Source: Marinitenerispora sediminis (lineage in GTDB: Bacteria > Actinomycetota > Actinomycetes > Streptosporangiales > Streptosporangiaceae). Taken from it: 49,126 bases of DNA. The notes under the pieces were generated by a model. That model had not been told where the DNA came from. It saw nothing but the letters and a program-made list of their open reading frames with translations, and made no database searches. Numbering within the stretch: position 1 is the first letter of the stretch; each line of letters begins with the position of its first letter. Below are positions 1-49,126 of this stretch, one piece after another. The position numbers were made by a program, and so were the translations under genes. The stretch spans positions 1 to 49,126 of the forward strand of contig NZ_QEIO01000026.1 of the NCBI RefSeq assembly GCF_003336425.1. The letters run 5' to 3'.

Positions 1-25
1 GGCGGGGGGAGACCTGGTCGGTCAT
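1..25 (-). CDS. 5' end of an unidentified gene (cut by window edge)
   Basis: An ATG at 25-23 on the minus strand follows a good Shine-Dalgarno sequence (GGAGAGGA, about 5 nt upstream) and opens a frame reading MTDQVSPR before the window ends. It lies 35 bp downstream of the PaaI stop on the same strand, so it is probably the next gene of the same operon. Eight residues are too few to assign a family. Confidence 0.5.
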
Positions 26-60
26 CGCTGTCCTCTCCGTCGTCGTGCCGTGCGGCGGCC

Positions 61-528
61 TCAGCCGCCGAGCCCGTTCGGCAGTGCCCGGCTGCCGCCC
101 CGGAACTCGGCGACGACCCCGCCGCCCGGGCGGGTGACGGTGACGTCGTAGATGCCGCTGCGGCCGTAGCGCACCCGCTCGGCCGCCGCCGCGGTGAGCA
201 CGTCGCCGTGCCGGGCGGCGGCCACGAACGTGATGTCGGCCGTGGCGGCGACCGCGGTTACGCCGTGGCTGTTGCAGGCCGCGGCGAACGCCGTGTCGGC
301 GAGCAGGAAGACGTACCCGCCGTGGCAGACGCCGTGGCCGTTGATCATGCGCCCGGTGACCCGCATCCGCGCCACGGCCCGGCCGGGGCCGATGTCGGAC
401 ACCTCGATCCCCAGGGCGGAGGACGCCGCGTCGGCGGCCAGCATGGCGGCGACCGCCCGCTCCGCGGCGGCGCGCGCCTCCGCCGCGCCGGGCGTGTCCG
501 GTGCGTCCGCGCGGCCGTCGTCGGTCAC
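61..528 (-). CDS. paaI: PaaI-type hydroxyphenylacetyl-CoA thioesterase (hotdog fold)
   Basis: A 155-residue single hotdog-domain protein. The segment NGHGVCHGGYVFLLADTAFA is the PaaI/DUF4442-type active-site region: HGG precedes the hotdog helix, and the Asp of ADTAF is the expected catalytic acid. Family members hydrolyse ring-hydroxylated phenylacetyl-CoA and rescue CoA trapped in dead-end intermediates of the aerobic phenylacetate pathway; they are cytosolic and tetrameric. The GTG at 528 was chosen because it gives the family's usual length (about 140-155 aa) and lies in a purine-rich stretch. A GTG at 537 is equally possible, since spacing to the GGAGG/GGAAGG purines is short for both. 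The open frame runs much further upstream, but across the divergent promoter, so that part is not coding. The neighbouring divergent paaN supports the assignment. Confidence 0.85.
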   Translation of the reverse strand: MTDDGRADAPDTPGAAEARAAAERAVAAMLAADAASSALGIEVSDIGPGRAVARMRVTGRMINGHGVCHGGYVFLLADTAFAAACNSHGVTAVAATADITFVAAARHGDVLTAAAAERVRYGRSGIYDVTVTRPGGGVVAEFRGGSRALPNGLGG

Positions 529-578
529 CGCCTCCACCGCCTTCCCGCGAGCGCCGGCACCGCCCGGCGTCCCTTGAA

Positions 579-600
579 ACTGAACGAACGGTCGGTTAGG
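579..600. promoter_or_regulatory. PaaR-like (TetR family) operator between paaI and paaN
   Basis: An imperfect palindrome with core AACGAACGGTCGGT, flanked by ACTG on the left and TAGG on the right. From memory it fits the 22-bp PaaR site described in Corynebacterium (ACTN-ACCG-NNCG-NN-CGGT-NAGT) with two mismatches. It sits in the divergent intergenic region, about 50 bp from the paaI start and 85 bp from the paaN start, where one repressor could govern both. In characterised systems phenylacetyl-CoA is the inducer. No regulator gene is visible in the window. Confidence 0.65.
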
Positions 601-685
601 AATACCTCTAGGAACCATCACCGCCCGGTGATCTGTCAAGAGGCGGCGCGGTCGCCGGAACCACGAGGATGTTGGGAGCGGATCC

Positions 686-2368
686 GTGAGCCAGGGCAGC
701 ACAAACCCGTCGGAGTTCTTCGCGCGGCACCGCGACACCCTGAAGGAGGCGGTGGCCGCCGTCCACGGCCGGTACCACTGGAGCCCGTACCCGGAGTCGC
801 CGAGCCCCAAGGTGTACGGCCCGGAGGCGGGACCGGAGGGGCAGGCCGCCTTCGAGCGCTACCTGGGCGCCGACTTCCCGCTGGACCAGCCGGGCGGCGG
901 CGACCGGGTGGTCACCGAACGCTCGCCCTACGGGATCGCCCTCGGCACCGGCTACCCGCACGCCGACGTCGACACCCTTCTCTCGGCCGCCACCGCCGCG
1001 CTGCCCCGGTGGCGCGACGCCGGTGCCGAGGTGCGCGCCGGCGTCTGCCTGGAGATCCTGCACCGGCTCAACCGGCGCAGTTTCGAGATCGCGCACGCCG
1101 TCCAGCACACCAGCGGGCAGGCGTTCGTGATGGCGTTCCAGGCCGGCGGGCCGCAGGCCCAGGACCGCGGCCTGGAGGCGGTGGCCTACGGCTACGACCT
1201 CATCGCGCGCTACGCCGGCGCGGTGCGGTGGGAGAAGCCGCAGCGCAAGGGCGACCCGCTGGTGCTGCAGAAGCGCTTCCACGCCGTGCCGCGCGGAGTG
1301 GCGCTGGTCATCGGGTGCAACACCTTCCCGACCTGGAACAGCTACCCCGGGCTCTTCGCGAGCCTGGTCACCGGCAACCCGGTGATCGTCAAACCGCACC
1401 CGCGCGCCGTGCTGCCCCTGGCCATCACGGTCGCGGTCGCCCGCGAGGTGCTCGCCGAGGCCGGATACGACCCGGACACCGTGCTGCTGGCCGCCGAGCA
1501 GCCCGACGAGCGGCTCGCCGCGACGCTCGCCGTGCGGCCCGAGGTCCGGATCATCGACTACACCGGGTCCACCGAGTTCGGCGACTGGCTGGAGCGCAAC
1601 GCTCCGCAGGCGTTCGTCAACACGGAGAAGGCCGGGGTGAACCCCGTCGTCATCGACTCCACCGACGACTACGCGGGCATGCTGGGCAACCTCGCGTTCT
1701 CGCTGTCGCTCTACAGCGGGCAGATGTGCACCACCCCGCAGAACATCTTCGTGCCGCGCGCCGGGATCACCACCGACGAGGGGCACCGGAGCGTCGAGCA
1801 GGTGGGGGCCGACCTCGCGGCGGCCGTGGACCGGCTGCTCGGGGACACCGCCCGCGCCACCGGCGTCCTCGGGGCGATCGCCAACGACGCCGTCCTCGCC
1901 CGGCTGGAGGAGGCCGGCGGGCTCGGCGAGGTGCTGCTGGCCTCCCGGAGCGTCGCGCACCCCGACTTCGCCGGCGCCACCGTGCGCACGCCGGCCATCA
2001 TCCGGGTGGGGGCCGACCGGCGGGACGTCTACGGCCGGGAGCACTTCGGGCCGATCGCGTTCCTGGTGCCGGCGGCCGACACCGGCGACGCGCTGCGGCT
2101 GCTGCGCGAGACGGTGTCCGAGCGCGGCGCGCTGACCGCGGCCGTCTACACCCGGGAGGCCGACGTCCTGACCGCGGCCGAACGCGCCGCGCTCGACGCC
2201 GGCGTGCACCTGTCCGCGAACCTGACCGGGCAGGTCTTCGTCAACCAGTCGGCCGCCTTCAGCGACTACCACGGCACCGGCGCCAATCCGGCCGCCACCG
2301 CCGCACTCACCGACCCGCGCTTCGTCGCCGGGCGGTTCACCTTCGTGCAGTCGCGCCGCCCGGCCTGA
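686..2368 (+). CDS. paaN: PaaN: phenylacetate-degradation aldehyde dehydrogenase
   Basis: A 560-residue NAD(P)-dependent aldehyde dehydrogenase superfamily protein of the PaaN group that lacks the C-terminal MaoC hydratase domain of E. coli PaaZ. Visible features are the Rossmann segment with VIVKPHP (about residues 230-240), DYTGSTEFG (cofactor loop) and the catalytic loop SLYSGQMCTTPQNIF, whose Cys is the expected nucleophile. The family oxidises the semialdehyde released after oxepin-CoA ring opening. The GTG start is preceded by GGGAGCGG at a suitable distance. It is divergent from paaI and shares the PaaR-like site. The paaABCDE oxygenase and paaK genes are not in the window. Confidence 0.9.
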   Translation: MSQGSTNPSEFFARHRDTLKEAVAAVHGRYHWSPYPESPSPKVYGPEAGPEGQAAFERYLGADFPLDQPGGGDRVVTERSPYGIALGTGYPHADVDTLLSAATAALPRWRDAGAEVRAGVCLEILHRLNRRSFEIAHAVQHTSGQAFVMAFQAGGPQAQDRGLEAVAYGYDLIARYAGAVRWEKPQRKGDPLVLQKRFHAVPRGVALVIGCNTFPTWNSYPGLFASLVTGNPVIVKPHPRAVLPLAITVAVAREVLAEAGYDPDTVLLAAEQPDERLAATLAVRPEVRIIDYTGSTEFGDWLERNAPQAFVNTEKAGVNPVVIDSTDDYAGMLGNLAFSLSLYSGQMCTTPQNIFVPRAGITTDEGHRSVEQVGADLAAAVDRLLGDTARATGVLGAIANDAVLARLEEAGGLGEVLLASRSVAHPDFAGATVRTPAIIRVGADRRDVYGREHFGPIAFLVPAADTGDALRLLRETVSERGALTAAVYTREADVLTAAERAALDAGVHLSANLTGQVFVNQSAAFSDYHGTGANPAATAALTDPRFVAGRFTFVQSRRPA

Positions 2369-2385
2369 CCGCCTGCCGGCCGGGA

Positions 2386-2408
2386 GCGGGCCCGCCGCGC
2401 GGGTCCGC
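2386..2408 (+). terminator. Hairpin terminator after paaN
   Basis: GCGGGCCCG pairs with CGGGTCCGC across a 5-nt loop: nine pairs including one G-T wobble, starting 18 bp after the paaN stop. There is no T-tract, which is common in high-GC actinobacteria. Confidence 0.5.
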
Positions 2409-2500
2409 CCCGGTCGCACCGGTGCGGGTACGAGCGCGCCCGGACTCCGAGCGTCGCCGCCATGGCGACACAGAGCCGCACCACCGCCGGGCGCGTGCTC

Positions 2501-3014
2501 GGAGCGACCGACGAGGTCAGCGACGCGCGGCCGCGTGGACTGATCGCCGGTACCTGTCCGGCCCCGGGCGCGCTTGCCCAAGCGGCGCCGGGCCGATCGT
2601 GCGGACGAGCGGTCCGGGTGGGCGGACCTCGTTCCCGGGCATGTCGGCGTACTCCGATTCCGGATCCGCCCTCGGCGGCTGGTCCGAGACCCTGGCGGGG
2701 GAGGCCGCACCGTCCGGCGTCCGCGTGGTGATCGCCGAGCCCAACCGGTTCCGCACCGGCGTCGACCGGGCCGAGATGCTGGAGTCCGCCGAGGCGTCCG
2801 CGGCCCACCGCGACCTGCCCGCCGCGGTCCGGGCCACCTTCCCGGCGCCTGCGGACGCCGGGAAGGCGGCCCGGTGCGGACCGCCGAGCTCATGGTGTCG
2901 CCCGCACACGGCGCCGAGGCGTCGCTGCGGCTGCCGCTCGGACGCGAGACGGCCGAGCGCGACCCGAGCGCGTACCGGCGCGGGCTGGACGCGCTCCGGG
3001 CACTGGGCCGCCAC
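2501..3014 (+). pseudogene. Decayed short-chain dehydrogenase/reductase
   Basis: Three consecutive pieces of one SDR occur in different frames. About 2501-2630 (GATDEVSDARPRGLIAG, resembling the helix after NNAG) is in one frame. About 2600-2870 (RTSFPGMSAYSDSGSALGGW, then SGVRVVIAEPNRFRTG) is in a second. 2874-3014 (the tail with LRLPLGRETAER) is in a third. The order and spacing match intact SDRs that carry SFPGMSAYSASK and EPPLRLPLG. The N-terminal Rossmann motif (TGxxxGxG) is gone, and the YxxxK catalytic pair has lost its Lys (YSDSG instead of YSASK). At least two frameshifts make it non-functional. Sequencing error is an alternative, but the lost catalytic residue argues for real decay. 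It lies just before a MerR remnant. Confidence 0.7.
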
Positions 3015-3188
3015 CGCCCGGAGCGCGGACGTCGGGGGCCTGCCGGCGTCTCGGCCAGCTGCCACGGCCACCGACGCCCTGATGACCAGGGCGCCCGGAA
3101 CGCTCGGGGACGACGGCCCGCTGCCGGTCGCGGCGATCCACCGCCGGTGTTCCTCCGCCTCACCGGCCCGGCCGACGTCCCCGGGCCG

Positions 3189-3456
3189 CTGCTGATCACC
3201 GAGGTCGCCCACCTCCTCGACGCCTCGCGCCACGCGCCGCGCCACTACGAGCGGGCCGGGCTGACCGAGGGGACCGGGACAGCGGCGGCCAGTGCCTCTC
3301 CGACGCCCCGGCGGTGCGGCGCCTGGTGTTCCGCACCCGGACGCGGCTGTCCGTAAGGCCATGCGCGGTGTGCGGCACTACGCGGCCCTCGTCCACGCCG
3401 GGAGGCACACGGTGCCCGAGCGGCTCGACCGGCTGGTCGAGGACCGCGGCACCAAG
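3189..3456 (+). pseudogene. Decayed MerR-family regulator
   Basis: From 3189 one frame reads LLITEVAHLLDASRHAPRHY then ERAGL, a clear MerR winged-helix N-terminus (compare ITEVARLLDVSRHALRYYER). The conserved continuation RRLVFRTRTRL appears in another frame near 3317-3350. KAMRGVRHYAALVHAGRHTV then PERLDRLVEDR appears in a third at 3358-3456. Two frameshifts therefore split the gene and the tyrosine pair of the wing is changed. MerR-SDR pairs are common in actinobacteria, so this and the preceding SDR remnant were probably one cassette. The following 200 bp to the MocR stop show nothing recognisable. Confidence 0.65.
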
Positions 3457-3668
3457 CCGCCGCCGGAACCGTGCGCTGACCCTCTCCCGCGCGGCGACCG
3501 AGGACAGGATCGCCCGTACGGGGGGGCGACCGGGCCCGACGTCGCGGACCCCGGCACTGGCGGCGGCCGTACCGCGTCGCCGGAGGAGCGGTCGCGCTCC
3601 CCGTCGCCCTCCGGGTGAGGAGCTGGCGCCGCGACGGCCTGGGTGGCCGGGCGGGCCCGCCGCGTCCC

Positions 3669-4982
3669 TCACACCCGCGGTCCGCCAGGCTGGACGGCCA
3701 GGGCGATGTCGTCGGCGAGCCGGGGCAGGTCCGCCAGGTCCAGGGCGGAGACCGTCACCCGGATGCCCGGCGGGGCCGCCGTCCGGAACCGGGCGCCGGG
3801 GGTCACCGCCCAGCCGCGGGCGAGCAGCCGGCCGACCGCGGTCGCCTCGTCGGGGACCGCCACCCACACGTTCACCCCCGAGCGCCCGGTCGCGGTGACC
3901 CCGTGCCGGGCGAGCAGCGCGACCAGCGCGTCGCGGCGCTCGCGGTACCGGTGGGCGGCCCGCCCGGGGTCGACCGCCCCGGACCGCCACAGCTCGACGA
4001 ACGCCTCCTGGAGCACGTGGCTCACCCAGCCGGGGCCGAGCCGCTGCTGGGCGCGCACCCGGTCCACGGTCGCGGGGTCGCCGGCGAGCAGCGCCAGCCG
4101 CAGGTCCGGACCGTACCCCTTGGCCACCGAGCGCACCACCGCCCAGCGCCCGGTGGCACCGGCGAGCCGGCGGAAGGGGAGGTCGACGAACCCGAACCCG
4201 TGGTCGTCCTCCACCGTGAGCACGTCCGGGTGCGCGGCGAGCAGCACGCGCAGGCGCTCGGCGCGGTCGAAGGTGAGCGCCGCGCCGGTGGGGTTCTGCG
4301 CCCGGCTGGTGACCAGCACGGCCCGCGCTCCCGAGCGCAGCGCCGCATCGACGTCCTCGGGCAGCGGACCGTCGCCGTCGACGCGCATGGGAATCCGCCG
4401 CAGCCCGAGAGCCGCGGCGAGGTCGAGGCCGCTGGTCCAGCCGGGATCCTCCACGGCGATGCCGTCGCCGGTGCGCAGGGCGCCGCGCAGCACGCGGTCG
4501 ATCCCGTCCAGCGCCCCGGAGGTGACGGTGAGCGCGTCCGCCGGCACTCCGTCCGCCGTGAACGACTCGCGGGCCACCGCCAGCAGGTCGGGGCTGACGG
4601 CGGGGTCGCCGTAGAGCGGATGCCGCCCAGCCCGCCGCGCCGCGACGGCGGCGAGCGCGGCACCCAGGTCCGGGAGCAGCCGGGGGTCGGGGTTGCCGCT
4701 GGCGGCGTCCCGCGCCCCTGGCGGCACCGCCTCGGGCTCGATGTCGCGCGGCAGCGCGACGGGCTGCGCGCGCACCCGCGTCCCGCGCCGGCCCCCCGTC
4801 TCCACCAGGCCGCGCTCACGCAGCACCCGGTAGGCCGACGCCACCGTGTTGGGACTGACCCCCAGCCGGCCCGCGAGTTCCCGGATCGGCGGCAGCGCGG
4901 CCCCGGCCCCGAGGCCCCCGCCGGTGATCGCCCGTTCCACGCTGTCGGCGATCTCCTGCGCTCCGCGCCCGGTGATGACCAT
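3669..4982 (-). CDS. MocR-type regulator (GntR HTH fused to PLP aminotransferase domain)
   Basis: A 437-residue protein. Residues about 1-75 form a GntR winged helix (LPPIRELAGRLGVSPNTVAS). The rest is a fold-type I aminotransferase domain with LTVTSGALDGIDRV, SRAQNPTGA and a putative PLP-lysine in VAKGYGPDLRL. MocR proteins are DNA-binding sensors that use PLP or an amino-acid adduct as effector, as in PdxR or GabR. The ATG at 4982 places the start directly before the HTH; the open frame extends 19 codons further without family-like sequence. It lies 60 bp downstream of the MarR-GNAT gene on the same strand, so they may be cotranscribed. No pyridoxal synthesis genes are nearby, so the target is unknown. 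Confidence 0.85.
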   Translation of the reverse strand: MVITGRGAQEIADSVERAITGGGLGAGAALPPIRELAGRLGVSPNTVASAYRVLRERGLVETGGRRGTRVRAQPVALPRDIEPEAVPPGARDAASGNPDPRLLPDLGAALAAVAARRAGRHPLYGDPAVSPDLLAVARESFTADGVPADALTVTSGALDGIDRVLRGALRTGDGIAVEDPGWTSGLDLAAALGLRRIPMRVDGDGPLPEDVDAALRSGARAVLVTSRAQNPTGAALTFDRAERLRVLLAAHPDVLTVEDDHGFGFVDLPFRRLAGATGRWAVVRSVAKGYGPDLRLALLAGDPATVDRVRAQQRLGPGWVSHVLQEAFVELWRSGAVDPGRAAHRYRERRDALVALLARHGVTATGRSGVNVWVAVPDEATAVGRLLARGWAVTPGARFRTAAPPGIRVTVSALDLADLPRLADDIALAVQPGGPRV

Positions 4983-5042
4983 GCCCCCATTGTGCCCGCG
5001 CCGCGGCCGGGACCGCGGATCCGGCGGCCCCGCCGCCACCGG

Positions 5043-5999
5043 CTACAGGTCCCGCTCCCAGGTCTCGCCGACCAGGTCCACGCCGAAGCTGCGGTGCGGC
5101 TTGGCGCGGACCCGGGTGAAGCCGGCACGGCCGTAGATCCGGCGTGCGGAGGTCAGGACGTCGTTGGTCCACAGCGTCATCCGCCGGTAGCCGGCGGCCC
5201 GGGCGAAGGAGAGGCACTCCGCCACGAGCCGGCTGCCGATGCCGTTCCCCCGGGCGGAGGGCTCCACCAGCAGCAGGCGCAGCTTGGCGGTGGTGTCGTC
5301 TCCCCGGACGCAGAGGACGCAGCCGGCGGGCTCGCCGTCGAGTTCGGCGATCCACCCGGTCTCGCGGTGCGGGTCGTGGGAGCGGCCGTAGTCGGCGACG
5401 ATCTCGGCGACCAGGGCCTCGTAGGTCTGGTCGAAGCCGTACTCCGCGGCGTAGAGCGCGGCATTGCGCTGCACCATCCAGCCCAGGTCGCCGGGGCGCA
5501 GCGGGCGCAGCAGCACGGTGCCCGGGCGCGCGGCCGGGCCGGTCGCGGCGGTGAGCAGCCGGCGCGCGGTGGCGAGCGCGGTGACGAGCCGCTGCCGGTC
5601 GGCGGGGTGCAGGGGGGCGAGTTCGGCGCGGACCTGCTCGGAGGCGCGGCCGTCCAGCATCGCCGCCGTCTCGGTTCCGGCCGCCGTCAGCTCCAGCACC
5701 TGCCGCCGGCCGTCGGCGGGGGAGGGGTGCCGGGTGAGCAGGCCGCCGTCGACCAACCGGGCGACGACCCGGCTGAGCTGGCCGGCGTCGATGTCGAGCT
5801 CCCGGCGCAGGTCGGCGAGCTCCGTGCGGCCGGAGCGGGCCAGTTCGTACATGACGCGCGCCTCGGTGAGCGACCACCGGGTGTCGAGCAGCCCGGCGCG
5901 CAGCACGCCGAGGCGGTTGGTGAAGAACCGGCTGAACGCGCGGATCTCGGCGACGTCCTCGGGGGAAACCGGCGTTTCGGCGGGGGAGAGGGCATCCAT
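5043..5999 (-). CDS. MarR-GNAT fusion: HTH regulator with N-acetyltransferase domain
   Basis: A 318-residue fusion. Residues about 10-150 are a MarR winged helix (LTEARVMYELARSGRTELAD, then DIDAGQLSRVVARL and the wing DGRRQVLELT). Residues about 160-318 are a GNAT acetyltransferase with the acetyl-CoA loop in LLLVEPSARGNGIGSRLV and the end signature RIYGRAGF. This architecture is recurrent in bacteria, but the substrate is generally unknown. The start at 5999 is preferred because an operator with three TTGACT-like half-sites lies immediately upstream, which makes the longer reading unlikely to be coding. No clear Shine-Dalgarno sequence precedes it. It is divergent from the SDR at 6164 and is probably autoregulated. 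Confidence 0.85.
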   Translation of the reverse strand: MDALSPAETPVSPEDVAEIRAFSRFFTNRLGVLRAGLLDTRWSLTEARVMYELARSGRTELADLRRELDIDAGQLSRVVARLVDGGLLTRHPSPADGRRQVLELTAAGTETAAMLDGRASEQVRAELAPLHPADRQRLVTALATARRLLTAATGPAARPGTVLLRPLRPGDLGWMVQRNAALYAAEYGFDQTYEALVAEIVADYGRSHDPHRETGWIAELDGEPAGCVLCVRGDDTTAKLRLLLVEPSARGNGIGSRLVAECLSFARAAGYRRMTLWTNDVLTSARRIYGRAGFTRVRAKPHRSFGVDLVGETWERDL

Positions 6000-6004
6000 G
6001 ATGG

Positions 6005-6031
6005 AGTCAACAATCTTCTTGACTGAGTCAA
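6005..6031. promoter_or_regulatory. Probable MarR operator (three AGTCAA/TTGACT half-sites)
   Basis: On the plus strand AGTCAA (6005-6010), TTGACT (6019-6024) and AGTCAA (6026-6031) occur in a row. The last two form the perfect palindrome TTGACT-G-AGTCAA; the first two form a second inverted repeat with an 8-nt spacer. The site abuts the MarR-GNAT start (5999) and lies about 135 bp from the divergent SDR, so autorepression is the simplest reading. Confidence 0.65.
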
Positions 6032-6163
6032 CTACCGCGCACTCTACTCCCGGAATGCCGGCGTGGCACCCGCGACGGCCGTCCCGGCACCGGTCCGCCA
6101 CAATGGGGCGGACCGGTGGACGTCCGCCGCCGGGGTGTTCTCGGGCGAGGCGAAGGAGGAGCC

Positions 6164-6937
6164 ATGGACACCGGACTCGCGGGGCGCACGGCGATCGTGC
6201 CGGGATCGAGCGCCGGACTGGGGCTGGCGGTCGCCCGGGCGCTGGCCGCCGAGGGCGCCAACGTCGTCATGACGGCACGGCGCGGCGACCTGCTGCGGCG
6301 GTGGGCGGACGAGCTCCCCTCGGCCCTAGCCGTTCCGGCCGACATCGCCGATCCCCAGACGCCGGCCCGGCTGGTGGCCGCGGCGCAGGAGCGGTTCGGC
6401 GCCGTGGACGTGTGCGTGCTCAACGGCGGCGGTCCCCGGCCCCAGGCCGCGGCGGAGGCCACCGACGCCGACCTGCTGGCGGCCATCGAGACCCAGCTGC
6501 TCGCGCAGCAGCGCCTGGTCGCCGCCGTGCTGCCCGGCATGCGCGAGCGGGGCTGGGGCCGCGTCGTCGCCGTCGGCTCGACGTTCGTGCGCCAGCCGGC
6601 CCCCGACATGGTCGGCTCCAACACCGCACGCGCCGCGCTGGCCAGCTACCTCAAGACCCTCGCGGCCGAGGTCGCCGCCGACGGCGTCACCGTCAACATG
6701 GTGCTGCCCGGCCGGATCGACACCGACCGGGTCGCCGCCCTGGACCGCGCCGCGGCGGAGCGGTCCGGCCGCACCCCCGAGGAGGTGCGGGCCGCCGCGA
6801 TCGCCCAGATCCCGGCCGGCCGGCTGGGCACGCCCGAGGAGTTCGCCGCGGTGGTCACGTTCCTCGCCAGCGCGGGTGCCTCCTACGTGACCGGCACCCG
6901 GATCAGCTGCGACGGCGGCCTGCTGCGCGCGCTCTGA
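6164..6937 (+). CDS. Atypical SDR-family oxidoreductase
   Basis: A 257-residue Rossmann protein with PGSSAGLGLAVA as nucleotide-binding motif, VVMTARR after beta-2, LNGGGP in place of NNAG, and the usual C-terminal ASYVTG...DGGLL. The catalytic YxxxK is replaced: the expected site reads GSNTARAALASYLKT, with Asn for Tyr and Arg for Lys. A subgroup of FabG-like SDRs carries the same change, so this is a family trait rather than damage. Its reaction is not established, and classical acid-base chemistry is doubtful. The start follows AAGGAGGA at ideal spacing. It is divergent from the MarR-GNAT fusion and may be under its control. Confidence 0.8.
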   Translation: MDTGLAGRTAIVPGSSAGLGLAVARALAAEGANVVMTARRGDLLRRWADELPSALAVPADIADPQTPARLVAAAQERFGAVDVCVLNGGGPRPQAAAEATDADLLAAIETQLLAQQRLVAAVLPGMRERGWGRVVAVGSTFVRQPAPDMVGSNTARAALASYLKTLAAEVAADGVTVNMVLPGRIDTDRVAALDRAAAERSGRTPEEVRAAAIAQIPAGRLGTPEEFAAVVTFLASAGASYVTGTRISCDGGLLRAL

Positions 6938-7885
6938 CGCCGTCGCACTCCGGCGGCCACGGGCCGGGGAACGCGGTCCGGGAACCGGGGTGCCAGGGGG
7001 AGGGCTGCCGGTCAGCCCCCCGCCAGTGCGGCGAGGAGGCGGGCGGCCGCCTCCGTCGCCGTCAGGGCACCGGCGCTGCCCCCCGACCTGGACCGAAGCG
7101 AAGCGAGCCCGCGCGGCTGCTCCGGGCGGTCCCGCGTGCGGCGGGAGACGCCCGCGCCGCCCGCCGCGAAGACCCGCGACCGGCGGACCGCCCGCTTCAG
7201 CGCCCCGCTCCCGCGACGGCGGCCTGCCGGGAGGGCGGCCGGCCGCCCTCCCGGGCGTGCCCGCCTGGGCCGGGAGGGATGCGCTCGTCCTCGGGCCCGT
7301 GCCGGGAGCTCCGCGGCCCGCGGTCAGCGGCGGGACCCGCCGACCGCGGATCTCCGCACGCGGCGGTTCGGCTGGGCTGTGATGCCCGCCGGGGCGGCCG
7401 CGCCCGGTTCCCCGGCACGAACGGGGTCCCCGCCCGCAAGGCCCGCCATGGTGGGCAGGCCCGCGAGCCCCCCGCACGGGCGGCCCGGCCATGGGGGCGG
7501 CTCGCACGGGCCGCCGGGCCCGCCGCGGGCTCCGTCTCCCGGCGGCCCGGCGCGGCATGCGGCGCAGCACCCGGTGCCGGTCTGCCAGGGCGGCGGACCC
7601 GCCGGACCCGGCACGGAGACCGGGCGGGACGGATGGTCCCAGGTGCGCCGTCCGCTCCGGCGACCGCGCACCGCAGCCGGTCCCCCGCGGGCAGTGGCGG
7701 CCGGCAGCGTCCCGCCCGTGGTCCGGCGCGCGGTCACCGGATCCCCCGGACGCGCGCCGGTGGCTGCGGGCATCCGGTGCGGGAACGCTCGCCCGCCGCC
7801 CCGACCCGCGTCGGGTTCCTCCTGGTGGGCCACCGCCCGGAGGCGTATCGCACATCGGGGATCCCGCCTTCCGCCGACCGGGGGG
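6938..7885 (+). other. Gene-free stretch of about 950 bp
   Basis: No reading frame here looks like a known protein. Open frames exist on both strands, but their translations are Pro/Arg/Gly-rich and lack domain motifs. The only structure noted is a 28-bp perfect palindrome at 7227-7254. No remnant of a siderophore-binding protein was found, although the importer that follows lacks one. Confidence 0.6.
7227..7254. repeat. 28-bp perfect palindrome
   Basis: Arms CCGGGAGGGCGGCC / GGCCGCCCTCCCGG join without a loop, so the whole 28 bp is self-complementary. As RNA it would form a very stable hairpin. It is 290 bp past the SDR stop and 630 bp before the iron box, so its link to either is unclear: a terminator, or a dyad for a DNA-binding protein. 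Confidence 0.6.
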
Positions 7886-7904
7886 ATAGGTTAGCCTCTA
7901 CTAA
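7886..7904. promoter_or_regulatory. Iron box (DmdR/IdeR-type operator)
   Basis: ATAGGTTAGCCTCTACTAA matches the actinobacterial iron-box consensus (TTAGGTTAGGCTMACCTAA) at 15 of 19 positions by my alignment. It ends 8 bp before the GTG of the first permease, so the repressor bound to Fe2+ would cover the promoter. Expected behaviour is repression in iron sufficiency and induction in starvation. Confidence 0.85.
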
Positions 7905-7912
7905 GTTTCAGA

Positions 7913-9082
7913 GTGACGGTGTCGGCGTCGGAGGTTCCTGGTGTTCCACTCGCTGCGGCGCGCCCTCCCCTTGTGCCGGGCGGGCGGGCGGTGACCCCGG
8001 GGGGCTCCTCCGCGGCCCAGGTCATCGACGGCCCGACCCGCGATGCCGCGGCCGCGCTGGAGCGGCGCACCGCGGCGCACGCGCGGGTGCACGCGGCGCG
8101 GGCCGCCGGGCTGCTGGTCGCGCTGGGCGTGCTGGGGCTGTGCGTGCTGCTCAGCATCGCGGTCGGAGCCAAGGCCATCCCGCTGTCCACGGTGTGGCAG
8201 GCCCTGTGGAACTACGACGGCTCCTACGACCACAGCGTCATCTTCGAACTGCGGCTGCCGCGCACCCTCCTCGGCGTGGCGGTCGGCGCCGCGCTCGGGC
8301 TGTCCGGCGCGCTCATGCAGGCGCTCACCCGCAACCCGCTGGCCGACCCCGGCATCCTCGGGATCAACGCCGGCGCCGCCGCCGCGGTGGTGCTGGCCGT
8401 CTACGTCTTCGGGCTGACCGACCTCAACGCCTACGTGTGGTTCGCGTTCGCGGGGGCAGCACTGACCACCGTGGTGGTCTACGTGCTCGGGTCGGCGGGA
8501 CGCGGCGGCGCCACCCCGGTCCGGCTCGCGCTCGCCGGAACGGCCATCGGCGCGGTGCTGATCGGCCTGGTGCACGGCGTCATCATCCTCAACGAGTTCG
8601 TGTTCGACCAGATCCGGTTCTGGCAGATCGGCTCGCTGGTCGGCCGCGACCTGGGCGTCTTCACCGCGGTGCTGCCGTTCCTGCTCGCCGGCACGCTCCT
8701 CGCGCTGCTGCTGGGATCGCAGCTGAACGCGGTCGCCCTCGGCGAGGACCTGGCCGCCGCCCTCGGCGCGCGCGTCAACCGCACCCGTGCGGTGACCGCC
8801 CTGGCCATCGTGCTGCTGTGCGGCGGCGCGACGGCCGCCGCCGGTCCCATCGCCTTCGTCGGGCTCACCGTGCCGCACGTCGCGCGCGCCCTCATCGGCC
8901 CCGACCAGCGGTGGGTGCTGCCGTACTCGGCGGTGCTCGCGGCCATCCTGCTGGTCGGCGCCGACACCCTCGGCCGGATCGTGCTGCCCACCGGCGAACT
9001 GGAGGTGGGCATCATCACCGCGCTGGTCGGCGCGCCCGTGTTCATCGCCCTGGTCCGGCGCAAGAAGGTGGCGAAGCTGTGA
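7913..9082 (+). CDS. FecCD-family siderophore ABC importer, permease 1
   Basis: A 389-residue polytopic membrane protein of the FecCD/BtuC family with about nine or ten hydrophobic segments after a cytosolic N-terminus of about 60 residues. Family hallmarks are RLPRTLLGVAVGAALGLSGA, then QALTRNPLADPGILGINAGA (coupling region) and AAGPIAFVGLTVPHVARALI. It would form a heterodimeric channel with the next gene and move Fe3+-siderophore into the cytosol. The GTG start lies 8 bp after the iron box with no Shine-Dalgarno sequence, so the mRNA may be leaderless or have a very short leader. It overlaps the next gene by 4 bp. Confidence 0.92.
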   Translation: MTVSASEVPGVPLAAARPPLVPGGRAVTPGGSSAAQVIDGPTRDAAAALERRTAAHARVHAARAAGLLVALGVLGLCVLLSIAVGAKAIPLSTVWQALWNYDGSYDHSVIFELRLPRTLLGVAVGAALGLSGALMQALTRNPLADPGILGINAGAAAAVVLAVYVFGLTDLNAYVWFAFAGAALTTVVVYVLGSAGRGGATPVRLALAGTAIGAVLIGLVHGVIILNEFVFDQIRFWQIGSLVGRDLGVFTAVLPFLLAGTLLALLLGSQLNAVALGEDLAAALGARVNRTRAVTALAIVLLCGGATAAAGPIAFVGLTVPHVARALIGPDQRWVLPYSAVLAAILLVGADTLGRIVLPTGELEVGIITALVGAPVFIALVRRKKVAKL

Positions 9083-10191
9083 CGGCGCTACTTCCCGGCC
9101 CTTCCGGCTCTTCCGGCCCGTCCGGCTCCGCGCCGGAGCGAGGTGACGGCCGCACCCCGGCCGGCCGCGTGGTGCGGCTCGGCGACCGCGTCTCCTTCCG
9201 GCTGCGCCCGCGGCTGGCGGCGGTGTACGCGTCGCTGGTCGCCGCCGCGCTCGTGGTGCTCGCGGTCACCCTGATGGTCGGCGACTACCAGATCCCGCTG
9301 CCCGAGGTGCTGCTCGCGCTGACCGGCCGGGGCGAGCGGCTCGACGTCTTCTTCGTCCAGGGCGTGCGCCTGCCCCGGGCGCTGACCGCGCTGCTCGTCG
9401 GCGCCGGGCTCGGTGTGGCAGGGGCGGTCTTCCAGAGCCTGTCGCGCAACCCGCTCGGCAGCCCGGACATCATCGGGTTCACCCACGGTGCGGCCACCGG
9501 GGCGGTGCTCACCATCCTGGTGCTGGGCGGGGGCATGGTGGCCACCGCGCTCGGCGCGGTCGCCGGCGGCGTCGCCACGGCGCTGCTCGTCTACCTCCTG
9601 GCCATGAAGCGGGGCGTGCAGGGCTACCGGCTCATCCTGGTCGGCATCGGTCTGAGCGCCATGCTGCTCGCGGTACGCGACTACCTGATCAGCCGTGCCG
9701 AGCTGACCGACGCCATGGCCGCGCAGGTGTGGATGATCGGCAGCCTCAACGCCCGGACCTGGGGGCACGTCATCGCGGTCGCCGTCGGGACCGCCGTCCT
9801 CGTCCCGCTGATCATCGCCTACGGCCGCCGCCTGCGGCTGATGGAGATGGGGCACGACACCGCCCGGGCGCTCGGGGTCTCCCCGCAGTCCACCCAGGCG
9901 ATGGCGCTCCTGGCGGCGAGCGCGCTCACCGGCGTCGCCATCGCGGTCTCCGGCCCGATCTCGTTCATCGCGCTCGCCGCCCCGCAGCTCGCCCGGCGGC
10001 TGGCCCGCGCCGAGGGGGCCACGATCGCGGGCGCCGGCCTCATGGGCGCGTTCCTGATGCTCACCGCCGACCTGGTGGCGCAGCGCGCGATGGCCCCCGT
10101 CCAGCTCCCGGTCGGCGTCGTCAGCGCCGTCATCGGCGGCAGCTACCTGGTCTGGCTGCTGTACCGCGAATGGCGCACCGGCCGTGCCTGA
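9079..10191 (+). CDS. FecCD-family siderophore ABC importer, permease 2
   Basis: A 370-residue FecCD permease that starts with a GTG inside the previous stop codon (GTGA overlap), which implies translational coupling. Hallmarks are RLPRALTALLVGAGLGVAGA, SLSRNPLGSPDIIGFTHGAA (the NPLGSPD motif typical of FepG/FecD-type subunits) and SGPISFIALAAPQLARRLAR. About 50 N-terminal residues rich in Ser, Pro and Gly precede the first membrane segment. It pairs with the preceding permease. The substrate is inferred from the family and the iron box: a ferric siderophore, probably of hydroxamate or catecholate type. Confidence 0.92.
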   Translation: MTALLPGPSGSSGPSGSAPERGDGRTPAGRVVRLGDRVSFRLRPRLAAVYASLVAAALVVLAVTLMVGDYQIPLPEVLLALTGRGERLDVFFVQGVRLPRALTALLVGAGLGVAGAVFQSLSRNPLGSPDIIGFTHGAATGAVLTILVLGGGMVATALGAVAGGVATALLVYLLAMKRGVQGYRLILVGIGLSAMLLAVRDYLISRAELTDAMAAQVWMIGSLNARTWGHVIAVAVGTAVLVPLIIAYGRRLRLMEMGHDTARALGVSPQSTQAMALLAASALTGVAIAVSGPISFIALAAPQLARRLARAEGATIAGAGLMGAFLMLTADLVAQRAMAPVQLPVGVVSAVIGGSYLVWLLYREWRTGRA

Positions 10192-10237
10192 CCGGCGCCC
10201 CCGGCAGGAAGAACCTCCAGGAGAGAAGCGAGAGAAC

Positions 10238-11128
10238 ATGTCCGAACCGGCCCGGTTGTGGGGAGAGAACCTGACGCTGGCCTACGACCAGCGGGTCATC
10301 TCCCGTGACCTCGGGATCACGATCCCGGACAACTCCTTCACCGTGATCGTGGGCCCCAACGCCTGCGGGAAGTCCACCCTGCTGCGCGCGCTGTCCCGCA
10401 TGCTCAAGCCCAGTTCCGGCGCGGTCCACCTCGACGGCCGGCTGATCGGCTCCTACCCGTCCAAGGAGGTCGCCCGGCGGCTCGGCCTGCTGCCGCAGAG
10501 CTCCGTGGCGCCGGACGGCATCACCGTCGCCGACCTGGTCGCGCGCGGGCGCTACCCGCACCAGAAGCTGCTGAAGCAGTGGTCGCGGGCCGACGAGCAG
10601 ATCATCACCGAGGCCATGGACGCCACGCGGGTCACCGACCTCGCCGCCCGGATGGTGGACGAACTCTCCGGCGGGCAGCGGCAGCGCGTGTGGCTGGCCA
10701 TGGTGCTGGCCCAGCGGACCCCGCTGCTGCTGCTGGACGAACCGACGACCTACCTCGACATCGCCCACCAGATGGACGTGCTCGACCTGTGCGCCGAACT
10801 GCACCACGAGCGCGGCTACACGCTGGTCGCGGTGCTGCACGACCTCAACCAGGCGTGCCGGTACGCCACCCACATCATCACGATGAAGGACGGGCGGATC
10901 GTGGCCGAGGGGGACCCGGCCGAGGTCATCACCGCCGAGCTCGTCGAGGAGGTGTTCGGCCTGCCCTGCCGGGTCATCCCCGACCCCGAGACGGGCACCC
11001 CGCTGATCGTCGCCACCGACCGCCGCGGGACCATCGCGCGGCGCGCCGCCGGCCGCTCCGGCGCGGGCGCCGGCGAGTCCCCGCAGGCCGGCGCCGACGA
11101 CGCCTCCGGAGTCCCGCAGCGCGCCTGA
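10238..11128 (+). CDS. Siderophore ABC importer ATPase (FepC/FecE-like)
   Basis: A 296-residue ABC ATPase. Walker A GPNACGKST is at residues 39-47, the Q-loop lies in LLPQSS, the signature LSGGQRQR is at 143-150, Walker B LLLLDEPT at 163-170 and the switch His at 201 (LHDLNQA). The Ala in the P-loop (NACGKS) and the DLNQACRYA segment are typical of iron-siderophore ATPases. A hydrophilic C-terminal tail of about 40 residues is not needed for the fold. The ATG at 10238 lies 46 bp after permease 2 and follows purine-rich GAGAG. It is the third and last gene of the operon; a substrate-binding lipoprotein must be supplied from elsewhere. Confidence 0.93.
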   Translation: MSEPARLWGENLTLAYDQRVISRDLGITIPDNSFTVIVGPNACGKSTLLRALSRMLKPSSGAVHLDGRLIGSYPSKEVARRLGLLPQSSVAPDGITVADLVARGRYPHQKLLKQWSRADEQIITEAMDATRVTDLAARMVDELSGGQRQRVWLAMVLAQRTPLLLLDEPTTYLDIAHQMDVLDLCAELHHERGYTLVAVLHDLNQACRYATHIITMKDGRIVAEGDPAEVITAELVEEVFGLPCRVIPDPETGTPLIVATDRRGTIARRAAGRSGAGAGESPQAGADDASGVPQRA

Positions 11129-11130
11129 GC

Positions 11131-11148
11131 GCCGGGGCCGGCCCCGGC
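11131..11148. terminator. Bidirectional terminator between convergent genes
   Basis: GCCGGGGCC-GGCCCCGGC is an 18-bp perfect palindrome between the ATPase stop and the stop of the convergent molybdoenzyme gene, which it touches. Confidence 0.5.
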
Positions 11149-13496
11149 TACCGCTCCGCGGCCGGCGTGATCCGCGGCGGGTCGAACACCCGCACCGGCG
11201 GCGGGGTGCCCTCGAAGCGCTCCACCTCGACCAGCGCCAGCTGGCCGGTGCTGCCGTGGCTGAGCGCCGACGTGCCCGCGTCCGGGGTGAGCACGTTCGG
11301 ATTGCCGTGCACGCAGGACAGCCCCGGGGCGCCCGACGGGTCGAACCACGCGCCGGTGGCCAGCTGCACCACCCCCGGGCGCAGATCCGTGCTGGTCCGG
11401 ACGCCCGCGAGGCAGCTCCCGCGGTCGTTGGCCACCCGCACCACGTCGCCGTCCGCGAGGCCGCGCGCCGCCGCGTCCGCGGGGTGCATCCGGATCGGCG
11501 CCCGGTCCGCGATCTTCTCCGACCGGCTGTGTTCGCCCATGTCCTGCTGGCTGTGCAGCCGCCCGGTCGGCTGGTTGGCGACGAGCAGCAGCGGCCAGGT
11601 CCGCGACCGCGGCGATCCGAGGCGCTCCTCGGGGTCCAGCCAGGTCGGCCGGCCCGGGCAGTCCGGGTAGCCGAAACCGGCGATGGTGGCCGAGTACAGC
11701 TCGATCCGGCCGCTCGGCGTGCCCAGCGGGCAGCCGTCGGGGTCCGCGCGGAAGTCACCGAACAGCGCGCTGTCCTCGACCCGCCCCGGGATCGGGATGC
11801 TCCCGGCCGCCCAGAACTCCTCGAACGGCGGCGGCACCTCCGTGCCCGCCGCGCGCAGCCGCCCGCGCCACTCCTCGTACAGGTGCACCAGCCACTCCGC
11901 TGACGTGCGCCCCTCGGTGAACTCCGCGCCGACGCCCATCCGCGCGGCCAGCTCCGAGAACACGTCGTACTCGTCGCGCGCCTCGCCGTGCGGCGCGACC
12001 ACCCGCGGCATGGCGCGCAGCCGCAGGTCCCCCTGGCCGGCGGTGAAGTCGTCCCGCTCCAGAGCGGTCGTCGAGGGCAGCACGATGTCGGCGTGCCGGG
12101 CGGTCGCCGTCCAGTGCGTCTCGTGGACCACCACCGTCTCGGGGCGGCCGAACGCCCGGCTCAGCCGGTTGAGGTCCTGGTGGTGGTGGAACGGGTTGCC
12201 GCCCGACCAGTACACCAGCCGGATGTCGGGGTAGCGGAGCCGGCGGCCGTCGAAGTCGAACGGCGCTCCCGGGTTCAGCAGCATGTCGGTCACCCGCGCG
12301 ACCGGGATGACCGAGTCCACCGGGTTGCGGCCCTGCGGGAAGGTCGGCAGCCCCTCCGGCGTGGCGCCGCCGCCGTAGGAACCCATCGAGCCGTAGCCCG
12401 TGGCGAAGCCGCCGCCGGGCAGCCCGATCTGGCCGAGGCAGGCGGCGAGTGCGAGCCCCGCCCACAGCGGCTGCTCACCGTAGCGGGCGCGCTGCACCGA
12501 CCAGCCCACGTTGACGAGGGTGCGGCCGGCCGCCATCCGCCGGGCGAGGTCGCGGAGCCCGTCGGCCGGCAGCCCGCTCAGCTCGGCGGCCCACTCGGGG
12601 CTCTTGGGGACCCCGTCCACGTCGCCCATGACGTAGTCGCGCAGTTCGTCCGCGCCCACGGTGTAGCGCGCGAGGAAGCCAGTGTCGGCCAGACCGTCCG
12701 CGAACAGCGTGTGGATCAGGGCGAGCAGCACCGCGGTGTCGGTACCGGGCGAGATCGGCAGCCACTCGGCCGCCACGTCGGCCGGCGTGTCGTCGCGCAG
12801 CGGGCTGACGGACACCATGCGCACGCCCCGCCCGGCGGCGGCACGCAGGTCGGGTTCGGCCGTGTGCGCCGCGCGGCCGCCGGAGGCGGTCCACATGTTG
12901 GAGACGCGCAGGCCGCCGAAGCTGACGAGCAGGTCGGTGTGCTCGGCGATGGCGCGCCACGTCGGCGGGCGCCGCAGCAGCTCGTAACCGCCGCGCGGCC
13001 CCACCACGTGCGGGAACAGCACCTCGACCGCCGCGTGGCTGTAGGTGGCGCGGGAGCGCGTGTAGCCGCCGATGGTGTTGAGGAACCGGTGCAGCTGCCC
13101 CTGCGAGTGGTGCAGCCGCCCGGCGCTCGCCCACCCGTAGGAGCCGCCGTAGACGGCGGTGCCGCCGTGTTCGCGACGCACCCGGTCGAGTTCGGCGGCG
13201 AGCAGGTCCAGCGCGGTCTCCCAGTCCACGGCCACGTACTCGTCGTCCGGGTGGCCGCGCCGGTCGTCGGGACCGGGACCGCTCTCCAGCCAGCGCCGCC
13301 GGACGGCCGGCCGGGCCACCCGGGTCGCGTGGTGCTGCGCCACCGGCGTGTTGCGGATCACCGGAGAGGGCGCCGGGTCGGCGGGGTCGGGCCGGACGCC
13401 CACCACGGTGCCGTCGCGGACCAGGACCTGGTAGCTGCCCCAGTGCGCGTGGGTCGGATGGACGGTGACGGGGGCACGGCCCTCTCCGTCTGCCAT
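11148..13496 (-). CDS. Molybdopterin oxidoreductase, BisC/TorA/DMSO-reductase type
   Basis: A 782-residue member of the DMSO reductase family without an iron-sulfur cluster. The N-terminus lacks the CxxC...C cluster motif and has no twin-arginine signal, so it should be cytosolic, like biotin sulfoxide reductase BisC. The segment GGSYGWASAGRLHHSQGQ (from about residue 117) is the active-site region that supplies the Ser ligand to Mo. The C-terminal domain carries the cofactor-binding NQPTGRLHSQQDMG. Likely activity is reduction of an S- or N-oxide (biotin or methionine sulfoxide, or TMAO), using bis-MGD. The substrate cannot be read from sequence. It is monocistronic, convergent with the siderophore operon and divergent from the CitE-like lyase; no electron-transfer partner or cofactor gene is adjacent. 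Confidence 0.9.
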   Translation of the reverse strand: MADGEGRAPVTVHPTHAHWGSYQVLVRDGTVVGVRPDPADPAPSPVIRNTPVAQHHATRVARPAVRRRWLESGPGPDDRRGHPDDEYVAVDWETALDLLAAELDRVRREHGGTAVYGGSYGWASAGRLHHSQGQLHRFLNTIGGYTRSRATYSHAAVEVLFPHVVGPRGGYELLRRPPTWRAIAEHTDLLVSFGGLRVSNMWTASGGRAAHTAEPDLRAAAGRGVRMVSVSPLRDDTPADVAAEWLPISPGTDTAVLLALIHTLFADGLADTGFLARYTVGADELRDYVMGDVDGVPKSPEWAAELSGLPADGLRDLARRMAAGRTLVNVGWSVQRARYGEQPLWAGLALAACLGQIGLPGGGFATGYGSMGSYGGGATPEGLPTFPQGRNPVDSVIPVARVTDMLLNPGAPFDFDGRRLRYPDIRLVYWSGGNPFHHHQDLNRLSRAFGRPETVVVHETHWTATARHADIVLPSTTALERDDFTAGQGDLRLRAMPRVVAPHGEARDEYDVFSELAARMGVGAEFTEGRTSAEWLVHLYEEWRGRLRAAGTEVPPPFEEFWAAGSIPIPGRVEDSALFGDFRADPDGCPLGTPSGRIELYSATIAGFGYPDCPGRPTWLDPEERLGSPRSRTWPLLLVANQPTGRLHSQQDMGEHSRSEKIADRAPIRMHPADAAARGLADGDVVRVANDRGSCLAGVRTSTDLRPGVVQLATGAWFDPSGAPGLSCVHGNPNVLTPDAGTSALSHGSTGQLALVEVERFEGTPPPVRVFDPPRITPAAER

Positions 13497-13619
13497 GGTG
13501 CTCCTCCCGGACGTGACGCGGCCGACCGCCAGCCTACGCGGGCGCCCCTCCGCACCCCGAGCCGCGGCTTTGCCAGACTGGACGAATCACGTTGGGCGCA
13601 GCGGTGGGAGGAACGGTCG

Positions 13620-14576
13620 ATGGGTGCGGTGGCGTCGCGGTCGCGCAGGTCGGTGCTCGCGGTCCCGGGGTCCAACCCCCGGTTCCTGGAGAAGGCCCGC
13701 GGCCTGCCGGTCGACGCGTTCTTCCTCGACCTGGAGGACGCGGTCGCGCCGCTGGAGAAGGAGAAGGCGCGCGACACCGTGGTCGCCGCGCTGAACGAGG
13801 GCGGCTGGGACGGCAAGGTCCGCGCGGTGCGGGTGAACGACCTCGGCACGCGGTGGACCTACCGCGACGTCATCGCCGTGGTGGAGGGCGCCGGCGCCGA
13901 ACTGGACTGCCTGGTGCTGCCGAAGGTCACCGACCCCGCGCACGTGCGCTGGCTGGACCTCCTGCTCACCCAGATCGAGAAGGCGGTCGGCCTGGAGGCC
14001 GGCCGCATCGGCATCGAGGCGCAGATCGAGGACGCCCGCGGCCTGGTCCGCGTCGACGAGATCGCCGCCGCCTCGCCCCGCCTGGAGAGCCTGGTGTACG
14101 GGCCGGCCGACTTCATGGCGTCGATCAACATGAAGACCCTCGTCGTGGGCGAGCAGCCGCCGGGCTACGACGTCGGCGACGCCTACCACCACGTCCTCAT
14201 GCGGATCCTCATGGCCGCGCGCGCCAACGACCTCCAGGCGATCGACGGCCCCTACCTCCAGGTGCGCGACGTCTCCGCCTTCACCCGGTCCGCCCGGCGC
14301 ACCGCCGCGCTCGGCTACGACGGCAAGTGGGTGCTGCACCCGGGCCAGGTCGACGCGGCCAACGAGGTGTTCTCGCCGACCCAGGACGACTACGACCACG
14401 CCGAGCTCATCCTGGACGCCTACCAGCACGCCACCACGGTCCAGCGGCGCGGGGCGGTCATGCTCGGCGACGAGATGCTCGACGAGGCGTCCCGCAAGAT
14501 GGCCCTGGTCGTCGCCGCCAAGGGGCGCGCCGCCGGGCTGCGCCGCACGCGGACCTTCACCCCGGACGCCGGCTGA
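13620..14576 (+). CDS. CitE-like CoA-ester lyase (HpcH/HpaI aldolase family)
   Basis: A 318-residue TIM-barrel lyase. Typical features are RSVLAVPGSNPRFLEKARGL at the N-terminus, FFLDLEDAV (metal-binding acid), IEAQIEDARGL with the second Mg2+ ligand, YGPADFMASI and GKWVLHPGQ. Length and motifs are closest to L-malyl-CoA/beta-methylmalyl-CoA lyase and to stand-alone CitE proteins of actinobacteria, which cleave or form (3S)-malyl-CoA-type esters. The absence of citD or citF neighbours argues against true citrate lyase. The ATG follows GGGAGGA at good spacing. It is divergent from the molybdoenzyme with about 120 bp between them. Confidence 0.88.
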   Translation: MGAVASRSRRSVLAVPGSNPRFLEKARGLPVDAFFLDLEDAVAPLEKEKARDTVVAALNEGGWDGKVRAVRVNDLGTRWTYRDVIAVVEGAGAELDCLVLPKVTDPAHVRWLDLLLTQIEKAVGLEAGRIGIEAQIEDARGLVRVDEIAAASPRLESLVYGPADFMASINMKTLVVGEQPPGYDVGDAYHHVLMRILMAARANDLQAIDGPYLQVRDVSAFTRSARRTAALGYDGKWVLHPGQVDAANEVFSPTQDDYDHAELILDAYQHATTVQRRGAVMLGDEMLDEASRKMALVVAAKGRAAGLRRTRTFTPDAG

Positions 14577-14580
14577 CCGG

Positions 14581-14600
14581 CCCGGCCCCCGCGCGCCGGG
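14581..14600. terminator. Hairpin between convergent genes
   Basis: CCCGGC (14581-14586) pairs with GCCGGG (14595-14600) over an 8-nt GC-rich loop in the 24 bp between the lyase stop and the stop of the convergent DoxX-like gene. Confidence 0.4.
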
Positions 14601-15023
14601 TCACCTCGCGCGCCGCGGCCGGGACCGGTCGATGAGCAGGCTGAGCCCGATCGCCAGCAGCCAGCCGTCCTTGGCGAGGGCGATGCCCTGCTGGGACGGC
14701 CGGATCCCGTCCCGCTCCCGGGCGTCGGGGTCGGTGAAGTAGAGCCCGAGCAGCCCCGCGGCGAATCCGGTCAGCCCGGCACCCGCGATGGCACTGGGGA
14801 CCGCGGGCACCAGGAGCGCGGACCCGAGGGTGATCTCGGCGGCGCTGAGCAGCTTCGTGAACTTCCGCGGATCGACCTCCTTGAGGAACGGGTAGGCGCG
14901 CGCCGCCTCGGCGTGCAGGTACCCGGCGGTGGCATCGTCGGCCCGGCGCTTGCCGAGACCGGAGTTGAGGATGAACGCGCCGGTGATCAGGCGCAGCGGC
15001 AGGTGGTGCGGGCGCATGGCCAT
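14601..15023 (-). CDS. DoxX-like membrane protein
   Basis: A 140-residue protein with about three or four hydrophobic segments. LITGAFILNSGLGKR, then the region AEITLGSALLVPAVPSAIAG and KDGWLLAIGLSLLIDRSR resemble the DoxX/DUF4267-type quinone-reductase-like fold. Function is unknown in most actinobacterial members. ATG 15023 is preferred over the upstream in-frame codons because MAMRPHHLPLRLITG is the usual family start and AGGAA lies just upstream. The C-terminus ends in a basic RSRPRRAR tail. It stands alone, facing away from the NYN islet. Confidence 0.7.
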   Translation of the reverse strand: MAMRPHHLPLRLITGAFILNSGLGKRRADDATAGYLHAEAARAYPFLKEVDPRKFTKLLSAAEITLGSALLVPAVPSAIAGAGLTGFAAGLLGLYFTDPDARERDGIRPSQQGIALAKDGWLLAIGLSLLIDRSRPRRAR

Positions 15024-15395
15024 GTTCCTGACTCTCCCCGTGGTCGACGTCGTGCGGTGGCCCCGTACGGAGCGACCGCGGGCACCGACACCCGTCGGCG
15101 CCCGCATGCCTGGGTCTACCCCGTGGGTCCCGGCTCACCGTCCAGGTGGAGCGATACGCGGGTCGAACGTCCGGATCACCGGCATCGCTATGAATTGCTG
15201 GTCGTCCGGGCGGGTTCGCGGCCCGGCAGGAGGAGAATCCATACTTCGCCAAGGTCTGATGTGCTTCGTGCTGTTGGTCGAGTTTGGCGCTGGAACTTGA
15301 TTTGTGAGTGCTGCCGTATTATCGAGGCGCTTTCCAGTTGAGTGCGGCATTGATTGAGGCGGCGCCTCGGGTGTGTTTCGTGCTACTTTGCTGGA
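15024..15395 (+). other. Lower-GC intergenic region before the NYN gene
   Basis: From about 15170 the base composition drops noticeably (runs such as TTGATTTGTGAG and TATTATCG), unlike the rest of the window. A TATTAT hexamer at 15317-15322 could be a -10 element for the NYN gene, but no well-spaced -35 is clear: TTGATT at 15297 leaves only 14 bp. No gene is recognised. Confidence 0.5.
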
Positions 15396-16124
15396 ATGCG
15401 GGTGGGAATTTATGTCGACGCCTACAATCTGTACTATGGGGGGCGCGGCCTCTGTGGGCGCGGTGTAGCTGGTTGGCGTTGGCTTGACATTCGGTCCTTG
15501 GTGGAACGCCTTGTGGTGACGCGTGCTGAGTGGGGTGGCGCCGCGGTGGCCAGGATCGTCTACTGCACAGCCCGCATCGGCGCTCGGGGCAATCCTTCCG
15601 GACATCGAGACCAAGATATTTATCTGAAGGCTCTACTGGCGGCGAAAAGCGTTGATCATATCGAGTACGGCCAGTACGTCGAGCGCGTCAAACGTGCTCC
15701 ACTCGCCGTGGCCGACAAGAAGGGGCGTCCGCAGACCGCCAGGCCCACCTGGCCGGTGATGGTGCAGGAGGGTGGTATCCCGCGTCCGGATTCTGTCTTT
15801 CTGGTCTCCTTCGCCCATCGGGAAGAGAAAGGCTCGGACGTCAACGTCGCCTCGCATCTGCTCCTCGATGTCCTGGAGCGGGAAGTGGACGCCGCCGTGG
15901 TGCTGTCGAACGACAGCGACCTGAAACTCCCGCTTTCCATCGCGCGGCAACGTGTGCCGGTCGGCCTCGTCAACCCCACCAGGGCTGTCCTGGCCGGCGC
16001 TCTGAGGGGCGCTGCTGGCGAAGGAGTCGGCAGGCACTGGTGGAGGCAACTGACCGTCGAGGACTTCGTCAACCACCAGCTGCCCGAGACCGTGGGCCGC
16101 TATGTGCGGCCACAGGGATGGTGA
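15396..16124 (+). CDS. NYN-domain protein (LabA/DUF88-like putative RNase)
   Basis: A 242-residue PIN-like NYN-domain protein. Acidic residues expected at a metal-dependent nuclease site are visible: Asp8 with Asn11 in [10 protein letters not shown], Asp148 in EKGSDVNVA, and Asp173/Asp175 in LSNDSDL. These match the NYN pattern of D-x-x-N, KGxD and S-x-D-x-D, so an active enzyme acting on RNA is plausible but unproven. The ATG at 15396 is where the conserved domain begins. The gene is monocistronic and lower in GC than its neighbours, with more T-ending codons near the start, which suggests horizontal transfer. Such single NYN genes are often found on accessory islands; some are annotated, doubtfully, as HspA-type monooxygenases. 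Confidence 0.8.
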
Positions 16125-16155
16125 GGACTCCGCACATGACATCGTCGTCCCGAAG

Positions 16156-16185
16156 TTGACGTGGGTGCGTAGCGCTACTTAGTAT
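16156..16185 (+). promoter_or_regulatory. Sigma-70-type promoter with a perfect palindrome in the spacer
   Basis: TTGACG (16156-16161) and TAGTAT (16180-16185) are separated by 18 bp, the best consensus-like promoter seen in the window. The spacer holds the 10-bp perfect palindrome GTAGCGCTAC (16169-16178), placed where a bound repressor would block RNA polymerase. Transcription would start near 16192 and meet the terminator at 16200-16228 almost at once. Confidence 0.6.
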
Positions 16186-16199
16186 CGATGCCATCACTC

Positions 16200-16228
16200 A
16201 CCTGGTCCCTTGTGGGCCAGGTTTTTTT
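16200..16228 (+). terminator. Strong intrinsic terminator with T7 tract
   Basis: ACCTGGTCC pairs with GGGCCAGGT (nine pairs, one G-T) over a 5-nt loop and is followed by seven T residues. This is the only classical U-tract terminator noticed in the window. It can end NYN transcription, or cut short RNA from the promoter just upstream. Confidence 0.85.
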
Positions 16229-16344
16229 GCTGCCTGCCGCGGGACGCCAGTGGTAGGCCGCCCGCGAGCACTGGTCAGGCCCGCGCACTGACAGGGCATG
16301 TCACTCTTACCGATCGCTAACCCGCATGCGCCACGATGGCAGCC

Positions 16345-17043
16345 ATGAACGCACCCAGCCGAGTCCTGCTCGCCGACGACGACCGCGCCATCCGCGAGTC
16401 CCTCGAACGTGCCCTGCAGCTGGAGGGCTACGAGGTGCGGACCGCGGCCGACGGCGTGCAGGCGCTGGCGTCGGTGCACCGGGAGCCGGTGGACCTGCTG
16501 GTGCTGGACGTGATGATGCCGGGGGTGGACGGGCTCGGCGTGTGCCGGGTGCTGCGGGCCGAGGGGGACCGCACTCCGATCCTCATGCTGACCGCGCGGG
16601 TGGAGACCCCGGACCGGGTGGCCGGACTGGACGCCGGGGCCGACGACTACCTGGCCAAGCCGTTCGAGCTCGACGAGCTGCTCGCCCGGCTGCGCGCGCT
16701 GCTGCGCCGCGCCGCGCCCGTCGTGGAGGGCGAGGGCGGCGAGCCGCCTATCAGGGTCGGCGACCTGCGGATCGAGCCGGGCGCCCGCCGCGTGTGGCGG
16801 GGCGGACGCGAGGTCGACCTGTCCAAGACCGAGTTCGACCTGCTGGAGCTGCTGGCCCGCAACGCCGGCATCGTGCTGGACCACGCCACCATCTACGACC
16901 GCATCTGGGGCTACGACTTCGGTCCGGAGTCCAAGAACCTCGCGGTCTACATCAGCTACCTGCGCCGCAAGCTGGAACCGGCCGGCTCGGCCCCGCTGAT
17001 CCAGACGGTGCGCGGCGTCGGGTACACCATCCGACCGCAGTGA
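16345..17043 (+). CDS. mprA: MprA-like response regulator (OmpR/PhoB family)
   Basis: A 232-residue regulator. The receiver domain (about 1-115) has acidic-pocket residues in LLADDD, phospho-acceptor Asp55 (VLDVMMPG), switch Thr83 and Lys105 (KPF). The winged-helix output domain (about 135-232) ends in SYLRRKLEP...TVRGVGYTIR, the OmpR/PhoB signature. Similarity is greatest to mycobacterial MprA, which answers envelope stress. An in-frame ATG three codons upstream (16336) is equally possible; neither has a convincing Shine-Dalgarno sequence. The histidine kinase follows 17 bp downstream. The promoter/terminator pair at 16156-16228 lies upstream and could influence it. Confidence 0.88.
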   Translation: MNAPSRVLLADDDRAIRESLERALQLEGYEVRTAADGVQALASVHREPVDLLVLDVMMPGVDGLGVCRVLRAEGDRTPILMLTARVETPDRVAGLDAGADDYLAKPFELDELLARLRALLRRAAPVVEGEGGEPPIRVGDLRIEPGARRVWRGGREVDLSKTEFDLLELLARNAGIVLDHATIYDRIWGYDFGPESKNLAVYISYLRRKLEPAGSAPLIQTVRGVGYTIRPQ

Positions 17044-17060
17044 GGGGACCGGCGCTGGAC

Positions 17061-18551
17061 ATGTACGGTTCGACCGGCACTCCCGGTACACCCGGCACTC
17101 CCGGCACTCCCGGCCCTCCCGGCGACGGCCGGCCGGCCCAGGCCGCGCCGCGCCTGGCGCGCCGGTTCGAGGACATGTCGCTGGGCACCCGGTTCGCGGT
17201 GTCGTTCGCGCTGGTGGCCGCCGCGGTCATCATCCTGGTCGGCTCGCTGGCCTACAACGCCGCGGCCCTGCTCATCCGCACCGACGCCCAGCAGGAGTTC
17301 GACTCCACCGTCGCCGGGCTCGCCAGCGACCTGCGCTCCTCCGCGCTCGGCGACGGCGGCATCGGCCAGCTCGGCCTGCTGCACTCCGAGACCTTCACGT
17401 TCCAGCTGCTGTCGCCCACCGGCAACGTCTCCGTCCCGGTCAACGACCGCAACCAGATCGAGGTCCTGCCCGTCACCCCCTCGGACCGCGCCGTCGCCGC
17501 CGAGACCGCGGCGGGGGTGGTGCGCACCCGTGAGGACCACGCCAACGGCGAGACGTACCGGATCGCCACGATCTCCTACGGCAACGGCCGCGGCGCCGTG
17601 CAGATCGGCCAGCGGCTGTCGCCGATGGAGCGCATGCTCGACTCGATGGCCTGGCAGATGGTCGCCGTGGGCGCGGTCGTCCTGCTGTGCGCCGGCGGCG
17701 CCGGGTGGCTGATCGCCCGGCGGGTCACCGGCCGCCTGGTGCGGCTGACCGAGGCGGCGGAGTACGTGGGCTCCACCGGGCGCATCGACGTCGCCGCGCC
17801 GGACGCGGGTTCCGGCTCGCGCGACGAGGTGGGCCGGCTGGGCCGGGCGTTCGACGCCATGCTGTCCCGCCTCGCCGCGTCCAAGGAGGACCAGCGCCGC
17901 CTGGTGCAGAACGCCTCCCACGAACTGCGCACGCCGCTGACCAGCCTGCGCACCAACGTCAGCGTCATGAAGCGGTTCGACCGGCTCTCACCGGACGCCC
18001 AGCGCCGGCTGATCGACGACCTCCAGGGCGAGACCCGCGAGCTCACCGACCTCGTCAACGAGCTCGTGGAGCTGGCCACCGAGACCCGGGAGGACGAGGC
18101 CCCGCAGGAGGTCTCGCTGCGCGAGCTGGCCCGCAGTGTCGCCGCGCGGACCGGGCGGCGGACCGGCCGCGAGATCATCGTGGACGCCGACGACAGCGTG
18201 GTGTTCGGCCGGCCGCACGCGCTGGAGCGCGCGCTGTCCAACCCCGTGGAGAACGCCGCGAAGTTCGACACCGAGCGCGCCGGCCCCATCGAGATCGTGA
18301 TCCGGGCGGGCCGGGTCGAGGTCCGCGACCGCGGGCCGGGCATCGACCCGAACGAGCTCGGGCACATCTTCGAGCGGTTCTACCGCGCCACGTCGGCCCG
18401 CAGCATGCCCGGTTCCGGGCTCGGCCTGTCGATGGTGCACGACATCGCCACCGCGCACGGCGGCCGGGTCTTCGCCGGCAACCGCCCGGGCGGCGGCGCC
18501 GTGATCGGCTTCGAACTGCCGCTCGCGCACCCCGGGGGCGCCCACCGGTGA
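17061..18551 (+). CDS. mprB: MprB-like sensor histidine kinase
   Basis: A 496-residue membrane kinase. A short cytosolic N-terminus with Gly-x-Pro repeats precedes TM1 (about 48-70), an extracytoplasmic sensor region of about 130 residues, TM2 (about 200-220), HAMP, and a HisKA domain with phosphorylated His287 in QNASHELRTPLTSLR. The ATPase domain has its N-box in NPVENAAKFD, then DRGPGID (G1), FERFYRATSAR (F-box) and SGLGLSMV (G2). It would phosphorylate the adjacent regulator. MprB homologues sense envelope stress and connect to SigE and DegP-like proteases; an HtrA gene lies at 29400-31235. An alternative ATG at 17175 (MSLGTRF) would remove the repeat and is preceded by GAGG. Confidence 0.88.
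   Translation: MYGSTGTPGTPGTPGTPGPPGDGRPAQAAPRLARRFEDMSLGTRFAVSFALVAAAVIILVGSLAYNAAALLIRTDAQQEFDSTVAGLASDLRSSALGDGGIGQLGLLHSETFTFQLLSPTGNVSVPVNDRNQIEVLPVTPSDRAVAAETAAGVVRTREDHANGETYRIATISYGNGRGAVQIGQRLSPMERMLDSMAWQMVAVGAVVLLCAGGAGWLIARRVTGRLVRLTEAAEYVGSTGRIDVAAPDAGSGSRDEVGRLGRAFDAMLSRLAASKEDQRRLVQNASHELRTPLTSLRTNVSVMKRFDRLSPDAQRRLIDDLQGETRELTDLVNELVELATETREDEAPQEVSLRELARSVAARTGRRTGREIIVDADDSVVFGRPHALERALSNPVENAAKFDTERAGPIEIVIRAGRVEVRDRGPGIDPNELGHIFERFYRATSARSMPGSGLGLSMVHDIATAHGGRVFAGNRPGGGAVIGFELPLAHPGGAHR
17076..17123 (+). repeat. Tandem 9-bp repeat encoding (Gly-Thr-Pro)n
   Basis: Four copies of GGCACTCCC or near copies, plus one GGCCCTCCC, encode a collagen-like GTPGTPGTPGTPGPPG at residues 6-21 of the kinase. 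This repeat can slip, so length variation between strains is expected. Confidence 0.75.
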
Positions 18552-18556
18552 GAACG

Positions 18557-18571
18557 GGCCCGCGCGGGGCC
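18557..18571. terminator. Small hairpin between convergent mprB and mnhG
   Basis: GGCCC and GGGCC pair over a 5-nt loop in the 25-bp gap between two convergent stops. It is short and has no T-tract. Confidence 0.3.
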
Positions 18572-18576
18572 GGCGG

Positions 18577-18927
18577 TCACCGGCCGGAGTCCTCCGCCAG
18601 CTCGTCGCGCAGCTCGTCGATCGCCAGCAGGTCCCTGCGCACCCGGCCGGTGCGGTAGGCCGCCCGGCCGGCGATGTGCGCCGCCACCGGCACGGTGAGC
18701 AGCTGGAACAGCGCCACCAGCACCAGGATGCCCACCCGCGGATCGGGCGCCATCCGCAGCCCGATCCCGACCAGGATCAGCAGCAGCCCGAGGATCTGCG
18801 GCTTCGCGGCGGTGTGCATGCGCGACAGCAGGTCGGGGAAGCGCACCAGCCCCACCCCGGCCGCGAACGACAGCAGCGCGCCGCCGAGCAGGCAGCCCAG
18901 CGCGATCCAGTCAAGTACGGCGGTCAC
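18577..18927 (-). CDS. mnhG: Mrp Na+/H+ antiporter subunit G
   Basis: A 116-residue protein with three membrane segments. GLVRFPDLLSRMHTAAKPQI is the MnhG/PhaG signature (RFPD...R.HAAxK). It is one of the small membrane subunits of the multi-subunit Mrp complex, which exports Na+ (or K+) for H+ and is needed for pH and salt tolerance. It is the last gene of the operon and overlaps mnhF by 4 bp (ATGA). The hydrophilic C-terminal 30 residues are acidic. Confidence 0.93.
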   Translation of the reverse strand: MTAVLDWIALGCLLGGALLSFAAGVGLVRFPDLLSRMHTAAKPQILGLLLILVGIGLRMAPDPRVGILVLVALFQLLTVPVAAHIAGRAAYRTGRVRRDLLAIDELRDELAEDSGR

Positions 18928-19244
18928 CGCTCGCTCCCCCTCTCGGTCCCGCTCCCGGGCCCCTGCTCCCCGCCCGGCGGCTCCGGGTCGGTGCGCCGGG
19001 CGACGAACCGGGCCACGCTCACCGAGCCCACGAACCCCAGCAGCGACACCACCAGCAGCACGGGCAGCAGCGTCGGATCACGGTGGAAGGCCGCGAACGT
19101 GCCGATCCCGGCGATCGTGGCGGCGAGCACGACGTCCACCGACAGCGCCCGGTCCAGGATGGACGGGCCCATCACCAGCCGGGCCATGCTGAGCAGCGCC
19201 GCCGCTCCCAGCAGCACCTCGATCGCGATCCACACGGCCGTCAC
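18924..19244 (-). CDS. mnhF: Mrp Na+/H+ antiporter subunit F
   Basis: A 106-residue protein with three hydrophobic helices. ARLVMGPSILDRALSVDVVL is the MnhF signature (GPxxxDRxxxxD). The C-terminal 25 residues are hydrophilic and rich in Gly, Pro and Glu. The GTG start overlaps the mnhE stop (GTGA), and the stop overlaps the mnhG start, so the three small subunits are translationally coupled. Confidence 0.92.
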   Translation of the reverse strand: MTAVWIAIEVLLGAAALLSMARLVMGPSILDRALSVDVVLAATIAGIGTFAAFHRDPTLLPVLLVVSLLGFVGSVSVARFVARRTDPEPPGGEQGPGSGTERGSER

Positions 19245-19831
19245 CGGGCACCCCGCTCTCCGCCGGCCGCCTCCAGGAGCCGGATGTCCTCTCGGGTGCC
19301 GAACGCGCGGACCACCCGCTCCTCCAGCCGCAGTACGTCCGCCCGGGCGGCGTCCGCCGCGGCGGCGTTGGCCGCCCCCAGCACGTGGACGAACAGTGTC
19401 CGCGTGGCGTAGCGGACCTCGACGAGCACGCTGCCCGGCACCACCGACAGCGCCACGGCGGTCCCGGTCAGCATCAGATCGGACCGGGTGCGCAGCGGGA
19501 CCCGGATCACCGAGCTGTGCGGTACCCGGCCGAACGCGAACGTGTACCGCAGCACCCGGGCGCTCGCCAGCACGATGTCCACCGCCGTCCGCGCCAGCAG
19601 CCGCACGCACGCCCACGGGCGCAGCCGCAGAGTGGAGTCCACCGCCGGCATCGGGAAGGCCAGCAGCACGGCCAGGCCGACCAGCACGCCCGAGAGCAGC
19701 ACGCCCGCCGACACCTCGTCGTAGAGCATGGCCCAGACCACGACCAGCACGCCGAGGGTCGGCAGGTGGACCGCCCGGCGGCCGACCCGCAGCCGCGCCG
19801 GCGGGCGGGGGCGGTCACTCGGCGCCGTCAT
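19241..19831 (-). CDS. mnhE: Mrp Na+/H+ antiporter subunit E
   Basis: A 196-residue protein with two or three N-terminal membrane helices and a cytosolic domain. PHSSVIRVPLRTRSDLMLTG and SVVPGSVLVEV are the conserved MnhE segments (SLTPGT-like). It overlaps mnhD by 4 bp (ATGA). It is an ancillary subunit; in other bacteria it is needed for assembly of the full Mrp complex. Confidence 0.92.
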   Translation of the reverse strand: MTAPSDRPRPPARLRVGRRAVHLPTLGVLVVVWAMLYDEVSAGVLLSGVLVGLAVLLAFPMPAVDSTLRLRPWACVRLLARTAVDIVLASARVLRYTFAFGRVPHSSVIRVPLRTRSDLMLTGTAVALSVVPGSVLVEVRYATRTLFVHVLGAANAAAADAARADVLRLEERVVRAFGTREDIRLLEAAGGERGAR

Positions 19832-21501
19832 GACGTTCCTCCCGGGAAGACCGCGGTGATGTAGGGGGCGCGTGCGAGCAGTTCGGCCGCGGCGCGGTCG
19901 CAGTATCCGATCAGCGGCCCGGCGAACAGCGTGAAGGCGAGCCCCAGGAGCACCAGTCCCGCCGTCGCGCCCACCATGGCCGCGGGCAGGGAGGTCGACG
20001 TCACGATCCTGCGCCCGCCGAGCGTCGACGCCCGGGCCACGGTCCGCGCGGCCGGCGTGCGCACCCGCGACGACGGGCCCACGGCCTCGCCCGGGCCGAA
20101 CGCCGAGGTCGGCGACTCGTCCTCCTCGGTCTCCTCCAGCACGGTCCCGGGCGCGATCACCGCCCCCGCCGCCGGCGCCCGCCAGAAGGCGTGGTTCCAG
20201 ACCCGGGCGATCGCGTACAGCGTCAGCAGGCTGGTCAGCACCGATCCGGCGACGAGCGTGTAGGCCAGCGGGGTGCCGGCCTGCACGCCGGCCTGCATCA
20301 GGCCGAGCTTGCCGAGGAACCCGGACAGCGGCGGGATGCCGGCCAGGTTCATCGCGGGCACGAAGAACAGGATCGCCACCAGCGGCGAGAGCCGCGCCAG
20401 CCCGCCCAGGTCGGTCATGGAGGTGCTGCCGCCGCGCCGCTCGATCAGACCGGTGACCAGGAACAGCCCGGTCTGCACGGTGATGTGGTGCGCGACGTAG
20501 TAGACGGCCCCGGCCAGTCCGTGCGCGCTGCCCAGCGCGATCCCGAACACCATGTAGCCGATGTGGCTGACGAGCGTGAACGACAGCAGCCGCTTGATGT
20601 CGGTCTGCGCGACCGCGCCGAGGATGCCCACCACCATCGTGGCCAGCGCCGCCCACATCAGCAGGTCGTCCACCCGGCCGTCCGGGAACAGCAGGGTCTG
20701 GGTGCGGATCATGGCGTACACGCCGACCTTGGTCAGCAGGCCGGCGAAGACCGCGGTGACCGGTGCCGGGGCGGTGGGGTAGGAGTCCGGCAGCCACGCC
20801 GAGAGCGGGAACACCGCGGCCTTGATCGCGAACGCGGCGAGCAGCATCACCTGGAGCACCAGCCCCAGCTCCGCGGGGACCTCGGGCAGCCGGACCGCCA
20901 GCTGCGCCAGGTTCACCGTGCCCGCCGCCGCGTAGGTGAGGCCGACCGCGATCAGGAAGAGCAGCGACGACAGCAGGGACACCACCACGTAGGTGGCGCC
21001 CGCGCGGATGCGCGCGTGGGTCCCGCCGATGGTCAGCAGCACGTAGCTCGCGGTCAGCAGGATCTCGAACCCCACGTAGAGGTTGAAGAGGTCGCCGGCG
21101 AGGAAGGCGTTCGACACGCCCGCCACCAGGATCAGGTACGTGGGGTGGAACACCGCGAGCGGGGCCACCTCGTCCTCGTCCGCCAGGCCCTGGCCGATCG
21201 AGTAGACGAGGACGCCCAGCGTGATCGCCGCGGAGACCGTGACCATGAGCGCCGACAGCCGGTCGGCCACCAGCGCGATGCCGATCGGTGCGCCCCACTC
21301 GCCGACGTGCACGACCTGCGGCCCGTGGGCGTCCACCCCGAAGAGCAGCACCAGGCCGATGGCGAGCACCGCCGTGAGCGCCGCGACGCTCATCGCGCGC
21401 TGCAGCCGGGCGAGCCGGGTGCCGATCGCGAGTTTGAGGCCGGCGGTGAACAGCGGCAGGACGACCGGCAGCGGAACCAGGTAGTGCAGGATGTCGGCCA
21501 T
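19828..21501 (-). CDS. mnhD: Mrp Na+/H+ antiporter subunit D
   Basis: A 557-residue polytopic protein homologous to complex I proton-pumping subunits (NuoN/NuoM). The core contains FNLYVGFEILLTASYVLL (the conserved membrane Glu), KAAVFPLSAWLPDSYPTAPA (the Lys of the channel) and a second conserved KLGL after GIPPLSGFLG. It forms the proton path with MnhA. An acidic loop (EETEEDESP) near residue 455 interrupts two membrane segments. It begins the base after the mnhC stop. Confidence 0.94.
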   Translation of the reverse strand: MADILHYLVPLPVVLPLFTAGLKLAIGTRLARLQRAMSVAALTAVLAIGLVLLFGVDAHGPQVVHVGEWGAPIGIALVADRLSALMVTVSAAITLGVLVYSIGQGLADEDEVAPLAVFHPTYLILVAGVSNAFLAGDLFNLYVGFEILLTASYVLLTIGGTHARIRAGATYVVVSLLSSLLFLIAVGLTYAAAGTVNLAQLAVRLPEVPAELGLVLQVMLLAAFAIKAAVFPLSAWLPDSYPTAPAPVTAVFAGLLTKVGVYAMIRTQTLLFPDGRVDDLLMWAALATMVVGILGAVAQTDIKRLLSFTLVSHIGYMVFGIALGSAHGLAGAVYYVAHHITVQTGLFLVTGLIERRGGSTSMTDLGGLARLSPLVAILFFVPAMNLAGIPPLSGFLGKLGLMQAGVQAGTPLAYTLVAGSVLTSLLTLYAIARVWNHAFWRAPAAGAVIAPGTVLEETEEDESPTSAFGPGEAVGPSSRVRTPAARTVARASTLGGRRIVTSTSLPAAMVGATAGLVLLGLAFTLFAGPLIGYCDRAAAELLARAPYITAVFPGGTS

Positions 21502-22332
21502 CTAGTCGCTCCCCTGGAGGTCGCTGTCCTCGGCGCGGGCCAGCCGCTCGCGCTCGGCCCGGATCGCGGTGTGCAGCCGCCGCTTCTGCGCGCGGACCCG
21601 CCGCCGGAGTTCGCGGCGCATCTCCCGCTCGGTCTCCCGGTCGATCCGGCGGTGCTCGCGCAGGCCCTCCCGGCAGGACTCGACCTCCCGGCGCAGGTCC
21701 GCCACGCTGTCCTGGCGGGCCTGGCGCGCGTCGCGGATCCGCTGCGCCACCTCCGCGTCGTCGGCGCCCGCACCGCCCCGACCGCCCGCGCGCAGCGAGG
21801 CGCGCAGCTCCCGGTCGGCGGCCAGCATCCGGGAGCGCAGCGCGGCCCGTTCGGCGGCCTCCCTGCGGTCCTGCGCGGCCATCCGGTCGCGTAGGTCCGC
21901 GCGCTGCGTCCGGATCTCGGCCCGGAGTTCGCGCCGCTGCCGCCGGATCTGCCGGCGCAGCTCCCGCCGACCGCCGCCGAAGGCGATGCGGCGGTCCTCG
22001 GCGTCGTCCTGGACGTCGTCGTTGCCCTGGAGCTGCCAGCTGCGGTACGCCATGGCGAGCAGGAACGCGGTGACGCCCAGCGTGATGACGATCGCGGTGA
22101 GGATCATCGCCTGCGGCAGCGGGTCGGCCATCTCCGACTCGGGGGTGAGCCCGAGCAGCGGCGGCCCGCCCGCGGTGCCGCCCGTGGACAGGATCATCAG
22201 GTTGATCCCGTTGCCCATCAGGATCACGCCGAGCAGCACCCGGGTGAGGCTGCGCTCCAGCAGCAGCATCACGCCCACCGCCACCAGCACACCGGTGACG
22301 GCCACCAGGAGAAGGGTCGGGGTGTCGTTCAC
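21502..22332 (-). CDS. mnhC: Mrp Na+/H+ antiporter subunit C with long Arg-rich coiled-coil tail
   Basis: A 276-residue protein. Residues 1-100 are an ordinary MnhC/NuoK-like subunit with three helices (GVILMGNGINLMILSTGG, then PLPQAMILTAIVITLGVTAF). Residues about 114-276 are an extra cytosolic tail in which I count about 48 Arg among roughly 163 residues. Its heptad-like pattern (for example RRELRRQIRRQRRELRAEI) predicts two coiled-coil stretches, about 121-181 and 191-266, split by a Gly-rich hinge (GGRGGAGA). MnhC is usually 110-180 residues, so the tail is exceptional. It is in frame with no shift, and the next gene starts directly after its stop, so it is genuinely translated as part of MnhC. 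The GTG start overlaps the mnhA stop. Confidence 0.9.
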   Translation of the reverse strand: MNDTPTLLLVAVTGVLVAVGVMLLLERSLTRVLLGVILMGNGINLMILSTGGTAGGPPLLGLTPESEMADPLPQAMILTAIVITLGVTAFLLAMAYRSWQLQGNDDVQDDAEDRRIAFGGGRRELRRQIRRQRRELRAEIRTQRADLRDRMAAQDRREAAERAALRSRMLAADRELRASLRAGGRGGAGADDAEVAQRIRDARQARQDSVADLRREVESCREGLREHRRIDRETEREMRRELRRRVRAQKRRLHTAIRAERERLARAEDSDLQGSD

Positions 22333-25274
22333 GGGGTGACCTCCTCGGCCTGCCGCTCGGTCGGGCTCTCCTTCTCCAGCTGCTCGTCGACCCGCGCGCC
22401 CAGGCTGCGCAGGATGTCGAGCACGAGCCCGATCACGAGCAGGTACACGCCGAAGTCGAACACCAGTGCCGACGTCAGGTGCAGGTCCCCGACCAGCGGG
22501 ATGTGCAGGTCGAACGCGCCGCCGGCCAGGATCTCGGTGCCGAACACCGCACCGGCCAGCGCGGTCCCGGTCGCGATCACCAGGCCCATGCCGATCAGCG
22601 CGCCCGGCTGCGCCCGGACGGCCGCGTACAGCTCGTAGCGGCCGCCGGCGAGGTAGCGCACCATCAGGCCGAGCCCGGCCACGATCCCCCCGGCGAAGCC
22701 GCCGCCCACGTCGGTGTGCCCGACGAACAGCAGGTAGACCGAGAGCAGCATGACCACCGGGAACAGCGCGCGGGCGATCACCTCGAACACGATGGAGCGC
22801 CGTTCCCGGGCCAGCGCCTGCGCGCCGGGCAGCCAGAGCGGGTTCCAGCGCGGCTCGACCCGCAGCTGCCGCGGAGCGGTGGTGAGCACGGTCGGCTGCC
22901 ACGGGGCTCCCGCGCTGCCTGCGGTTCCGTCGGCCACCGGGGCCGCGGCCAGCGGCACGGCGCGCTCGCCCGGCCGGCCGCGCACCGGCTGGGTGCGCCG
23001 GCGCAGGAACATGAGGCTGGCGACCCCCGCGGCGGCGACCGCGAGCACGGAGATCTCGCCCATCGTGTCCCAGGCGCGCAGGTCCACGAGGATCACGCTG
23101 ATGATGTTCGTGCCGCCGGCCTCCCGCGCGGCGTCGGGGAACCCGGTCGAGATCGACTCGGCGCGCCGCCCGGCCAGGGCGAAGTAGGCCATCGCGGCGA
23201 CGAGCAGCCCCGTCGCCGCTCCGATCAGCAGGTTGCCGAGCCGGCGGCCGCGCAGCGCCGGCGTGCTGAAGCGGGGCGGCAGCCGGCGCAGCACCAGCAC
23301 GAACACCACCAGGCTGACCGTCTCGACGAGGAACTGGGTGAGTGCCAGGTCCGGGGCGCCCTGCAGGGCGAACAGCGTCGCCGTTCCGTAGCCGGTCAGC
23401 CCCACCAAGACCACCGCGAACAGCCGGCGGCGCACCCGGAGCACCCCGAGGGCGGCGACGACTGTGATGATGGCCGGGACGAGCTGCACGGGGGAGTCCC
23501 ACAGCCGGACCGGCGGCGCCTCCATGGTCCACAGCCGGCCCTGGATGATGGGGATCCCGCTCAGCACCACCACCGTGACCAGCGTCGTGCCGAGGTAGAT
23601 CGGCAGCGAGCCCCGCTGGGTGAAGCCGGTGACCTGCAGCGCGAACGAGTCGACCGCCGCGAGCGTGCGGCGGTACACGCGGTCGGCGTCCACGAGCTCC
23701 AGCCGGTGGCCGAGCCAGGCCACGCGTTCGCGGAGGCCGAACAGCACCAGGCCGCCCGCGACGCACAGCGCCGAGAGGGCCAGCGGCAGTCCGACACCGT
23801 GCCACAGCGCCAGGTGCTGTGCCTCGGCCCCGCCGGTCCAGCGCACCGTGTCCGCGTACCCGGCCACCACGGGGTCCACGGCACCGGCGAGCGGGCCGCC
23901 GGCCAGGCTCAGCGCCGCCAGCACCACGGCCGGCGCCACGAACAGCGGCCCGGGGGCGTGCACCGGCGTGGGCGCGACGTCCGGCTTGCCGGCGAAGGCG
24001 CCCCACAGGAACCGCAGACTGTAGCCGACCGTGCACACCGACCCCAGCACCACCGCGGCCAGGACCACCGGACCGGCGGGCCCGGTGTGGGTGAGCGCCT
24101 CGAACGCCGCCTCCTTCGCCACGAACCCGGCGGTGGGCGGCAGCCCGGCCATCGAGGCGAGCGCCACCACGGCGGTCCAGAAGGTCACGGGCATCGCCCG
24201 CCGCAGACCGGACAGCTCCCGCAGGTCGCGCGTCCCCGTGCTGTGGTCGATGATGCCGACCACGAGGAACAGCGGCGCCTTGAACAGCGCGTGCGCGCAC
24301 AGCATGGCGAGGCCGGCCAGCGCGGCGTCGCGGGTCCCCGCTCCGAGCAGGACGGTGAGGAAGCCGAGCTGGCTGACGGTGCCGTAGGCCAGCAGCAGCT
24401 TCAGGTCGTACTCGCGCAGCGCCCGCCACCCGGCGAGGACCATGGTGACGGCACCGAACGCCAGCGCCGTCACCTGCCAGACCGGCAGGTCGCCGAACGC
24501 GGGGGTGAGCCGGGCGACCAGGTAGACGCCCGCCTTGACCATCGCGGCGGCGTGCAGGTAGCCGCTCACGGGGGTGGGCGCCTGCATGGCGGCGGGCAGC
24601 CAGAGGCTGAACGGCAGCAGCGCGGACTTGGACAGCGCCCCGACCAGGACCAGCGCCAGGGCGACCGTCACCACGGTCCCGCGCGGCGGGTCGGCGAGGA
24701 TGTCGGAGACCAGGTAGCTGCCGGCCGCCTCGCCGAGCATGATCACGCCCACCAGCATGGCCAGACCGCCCAGCGTGGTGACCACCAGCGCGGTCATGGC
24801 CGCCCGGCGGCTCTCCCGCAGTTCGGCGCGGTGGCCGATCAGCAGGTAGGAGAAGACCGTGGTCAGCTCCCAGTAGACGAAGAGCTGGATGAGGTCGTCG
24901 GCTAGGACGAGGCCGAGCATCGCCCCGGCGAACGCGGTCAGTACGCCGGCGAACCGGCCGAGCCCCGGCTCGTCGTCGGAGAAGTAGCGTGCGCAGTAGA
25001 CGAGGACCAGGGTGCCGATCCCGGCCGCGATCAGCGTCATGACCAGGCCGAGCGCGTCCATCCGGAACGCCAGGGTGAGGGAGAACTCCGGCGCCCACGG
25101 GATCCGCGTGGTCACCGGGTGGCCGGCCACGACGCCGGGCGCGTGCAGCAGCGCCCACACCGCGGCCGCTCCGGGCACGGCGGCCAGCATGAGGAAGGCG
25201 GTGCGTCCCCACCGGCGGACGAGGAGCGGGGCCAGCAGGGCGGCGGCGAAGTGCGCGGTCAGCAGCGCGAGCAC
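22329..25274 (-). CDS. mnhA: Mrp Na+/H+ antiporter subunit A fused to subunit B
   Basis: A 981-residue polytopic protein. The N-terminal two thirds resemble complex I NuoL (FVYWELTTVFSYLLIG, KSALLPFSLWLPAAMQAPTP with its key Lys, and GLPPTAGFVAKEAAF). This is followed by the MnhA C-terminal domain (GAPDLALTQFLVETVSLVVF) and an MnhB domain (about 830-960: VMLLSVYLLFVGHTDVGGGF, then FDFGVYLLVIGL). No separate mnhB exists, so the fusion supplies it. The GTG at 25274 follows GGAGGGAGG; the open frame extends upstream only through non-conserved sequence. It is first in the operon mnhA(B)CDEFG. Confidence 0.93.
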   Translation of the reverse strand: MLALLTAHFAAALLAPLLVRRWGRTAFLMLAAVPGAAAVWALLHAPGVVAGHPVTTRIPWAPEFSLTLAFRMDALGLVMTLIAAGIGTLVLVYCARYFSDDEPGLGRFAGVLTAFAGAMLGLVLADDLIQLFVYWELTTVFSYLLIGHRAELRESRRAAMTALVVTTLGGLAMLVGVIMLGEAAGSYLVSDILADPPRGTVVTVALALVLVGALSKSALLPFSLWLPAAMQAPTPVSGYLHAAAMVKAGVYLVARLTPAFGDLPVWQVTALAFGAVTMVLAGWRALREYDLKLLLAYGTVSQLGFLTVLLGAGTRDAALAGLAMLCAHALFKAPLFLVVGIIDHSTGTRDLRELSGLRRAMPVTFWTAVVALASMAGLPPTAGFVAKEAAFEALTHTGPAGPVVLAAVVLGSVCTVGYSLRFLWGAFAGKPDVAPTPVHAPGPLFVAPAVVLAALSLAGGPLAGAVDPVVAGYADTVRWTGGAEAQHLALWHGVGLPLALSALCVAGGLVLFGLRERVAWLGHRLELVDADRVYRRTLAAVDSFALQVTGFTQRGSLPIYLGTTLVTVVVLSGIPIIQGRLWTMEAPPVRLWDSPVQLVPAIITVVAALGVLRVRRRLFAVVLVGLTGYGTATLFALQGAPDLALTQFLVETVSLVVFVLVLRRLPPRFSTPALRGRRLGNLLIGAATGLLVAAMAYFALAGRRAESISTGFPDAAREAGGTNIISVILVDLRAWDTMGEISVLAVAAAGVASLMFLRRRTQPVRGRPGERAVPLAAAPVADGTAGSAGAPWQPTVLTTAPRQLRVEPRWNPLWLPGAQALARERRSIVFEVIARALFPVVMLLSVYLLFVGHTDVGGGFAGGIVAGLGLMVRYLAGGRYELYAAVRAQPGALIGMGLVIATGTALAGAVFGTEILAGGAFDLHIPLVGDLHLTSALVFDFGVYLLVIGLVLDILRSLGARVDEQLEKESPTERQAEEVTP

Positions 25275-25636
25275 GTGCGGCCTCCCTCCTACCGGTGTCC
25301 GGCGGCCCGCGCGGGGCGCGGTCGGGCGGGTCCGCGGCGGCCGCCGTCCGGCGGGGGCCACGCGGTGGCGGGGACACCGGCGGCCGGAGTCGGCGCCGCC
25401 TCCCCGAGCACGGTCGACAGGGGACCCACCCATCACTCCCTTCTCGGCCCGCCCACCGGCCGCGTTCCGCGTGGCGCGGTCCGCCAGAGCCGACCCTAGG
25501 CGCGTCGGGCGCGGTGCCCGGGCCGGGCGTCCTGGCACGGGGCCGGTGGTTTACCTCAAATTTATGTGCGGTAGCTATTAGATGTACATGCTACTTAATC
25601 GAAGATTGTCCGGAACGCGCGGGGTGGGACTGCGGT
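25275..25636. other. Divergent intergenic region mnhA / marR
   Basis: The 362 bp between two divergent starts. The half near mnhA is GC-rich without clear elements. The 60 bp near marR are strikingly AT-rich and carry a probable operator (25571-25594). Both promoters must lie here, so the MarR protein could also influence the antiporter operon. Confidence 0.6.
25571..25594. promoter_or_regulatory. Probable MarR operator in AT-rich promoter
   Basis: The inverted repeat GTAGC (25571-25575) / GCTAC (25590-25594) encloses the perfect palindrome ATGTACAT (25582-25589). The surrounding 55 bp (about 25550-25605) are AT-rich and 40 bp upstream of the marR start, as expected for an autorepressed promoter. 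Confidence 0.55.
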
Positions 25637-26083
25637 ATGGATCGGGACGGCGAGGCGGCGTTCGCCGAGTTCGCGGCCGCCTGGAGCGACCTCGTCGGCG
25701 CGGTGGTCCGCGCCAAGGCGCGGGGCGCCCACAACGGTGAGCACGGCCTCACCATGGGCCAGGCCCTCGTCATGCACGCCATCTCCGGCCTGGAGCGCCC
25801 CACCGTCGGCGCCGTGGCCCACGCCCTGCACATCGCCTCGCCGTCGGCCACCCGCATGCTCCAGCAACTGGAGCGCAAGGGGGTGGTGGCCCGCCGCCGC
25901 TGCGCCGAGGACGAGCGCACCATCCTGGTCAGTGTCACCCCGCACGGCGAGGAGCTCCTCGCCGAGTGGCGCGCGCGGATGGCCGAGCGCCAGCGGCAGC
26001 TCTTCGACCGGATCGCCCCCGAACAGCGGCCGGTGCTCGTCGCGCTGCTGCACGACATGGGCGCGGTGATCGACGACCTCTGA
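25637..26083 (+). CDS. MarR-family transcriptional regulator
   Basis: A 148-residue winged-helix regulator. The recognition region is TVGAVAHALHIASPSATRML then QQLERKGVV. The wing is RRRCAEDERTILVSVTPHGEELL, with the Asp-Glu-Arg turn of MarR proteins. The ATG at 25637 gives the normal family length; the open frame continues upstream only through the operator and the mnhA promoter. It is transcribed alone, divergent from the Mrp operon, so its targets may be itself and the antiporter genes. The effector is unknown. Confidence 0.85.
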   Translation: MDRDGEAAFAEFAAAWSDLVGAVVRAKARGAHNGEHGLTMGQALVMHAISGLERPTVGAVAHALHIASPSATRMLQQLERKGVVARRRCAEDERTILVSVTPHGEELLAEWRARMAERQRQLFDRIAPEQRPVLVALLHDMGAVIDDL

Positions 26084-27139
26084 CCCGGGCCGCGCCGGGG
26101 AGCGCGGCCGCCACCGGGCGGCGGTAGGCGCCGCAGGCACCGGATGCCGGGGCCCCGCCGCCGCGACGGCGCGGGGGCCCACGGGGAGACCCGGACCGGC
26201 CGAGCGCCCGCGGCGCGGGTGCCGCCGTACCGGGCCGCGCCACGAGGACCGCGGCCGCCGTCGCGGCGCCGCACCCCGCCCGGCGCACGCGCGCGGTCCG
26301 CGGGCTCCGCCGCGCGCCGCCCGCGGCGTACCGGTGGCGCGGGTTTCGCCCCCCTCATCAGGGGGACCGCTTGGCCGGGACGGCGGCCGGAACCACCCAC
26401 CTGCCCCTTCCTGCCGCGAACAGGCGGCCGTGAGTGTACGGCCGCCCGCCGCCCATGAGCGGGCACCGGGCGAGCCGTTCCGGGGCAGGCGGCGGCCGGG
26501 CTGGCAGGGCGCGTGGTCCGCTGGCGCAGGCACCACCGACACGCCCACCTCGTGCCGGTGGTGCCGGCCTCGCTGGCCGCCAGGAGCGCTGTCCGGGGTG
26601 CTGACCGCGGCCGCGGTGCTCTGATCAGCGCGGCCCGGCCCCCTGGCCGCTCCTCGGCGCGCTGGCGCAGCGGACAGCCGCGGGCGGGCGCGGAGCGCGC
26701 CGGTCTCTGCCGGGACGGCCGTTCGCCCGTACTGGGGCCCGTGCGCGCCGACCGCGCCTGGCCGGCCGCCGCCGCATGGTCGGCGCTCACGCGGGTCTCG
26801 AATCGGACGCCGGGCCTCCCGGCAAGGCGGATGTCCGGAACACGGCGGCCGGGCGTGCGTGACCGTCGGCGACCGGACCGGCGCGGGCGGCAAGCGGGCA
26901 GGTCACCGGGACTTCCCGGGTGGCACCGGGTGGCCTCCGTTACCAGTAATCTCGGTTTGCCCCGCTTCACCGTCCGGAGTGCGCCGGTTCTACGTGTCCC
27001 ACCACGGCAGCGCGTCGTTGACCCGGACCGCGCGGGTGCACCTGGGCAGGGGGAAAGCAGGGCCCCATGACCAGGGGCGCGACAGAACGGCGGCGTCCAC
27101 GGGACCGGAACGCACTCGGGCCGGGGAAGGGGCTGGTAC
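26084..27139 (+). other. Gene-free stretch of about 1.06 kb
   Basis: Open frames on both strands here translate to low-complexity Arg/Pro/Gly/Ala sequence without recognisable domains, and none has a convincing start. The last 20 bp carry the GGAAGGGG ribosome binding site of the next gene. I see no repeat, tRNA or hairpin that explains the length. Confidence 0.55.
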
Positions 27140-28081
27140 ATGACGTGGGCCATCGCGGTGGCCGTCGCGGGGGCGCTGGCCTTCGCCGCGGGGGCCGCGC
27201 TCCAGCAGCGCGCGGCCGTGCACGTGTCGCCCGGGGCCGGTCAGGTCGGCATGCTCGTCCGGCTGTCCCGCGACCCGGTGTGGCTGGCCGGGACCGTGCT
27301 CAGCGGCTGCGGCCTCGCCGGGCACATGCTGGCCCTCGCACACGCCCCGCTCATGATCGTGCAGCCGGTCAACGTCAGCGGCCTGCTGTTCGCGGTGCTG
27401 ATCTCGGCGCTCGTCCACCGCCGCAGACCGCGGGCCGCGCAGATCTGGGGGGCGGCGGCGATCACCGTCGGGCTCGTCGCCCTGCTGTGCGTGCTGCCCA
27501 TGCCGGCGGAGGATCCCCGGTTGGACGGCGGGGAGCCGGTCGGACTACCGCTCATCGCGCTGGCCGTCATGCTGGCCTGCGTGTGGCTCTCCAGGTACAC
27601 CAGCGGCGCCGCGCGGGCGCTGGCCCTCGCGGTCGCGGGCGGCGTGGGGTACGCGGTGCTGTCGGCACTGGCCCGCGTGATCGGCGTGGGGGCCCTGGAC
27701 CATCCGGCCGGCGTGCTGCGCCCGCTCACCCTGGTGGCCGTCGTGGTGGGGCTGCTCGGCGCGCTCATCATCCAGAACGCCTACCGGACCGAGCACTTCA
27801 CGCTGGCCTACGCCACGCTGCTGATCTGCGACCCGCTTGCCTCGGTGGTCATCGGCGTGCTCTGCCTCGGCGAACCGCTGCCGAGCCATCCGGGTGCGGC
27901 CACCGTCGCGGCGCTGGCCGGCCTGCTCATCGCCGTCGGCACGGCCGTGCTGGCCCGCCACTCCCGGCCGCACGGCGCACTGCCCGCGACGGCACCGGCG
28001 CCCGACGAGCGACCGCACGGCACTCCCGATCCCGCTCCCGCCGACCCCGACCCACGCGACCAGGAACCCGCACGGTCCTGA
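27140..28081 (+). CDS. DMT-superfamily (NIPA/EamA-like) membrane transporter
   Basis: A 313-residue protein with about nine hydrophobic segments and a hydrophilic Pro/Asp-rich tail from residue 275. GALAFAAGAALQQRAAVHV at the N-terminus, APLMIVQPVNVSGLLFAVLI and FTLAYATLLICDPLASVVIG place it in the DMT group of NIPA-like putative Mg2+ or metabolite transporters common in actinobacteria. The second-half repeat ends with GEPLPSHPGAATVAALAGLL, the usual EamA ending. Substrate and direction are unknown. ATG with GGAAGGGG at about 8 nt. It stands alone between two long gene-free stretches. Confidence 0.8.
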   Translation: MTWAIAVAVAGALAFAAGAALQQRAAVHVSPGAGQVGMLVRLSRDPVWLAGTVLSGCGLAGHMLALAHAPLMIVQPVNVSGLLFAVLISALVHRRRPRAAQIWGAAAITVGLVALLCVLPMPAEDPRLDGGEPVGLPLIALAVMLACVWLSRYTSGAARALALAVAGGVGYAVLSALARVIGVGALDHPAGVLRPLTLVAVVVGLLGALIIQNAYRTEHFTLAYATLLICDPLASVVIGVLCLGEPLPSHPGAATVAALAGLLIAVGTAVLARHSRPHGALPATAPAPDERPHGTPDPAPADPDPRDQEPARS

Positions 28082-28082
28082 A

Positions 28083-28106
28083 CCGGACCGCCGGCGGGAT
28101 GTCCGG
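28083..28106 (+). terminator. Hairpin just after the DMT transporter
   Basis: CCGGAC (28083-28088) pairs with GTCCGG (28101-28106) directly after the stop codon; the 12-nt loop can add a small GC stem. Confidence 0.4.
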
Positions 28107-29353
28107 ACCCCGCGGCGGCCCGCCCCGCGAGCACACCGGGGAGGCGGCACCGGCGCCCGCGGCAGGCCTGCGGGCGCGCGGCCGGCACGCTGTCCGCACC
28201 GTGTCCGGCGTCGCGCAGGGGCGCCGGGGGGAGAGCGGCCGGCGGCCGACCGGGGGCACCGCGGAGAGCCGGCGGCATCGACCACCAGCCGGCAGACGAC
28301 CTTCCCGGGAACCCTCTGGTACCGCGTGGGCACGGCCGAACGAGCCGATCCCCCTCCGGCCACGCCGCCACGGTCCGGTGCCATGCCCCGGGCGCGGCGA
28401 CGCGGCGCCGATCACGCGACCGCGCGGCCCCCGTCCGCGATCGACCAGGCGGGGCGCGCACGCGGGCCGGACCGGGGCACGCGGACCCCGGCAGGGCCGG
28501 ACGCGGCCCCCAGGGCGGGATCGGAAACCTCGATGGGCCTGACCATCGCCCGTACCGCCGGGTGGCCGCGTTCCTCCCGGGGACGCCGGCGGAACCCTCG
28601 TCTCGCTCTCGGCTACCGGGGCGCAGCGCGGCCGGGCGAGGGCGCGACCACCGATGCGGCGCGGCCGCGATGCCAGGCCTTCACCGGCCAGCTGTCACCG
28701 GTCAGCCGTTCTCCGTGCCGCCGCCGCTGATACCCGTGCTCTCGGCCGGGGCGGCGGGCCCGCTCGTCCACATTCCGGCGGACCCGTTCGCCCGGGGCGC
28801 TCGCGGCGTGGAACACGACGGCCCGCGCCGTCCTGCTGCAGGCGGCCGGCGCGGTGGACGCGATCGTCGCCGGCTCCCCGCCCCTGGAAGCAGCGGGCCC
28901 GTGGGGCTCACCGCGGCCGTGCGGTACACCTGCCGGCTCCCGGCGCGCCGCGCACGGTCCGCGCTCCTGGCCCGGCCCTTCCCCGGCTCCGCGCCACCCG
29001 CCGCCCGGTGACCGGACGGCCCCGGCGGTGGAAGGGGCGGCGCCGCGCGGTCCCTCCGGCGCGCGGGCCGCCTCCTGGCGGCACCTCGCGCGAGCGGTTC
29101 CGGGCGGCTGAGGCGAAGGGCAGGGCCCTCCCCGCGGCCGGGACCCACCGCCGGCGTCGTCGGACGGCACGAGAGGCGGCCGCGAACCGGAGCCGCTCTC
29201 GGACCGGTGCGGCCGGCCGCCGGCGCACAGCACCCCGGGTGGCGACCGTGCAGTGGGAAGGTTCGCACGGGCGCCACCCGGGGCGGTTCCGGGCGGGGCG
29301 CCGCCGTCTCGGCGGTCCCCGGAGCGGTCCTCGTCTGGAGTTGTGGATGGGAC
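28107..29353 (+). other. Gene-free stretch of about 1.25 kb
   Basis: No recognisable protein in six frames. One short segment near 28790-28880 reads AAWNTTARAVLLQAAGAVDA, which has the look of a helical protein fragment, but I cannot place it in a family. It is flanked by frames full of Arg and Pro. It may be decayed sequence. Confidence 0.5.
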
Positions 29354-29392
29354 GCACCCGGCCCCCAGTCCCCCCAGATGGGGACCGGGTGC
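29354..29392 (-). terminator. Long two-part hairpin terminator of htrA
   Basis: GCACCCGG (29354-29361) pairs with CCGGGTGC (29385-29392), and inside it TCCCC pairs with GGGGA. The hairpin begins 8 bp past the protease stop, on its downstream side. Confidence 0.65.
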
Positions 29393-29399
29393 GGGTCGG

Positions 29400-31235
29400 T
29401 CATCCGCCGATGCTGTCGGCGGACTGGGTGGAGAGGGTCACGTCGGTCTCGTGGGTCCGGCCGTCCCGCTGGTAGGTGACGGTGACCGTGTCGCCCGGTT
29501 GGTGGGAGCGTACCGCGGCGATGAGGACGTCGGCGTCGGACACCCGCCGGTCGTCGATCTTGGTGACGACGTCGCCCGGCTGGAGCCCGGCGTCGTCCGC
29601 CGCGCCGCCGGAGGAGACCCGGACGATCCCCGCGCCCGGCTCGCCGTCGCCGCCGCCGGCCGAGGTGATGGTCGCGTCGATCGCCGCGTAATCGGCCCGG
29701 CCGTCCTCGATCAGCTGCTCGGCGATCGGGCGGGCCTGGTTGATCGGGATGGCGAAGCCGAGGCCGATCGACCCCGACTCGCCAGCGCCGGCACCCGTGG
29801 TCGCGATGGCCGTGTTGATGCCGATGACCTCGCCGGACATGTTCATCAGCGGACCGCCCGAGTTGCCCGGGTTGATGGGGGCGTCGGTCTGGATGGCGTT
29901 GATGACCGTGGAGGTCTGCGTCGACGTCGGTCCCGAGGAGCCGTCCCCCTGGCCGGGGAACCCGAACGGCAGCTGCTGCTGCGGCTGCTCCTCCTGGGTG
30001 GTCCCGGTGTTGACGGGGCGGTCCACCGCGCTGACCACGCCGGACGTCACCGTCCCGGAGAGCCCGAGCGGTGAGCCGATCGCGACCACGTCCGCGCCCA
30101 CCTCGACCTTGTCGGAGTCGCCGAACGCGGCCGGGGTGAGGTCGTCCCGTCCGTCGACCTTGATCACCGCCAGGTCCGACACCGGGTCGGCGCCGAGCAC
30201 GCGGGCGGCGGCCTCGCTGCCGTCGTTGAACTGGACCTTGAGGCCGTCGTCGGCCGCGCCGGCGACCACGTGGTTGTTGGTGAGGATCTGGCCGTCGGCG
30301 CTGATGACGACGCCGCTGCCGCCGCTCCCGGTGCTCGTGCTGATGGACACCACGCTGGGCAGCGTCTTGGCGGCCACCGTGCTCACCGAGCCGCTGGAGA
30401 CGGAGCCGGACGGCTGCGCGGTCAGTGAGCTGGCCGCGGACCCCTCGTTGTGGGACAGCACCCGCGTCGTGACGACCGCCGCGGTCGGCCCGACGACCAG
30501 GCTGGTGACGAGCGCGGTCGCACCGGCGACCACCAGCATCCGCTTCTGGCCCGGACGCCCGCGGCCCGGTCGCGGCGGGCCCGCGGCGAACGCGCCGTGG
30601 GGGTGGAAGGGCGGCCCGCCGTAGCCGCCGCCGGCGTGCCCGCCGGCGGGGTGACCGCCGAACCCGTACGGGTCCGTCGGCTGCTCCGCCGAAGGCGCCG
30701 CGGCGAACGCCGCCGCCTCCCCCGGCGCGCCGGCGGGGTGGCTCCCGGCCGCGGCCGGGTGGCCGGCGGGGTCGTCCGGGTGACGGCCGTACGGCCCGGG
30801 TTCCCGGTACGGGGCGGCGGCCGGACCGCTCCAAGCGGCCGCCGCCGGGGCCGCGTCCCACTCGGCCCGCGGCCGCTCGGCGCGGGGGCGGCCGAACAGC
30901 CGCCGCCAGCGCGGCGGGCGGTTCGCGACCGAGGACCGGTGCGGCTGCCCGGCGGCCGGCGGCTGCTGCGCCGCCGCGGCTGCCTGGCCGCCGAGGACCG
31001 GGGGGAGCACGGCCGTCTCGTCGGCGGCTCCCGGTCCGGGCTCCGGCCGGGGGCCGTCCTCGGCCGCGCCGTGGTCGGAGGCGAAGGCACCGGTGCGGTC
31101 GGCGTCGGCGCCGGAGGGGGACGGCGGTCCGGCCGGCGCGGGGTCGGCACCGGCCGGACCGCTCCGCCGGTCGCCGGCGCGGTCGCCGCCCAGGCCCTCG
31201 CTGGAAGCGCCGCTGGTGGGGTCGGATGCGCTCAT
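29400..31235 (-). CDS. Membrane-anchored HtrA/DegP-type serine protease with PDZ domain
   Basis: A 611-residue protein. A cytosolic, disordered, Pro/Gly/Ala-rich N-terminus (1-230) precedes one membrane helix (about 233-256), then a trypsin-like protease domain and a C-terminal PDZ domain (about 520-605). The catalytic triad is His322 (NNHVVAG), Asp354 (SDLAVIKV) and Ser459 (NPGNSGGPL). Topology places the protease outside the membrane. The family degrades or refolds damaged envelope proteins; mycobacterial HtrA/PepD lies in the MprAB-SigE stress regulon, and an mprAB-like pair occurs at 16.3-18.6 kb. The ATG follows GGAGGAGCAC; the open frame upstream lacks family features. A Gln-rich insertion (EEQPQQQLPFGFPGQG) precedes the Ser motif, as in many actinobacterial members. 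Confidence 0.93.
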   Translation of the reverse strand: MSASDPTSGASSEGLGGDRAGDRRSGPAGADPAPAGPPSPSGADADRTGAFASDHGAAEDGPRPEPGPGAADETAVLPPVLGGQAAAAAQQPPAAGQPHRSSVANRPPRWRRLFGRPRAERPRAEWDAAPAAAAWSGPAAAPYREPGPYGRHPDDPAGHPAAAGSHPAGAPGEAAAFAAAPSAEQPTDPYGFGGHPAGGHAGGGYGGPPFHPHGAFAAGPPRPGRGRPGQKRMLVVAGATALVTSLVVGPTAAVVTTRVLSHNEGSAASSLTAQPSGSVSSGSVSTVAAKTLPSVVSISTSTGSGGSGVVISADGQILTNNHVVAGAADDGLKVQFNDGSEAAARVLGADPVSDLAVIKVDGRDDLTPAAFGDSDKVEVGADVVAIGSPLGLSGTVTSGVVSAVDRPVNTGTTQEEQPQQQLPFGFPGQGDGSSGPTSTQTSTVINAIQTDAPINPGNSGGPLMNMSGEVIGINTAIATTGAGAGESGSIGLGFAIPINQARPIAEQLIEDGRADYAAIDATITSAGGGDGEPGAGIVRVSSGGAADDAGLQPGDVVTKIDDRRVSDADVLIAAVRSHQPGDTVTVTYQRDGRTHETDVTLSTQSADSIGG

Positions 31236-31853
31236 GTGCTCCTCCGGACGGGGCTCGGGTTCCGGTGGGCGGCGGCTCCGGTCCGGGAGTCCCGCCCTCG
31301 GCGGAGAAGGTCGCCGCCGATATCTCGTGGTTCGCCAACAAGACTCGGCGCGGAAGGTTAGAGTGCGGTGAGACGGCGGATAGGCCGGGTTTCGAGTGGA
31401 AGGAGACGCTTGTCGGCCGGTCCGCGACGATGACACGCCCTACCGGCGTCCGGGCCCCCGCGCCCGTCTGACGAGGACGACGCGACCTCCTCGACCACCT
31501 TCCCCGCCGGTCGCGCGGCCGGGAGAGGCGTCCGGCCGGAACCGGCCGGACCGCCCACGTACGGGGGACGTCCGTCCGACCGCCGCCACGGCCGCGGCCC
31601 CCTCTCCACCGACGCGGAGCTCCCGCGAGCCGCCCTGACCCCCATCCGGCGCGTCGCCCGCGTTCCGGCCGCGACGTGCCGCACCATTGAGCCGTGCCGC
31701 CCCACGCCTCTCACACGAACCCACCGCGTGGCCGCCCACTAACCCAAGTCCGCAGGCCACGCGGTGTCCAGTCAGGGTAGCCCCCCGGCCCGCGCGCCGG
31801 AGCCGGGGGTCGGCGCGCGGCCTCCGGCGGCCCGGCCGGACTCACCCCGCCGG
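31236..31853. other. Intergenic region of about 620 bp upstream of htrA
   Basis: It holds the htrA promoter region (somewhat AT-richer around 31320-31400) and then GC-rich sequence to the TetR stop. No protein, repeat or clear promoter could be supported. Confidence 0.5.
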
Positions 31854-32468
31854 TCAGCGGCCGAGGGGAGCGCCGACGGCCGGCAGGACCGCCTGGTCGA
31901 CGATGGCGGTGATCGTGTCGTCGTCCGGTGGAACGCCGGTGTCGGTGAAGTACTTGATCACCAGCGCCTCGCCGATGTCCGCCACCACGGGGGTCACCAG
32001 CGCCCCGTCGATGGCGCCGCAGGCGGCGTAGTGCCGCAGGACCGTACGGGTGAAGCGCCCGCCGCGCGGCTCGAAGACGCGCTCGAACAGCGCTTCCGCC
32101 AACCCCGGATGCCGGTCGCGCTCGGTCATGATGGCGGCCACCGCGCGCGCCTGCGGGCTGCCCATCCAGCCGACCATCTGCCGCAGCGCCTCGATGAGGT
32201 CCCCGCGCAGGTCGTCGCTCGCGGGGGAGGGCACCTCCTGCGGGAAGGCGTCGCGCAGCGCGTCCAGCAGTAGGTCGTGCGGCGAGGTCCAGCGCCGGTA
32301 CAGCGAGGTTTTGGCGGCCCCCGCGCGGCGGGCGATGCCCTCCATCGTCATGCGTCCGAGGCCCACCTCCAGTACCTCCGCGATGGCCGCGTCATGGATG
32401 GCGGCCACCAGGGCCGCCCCCCGGCGCCGTCTGCCCGCGGGGCGCGTTTCCGCCGCCTCGTCGTCCAT
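31854..32468 (-). CDS. TetR-family transcriptional regulator
   Basis: A 204-residue regulator. The N-terminal HTH is at about 18-62 (MTMEGIARRAGAAKTSLYRR, then WTSPHDLLLDAL). The C-terminal ligand domain is of the TetR_C_11-like kind (RDRHPGLAEALFERVFEPRG...RFTRTVLRHYAACGAI). It is divergent from the DUF418 membrane protein, with an inverted-repeat operator between them, so it most likely represses itself and that neighbour. Ligand unknown. The ATG lies immediately before the acidic/basic leader MDDEAAETRPAGRRRRG. Confidence 0.88.
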   Translation of the reverse strand: MDDEAAETRPAGRRRRGAALVAAIHDAAIAEVLEVGLGRMTMEGIARRAGAAKTSLYRRWTSPHDLLLDALRDAFPQEVPSPASDDLRGDLIEALRQMVGWMGSPQARAVAAIMTERDRHPGLAEALFERVFEPRGGRFTRTVLRHYAACGAIDGALVTPVVADIGEALVIKYFTDTGVPPDDDTITAIVDQAVLPAVGAPLGR

Positions 32469-32489
32469 ATGGATCTGATCCCCTTCTTA

Positions 32490-32538
32490 GATACGGAAGC
32501 GTTGCTTATATCGGGTCATTGGGATACGCTCGCGTATC
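32490..32538. promoter_or_regulatory. TetR operator sites between tetR and DUF418 gene
   Basis: GATACGC-TC-GCGTATC (32523-32538) is a perfect 7-bp inverted repeat, and its right half overlaps a -10-like TATCTA. A second, weaker copy begins with GATACG at 32490 (GATACG-GAAG-CGTT). Two sites fit separate control of the divergent promoters by the TetR protein. Confidence 0.7.
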
Positions 32539-32641
32539 TAACGGCAGCGTAGTGCGCCCTTTGCCGGTGATGCGTTCGAGCCCACTCCTGCCGGCATGTC
32601 CCGTCATGTTCACCCCCATTCCGGACAGAAGGCGAGACCCC

Positions 32642-33838
32642 GTGTCCACTTCGTTCACCGCAGCGGGGCCGGCCGCCCCCGACGCCGCGCGAGCGCCCCG
32701 CCGCTCTCTCGCCCCCGACCTGGCCCGCGGCCTGATGCTGCTGGTCATCGCGCTCGTCCACGCGCACATGTTCGTGGCCGTCGCCCCGCCCCTCAGCACG
32801 GGTTATCCGTCGGAGGGCACCGTCCTCGACCGCACCGCCGCCGCCGTGCTCACCCTGCTGGCCGACGGCCGCGGCTACCCGATGTTCGCCGCGCTGTTCG
32901 GCTACGGGCTCGCGCGGATCCTCGCCCGGCAGGAGGCCCGCGGCCGCGGCTGGCCGGCGGCCCGCCGGCTGCTGCGCAGGCGCGCCTGGTGGCTGCTCGC
33001 ATTCGGCGCCTGCCACGCGCTGCTGCTGTTCGGCGGCGACATCCTCGGCCCCTACGGCCTGCTCGCGCTGCTGCTCGTGGGGCTGCTGCGCCTCTCGGAC
33101 CGGGCGCTGCTGTGGACCGCCGCCGCCTGCGCCGCTGTGCTGCCGGTGCTGTACAACATCGCCTACACCTCCCTCATGATGGCGACGGGGTCCGCCGCGT
33201 CGGGCGCGGGAACGACCGACCCCCTGACCGACGCGGGACTGCGGATCGCGACCTGGCCGATCACCAGCCTGATGTTCGCGGTCGCGGCCGCCGCCCCGTT
33301 CCTCGTCGGCATGTGGGCCGGCCGGCACCGGCTGCTGGACCACCCCGAGCGCCACGTCACCCTGCTGCGCCGCGCGACCGCCGTCGGCATCTCCGCCGCC
33401 GTGCTCGGCGGTCTGCCGCTCGCGGCTGTCAACGCGCTGGTGTGGGAGGACCCGTCCACCACCGCGCTCATAGCGGTGAACACCCTGCACAGCGTCTCGG
33501 GGTACCTGGGCGGATTCGGCTACGCCGCGCTGATCGGCCTGCTGGCCGCGCGGTTCGCCGACCGGCGTGGCCCGGTCGTCACCGCCCTGGCCGCCTGCGG
33601 GGAGCGCTCCATGACCTGCTACCTGCTGCAGTCCGTGGCCTGGATGGTGCTCTTCACGCCCTACTACCTGGGGGTGGGCGAGCACGTCGGCGTCGCGCTG
33701 TCCGTCGCGGTCGCGGTCGCCGTCTGGCTGACCGGGATCGCGGTGGCGGAGGTGCTGCGCCGGGCCGGCCGGCGCGGTCCGGCCGAGGCCCTGCTGCGGC
33801 GGCTCGCCTACGGTCGGCCGGCCGCCGCGGCCCGCTAG
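32642..33838 (+). CDS. DUF418 (YeiB-like) membrane protein
   Basis: A 398-residue protein with about ten hydrophobic segments. LAPDLARGLMLLVIALVHAH at the start, GYPMFAALFGYGLARI, and the C-terminal ACGERSMTCYLLQSVAWMVL are typical of the DUF418 family, which belongs to the acyltransferase-3-like membrane proteins; no reaction is known. GTG 32642 is preceded by AGAAGGCGAG; an ATG at 32606 is the alternative. The divergent TetR regulator and its operator suggest induction by a small molecule, as for export or detoxification genes. Confidence 0.85.
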   Translation: MSTSFTAAGPAAPDAARAPRRSLAPDLARGLMLLVIALVHAHMFVAVAPPLSTGYPSEGTVLDRTAAAVLTLLADGRGYPMFAALFGYGLARILARQEARGRGWPAARRLLRRRAWWLLAFGACHALLLFGGDILGPYGLLALLLVGLLRLSDRALLWTAAACAAVLPVLYNIAYTSLMMATGSAASGAGTTDPLTDAGLRIATWPITSLMFAVAAAAPFLVGMWAGRHRLLDHPERHVTLLRRATAVGISAAVLGGLPLAAVNALVWEDPSTTALIAVNTLHSVSGYLGGFGYAALIGLLAARFADRRGPVVTALAACGERSMTCYLLQSVAWMVLFTPYYLGVGEHVGVALSVAVAVAVWLTGIAVAEVLRRAGRRGPAEALLRRLAYGRPAAAAR

Positions 33839-33865
33839 GCCGCTGCCGCCGGATCGGTGCTGGTC

Positions 33866-33892
33866 AGCGGTGGTCGGCGGTCGGCCACCGCT
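33866..33892. terminator. Hairpin between convergent genes
   Basis: AGCGGTGG (33866-33873) pairs perfectly with CCACCGCT (33885-33892) in the 69-bp gap between two convergent stops. Confidence 0.55.
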
Positions 33893-33907
33893 CGACCGGC
33901 GCGCCGA

Positions 33908-34774
33908 TCAGCCGGCCGCGGTGCCCTCCCCGGTCTCGGCCGGAAGGCCGGGGTCCTGGCCCCAGGCGCTCCACGAACCGGGGTACAGCCGGGCGCCGGC
34001 GAACCCCGCCAGCTCCAGGGCGAGCAGGTCGTGGCAGGCGGTGACCCCGGAGCCGCAGTACGCGGTGACCGTGGCGGCCCCCGCCGCTCCGAGCCCGGCG
34101 AAGCGCTCGCGCAGCCGCTCCGGCGGCGCGAACCGGCCGTCCGGCCCCAGGTTGTCCTGCCAGAACGCGCTGCGCGCGCTCGGGATGTGGCCGGGACGCG
34201 CGTCGACCGGCGCGGGCTGGGCGCCGGTGAACCGGCCGTGCGTGCGGGCGTCGAGCAGCAGCTGGCCGTCGTCGCCGGTCGCGGCGAGGACGGCCGCGGT
34301 GTCGACCACCCGGTCGGCCGGCCACGCGACCGGGGTCCGCGGCCGGGGCGAGGGTGCCACCGGGCCGCTCGGCAGGTCACCCGGCCAGGCCTGGATACCG
34401 CCGTCGAGCAGCGCGGCCGGCGAGCCGAGCACGCGCAGCATCCACACCAGGCGGGCCGCGACCGACCCTCCGGCGTCGTCGTAGGCGACCACGGGCGTGC
34501 CGTCCCCGATCCCGAGCGCGCCGGCGGCCACGGCGAACGCCTCCGGGGTCGGCAGCGGGTGGCGGCCGCCCTCTGGGCTAGCGGGGGCGGCGAGATCGGT
34601 GTCGACGTCCACGAACACCGCGCCCGGCAGGTGCCCGCCGAGGTAGGCGTCGCGGCCGGACCGTCCGTCCAGGTACCAGCGCACGTCGGCGACCAGCACC
34701 TCGTCGAGATGGTCGGCCAGCCAGTCGGCGCTGACGACGACGGGGAGGCGGGACGGCTCATCCGGCTGCGGCAT
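33908..34774 (-). CDS. Two-domain sulfurtransferase (3-mercaptopyruvate/thiosulfate type)
   Basis: A 288-residue protein with tandem rhodanese domains: inactive 1-135, active 155-288. Domain 1 has VADVRWYLDGRSGRDAYLGG and GHLPGAVFVDVDTDL. The active-site loop Cys240-Gly-Ser-Gly-Val-Thr is the 3-mercaptopyruvate form (rhodanese proper has CRKGVT), followed by AC. It transfers sulfane sulfur to thiols or cyanide in cysteine catabolism. The ATG at 34774 begins MPQPDEPSRLPVVVSADWLA, directly ahead of domain 1. It stands alone, convergent with the DUF418 gene and divergent from the DUF998 gene. Confidence 0.9.
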   Translation of the reverse strand: MPQPDEPSRLPVVVSADWLADHLDEVLVADVRWYLDGRSGRDAYLGGHLPGAVFVDVDTDLAAPASPEGGRHPLPTPEAFAVAAGALGIGDGTPVVAYDDAGGSVAARLVWMLRVLGSPAALLDGGIQAWPGDLPSGPVAPSPRPRTPVAWPADRVVDTAAVLAATGDDGQLLLDARTHGRFTGAQPAPVDARPGHIPSARSAFWQDNLGPDGRFAPPERLRERFAGLGAAGAATVTAYCGSGVTACHDLLALELAGFAGARLYPGSWSAWGQDPGLPAETGEGTAAG

Positions 34775-34999
34775 GGCCGCAGGATACAACGCGGATCCCC
34801 GACCGACCGGGGCGGCTGACCGAGGCGACCGATCGGGGCGACCGGCCTGGGGCCGGCCGCGCGGCGGCGGATGGCGCGTTTGCGCATTCCATACCAGCTC
34901 TGTACCCGACATTTCCGGGCGCCGGGCCGGACGGCCGGTGCGCGCTTCCTAGGGTCCCTACCGACGCCGCCCGGCGTCTGGGAAGCGACGGTCGATGCC

Positions 35000-35746
35000 A
35001 TGAGCGAGGGCACGCCGACCGGGCCGGAGCGCGTCCAGCCGGCCGTACTCGGCAGGTTCGCCTCGTCCGCCCTCGTCCTGGCGGTGGCGGCGATCCTCGT
35101 GGTGCACACGGACGGGGACATGGACCCCGTGAACCAGGTGGTGAGCTCCTTCGCCTTCTCCCGGTACGGGGTGCTGGTCGGGCCGGCCATCGCGGCGCTG
35201 AGCGTCGCATCGGCGGCGGTCTTCGCGGCCCTGCGGATGCGCTACGGGCCACTGGGCGGCCTCACCTGGACCCTGGCCGGCGTCTGGTGCGCGGGACTGC
35301 TGGTCGCGGCCTTCGTCCCCACGGACCCGACCGGGCACCCGGGCCTGTCGGTCGGCGGCGAGATCCACCGCTGGGCGACGCTGGGCAGCTTCTGCTGCCT
35401 GCCGGTGGCGTCGCTGCACCTGGCGTCCCGGCTCTCCGCGGTGAACCCGGCGGCCCCGGCCGCGGCGCTGCGCCGGCTCGCCCTGGCCAGCCTGGCCATG
35501 CTCGGGGTGATGCTGGTGATCACGCTGTACTGCCACCGCGCCGGGATCGGCATGGCGCAGCGGGCCATGCTGGTCACCGAGGTGGGCATCATCGCGGTCC
35601 TGCTCCGCAGCGCGGCCTCGCGGACCCGCCGGGGGCGCGCCGGACCCCCGGGTCAGGCCGTCCGCTGCGCCGCGCGGTCCAGCCGGCCGACGCGCCGCAG
35701 CCAGAGCAGGCCGAGTACGGGCAGCACCAGCGGGATGAAGAGGTAG
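35000..35746 (+). CDS. DUF998 membrane protein
   Basis: A 248-residue protein with about six hydrophobic segments. VNQVVSSFAFSRYGVLVGPA and AAFVPTDPTGHPGLSVGGEI, then HRWATLGSFCC, fit the DUF998 family, whose function is unknown. The last 31 codons run antisense through the 3' end of the convergent gene at 35653, an unusually long convergent overlap of 94 bp. The conserved part ends near residue 215, so the tail (Arg/Ser/Pro-rich) is probably not functional. A second DUF998 protein lies at 43528-44211. Confidence 0.75.
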   Translation: MSEGTPTGPERVQPAVLGRFASSALVLAVAAILVVHTDGDMDPVNQVVSSFAFSRYGVLVGPAIAALSVASAAVFAALRMRYGPLGGLTWTLAGVWCAGLLVAAFVPTDPTGHPGLSVGGEIHRWATLGSFCCLPVASLHLASRLSAVNPAAPAAALRRLALASLAMLGVMLVITLYCHRAGIGMAQRAMLVTEVGIIAVLLRSAASRTRRGRAGPPGQAVRCAARSSRPTRRSQSRPSTGSTSGMKR

Positions 35747-36099
35747 CCGCTGCCGTAGCGCGACCACACCGTGTCGTCGGGGAACGCGGCCGGGTCGAAC
35801 ACGCTGAGGGAGCCGACCACCAGCACCCCGGCCAGCTCCACGGCGCACGACACCATGGCCACCCGGTGCGAGGTGCGGCCGGTGCGCGCGATCCCCACGG
35901 CGGCGACGAGGTAGACGAGGCCGGCCAGCGCCGAGAGCAGGTAGGCGAGCGGGGCCTCGTCGAACCTGGTGAGGATCTGCACGGCGGCGCGCGCGGTGGC
36001 CGCGAGGGCGAACACCGCGTACACCGCGACCAGCACCCGGCCGGGACCGCTGCGGCTGGCCGGTGCGGAGGCGGACGGGGGCGCGGACTCAGAGGACAC
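35653..36099 (-). CDS. Small integral membrane protein
   Basis: A 148-residue protein with four predicted membrane helices (about 22-42, 52-70, 82-98, 118-136). LTRFDEAPLAYLLSALAGLV and TVWSRYGSGYLFIPLVLPVL resemble unannotated four-helix membrane proteins of actinobacteria; I recognise no functional motif. It starts 11 bp inside the end of the upstream gene at 36089-36454, so the two form an operon of paired small membrane proteins. Confidence 0.7.
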   Translation of the reverse strand: MSSESAPPSASAPASRSGPGRVLVAVYAVFALAATARAAVQILTRFDEAPLAYLLSALAGLVYLVAAVGIARTGRTSHRVAMVSCAVELAGVLVVGSLSVFDPAAFPDDTVWSRYGSGYLFIPLVLPVLGLLWLRRVGRLDRAAQRTA

Positions 36100-36454
36100 T
36101 CGGATCCCAGATCTGTTCGAGCCGGACCATCATCACCGGCAGGATGAGACAGGCGAACGCGATCACCGCCGGGCCCCACCGGCTGCGCTCCATGAACCCC
36201 CACACGGCGCACGCCGGCGGGATGAGCACCACGGTGGCGAGGTAGCCGACGAAGGTGATCGTCTCGGCGGGCCGCTCCCCGCCGACCATCAGCACCGTCG
36301 ACACCACCGCTTGCCCGATCAGCAGCAGCTCCAGCACCGCGATGGCGACGAGGTGCGGCACCACCATCGGCTGGTCGCGCACGGTGGAGACCAGGCACCA
36401 CACGGCGAGGGCCAGCGACGCGATCTCGATGGTCGTGGTCAGTCCGTCAACCAC
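36089..36454 (-). CDS. Small integral membrane protein, operon partner
   Basis: A 121-residue protein with four hydrophobic segments and no known motif. The GTG at 36454 has an ideal GGAGG 6 nt upstream, which decides the start; the open frame further upstream crosses the promoter and operator. The C-terminus overlaps the next gene by 11 bp. Similar size and helix number to its partner suggests a two-component membrane complex, but this is conjecture. A BlaI-like inverted repeat lies 50 bp upstream. Confidence 0.7.
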   Translation of the reverse strand: MVDGLTTTIEIASLALAVWCLVSTVRDQPMVVPHLVAIAVLELLLIGQAVVSTVLMVGGERPAETITFVGYLATVVLIPPACAVWGFMERSRWGPAVIAFACLILPVMMVRLEQIWDPSVL

Positions 36455-36818
36455 GCGTGCCTCCGGGCATCGTGCGGTACCTCCAAGGTCCGCTCGGCAG
36501 TCATTACTACGCAATGTAGTACGCGGTGCGGGCCATCGAAAATCCGGCCGGTCGAACGCGGGGCTCCCGCGCGGCCGCGCCCCCGGCGCCGGGCCGTGGT
36601 GCCGTCCGGGTCCCTTCGGCCGCCGCCGATACCCGGTCCGGACCCCGGGCGCCGAGGAAGATCGCTGGTCTGCCGCGGGTAAAGACACGGCAACTCCGCG
36701 GTTCGCTCACCCGCGGCCGCCGGCCGTTCCGGCAGAGTTACGGAGGGTCATCGGGTGATCGCTCAGCACGCTTTGATGGCCACACGCATCGATAACCGTT
36801 GACGAGAAAGGCTGTCCT
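36455..36818. other. Divergent intergenic region (364 bp)
   Basis: It separates the two-membrane-protein operon (minus) from the small secreted protein (plus). Apart from the operator-like repeat at 36506-36520 and an 8-bp inverted repeat CCGCGGGT / ACCCGCGG around 36675-36720, nothing is recognised. Confidence 0.5.
36506..36520. promoter_or_regulatory. BlaI/MecI-like operator candidate
   Basis: ACTAC-GCAAT-GTAGT is a perfect 5-bp inverted repeat in a locally AT-rich patch 52 bp upstream of the GTG at 36454. From memory, BlaI-family repressors bind TACTACA-type half-sites facing TGTAGTA, which this nearly matches. No blaI gene is in the window. Confidence 0.4.
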
Positions 36819-37037
36819 ATGCGCGCCATGAAGAAGATCGCGACCGTTGGTGTGGTCAGCGCTGCCATGTTCGGCTTCGGGGCGGGCCCCGCGCTCGCGA
36901 CCGGGCACGACAGGCACCACGAGAAGGAGCTGGAGATCGTCGCGCAGTGTCTCCAGAACCAGGAGAACGGCCCCGCGGTGATCAACGTCGGCCTGATCCT
37001 GAACCTGCTCTCGCAGTGCACCGCGGACAACGACTAG
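36819..37037 (+). CDS. Small secreted protein, chaplin-like
   Basis: A 72-residue protein. Residues 1-28 form a signal peptide (MRAMKK, hydrophobic core, cleavage after ALA in GPALA-TGHD). The mature part is about 44 residues: a His/Glu-rich stretch, then QCLQNQENGPAVINVGLILN then LLSQC. Two Cys frame an Asn/Val/Ile/Leu-rich beta-prone segment. This echoes the chaplin core (C-N-x-INVVGLLN...C) but is shorter and departs at several positions, so the call is similarity of pattern, not proven homology. Secreted, probably disulfide-bonded, possibly at the cell surface. ATG preceded by AAAGG; monocistronic with its own terminator. Confidence 0.6.
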   Translation: MRAMKKIATVGVVSAAMFGFGAGPALATGHDRHHEKELEIVAQCLQNQENGPAVINVGLILNLLSQCTADND

Positions 37038-37063
37038 CGACCGCACCCGGTTCCCGGCCGTGA

Positions 37064-37097
37064 GCCCGCCCCGTCGCGTTCGGACGACGGGGCGGGC
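37064..37097. terminator. Strong bidirectional hairpin terminator
   Basis: GCCCGCCCCGTCG pairs perfectly (13 bp) with CGACGGGGCGGGC over an 8-nt loop, between the convergent stops of the small secreted protein and the glycerol facilitator. Confidence 0.8.
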
Positions 37098-37105
37098 TTC
37101 GACGG

Positions 37106-37825
37106 TCACACCAGCGAGTAGACCGCCATCCCCAGACCGCCTCCCACCAGGCCGCCGATCACCGGACCGACGACCGGGATCCAGGCGTAGCCCCAGTCGG
37201 AGCCGCCCTTCCCGGCGATGGGCAGCAGCTGGTGCATGATGCGGGGGCCGAGGTCGCGCGCCGGGTTGATGGCGTACCCGGTCGGCCCGCCCAGCGAGAG
37301 CCCGATGCCCACCACGAGCAGGGCGACGATGAGCACCCCGGTGCCCGACACCGCCAGCCCGGTGTTCTGGCCCGTCGCCACGATCACGAACACCAGCGCG
37401 AAGGTGCCGATGATCTCGGTGAGCAGGTTCTGCACGGGGTTGCGGACCTCGGGCGCGGTGGAGAACACGCCGAGGAACGGCCCCTCGGAGGCGCGGAACT
37501 GGCCGAGGTAGGCGAGCCAGACCAGCGTCGCGCCGAGCATGGCGCCGAGGAACTGCCCGGCGAAGTAGACCGGGACCAGCGGCCAGTCCCCGCTCTCCAG
37601 CGCCAGCCCGAGCGTGACCGCCGGGTTGAGGTGCCCGCCCGACAGCGGCAGCGCCAGGTAGGCGCCGGCCATGACGCCGAACCCCCAGCCGAACGCGATG
37701 GCCACCCAGCCGGCGTTCTTCGCCTTGGAGCGGTTCAGGGTGACCGCGGCGCACACCCCGCCGCCGAACAGGACGAGTATCGCCGTCCCGAACAACTCCC
37801 CGACGAAGATCGATGCCGGTGTCAT
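37106..37825 (-). CDS. glpF: Glycerol facilitator / aquaglyceroporin (MIP family)
   Basis: A 239-residue six-helix channel. Both NPA boxes are present: GGHLNPAVT (67-69) and [13 protein letters not shown] (187-189). The Asp after the second NPAR (Asp191) and the LGPR tail are the marks of glycerol-conducting GlpF rather than water-only AqpZ. It lets glycerol and similar polyols diffuse through the plasma membrane. The ATG follows GGAGG. glpK and glpD are not adjacent, unlike the usual glpFKD arrangement, so it stands alone. A CTGAAAC...GTTTCAG palindrome lies 80 bp upstream. Confidence 0.9.
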
Positions 37826-37905
37826 GAGGGCCTCCGATCGGCATGGCGTAACAGGACCGAAATACCGTTCGCATACCCCTCCGGAACCCGGACTATGACG
37901 ATTCG

Positions 37906-37921
37906 CTGAAACGTGTTTCAG
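37906..37921. promoter_or_regulatory. Palindromic operator between glpF and helR
   Basis: CTGAAAC-GT-GTTTCAG is a perfect 7-bp inverted repeat, 81 bp upstream of glpF and 205 bp upstream of helR. The form resembles LacI- or IclR/TetR-type operators. Proximity favours control of glpF. Confidence 0.5.
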
Positions 37922-38126
37922 AAATCCGCCGGATGTCCGGTCCCGCGGGCCCGCCGCCGCGGCCGAATTGCCCCGTGCGGCGCGCTCGCGCTAGCATCCT
38001 CGAATCGTTCTGGCGGCGACTCCACTTCGCGCGCTGAGGATCGGCACGAACCGGGGGAGCCCGGGGCGGGACCCACGCACCCGCCGCCGGCTGTCCGATC
38101 CCGCCGAAAGACAAGGCTGCCGTTCC

Positions 38127-40223
38127 ATGGCCGAACCCTCCGCCGCCCCCGAACCCGACGTCGAGATCCGCGCCGAGCGGGCGCACCTGGCCGCCGCCCG
38201 TGCCGCGCTGCGCGACATGCGCGCCAACGTCCTCGGTACCGAGACCGCGCTCGGCGACATCGTCGGCGACAAGTACACCAACGAGGTGCTCCGGCGTGCC
38301 CGCGCCCGGCGGGCCGAGGAGCTGGTCGACCTCCCCGACGTTCCACTGTTCTTCGGCCGCCTCGACTTCGAGCCCGGCACCGTCTTCGACTCCGATCCCG
38401 CGGCGGGTCCGCCCGCCGGCCCGGACGGCGACCGCGTGCACATCGGGCGCCGGCACGTCCACGACGCCGCCGGCACGCCGCTGGTGCTGGACTGGCGGGC
38501 CCCGATCTCGGTCGCGTTCTACCGCGCCACCCCCGACGACCCCATGGGCGTGCGCTCCCGCCGCCGCTACGGCTTCGACGCCCGCGCCGAACTCACCGCC
38601 TACGAGGACGAGTCCCTGACCTCGGCGGGGGAGGGGCCCGCCGAGGGCGGCGCACTGCTGGCGGCCGAGATCGAACGCCCCCGCTCCGGCCCCATGCGCG
38701 ACATCGTCGCCACCATCCAGCCCGAGCAGGACGACCTCGTCCGCGCCCCCCTGGAGCACACCCTGTGCGTCCAGGGCGCCCCCGGCACCGGCAAGACCGC
38801 CGTCGGCCTGCACCGCATCGCCTACCTCCTCTACCACCAGCGCAAGCGGCTGTCCCGGTCGGGTGTGGCCATCATCGGTCCCAACCGCTCCTTCCTCGCC
38901 TACATCCGCAACGTCCTGCCCGCTCTCGGCGAGGTCGACGTCACCCAGACCACCGTCGAGGACCTCCTCGGCCACGCCGAGGTGCGCGCCACCGACACCC
39001 CCGCCGCCGCCCGCGTCAAGGGCGACGCCCGCATGGCCGAGGTGCTCCGCCGCGACCTGTGGTCGCTGCCCGCACCGCCCGCCGAGCCCCTCGTCGTGCA
39101 GCGCGGATCCCGCCGCTGGCGGCTGTACCCCGACGAACTCGGCCACCTGCTCACCGAGCTGCGGACCCGGGGCGTCGCCTACGGCTCGGGGCGCGACCTG
39201 CTCGCCCACCGCATCGCCCACGCTGTCCTGTCCCGCATGGAAGCGGCCGGCGAAACCTGTGACGACCGCACCCACAACCAGGTCCGCCGCGACCGCGCCG
39301 TACGCGCGGCCGTCAACGCCGCCTGGCCCAAGGCCGATCCGGTGCGCCTGGTGTTCGGCCTGCTCACCGACCCCGAACGCCTCGCCCGCGCCGCCGAGGG
39401 CTTGCTCACCCCCGACGAGCAGGCCGCGATCCTGCTGCCCGGCCGGCCCCGCGGCCCCAAGTCCGCGCGCTGGTCCACCGCCGACCTCGCCCTCATCGAC
39501 GAGGCCGCCGGCCTGATCGAGCGCCCCGCCGGCTTCGGCCACATCGTGCTGGACGAGGCCCAGGACCTCACCCCCATGCAGGCCCGCGCCATCGCCCGCC
39601 GCGCGGGCACCGGCTCGCTGACCGTGCTCGGCGACATCGCCCAGACCACCGTCTCCGCCGCGCCCGCCGACTGGACGGCCCTGCTCGCCCACCTCGGCCG
39701 GCCCGAGGCCCGCCTCGCGGTCCTGGACCGGGGCTTCCGGGTGCCCGCCCAGATCATCGACTTCGCCGCCCGCCTGCTGCCGGTGATCGCGCCGGGACTG
39801 GGCGCCCCCACCGCCGTGCGCCGGACCGCCGGCGCGCTGCGCGTCACCGCGACCGAACCGCACCGCCACCTCGACGCGGTGACCGACGCCTGCGCGCGGG
39901 CGCTGCGCGGCCAGGGCTCGGTCGGCCTGATCGCCGCCGACAGCGACCTGCCCGGCCTGCACGGCGAACTCACCCGGGCCGGGCTGGCCCCCTCGCTCCT
40001 GGGCGAGGACCCCGACGCCCTGGAGGGCGCCCGCCTGGTCTGCGTGCCGGCGTCCCTGGCCAAGGGCCTGGAGTTCGACGCCGTGGTCGCGGTCGAACCC
40101 GCCCGCATCGCCGCGGCCGAGGAGCGCGGCCTGCACCGCCTCTACGTCGTCCTCACCCGCGCGGTGTCCACGCTGCACGTGGTGCACACCCAGCCCCTCC
40201 CCGAACCCCTGCGCGCCGGATGA
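38127..40223 (+). CDS. helR: HelR-type RNA polymerase-recycling ATPase (HelD/UvrD-like)
   Basis: A 698-residue superfamily-1 helicase-like ATPase. The N-terminal coiled region (about 15-65, rich in Ala/Arg) contacts RNA polymerase in HelD proteins. LDWRAPISVAFYRATPDDP is the family signature. Walker A GAPGTGKT is at 217-224, and IVLDEAQDLTPMQ (motif II) near residue 475. LDRGFRVPAQI and LVCVPASLAKGLEFDAVV follow, with LYVVLTRA at the C-terminus. Length and motifs fit the actinobacterial HelR class, which dissociates stalled or rifamycin-bound RNA polymerase and can give rifamycin tolerance. I see no rifamycin-associated element upstream. Start at ATG 38127 with AAGG about 10 nt ahead. Confidence 0.88.
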   Translation: MAEPSAAPEPDVEIRAERAHLAAARAALRDMRANVLGTETALGDIVGDKYTNEVLRRARARRAEELVDLPDVPLFFGRLDFEPGTVFDSDPAAGPPAGPDGDRVHIGRRHVHDAAGTPLVLDWRAPISVAFYRATPDDPMGVRSRRRYGFDARAELTAYEDESLTSAGEGPAEGGALLAAEIERPRSGPMRDIVATIQPEQDDLVRAPLEHTLCVQGAPGTGKTAVGLHRIAYLLYHQRKRLSRSGVAIIGPNRSFLAYIRNVLPALGEVDVTQTTVEDLLGHAEVRATDTPAAARVKGDARMAEVLRRDLWSLPAPPAEPLVVQRGSRRWRLYPDELGHLLTELRTRGVAYGSGRDLLAHRIAHAVLSRMEAAGETCDDRTHNQVRRDRAVRAAVNAAWPKADPVRLVFGLLTDPERLARAAEGLLTPDEQAAILLPGRPRGPKSARWSTADLALIDEAAGLIERPAGFGHIVLDEAQDLTPMQARAIARRAGTGSLTVLGDIAQTTVSAAPADWTALLAHLGRPEARLAVLDRGFRVPAQIIDFAARLLPVIAPGLGAPTAVRRTAGALRVTATEPHRHLDAVTDACARALRGQGSVGLIAADSDLPGLHGELTRAGLAPSLLGEDPDALEGARLVCVPASLAKGLEFDAVVAVEPARIAAAEERGLHRLYVVLTRAVSTLHVVHTQPLPEPLRAG

Positions 40224-40242
40224 CGGCCGCGCGGGCGGGCGC

Positions 40243-40273
40243 TTGACCCTCCCGCCGTGTGAGGCCCTGTACT
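40243..40273 (+). promoter_or_regulatory. MerR-type promoter with 19-bp spacer
   Basis: TTGACC (40243-40248) and TGTACT (40268-40273) are 19 bp apart, the over-long spacer that MerR activators shorten by twisting the DNA. The spacer contains CCTC...GAGG, an imperfect dyad centred where MerR dimers bind. It lies 10 bp before the MerR gene, so autoregulation is expected. Confidence 0.75.
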
Positions 40274-40283
40274 CGGAGGTGCC

Positions 40284-41108
40284 ATGTTCACCATCGGAGA
40301 CTTCGCCAAGCACGGGCGGGTGTCGGTCCGCATGCTGCGGCACTACGACGCCATCGGGCTGCTGCGCCCCGCCCGCGTGGACCCCGCCACCGGCTACCGC
40401 TACTACGAGGCCGGCCAGCTCGCCCGCCTGAACCGCGTCATCGCGCTGAAGGACCTCGGATTCACGCTGCGGCAGGTGCGGTCGATCCTCGGCGACCGCG
40501 TGAGCGCGGAGGAGCTGCGCGGGATGCTTCGGCTGCGGCGGGCCGAGCTGGAGACCGCCGTCGCCGACACGTCGGCGCGGCTCGCCCGGGTCGAGGCGCG
40601 GCTCCGGACACTCGAAAGCGAGGGAGCGATGTCCGCCGACGACATCGTCGTCAAGACCGTCCCGCCCGTCCGGCTCGCGGAGCTGACCGGGAGCGCCGCG
40701 AGCTACGAGCCGCAGGACATCGGGCCGGTCGTCGGCCCGCTGTTCGAGGAGCTGTGCCGCCGGCTGGAGGCAGCCGGCGTGCCGCCGGCCGGTCCGGCCC
40801 TCGCGCGCTACGCGGACGCCCCCGGCGGGGCGGTCACCGTGCACGCGGGGATGCCGGTCGCGGCGCACGTCGGCCATGTGCCGGGCGCGGAGGTCGTCGA
40901 GCTGCCCGCGGTGGAGCGCGTCGCCGCCGTCGTGCACCGCGGAACGATGGCCGACGTCCTCCCCACGGCCCAGGCCCTGGCCAGGTGGATCGACGCCAAC
41001 GGCTACCGCTCCACGGGGTACGCCCGCGAGGTCACGATCGCCGCCCCGGAGGACCCCGCCCAATGGGTCACCGAGCTCCAGGAGCCCGTTGCCGAGGCGG
41101 CCGGATGA
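40284..41108 (+). CDS. MerR-family regulator with GyrI-like ligand domain
   Basis: A 274-residue regulator. The MerR winged helix (1-75: MFTIGDFAKHGRVSVRMLRH then YDAIGLL) is followed by a coiled-coil dimer helix (about 80-120) and a GyrI-like/AraC effector-binding domain (about 122-270: VKTVPPVRLAELTGS, then YAREVTIAAPEDPAQW). This is the BmrR/BltR-type layout, where the C-terminal domain binds hydrophobic drugs. ATG with CGGAGG at ideal spacing, under its own MerR-type promoter. The next gene begins inside its stop codon (ATGA), so they are cotranscribed and the partner is the likely effector gene. Confidence 0.9.
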   Translation: MFTIGDFAKHGRVSVRMLRHYDAIGLLRPARVDPATGYRYYEAGQLARLNRVIALKDLGFTLRQVRSILGDRVSAEELRGMLRLRRAELETAVADTSARLARVEARLRTLESEGAMSADDIVVKTVPPVRLAELTGSAASYEPQDIGPVVGPLFEELCRRLEAAGVPPAGPALARYADAPGGAVTVHAGMPVAAHVGHVPGAEVVELPAVERVAAVVHRGTMADVLPTAQALARWIDANGYRSTGYAREVTIAAPEDPAQWVTELQEPVAEAAG

Positions 41109-42094
41109 CCGCCTCCGCTCCGCCGCCGGACCGCGACGAGGGGCTCCCCGCGGCGCGCTACGTCGGCTCCGGCCCCTACTGCTACGCCGACTCCCTGGCG
41201 ATGGTGCTCGGCGCCGAGGCCCCGCCGCCCGGGGTCGTCGAGACGCTGACCGGCTCGCCGTTCGGCGTCCAGGTGGCCCCCGACTCCCTCCCGTACTTCG
41301 ACCCGCACGGCTGGGACCCCGAGATCGGCCTGGACACCGCGATCGCCCTGCTCGGCTGGCGCTGCCGGCCCGACGCCGGCGGGACCCCGGAGGAGGCCGT
41401 GGCCCGCCTGCGGGCGGCCTGCGCCCGGGGCCCCGTCCTCGCCGGACCCGTGGACCTGGGGCTGCTGCGCTACCGGCCCGGCGCCGAGGCCGAGGAGGGG
41501 GGCGACCACTACCTCGTCGTCCTCGGAGTCGAGGACGGCACCGTGCTGCTGCACGATCCGCACGGCCACCCCTACGCCACCCTGCCCACGGCGACGTTCA
41601 CGGCGGCGTGGCGGGCCGAGGCGGTCTACTACACCGACCGGCCGTTCGTGCTGCGCAGCGGCTTCGTCCGCGAGCACCGCGTCACCGGGGCCGAGGCGCT
41701 GCGGCGCTCGCTCCCCCTGGCGGCCCGGTGGCTGGCCGGCCGCGCGGAGCCCTCCACCGCCCCGGGAACGCTCGGCGGGGCCGACGCCGTCGAGGAGCTG
41801 GCCGCCCGGGTACGGCGCGGACTCGACCCGGTCGTCCGCGCCCACCTGGCGGCGTTCGCGGTCCGGGTCGGGGCGCGCAGGCTCGCCGACGCGGCGCGGT
41901 GCCTGGCCGGACTGGACCTGCCCCGCGCCGCGGCTGTCGCTGACAAGCAGGCCCGGATCGTGGGCGGCCTGCAGTACCCCGCCGCCGTCGGCGACGACCG
42001 GGAGCTGGCGGCGGGGCTGCGCCGGCTGGCCCCCACCTACGAGCGGCTGCGCGGGGAGCTGGCCGCGGCCGCGGCGGCCGCGGGGCACCCCTGA
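41105..42094 (+). CDS. BtrH/C39-peptidase-like protein (papain-like fold)
   Basis: A 329-residue protein. The N-terminal half looks papain-like: GPYCYADSLAMVLG with Cys26, GGDHYLVVLGVEDGTVLLHD with His135 and Asp151. These could form a Cys-His-Asp triad as in C39-type peptidases and BtrH-like acyl/amide transferases. The C-terminal half (about 190-329) is helical and Ala/Leu/Arg-rich. No signal peptide or membrane segment, so cytosolic. It could be a peptidase or an acyltransferase; the sequence does not decide. It overlaps the MerR gene by 4 bp and ends 55 bp before the threonine leader ORF. Confidence 0.65.
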   Translation: MTASAPPPDRDEGLPAARYVGSGPYCYADSLAMVLGAEAPPPGVVETLTGSPFGVQVAPDSLPYFDPHGWDPEIGLDTAIALLGWRCRPDAGGTPEEAVARLRAACARGPVLAGPVDLGLLRYRPGAEAEEGGDHYLVVLGVEDGTVLLHDPHGHPYATLPTATFTAAWRAEAVYYTDRPFVLRSGFVREHRVTGAEALRRSLPLAARWLAGRAEPSTAPGTLGGADAVEELAARVRRGLDPVVRAHLAAFAVRVGARRLADAARCLAGLDLPRAAAVADKQARIVGGLQYPAAVGDDRELAAGLRRLAPTYERLRGELAAAAAAAGHP

Positions 42095-42136
42095 CCCCGC
42101 CCGACCGCCGGACCCCGACGGCCGCACCCCCTCTGG

Positions 42137-42142
42137 TAGCGT
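42137..42142 (+). promoter_or_regulatory. -10 element of the thrS-like leader (leaderless start)
   Basis: TAGCGT fits TANNNT and ends 7 bp before the ATG of the leader ORF (42150), so transcription would begin at or next to that ATG. No convincing -35 is seen about 17 bp upstream. Confidence 0.5.
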
Positions 42143-42149
42143 TCCCGGT

Positions 42150-42200
42150 ATGCAGCGTGCCGCCATGACGACGACGCCGGAGAGTGTCCCGGCGCGCTGA
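42150..42200 (+). CDS. Threonine-codon leader peptide
   Basis: A 16-codon ORF reads MQRAAMTTTPESVPAR and ends in TGA (42198-42200). Three successive ACG Thr codons (42168-42176) sit in its middle. A nested ATG at 42165 would give MTTTPESVPAR. The ORF ends 11 bp before a perfect terminator hairpin and 82 bp before a threonyl-tRNA synthetase gene. This is the arrangement of amino-acid-specific transcription attenuators (trp, thr, leu leaders): slow decoding of Thr codons would stall the ribosome and let the antiterminator form. There is no T-box sequence. Translation would be leaderless if the -10 at 42137 is real. Confidence 0.65.
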   Translation: MQRAAMTTTPESVPAR

Positions 42201-42226
42201 CAGCTGTCCTTCGAAGCCCCGGGGCG
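42185..42226 (+). promoter_or_regulatory. Candidate antiterminator pairing
   Basis: TGTCCCGG (42185-42192) can pair with CCGGGGCG (42219-42226): six Watson-Crick and two G-T pairs. This uses up the 5' arm of the terminator. A ribosome that completes the leader and sits on the stop codon would cover 42185-42192 and block this pairing; one stalled on the Thr codons would leave most of it free. The geometry therefore suits attenuation, though the stalled footprint would come close to 42186. Confidence 0.45.
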
Positions 42227-42243
42227 AGTGCCCCGGGGCTTCG
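42212..42243 (+). terminator. Attenuator terminator hairpin
   Basis: A 14-bp perfect stem (CGAAGCCCCGGGGC / GCCCCGGGGCTTCG) with a GAGT tetraloop, located between the Thr leader ORF and the synthetase gene. No T-tract follows, as is usual in this genome. Its position before, rather than after, a gene points to attenuation; it could also end transcription of the MerR/C39-like operon. Confidence 0.8.
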
Positions 42244-42251
42244 CCGTGCGG

Positions 42252-42274
42252 CCACTCGCCCGATGACCGAGTGG
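42252..42274 (+). promoter_or_regulatory. Hairpin reaching the synthetase ribosome binding site
   Basis: CCACTCG (42252-42258) pairs with CGAGTGG (42268-42274), which adjoins and partly covers the GTGGAG ribosome binding site of the GTG start at 42283. The same CACTCGCCC (42253-42261) can instead pair perfectly with GGGCGAGTG (42222-42230) in the terminator loop region. Initiation may thus be coupled to which upstream structure forms. Confidence 0.45.
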
Positions 42275-42282
42275 AGACCGCC

Positions 42283-43509
42283 GTGCACGACCACCGCCGG
42301 CTCGGCCGCGAGCTCGAGCTGTTCGACACCGACCCGCTGATCGGCGCGGGACTGCCGTACTGGCTGCCCGACGGCGCCATCGTGCGGCACGCCCTGGAGG
42401 AGTACGTCCGCGATGCCGAGCGGCGGGCGGGCTACCGCCACGTGTCCTCCCCGGTGCTCGGCAAACGGGAGCTGTACGAGCTCTCCGGGCACTGGTCGCA
42501 CTACCGCGACGACATGTTCCCCGCGATGGACCTGGGCGGCGAGCAGGTCGTGCTGCGGCCCAGCCTGTGCCCGCACCACGCGCTCATCTACCGGTCCCGC
42601 CCGCACAGCCACCGCGAGCTGCCGCTGCGCATGGCTGAGCTGGGCGGCATGTACCGCGCGGAGCTCTCGGGGGTGCTCGGCGGGCTGACCCGGGTCCGGG
42701 CCATCCAGCTCAACGACGCGCACATCTTCTGCACCCTGGACCAGGTCGCCGACGAGGTGCTCGGCGCCCTGGAGATGATCCGCCGGGCCTACCGGGCGCT
42801 CGGCATCAGCGCGACCCGCCACCGGCTCTCGCTGCCGGGACCGGGCGGCAAGTACGTCGCCGCCCCCGAGATGTGGCGGCGCTCCACCGCGCTGCTCGCC
42901 GAGGCGCTCGACCGCTCCGGACTGCCCTACGAGGCGGCCGAGGGGGAGGCCGCGTTCTACGGCCCGAAGATCGACGTCCAGATCACCGACGGGGCCGGCC
43001 GGGAGTCGACCCTGTCCACCGTCCAGGTGGACTTCCACCAGCCCGAGCGGTTCGATCTGCGCTACGTCGGCGCGGACGGCGCCAAGCACCGGCCGGTCAT
43101 GGTGCACCGCAGCGTCATCGGCAGCGTCGAGCGGGCCGTCGCGCACCTCCTCGAACAGCACGGCGGCGCCTTCCCCGCCTGGCTCGCCCCCACCCAGCTG
43201 GTCGTCCTCCCGGTCTCCGAGGCCGAGTCGGCGTGCGCCGCCGAGCTCGTCCGGCGCTGCCTCGACCTCGGGCTGCGCGCCGAGGTCGCCGAGCCGGAGC
43301 GCGGCAGCCTGGGGGCCCGCGTCCGCCGGGCCCGCCTCGTCCCCTACCAGGCCGTCGTCGGCGCCCGGGAGGCCGCCGACGGCAGCGTGGCCCTGCGCCT
43401 ACGCGACGGGCGGCGCCTCGCCCCGCTGCCCGTCGGCGACGTCCTCGCCCGCGTCGGCGCGCTCGTCGCCGCCCGCACCACCGACCTGTGGGAGGAGCGG
43501 GCGGCGTAG
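42283..43509 (+). CDS. Short threonyl-tRNA synthetase without TGS/editing domains
   Basis: A 408-residue class II synthetase. It begins directly at the catalytic core and lacks the N-terminal TGS and editing (N1/N2) domains of standard ThrRS (about 640-680 aa). Zinc ligands are intact: Cys96 (SLCPHHA), His147 (NDAHIFC) and His275 (VMVHRSV). Motif 2 Arg125 lies in MYRAELSG, and motif 3 is GSVERAVAHLLE. The C-terminal anticodon-binding domain spans about 300-400. It should charge tRNA-Thr but cannot clear Ser-tRNA-Thr in cis. A housekeeping copy is presumed elsewhere in the genome. Second ThrRS copies serve as self-resistance to inhibitors such as borrelidin or obafluorin in some bacteria. It is preceded by a Thr-codon leader and terminator, so expression on Thr-tRNA shortage is likely. 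GTG start with GTGGAG. Confidence 0.88.
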   Translation: MHDHRRLGRELELFDTDPLIGAGLPYWLPDGAIVRHALEEYVRDAERRAGYRHVSSPVLGKRELYELSGHWSHYRDDMFPAMDLGGEQVVLRPSLCPHHALIYRSRPHSHRELPLRMAELGGMYRAELSGVLGGLTRVRAIQLNDAHIFCTLDQVADEVLGALEMIRRAYRALGISATRHRLSLPGPGGKYVAAPEMWRRSTALLAEALDRSGLPYEAAEGEAAFYGPKIDVQITDGAGRESTLSTVQVDFHQPERFDLRYVGADGAKHRPVMVHRSVIGSVERAVAHLLEQHGGAFPAWLAPTQLVVLPVSEAESACAAELVRRCLDLGLRAEVAEPERGSLGARVRRARLVPYQAVVGAREAADGSVALRLRDGRRLAPLPVGDVLARVGALVAARTTDLWEERAA

Positions 43510-43528
43510 CCGGGCGGCCCGCCGGGCT
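43508..43528. terminator. Bidirectional hairpin between convergent genes
   Basis: AGCCGGGCGG faces CCGCCGGGCT with one mismatched pair and almost no loop, spanning exactly the gap between the synthetase stop and the DUF998 stop. Confidence 0.55.
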
Positions 43529-44211
43529 CAGCCGGCGGTCCGCCCGGGTGCGGGGGCGTGCCACAGGGTCGGAAGCCCGCCCGCCGCGAGCAGCCACACC
43601 GCGACCGCGGACACCTGCACGCGCTGCGCCGCGCCGAGGCCCGGGACCGGTTCGCCGGCGCCCGCGACGAGGAACAGCAGGAACGCCGCGAGCGCCGCCG
43701 CCTCGACGGCCAGCACCGCCCACAGCACCGCGGACGGCCGGCCGGCCCGGCCAGCGGCGAGTGCCGTCGCCGCGGTGCCGACCAGCGCCGCGGCGCCGGC
43801 GGCGGCGCTGCTGTAGGTGTGCGCCGCGGTGAACTCGTGTGCGCGGTCCAGTACCGCGCATCGGGCGCTCACCGAGACCGCGCAGTCCATCGGCGCGGCG
43901 GCGTCCACCACCGTCGCGACGCCGAAGGCCAGCAGCGCCAGGCCGGCGAGGCGGGGCAGGCGCCCCGGCGCGCCGGCCGCCAGGCAGGCCGCGCCCGCGG
44001 CGGCTGCCAGCGCGCCGGCCACCAGGTCGCCGACGCCGAAGAACCCGGCGTAGGGGCGGTCCCGTGCGGCCAGCTCGCTCACGAAGCTCGACGCCGGGTC
44101 GAGGCCGGTGGGCAGCACGAACTCCAGCGTCCACAGGCTGTAGACCGGCGCCGCGAGCAGCGCGGCGATCCGGCCGGCCCACCGGAGCGCGGCCGTGAAC
44201 GACGGGTTCAC
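43528..44211 (-). CDS. DUF998 membrane protein downstream of lysX
   Basis: A 227-residue protein with about six hydrophobic segments. SSFVSELAARDRPYAGFFGV then GDLVAG and DRAHEFTAAHTYSSAAAGAA match the DUF998 pattern. It starts with a GTG inside the lysX stop codon (GTGA), so it is translationally coupled to lysX and may act with lysyl-phosphatidylglycerol synthesis or transport; no direct evidence exists for this. Cys residues in the loop MDCAVSVSARCAVLD might form a disulfide on the outer face. Confidence 0.8.
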   Translation of the reverse strand: MNPSFTAALRWAGRIAALLAAPVYSLWTLEFVLPTGLDPASSFVSELAARDRPYAGFFGVGDLVAGALAAAAGAACLAAGAPGRLPRLAGLALLAFGVATVVDAAAPMDCAVSVSARCAVLDRAHEFTAAHTYSSAAAGAAALVGTAATALAAGRAGRPSAVLWAVLAVEAAALAAFLLFLVAGAGEPVPGLGAAQRVQVSAVAVWLLAAGGLPTLWHAPAPGRTAG

Positions 44212-47200
44212 CGCGCCCCCGGGCGGACCAGCGGGAACGGCAGGGTGTCGCGGATGGACCGCCCGGTCACCAGCATCACCAACCGGTCGACGCCGAGGCC
44301 GAGCCCGCCCGTGGGCGGCATGGCGTACTCCAGCGCCCGCAGGAAGTCCTCGTCCAACTCCATCGCCTCGGGGTCGCCGGCGGCCGCGGCCAGCGACTGG
44401 GCCGCCAGCCGGCGGCGCTGCTCCACCGGGTCGACCAGTTCCGAGTAGGCGGTGCCGATCTCCATGCCGAAGGCGACCAGGTCCCACTTCTCGGCGATCC
44501 GGGGGTCGTCGCGGTGCGGGCGGGTCAGCGGGCAGACGTCGGACGGGAAGTCGGTGTAGAAGGTCGGCAGTGTGGTGCGCTCCTCCACGAGCCGCTCGTA
44601 GAGGTCCACCAGCACCGCGCCGCGGCCGCCCCCGGAGCGGACCGGGACACCCGCGCGCCCGGCGAGCGCGCGCAGCTCCTCCTCCGGGGTGTCGGCGGTG
44701 ACCTCGCGGCCCACCGCCGCCGAGACCGCGTCGTTCACGGCGACCACCGGCCAGTCGCCGCCGATGCCGACGTCGCGCACGGTGCCGTCGGCCAGGCGCC
44801 GGCGGAGCACCGGCGCGCCGTGCGCCGCCGTCGCCGCCCGGCGGACGAGTTCCTGGGCGAGGGCGCGCATGTCGTGGTAGTCGGCGTAGGCCTGGTAGGC
44901 CTCCAGCATCGTGAACTCGGGGTTGTGCCGCGCGGAGGCCCCCTCGTTGCGGAACGCGCGGCCGAGCTCGAACACCCTCTCGACCCCGCCCACGCACAGC
45001 CGCTTGAGGAACAGCTCCGGCGCGATGCGCAGGTACAGGTCCATGTCGTAGGCGTTGATGTGCGTGCGAAAGGGGCGCGCGTGCGCACCGCCGTGCACCG
45101 GTTGCAGGATCGGGGTCTCGACCTCGACGAACCCGCGCCCGACCAGCGTGCGCCGCAGGCTGAGCGTGACCGCGCCGCGCACCCGCAGCGCCTCGCGCGC
45201 CTCCGGGTTCACCACCAGGTCGAGGTAGCGCCGCCGGACCCGGGCCTCCGGATCGGTCAGGCCGTGCCGCTTGTCCGGCAGCGGGCGCAGGCACTTGGCG
45301 GTGAGCCGCCAACCGGTGGCCGCCACCGACGGCTCGCCGGCCCGGCTGGCCGCCAGGGTGCCGCACACCCCCACGTGGTCGCCGAGGTCCACCTCGGCCC
45401 GCCAGCGGCGCAGCGCCGCTGCTCCGGCCCCGGTCTCGGTCAGCATCACCTGGAGGTCGCCGCTCCAGTCGCGCAGCGTCGCGAAGCAGATCCCCCCGTG
45501 GTCGCGGACCAGCACCACCCGGCCGGCCACGGCGACCGGTTCGGCGGTGACGGTGCCGGGCGGCAGGCCGGCGGCGCGCGCCCGCGCGCCGGCGCAGCCG
45601 TCGGTCTTCGGGAAGCCGGGCGGATAGGGGTCCCGGCCGTCCGCGCGGACGGCGTCCAGCTTGGCCAGCCGCACCCGGGTCTGCTCGGAGGCCGCCCGTG
45701 CGCCGGGGGGCCGCGCGGGGCCGCCGGCCCGCTCGGCCGCCGACGGGCCGGGGACCACGGCCGGCGGCGCCGGCGAGGGGAGGGGACGGCGGTCCGCCGC
45801 CGCCCCCCGCAGCAGCCGCGGCGCGGTCACGAACCCCTCGGCGATGCCCGACGCCAGCGCCACCCGCGCCAGGTCCCGGGCGTCGCCGAAGCACAGGAAA
45901 CGCGGGATCCACTCCGGGCGGTACTTGACGTTCGACCGGTACAGCGCCTCCAGCTGCCACCAGCGCGACAGGAACAGCAGCAGCCCACGCCACGCGCGCA
46001 GCACCGGTCCGGCGCCGATCCTGGCGCCCTCCTCGAACGCGGAGCGGAACACGGCGAAGTTCAGCGACACGCGGTCGACCCCGAGCCCGGGCGCGGCCCG
46101 CACCAGCTCGACGACCATGAACTCCATGAGCCCGTTGTCGCAGGCGCGGTCCCGCCGCATCACGTCGAGGGACAGGCCGTGCCGCCCCCACGGCACGAAC
46201 GACAGCACCGCCGCCAGCCGCCCCCGCGCGTCCCGCGCCTCCGCCAGCACGCAGGCGCCGTCGGCGGGGTCGCCGAGCCGCCCGAGCGCCATCGAGAAGC
46301 CGCGCTCGGTCTCGGTGTCCCGCCAGGCCGCCGCGTGCTCGACGATGCCGGCCATCTCCGCCGGGTCGATCCCGGCGTGCCGCCGGACCCGCACGGTGTA
46401 GCCCGCGCGCGCCACCCGGTGCACCGCCTGGCGGACCACCCGCATGGAGCGCCCCTCCAGGGAGAAGGCGGGCACGTGCAGGACGGCCTCGTCGCCGAGC
46501 TGCAGCACGCGCAGCCCGGCGCGCGCGTAGGCGCGGGCGCCCTCCTCCGAGGCGCCCATGACGGCGGGACGCCAGGCGTGCGCCGCGCCCTCGTCCAGCC
46601 AGGCCCGCACCGCGCCGCCCCACGCCTCCGGGTCCCCGATCGGGTCGCCGCTGGCCAGGCTCACCCCGGCCACCACGCGGTAGGTGACCGCCGCCTTGCG
46701 GCTGGGGGAGAAGCACGCGGACTTGTCGCGGCGGGTCGCGAAGTAGCCGAGGGAGTCGCGCTCGCCCTGCCGGTCGAGCAGGGCGCGGAGCTCGGCCTCC
46801 TCGGCCGGTGTGATCTCCGCACGGGCGCGCTGCGACCGGAACAGCGCGATCACCGCGGCGAACAGCGCCAAGGCTCCGAACAGCCCCAGAGCGAGGTTCA
46901 CGCCTCCCGGTGCCTCCCCGGCCCGCCCCACCGTGAGCCGGAACGCCCCGCCGAGGACCTTCTCGGCCGACCACAGCAGCCGGTCCCACCCGGGGGCGAG
47001 GGTTCCCGGGGCCAGGGACACCAGCCCCCAGCCGAGCAGGATCCCGGCGGCCAGCCCGCAGACGAGGACGAGCAGCGCCCGCCCGAACGAGAAGGGCTGC
47101 ACCGCCGCCCGGAACTCGCGGCGGGCGGCGACGAGCAGCACCAGCAGCAGGACGGTGACCACCGTGTTGGGCACCGTCCACCACAGCGCCCAGTCCCGCA

Positions 47201-47603
47201 GGTGCTCCTCGGCGGGGTGGAGGGGGGCCACCACGATGCCGACCAGCGCGACGGTGTCGATCGCCGTCACGAGAAGGAGGTAGCCGAGCGCGACGGTGTA
47301 GGCGGGACGTTTGCGGGCGGCGAGCGCCCCGGCCAGCAGCGACAGGAAGACGGCGTAGGCCAGGTTCGCGGGGGCGGGGACGAAGACGATCTCCAGCAGG
47401 CGGGCGATCGGCTGGGTCAGCACCCGGAGCGGGTAGAAGACCGCGCGCAGCGCCGAGACCAGGGCGATCACGGCCAGCGCCCACGCGAGCACCGCCGGGA
47501 CGCGGTGGCTGACGCGTGGCCAGAGCGCGGTCCGGGGCCGCTCGTCCCCGGTCGGGCGCGGTGTCCGCCGCCCCGGTGCGGTGGCGCGTGCCGTGGCGTT
47601 CAC
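44208..47603 (-). CDS. lysX: LysX: bifunctional lysyl-phosphatidylglycerol synthase / lysyl-tRNA synthetase
   Basis: A 1131-residue fusion. An N-terminal membrane domain with about six or seven helices (roughly 30-260) precedes the DUF2156 lysyl-transferase domain (about 270-600, with GYFATRRDKSACFSPSRKAA and CDNGLMEFMVVELVRAAP). A class II lysyl-tRNA synthetase follows (about 650-1131): OB fold with RVVLVRDHGGICFATLRDWS, motif 2 FRNEGASARHNPEFTMLEAY, motif 3 GLGLGVDRLVML. LysX makes Lys-tRNA and transfers Lys to phosphatidylglycerol, lowering surface negative charge and giving resistance to cationic peptides. The GTG at 47603 follows GAGGAGACAG; the open frame upstream has no conserved sequence. 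It shares a 4-bp overlap with the DUF998 gene. Confidence 0.93.
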   Translation of the reverse strand: MNATARATAPGRRTPRPTGDERPRTALWPRVSHRVPAVLAWALAVIALVSALRAVFYPLRVLTQPIARLLEIVFVPAPANLAYAVFLSLLAGALAARKRPAYTVALGYLLLVTAIDTVALVGIVVAPLHPAEEHLRDWALWWTVPNTVVTVLLLVLLVAARREFRAAVQPFSFGRALLVLVCGLAAGILLGWGLVSLAPGTLAPGWDRLLWSAEKVLGGAFRLTVGRAGEAPGGVNLALGLFGALALFAAVIALFRSQRARAEITPAEEAELRALLDRQGERDSLGYFATRRDKSACFSPSRKAAVTYRVVAGVSLASGDPIGDPEAWGGAVRAWLDEGAAHAWRPAVMGASEEGARAYARAGLRVLQLGDEAVLHVPAFSLEGRSMRVVRQAVHRVARAGYTVRVRRHAGIDPAEMAGIVEHAAAWRDTETERGFSMALGRLGDPADGACVLAEARDARGRLAAVLSFVPWGRHGLSLDVMRRDRACDNGLMEFMVVELVRAAPGLGVDRVSLNFAVFRSAFEEGARIGAGPVLRAWRGLLLFLSRWWQLEALYRSNVKYRPEWIPRFLCFGDARDLARVALASGIAEGFVTAPRLLRGAAADRRPLPSPAPPAVVPGPSAAERAGGPARPPGARAASEQTRVRLAKLDAVRADGRDPYPPGFPKTDGCAGARARAAGLPPGTVTAEPVAVAGRVVLVRDHGGICFATLRDWSGDLQVMLTETGAGAAALRRWRAEVDLGDHVGVCGTLAASRAGEPSVAATGWRLTAKCLRPLPDKRHGLTDPEARVRRRYLDLVVNPEAREALRVRGAVTLSLRRTLVGRGFVEVETPILQPVHGGAHARPFRTHINAYDMDLYLRIAPELFLKRLCVGGVERVFELGRAFRNEGASARHNPEFTMLEAYQAYADYHDMRALAQELVRRAATAAHGAPVLRRRLADGTVRDVGIGGDWPVVAVNDAVSAAVGREVTADTPEEELRALAGRAGVPVRSGGGRGAVLVDLYERLVEERTTLPTFYTDFPSDVCPLTRPHRDDPRIAEKWDLVAFGMEIGTAYSELVDPVEQRRRLAAQSLAAAAGDPEAMELDEDFLRALEYAMPPTGGLGLGVDRLVMLVTGRSIRDTLPFPLVRPGAR

Positions 47604-47764
47604 CTGTCTCCTCGTCGTCGCTGCCGGCCATCCGGTATGTACCCAGCTCAGGCGGTGCCTCCCGGGCCTCGCGGCGGGCGGGGCGGCCGCGGGCGGCGGG
47701 CCGTGACGAATCGGACAGGACGCGCGTGCCTGACACGTGGTGTGCCGGGTACCACCAGGATCGT

Positions 47765-47779
47765 CCGGATCGGATCCGG
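47765..47779. promoter_or_regulatory. Palindrome in the lysX/usp divergent region
   Basis: CCGGATC-G-GATCCGG is a perfect 7-bp inverted repeat, 85 bp before the universal stress gene and 162 bp before lysX. No matching regulator is known to me. The rest of this 260-bp region (47604-47863) shows a CACGTG motif near 47736 but no clear promoter. Confidence 0.35.
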
Positions 47780-47863
47780 TCCCCCGGCCGGCTGGCGGAG
47801 CGGCCGCACCCGGCCCGCCGCGCCCGGCCGGGACCGGTGGGCGAGCGAGAGCGAGGCACATCG

Positions 47864-48769
47864 ATGAACAGCACGTCGCCGACCCGCTGGATCATCGCGG
47901 GCGTGGACGGCTCCGACTCCAGCCGGTACGCGCTCGAATGGTCCGCCAACGAGGCGCGGCTGCGCGGCCTGGGGCTCCGGATCGTCACCGCGGTCCCGCC
48001 GCACGAGAAGGAGGGGCCGTTCAGCGAGTTCGTCGTCCGCGGCCGTACGGAGGAGGCGCCGCAGGCGGCCGACGCGCGGGCGCTGCTGGACTACGCGCGC
48101 GAGTGGATCACCCGGATCTACCCGGAGCTGGTGGTCGAGGCGCGCCTGGTCGAGCAACGGCCGGCCGAGGCGCTGCTCCAGGAGGCGGCCGAGCCCGACG
48201 CGGCGGCCGTGGTCCTGGGGTCGCGGGGCCTGGGCAGCTTCGCGTCGGCGTTCGTGGGATCGGTCGGCGTCGAGGTCTCGGCCCACGCGTCGATCCCGGT
48301 CGTGGTGCTGCCGAAGAAGCACGAGACCGCCCAGGGCGTCCGGGGGCGGATCGTCGTCGGGGTGGACGGTTCGGAGACCGGGCAGCGGGCGGCGCGGTTC
48401 GCGTTCGAGCAGGCGCGCATCCGCTCCGCCGAGCTCGTGGCGGTCAGCGCCTGGCAGCCCATCACCGCGTTCGCCTCGTCCATGGGGCCGGTGCCGGCCG
48501 AGGTCTTCGACGACGAGTCGGTGGCGGCGGCCGCCCGCACCACCCTGGACGAGGCGCTCGCGGAGCTGCGGTCCGCCTATCCGGACGTCAGCGTCCAGGC
48601 GCGCGCGGTCCGCGGCCACCCGGTCGTGGTGCTCCTGGAGGAGAGCACGCCGGCCGATCTCATCGTGGTGGGGTCGCGCGGGCGCGGCGGGTTCCGCGGG
48701 CTGCTGCTGGGCTCGGTCAGCCAGTCGGTCCTGCACGGCGCGCACGGGCCGGTCGCGGTCGTGCACTGA
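47864..48769 (+). CDS. Tandem-domain universal stress protein (UspA family)
   Basis: A 301-residue protein with two UspA domains (about 8-150 and 160-301). Domain 1 starts IIAGVDGSDSSRYALEW and ends VVLGSRGLGSFASAFVGSVG. Domain 2 starts IVVGVDGSETGQRAARFAFE and ends IVVGSRGRGGFRGLLLGSVS. Both keep the G-2x-G-9x-G(S/T)-like ATP-binding signature, so nucleotide binding is likely. Double-domain Usps of actinobacteria are often induced by hypoxia or stationary phase. ATG with GCGAGG upstream; divergent from lysX. Confidence 0.92.
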   Translation: MNSTSPTRWIIAGVDGSDSSRYALEWSANEARLRGLGLRIVTAVPPHEKEGPFSEFVVRGRTEEAPQAADARALLDYAREWITRIYPELVVEARLVEQRPAEALLQEAAEPDAAAVVLGSRGLGSFASAFVGSVGVEVSAHASIPVVVLPKKHETAQGVRGRIVVGVDGSETGQRAARFAFEQARIRSAELVAVSAWQPITAFASSMGPVPAEVFDDESVAAAARTTLDEALAELRSAYPDVSVQARAVRGHPVVVLLEESTPADLIVVGSRGRGGFRGLLLGSVSQSVLHGAHGPVAVVH

Positions 48770-49126
48770 GGACCGGGCGCCGAGCCGGATGAGGGGACCG
48801 GACGCCCGCGGCGGCCGACCTGCGGCCGAGCCGGGCGTGCGGGAGCGGTCCTCCGGTGGTCCGGACCAGCGCGGAGCCCGCCCGGCCGAGGCCCCCGGCG
48901 CGGCTGCCCCTCCGCCCCCGCGCGGACCCGGGCCGGGCGGGGAGCCGTTCGCGCTCTCCGGTCACCCAGCGGTCACCACTCAGGCCCGGCCCCGGCTCGA
49001 CCGGCGACGCCCGTGCGGGCCGCCACCCGGAGCCGCCGGCCGACCGACCCCCCGTGCCGCCAGGTCCCCGCTCGCGCGCGACGTCCCCGGCCGGGCGCTC
49101 TGAGTGGCCGCCCGCGGGTGTACCGG
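48770..49126 (+). other. Terminal stretch without recognisable gene
   Basis: The 357 bp after the universal stress protein are GC-rich. Their translations are Pro/Arg/Gly-rich and show no domain, start signal or hairpin worth naming. Confidence 0.5.

Follow-up and report, generated by a model that had tools for sequence, protein, structure and literature searches.

Mrp antiporters are closely related to the membrane arm of complex I, and MrpC is usually described as a bare three-helix subunit. The solved MrpC chains (6z16_C, 7qru_C and 7d3u_C) have the same three-helix fold as residues 1-108 of the MrpC analysed here, but at 109-137 aa they are too short for the 168-residue tail that follows those residues. 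Actinobacterial MrpCs without this tail, for example those of Cellulomonas, Micromonospora and Glycomyces, share with the tailed proteins both the core and a juxtamembrane stretch ending in DDxED, but they have shorter acidic tails that lack the Arg/Glu hairpin of our protein; 15-130 residues follow the DDxED motif, and Asp/Glu exceed Arg/Lys in all 47 untailed named loci. The initial annotation of this DNA took MrpC to be normally little more than three helices, which is correct for the three-TMH core and does not hold for untailed actinobacterial MrpCs with these additional residues. According to PMC9568556, group II Mrp systems are those in which MrpA and MrpB are fused, and the group II complex of Dietzia is monomeric and lacks the MrpE dimerisation domain. 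The lateral helix HL of MrpA/NuoL is a long amphipathic helix on the cytosolic side that braces the antiporter complex (PMC7419157), but HL is part of a different subunit and lies along the surface of the membrane (PMC9568556), whereas the MrpC tail is predicted to extend from TMH3 and is clade-specific.

The window (the whole stretch of Marinitenerispora sediminis DNA that was analysed, 49,126 nucleotides) carries on its minus strand a six-gene group II mrp/mnh operon in the order mnhA(B), C, D, E, F, G, whose features are collected in Table 1. The assignment to group II follows from the MnhB domain, which makes up residues 882-1005 of the window MrpA. The mnhC stop codon TAG lies at 21504-21502 and the ATG of mnhD starts at 21501 with zero gap, so the initial annotation was right that mnhD begins directly after the tailed mnhC. 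The MrpC core matches Pfam Oxidored_q2 (PF00420) at 8.1e-22 (77.2 bits, cut-off 26.1) and the three solved chains above by both sequence and fold (Z 11.3-11.9). Among curated families, the complete protein scores highest with NCBIfam NF005929 (PRK07946, a 204-position model for Na+/H+ antiporter subunit C), at 237.7 bits against a cut-off of 157 and 184.5 bits for the core by itself. The protein is thus an MrpC/MnhC by its curated-family core and by its place between mrpA(B) and mrpD. NF005929 also covers tail residues 1-85 weakly (23.5 bits) and ends before the second arm of the tail; its name is silent on a tail, but since it spans part of one, long MrpCs are already present in the databases. 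A gene for a MarR-family regulator (window 25670-26083, plus strand, PF01047) is divergent from the operon, and a response regulator (PF00072, PF00486) and a histidine kinase (from reading of the ORF) are encoded at 16336-18551 on the plus strand, convergent with mnhG. The same genome has a second MrpC (L002, G000:C409:52044-52382), whose tail is just 18 residues after DDxED, and a second mrp operon is therefore probably present.

Table 1. Features of the mrp/mnh operon and of the MrpC tail in the window.
Feature	Coordinates	Strand	Basis or remark
mnhA/mrpA with fused MnhB domain	22329-25433	minus	start is the one used in searches, putative
mnhC/mrpC	21502-22332	minus	GTG start, 276 aa
MrpC/MnhC core, residues 1-108, three-TMH NuoK-like subunit	22009-22332	minus	Pfam, NCBIfam and PDB matches
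C-terminal extension, residues 109-276, 168 aa, predicted antiparallel helical hairpin	21505-22008	minus	
One predicted continuous helix, residues 71-183, TMH3 into first arm	21784-22122	minus	AlphaFold2, block pLDDT 81-95 except at the join
Predicted hairpin tip, residues 184-192, within the most variable stretch and close to the centre of the natural deletions	21757-21783	minus	block pLDDT 63 for residues 181-190
Predicted return helix, residues 193-273	21514-21756	minus	block pLDDT 78-96 for residues 191-270, 55 for 271-276
Most conserved tail part, IRAERERLARAEDSDLQGSD, residues 257-276, predicted membrane-proximal base	21505-21564	minus	entropy, pN/pS
mnhD/mrpD	19828-21501	minus	ATG adjoins mnhC stop
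mnhE/mrpE	19241-19828	minus	PF01899, 3.1e-27; start inferred
mnhF/mrpF, 106 aa	18924-19244	minus	PF04066, 3.2e-12; start inferred
mnhG/mrpG, 116 aa	18577-18927	minus	ORF; named by position and sequence reading

The tail (residues 109-276, window 22008-21505) is rich in arginine, but is it a real part of the protein? Its 168 residues include 48 Arg, 1 Lys and 35 Asp/Glu, and the local DNA is ~75-81% G+C, which readily gives Arg-rich open frames, so composition alone is weak proof of a tail. Frames in such DNA are often both open and Arg-rich, and the tail might on that account be a sequence artefact or a wrong frame that is no part of MrpC. Against this, the frame, the motifs and the approximate length repeat across many separately sequenced genomes, and tail omega is low in the least diverged pairs (below); we consider an artefact practically excluded. 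The complete tail occurs in 11 further genomes at 42-71% identity to the window protein, which bears out the in-frame Arg-rich extension reported by the initial annotation. An MrpC core precedes the tail in frame at all 36 fetched loci that match the tail profile (L112-L147), where the tails are 166-170 residues long, and the full-length tails (n=36) have 162-170 residues. Because it is conserved across genomes, the tail is, judged from sequence, a genuine in-frame part of MrpC and not a chance reading frame.

Among 100 relatives, 45 have MrpC matches; 12 of these (window genome included) have the complete tail and 2 more have an 88-residue form, where only the best loci of the set were fetched and read and the remaining matches were judged by coverage alone. 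Eight of the 12 fully tailed genomes have a further MrpC match that reaches no farther than query residue 117. In named loci at least 511 stretches were confirmed, and the best 80 comprise 33 tailed and 47 untailed MrpCs; as these are the best rows of a longer list, the ratio should not be read as a frequency. The 33 tailed loci are from Nocardiopsis (14), Nonomuraea including [Actinomadura] parvosata (14), Streptosporangium (3), Thermobifida fusca (1) and a MAG (1). At 1e-6 a search with the tail profile found matches in 90 of the family's 297 genomes, spread over 11 of its 68 genera, which is an undercount since G025, G012 and G028, with diverged or short tails, were missed at that threshold. 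The MrpC of G025 (L013, G025:C55:143826-144611) is strongly diverged, and its tail is still 162 residues long. The same profile gave 20 matches in 394 sampled genomes of the class (a sample that includes the window's own family, and in which only the best first-pass candidates were scored); all 20 are in the window's family and none lies outside it. No PDB chain matched the tail profile at E 0.01.

A 106-row tree was built from the MrpC core joined to MrpD; on it, the 42 tailed rows form one side of a single branch (SH-aLRT 99), and tail presence needs one change on this tree versus ~33 in shuffles. MrpD was located by tblastn in all 106 loci, with L045 just 36% filled. Across that branch from the tailed rows lie nine rows from this family that have no tail; one of them is the second MrpC of the window genome. 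An earlier 80-row tree gave the same single-branch split with support 96; it was built without five loci treated as copies by name (L007, L009, L011, L012 and L042) and without 26 loci (3 of them tailed) that lacked MrpD by the rule used, so most untailed family rows were missing from it. On these comparisons the tail is a clade-specific extension within one actinomycete family and was apparently gained once, where the direction is our reading and change counts cannot separate gain from loss. It had been noted at the outset that the tail might prove to be widespread and already described. It is widespread within one family, but a literature search conducted mainly at the level of abstracts, with subscription papers mostly outside reach, found no published description of an MrpC tail, and we rate it a newly recognised variant on a known subunit.

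The single-chain AlphaFold2 model, made with 51 aligned sequences, has helices at residues 7-24, 29-50, 71-183 and 193-273 (mean pLDDT 83.3, pTM 0.48). The tail is thereby predicted to be an antiparallel two-helix hairpin with ~80 residues per arm and a length of ~120 Å, or ~12 nm (80 residues at 1.5 Å per residue). The pLDDT values are 65 and 74 at residues 101-120, the join after TMH3, which makes a straight stalk uncertain. A 202-aa short form from N. harbinensis is modelled with helices at 68-148 and 154-194 (pLDDT 81.2, pTM 0.41), so that its two predicted arms beyond the membrane are alike in length and shorter than those of the window protein. Both pTM values are low, which counts against the predicted hairpin. 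Residues 73-276 of the full model align with the antiparallel Smc coiled coil 5xg2 over 201 residues (Z 9.9, rmsd 7.6; Z below ~13 is common for long helices), and because this alignment extends over both arms it suggests that the two arms pack against each other. The Smc segment and chain E of the FtsE/FtsX/EnvC complex 8tzl both have two long antiparallel helices, as in the predicted tail, but neither matches the tail profile at E 0.01 and probably only the arrangement is common; the fold search, which used the whole-protein model and so says little about the tail by itself, gave for the tail only such common two-helix arrangements.

The conserved hydrophobic positions of the tail have a best period of 3.62 in both whole arms (reached by 0 of 1000 shuffles), where the power is 0.160 and 0.145 versus 0.027 and 0.033 at period 3.5, and their autocorrelation peaks at 4, 7, 11, 18 and 22. 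In shorter segments 3 and 24 of 1000 shuffles reach the signal, with best periods of 3.62 and 3.74 (C-terminal), and in the one covering positions 12-45 the contrast is weaker (0.211 versus 0.146 at 3.5). A canonical heptad coiled coil (period 3.5) is ruled out over the whole arms by the 3.62 value. The heptad-like spacing of the initial annotation was therefore not found over the whole arms, but its helical, coiled-coil-like arm is supported: the tail is conserved in sequence and a helical hairpin is predicted. Mirroring the hydrophobic positions gives 177 as the top sum (1 of 1000 shuffles), then 173 and 166, whereas the predicted tip implies ~160; with an 11-residue spacing, mirror sums 11 apart are hard to distinguish, so the pairing register is ambiguous. 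The annotation had also placed a Gly hinge in the arm. The window tail does have 5 Gly at tail residues 70-90, but the other 35 full-length tails have 0-3 there; the Gly-rich hinge is thus peculiar to the window MrpC, where it falls at the variable predicted hairpin tip.

Natural deletions bear on the hairpin as follows: ten shortened tails of 83-130 residues keep both ends (the set has 11 sequences, of which L156 is full-length; among near-duplicates, L149 and L154 are one residue apart, and L152 and L155 match L063 and L072). The best-fit centre of the deletion is at 68-82.5 in nine of the ten, and the predicted tip is at tail positions 76-84; the tenth (L017) has its best centre at 123.5, with an uninformative range. 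Central deletions are in part expected because both tail ends are conserved, and we take them as supporting the hairpin, short of proof.

Conservation varies along the tail. Mean entropy is 0.79-1.09 at residues 257-276 versus 2.0-2.3 at tail residues 73-108; pooled pN/pS is 0.47 in the core, 0.54 in the last 49 residues and 1.08 in the tail middle; and tail positions 57, 61, 68 and 109 are invariably hydrophobic. Of 595 pairs, 374 are moderately diverged at synonymous sites, and in these the median omega is 0.78 for the tail and 0.36 for the core, with tail values of at least 1 in 149 of the 374; over 517 pairs the tail median is 0.88, and 291 lie below 1. The 45 least diverged pairs listed have omega of 0.04-0.43 in the tail and 0.04-0.45 in the core, and in the least diverged Nocardiopsis pairs listed the tail gives 0.04-0.26. 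We think that the higher, uncorrected omega and pN/pS figures are likely overestimated, because third-position G+C is 0.96-0.98 and limits visible synonymous change (saturation). Our reading of these sequences is that the tail consists of a conserved base and a loosely conserved rod, with its length controlled. When the two tail ends are compared with each other their likeness scores 32, while the maxima after shuffling are 13.7 ± 3.0; the shuffles destroy periodicity, and shared pattern and composition may be the sole source of this likeness.

What would such a tail do? The position of Arg27 in a published structure and the presence of three TMHs would put it on the cytosolic side. The explanation that we favor, and hold at about an even chance, is a clade-specific cytosolic hairpin that continues TMH3 as a stalk or brace and whose base docks on MrpC/MrpD/MrpA. 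TMH3 would run on into the cytosol as the first arm and the return arm would bring the C-terminus back toward the membrane surface, so that the constant part would be at the junction and the variable part would project deep into the cytosol. The conserved acidic C-terminal base might dock at the MrpC/MrpD/MrpA junction and brace TMH3, and the loosely conserved rod might be a spacer, possibly touching a neighbouring Mrp complex or a cytosolic partner; it is this combination of a constant base at the junction with a variable rod directed outward that favors docking and bracing. The predicted helix also forms one piece with TMH3, next to the ion path of MrpC/MrpD/MrpA, and for that reason the stalk could sense or gate, with binding or crowding of the rod, or docking of the base, altering antiporter activity; we think this quite unlikely, but if true it would be a peripheral regulatory arm on the Mrp complex. 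The initial annotation had likewise suggested that the arm could tether or gate the Mrp complex, and it may do so.

The main functional rival to docking and bracing is dimerisation, and we infer both: the hairpins of two Mrp complexes could pair into dimers or rows and so replace the MrpE dimerisation domain. Long regular helices are suited to assembly, the window Mrp belongs to group II, and that domain is the one absent from the monomeric Dietzia complex (above); but 47 of the best 80 named loci, whichever Mrp group each belongs to, do without the hairpin, and we regard oligomerisation as rather unlikely. It is also unlikely, in our estimate, that the tail is mostly filler, gained once, kept for mnhC-mnhD translational coupling and, apart from folding stably, doing little. 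The abutting stop and start codons, the pN/pS of the tail middle and the loss of 37-83 residues in several lineages would fit this, but coupling needs no 168 residues, and most untailed loci, whose tails are far shorter, have a 4-base overlap between the mnhC stop and the start that follows; the narrow length range of the full-length forms, the four always hydrophobic positions and the low tail omega of the least diverged Nocardiopsis pairs argue against filler as well. The initial annotation had suggested that the arm, being basic, could bind anionic lipid or nucleic acid, and such an arm might, for example, lie along the membrane. An 11-residue hydrophobic spacing occurs in some surface-seeking helices, the window tail has a net charge of +14, and the net charge is positive for 26 of 40 tails; it ranges, however, from -6 to +14 over the 40, and 12 of the 14 Nonomuraea tails carry no net positive charge, which does not support a conserved basic arm as the general function. 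In addition, the conserved hydrophobic positions are sparse (even the richest stretches have ~2 in every 11 residues) and a hairpin is predicted for both the window and N. harbinensis forms, and we judge binding of this kind very unlikely.

A ~12-nm predicted cytosolic stalk on a subunit beside the ion path, apparently gained once, is a natural experiment on the acquisition of cytosolic parts. Tailed MrpC belongs to one of at least two Mrp systems in many of these genomes, and the tailed Mrp is open to testing in cultured organisms such as Thermobifida fusca and Nocardiopsis. By length, no clear counterpart of the tail was found in MrpD or MrpE: the median lengths in tailed versus untailed loci are 552 versus 525 for MrpD and 187.5 versus 216.5 for MrpE, from rough gene calls in which some ORFs are clearly over-long. 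Many Cellulomonas-type MrpDs end in acidic low-complexity tails, and the listed MrpD ends of the tailed clade are mostly without them. The MrpC match at L025 (G059:C6:439028-439567) reaches query residue 198 only through a TGA, and its open frame has a short tail. The MrpC of Timonella senegalensis (L056:4001-4705) has a different, acidic cytosolic tail of ~130 residues.
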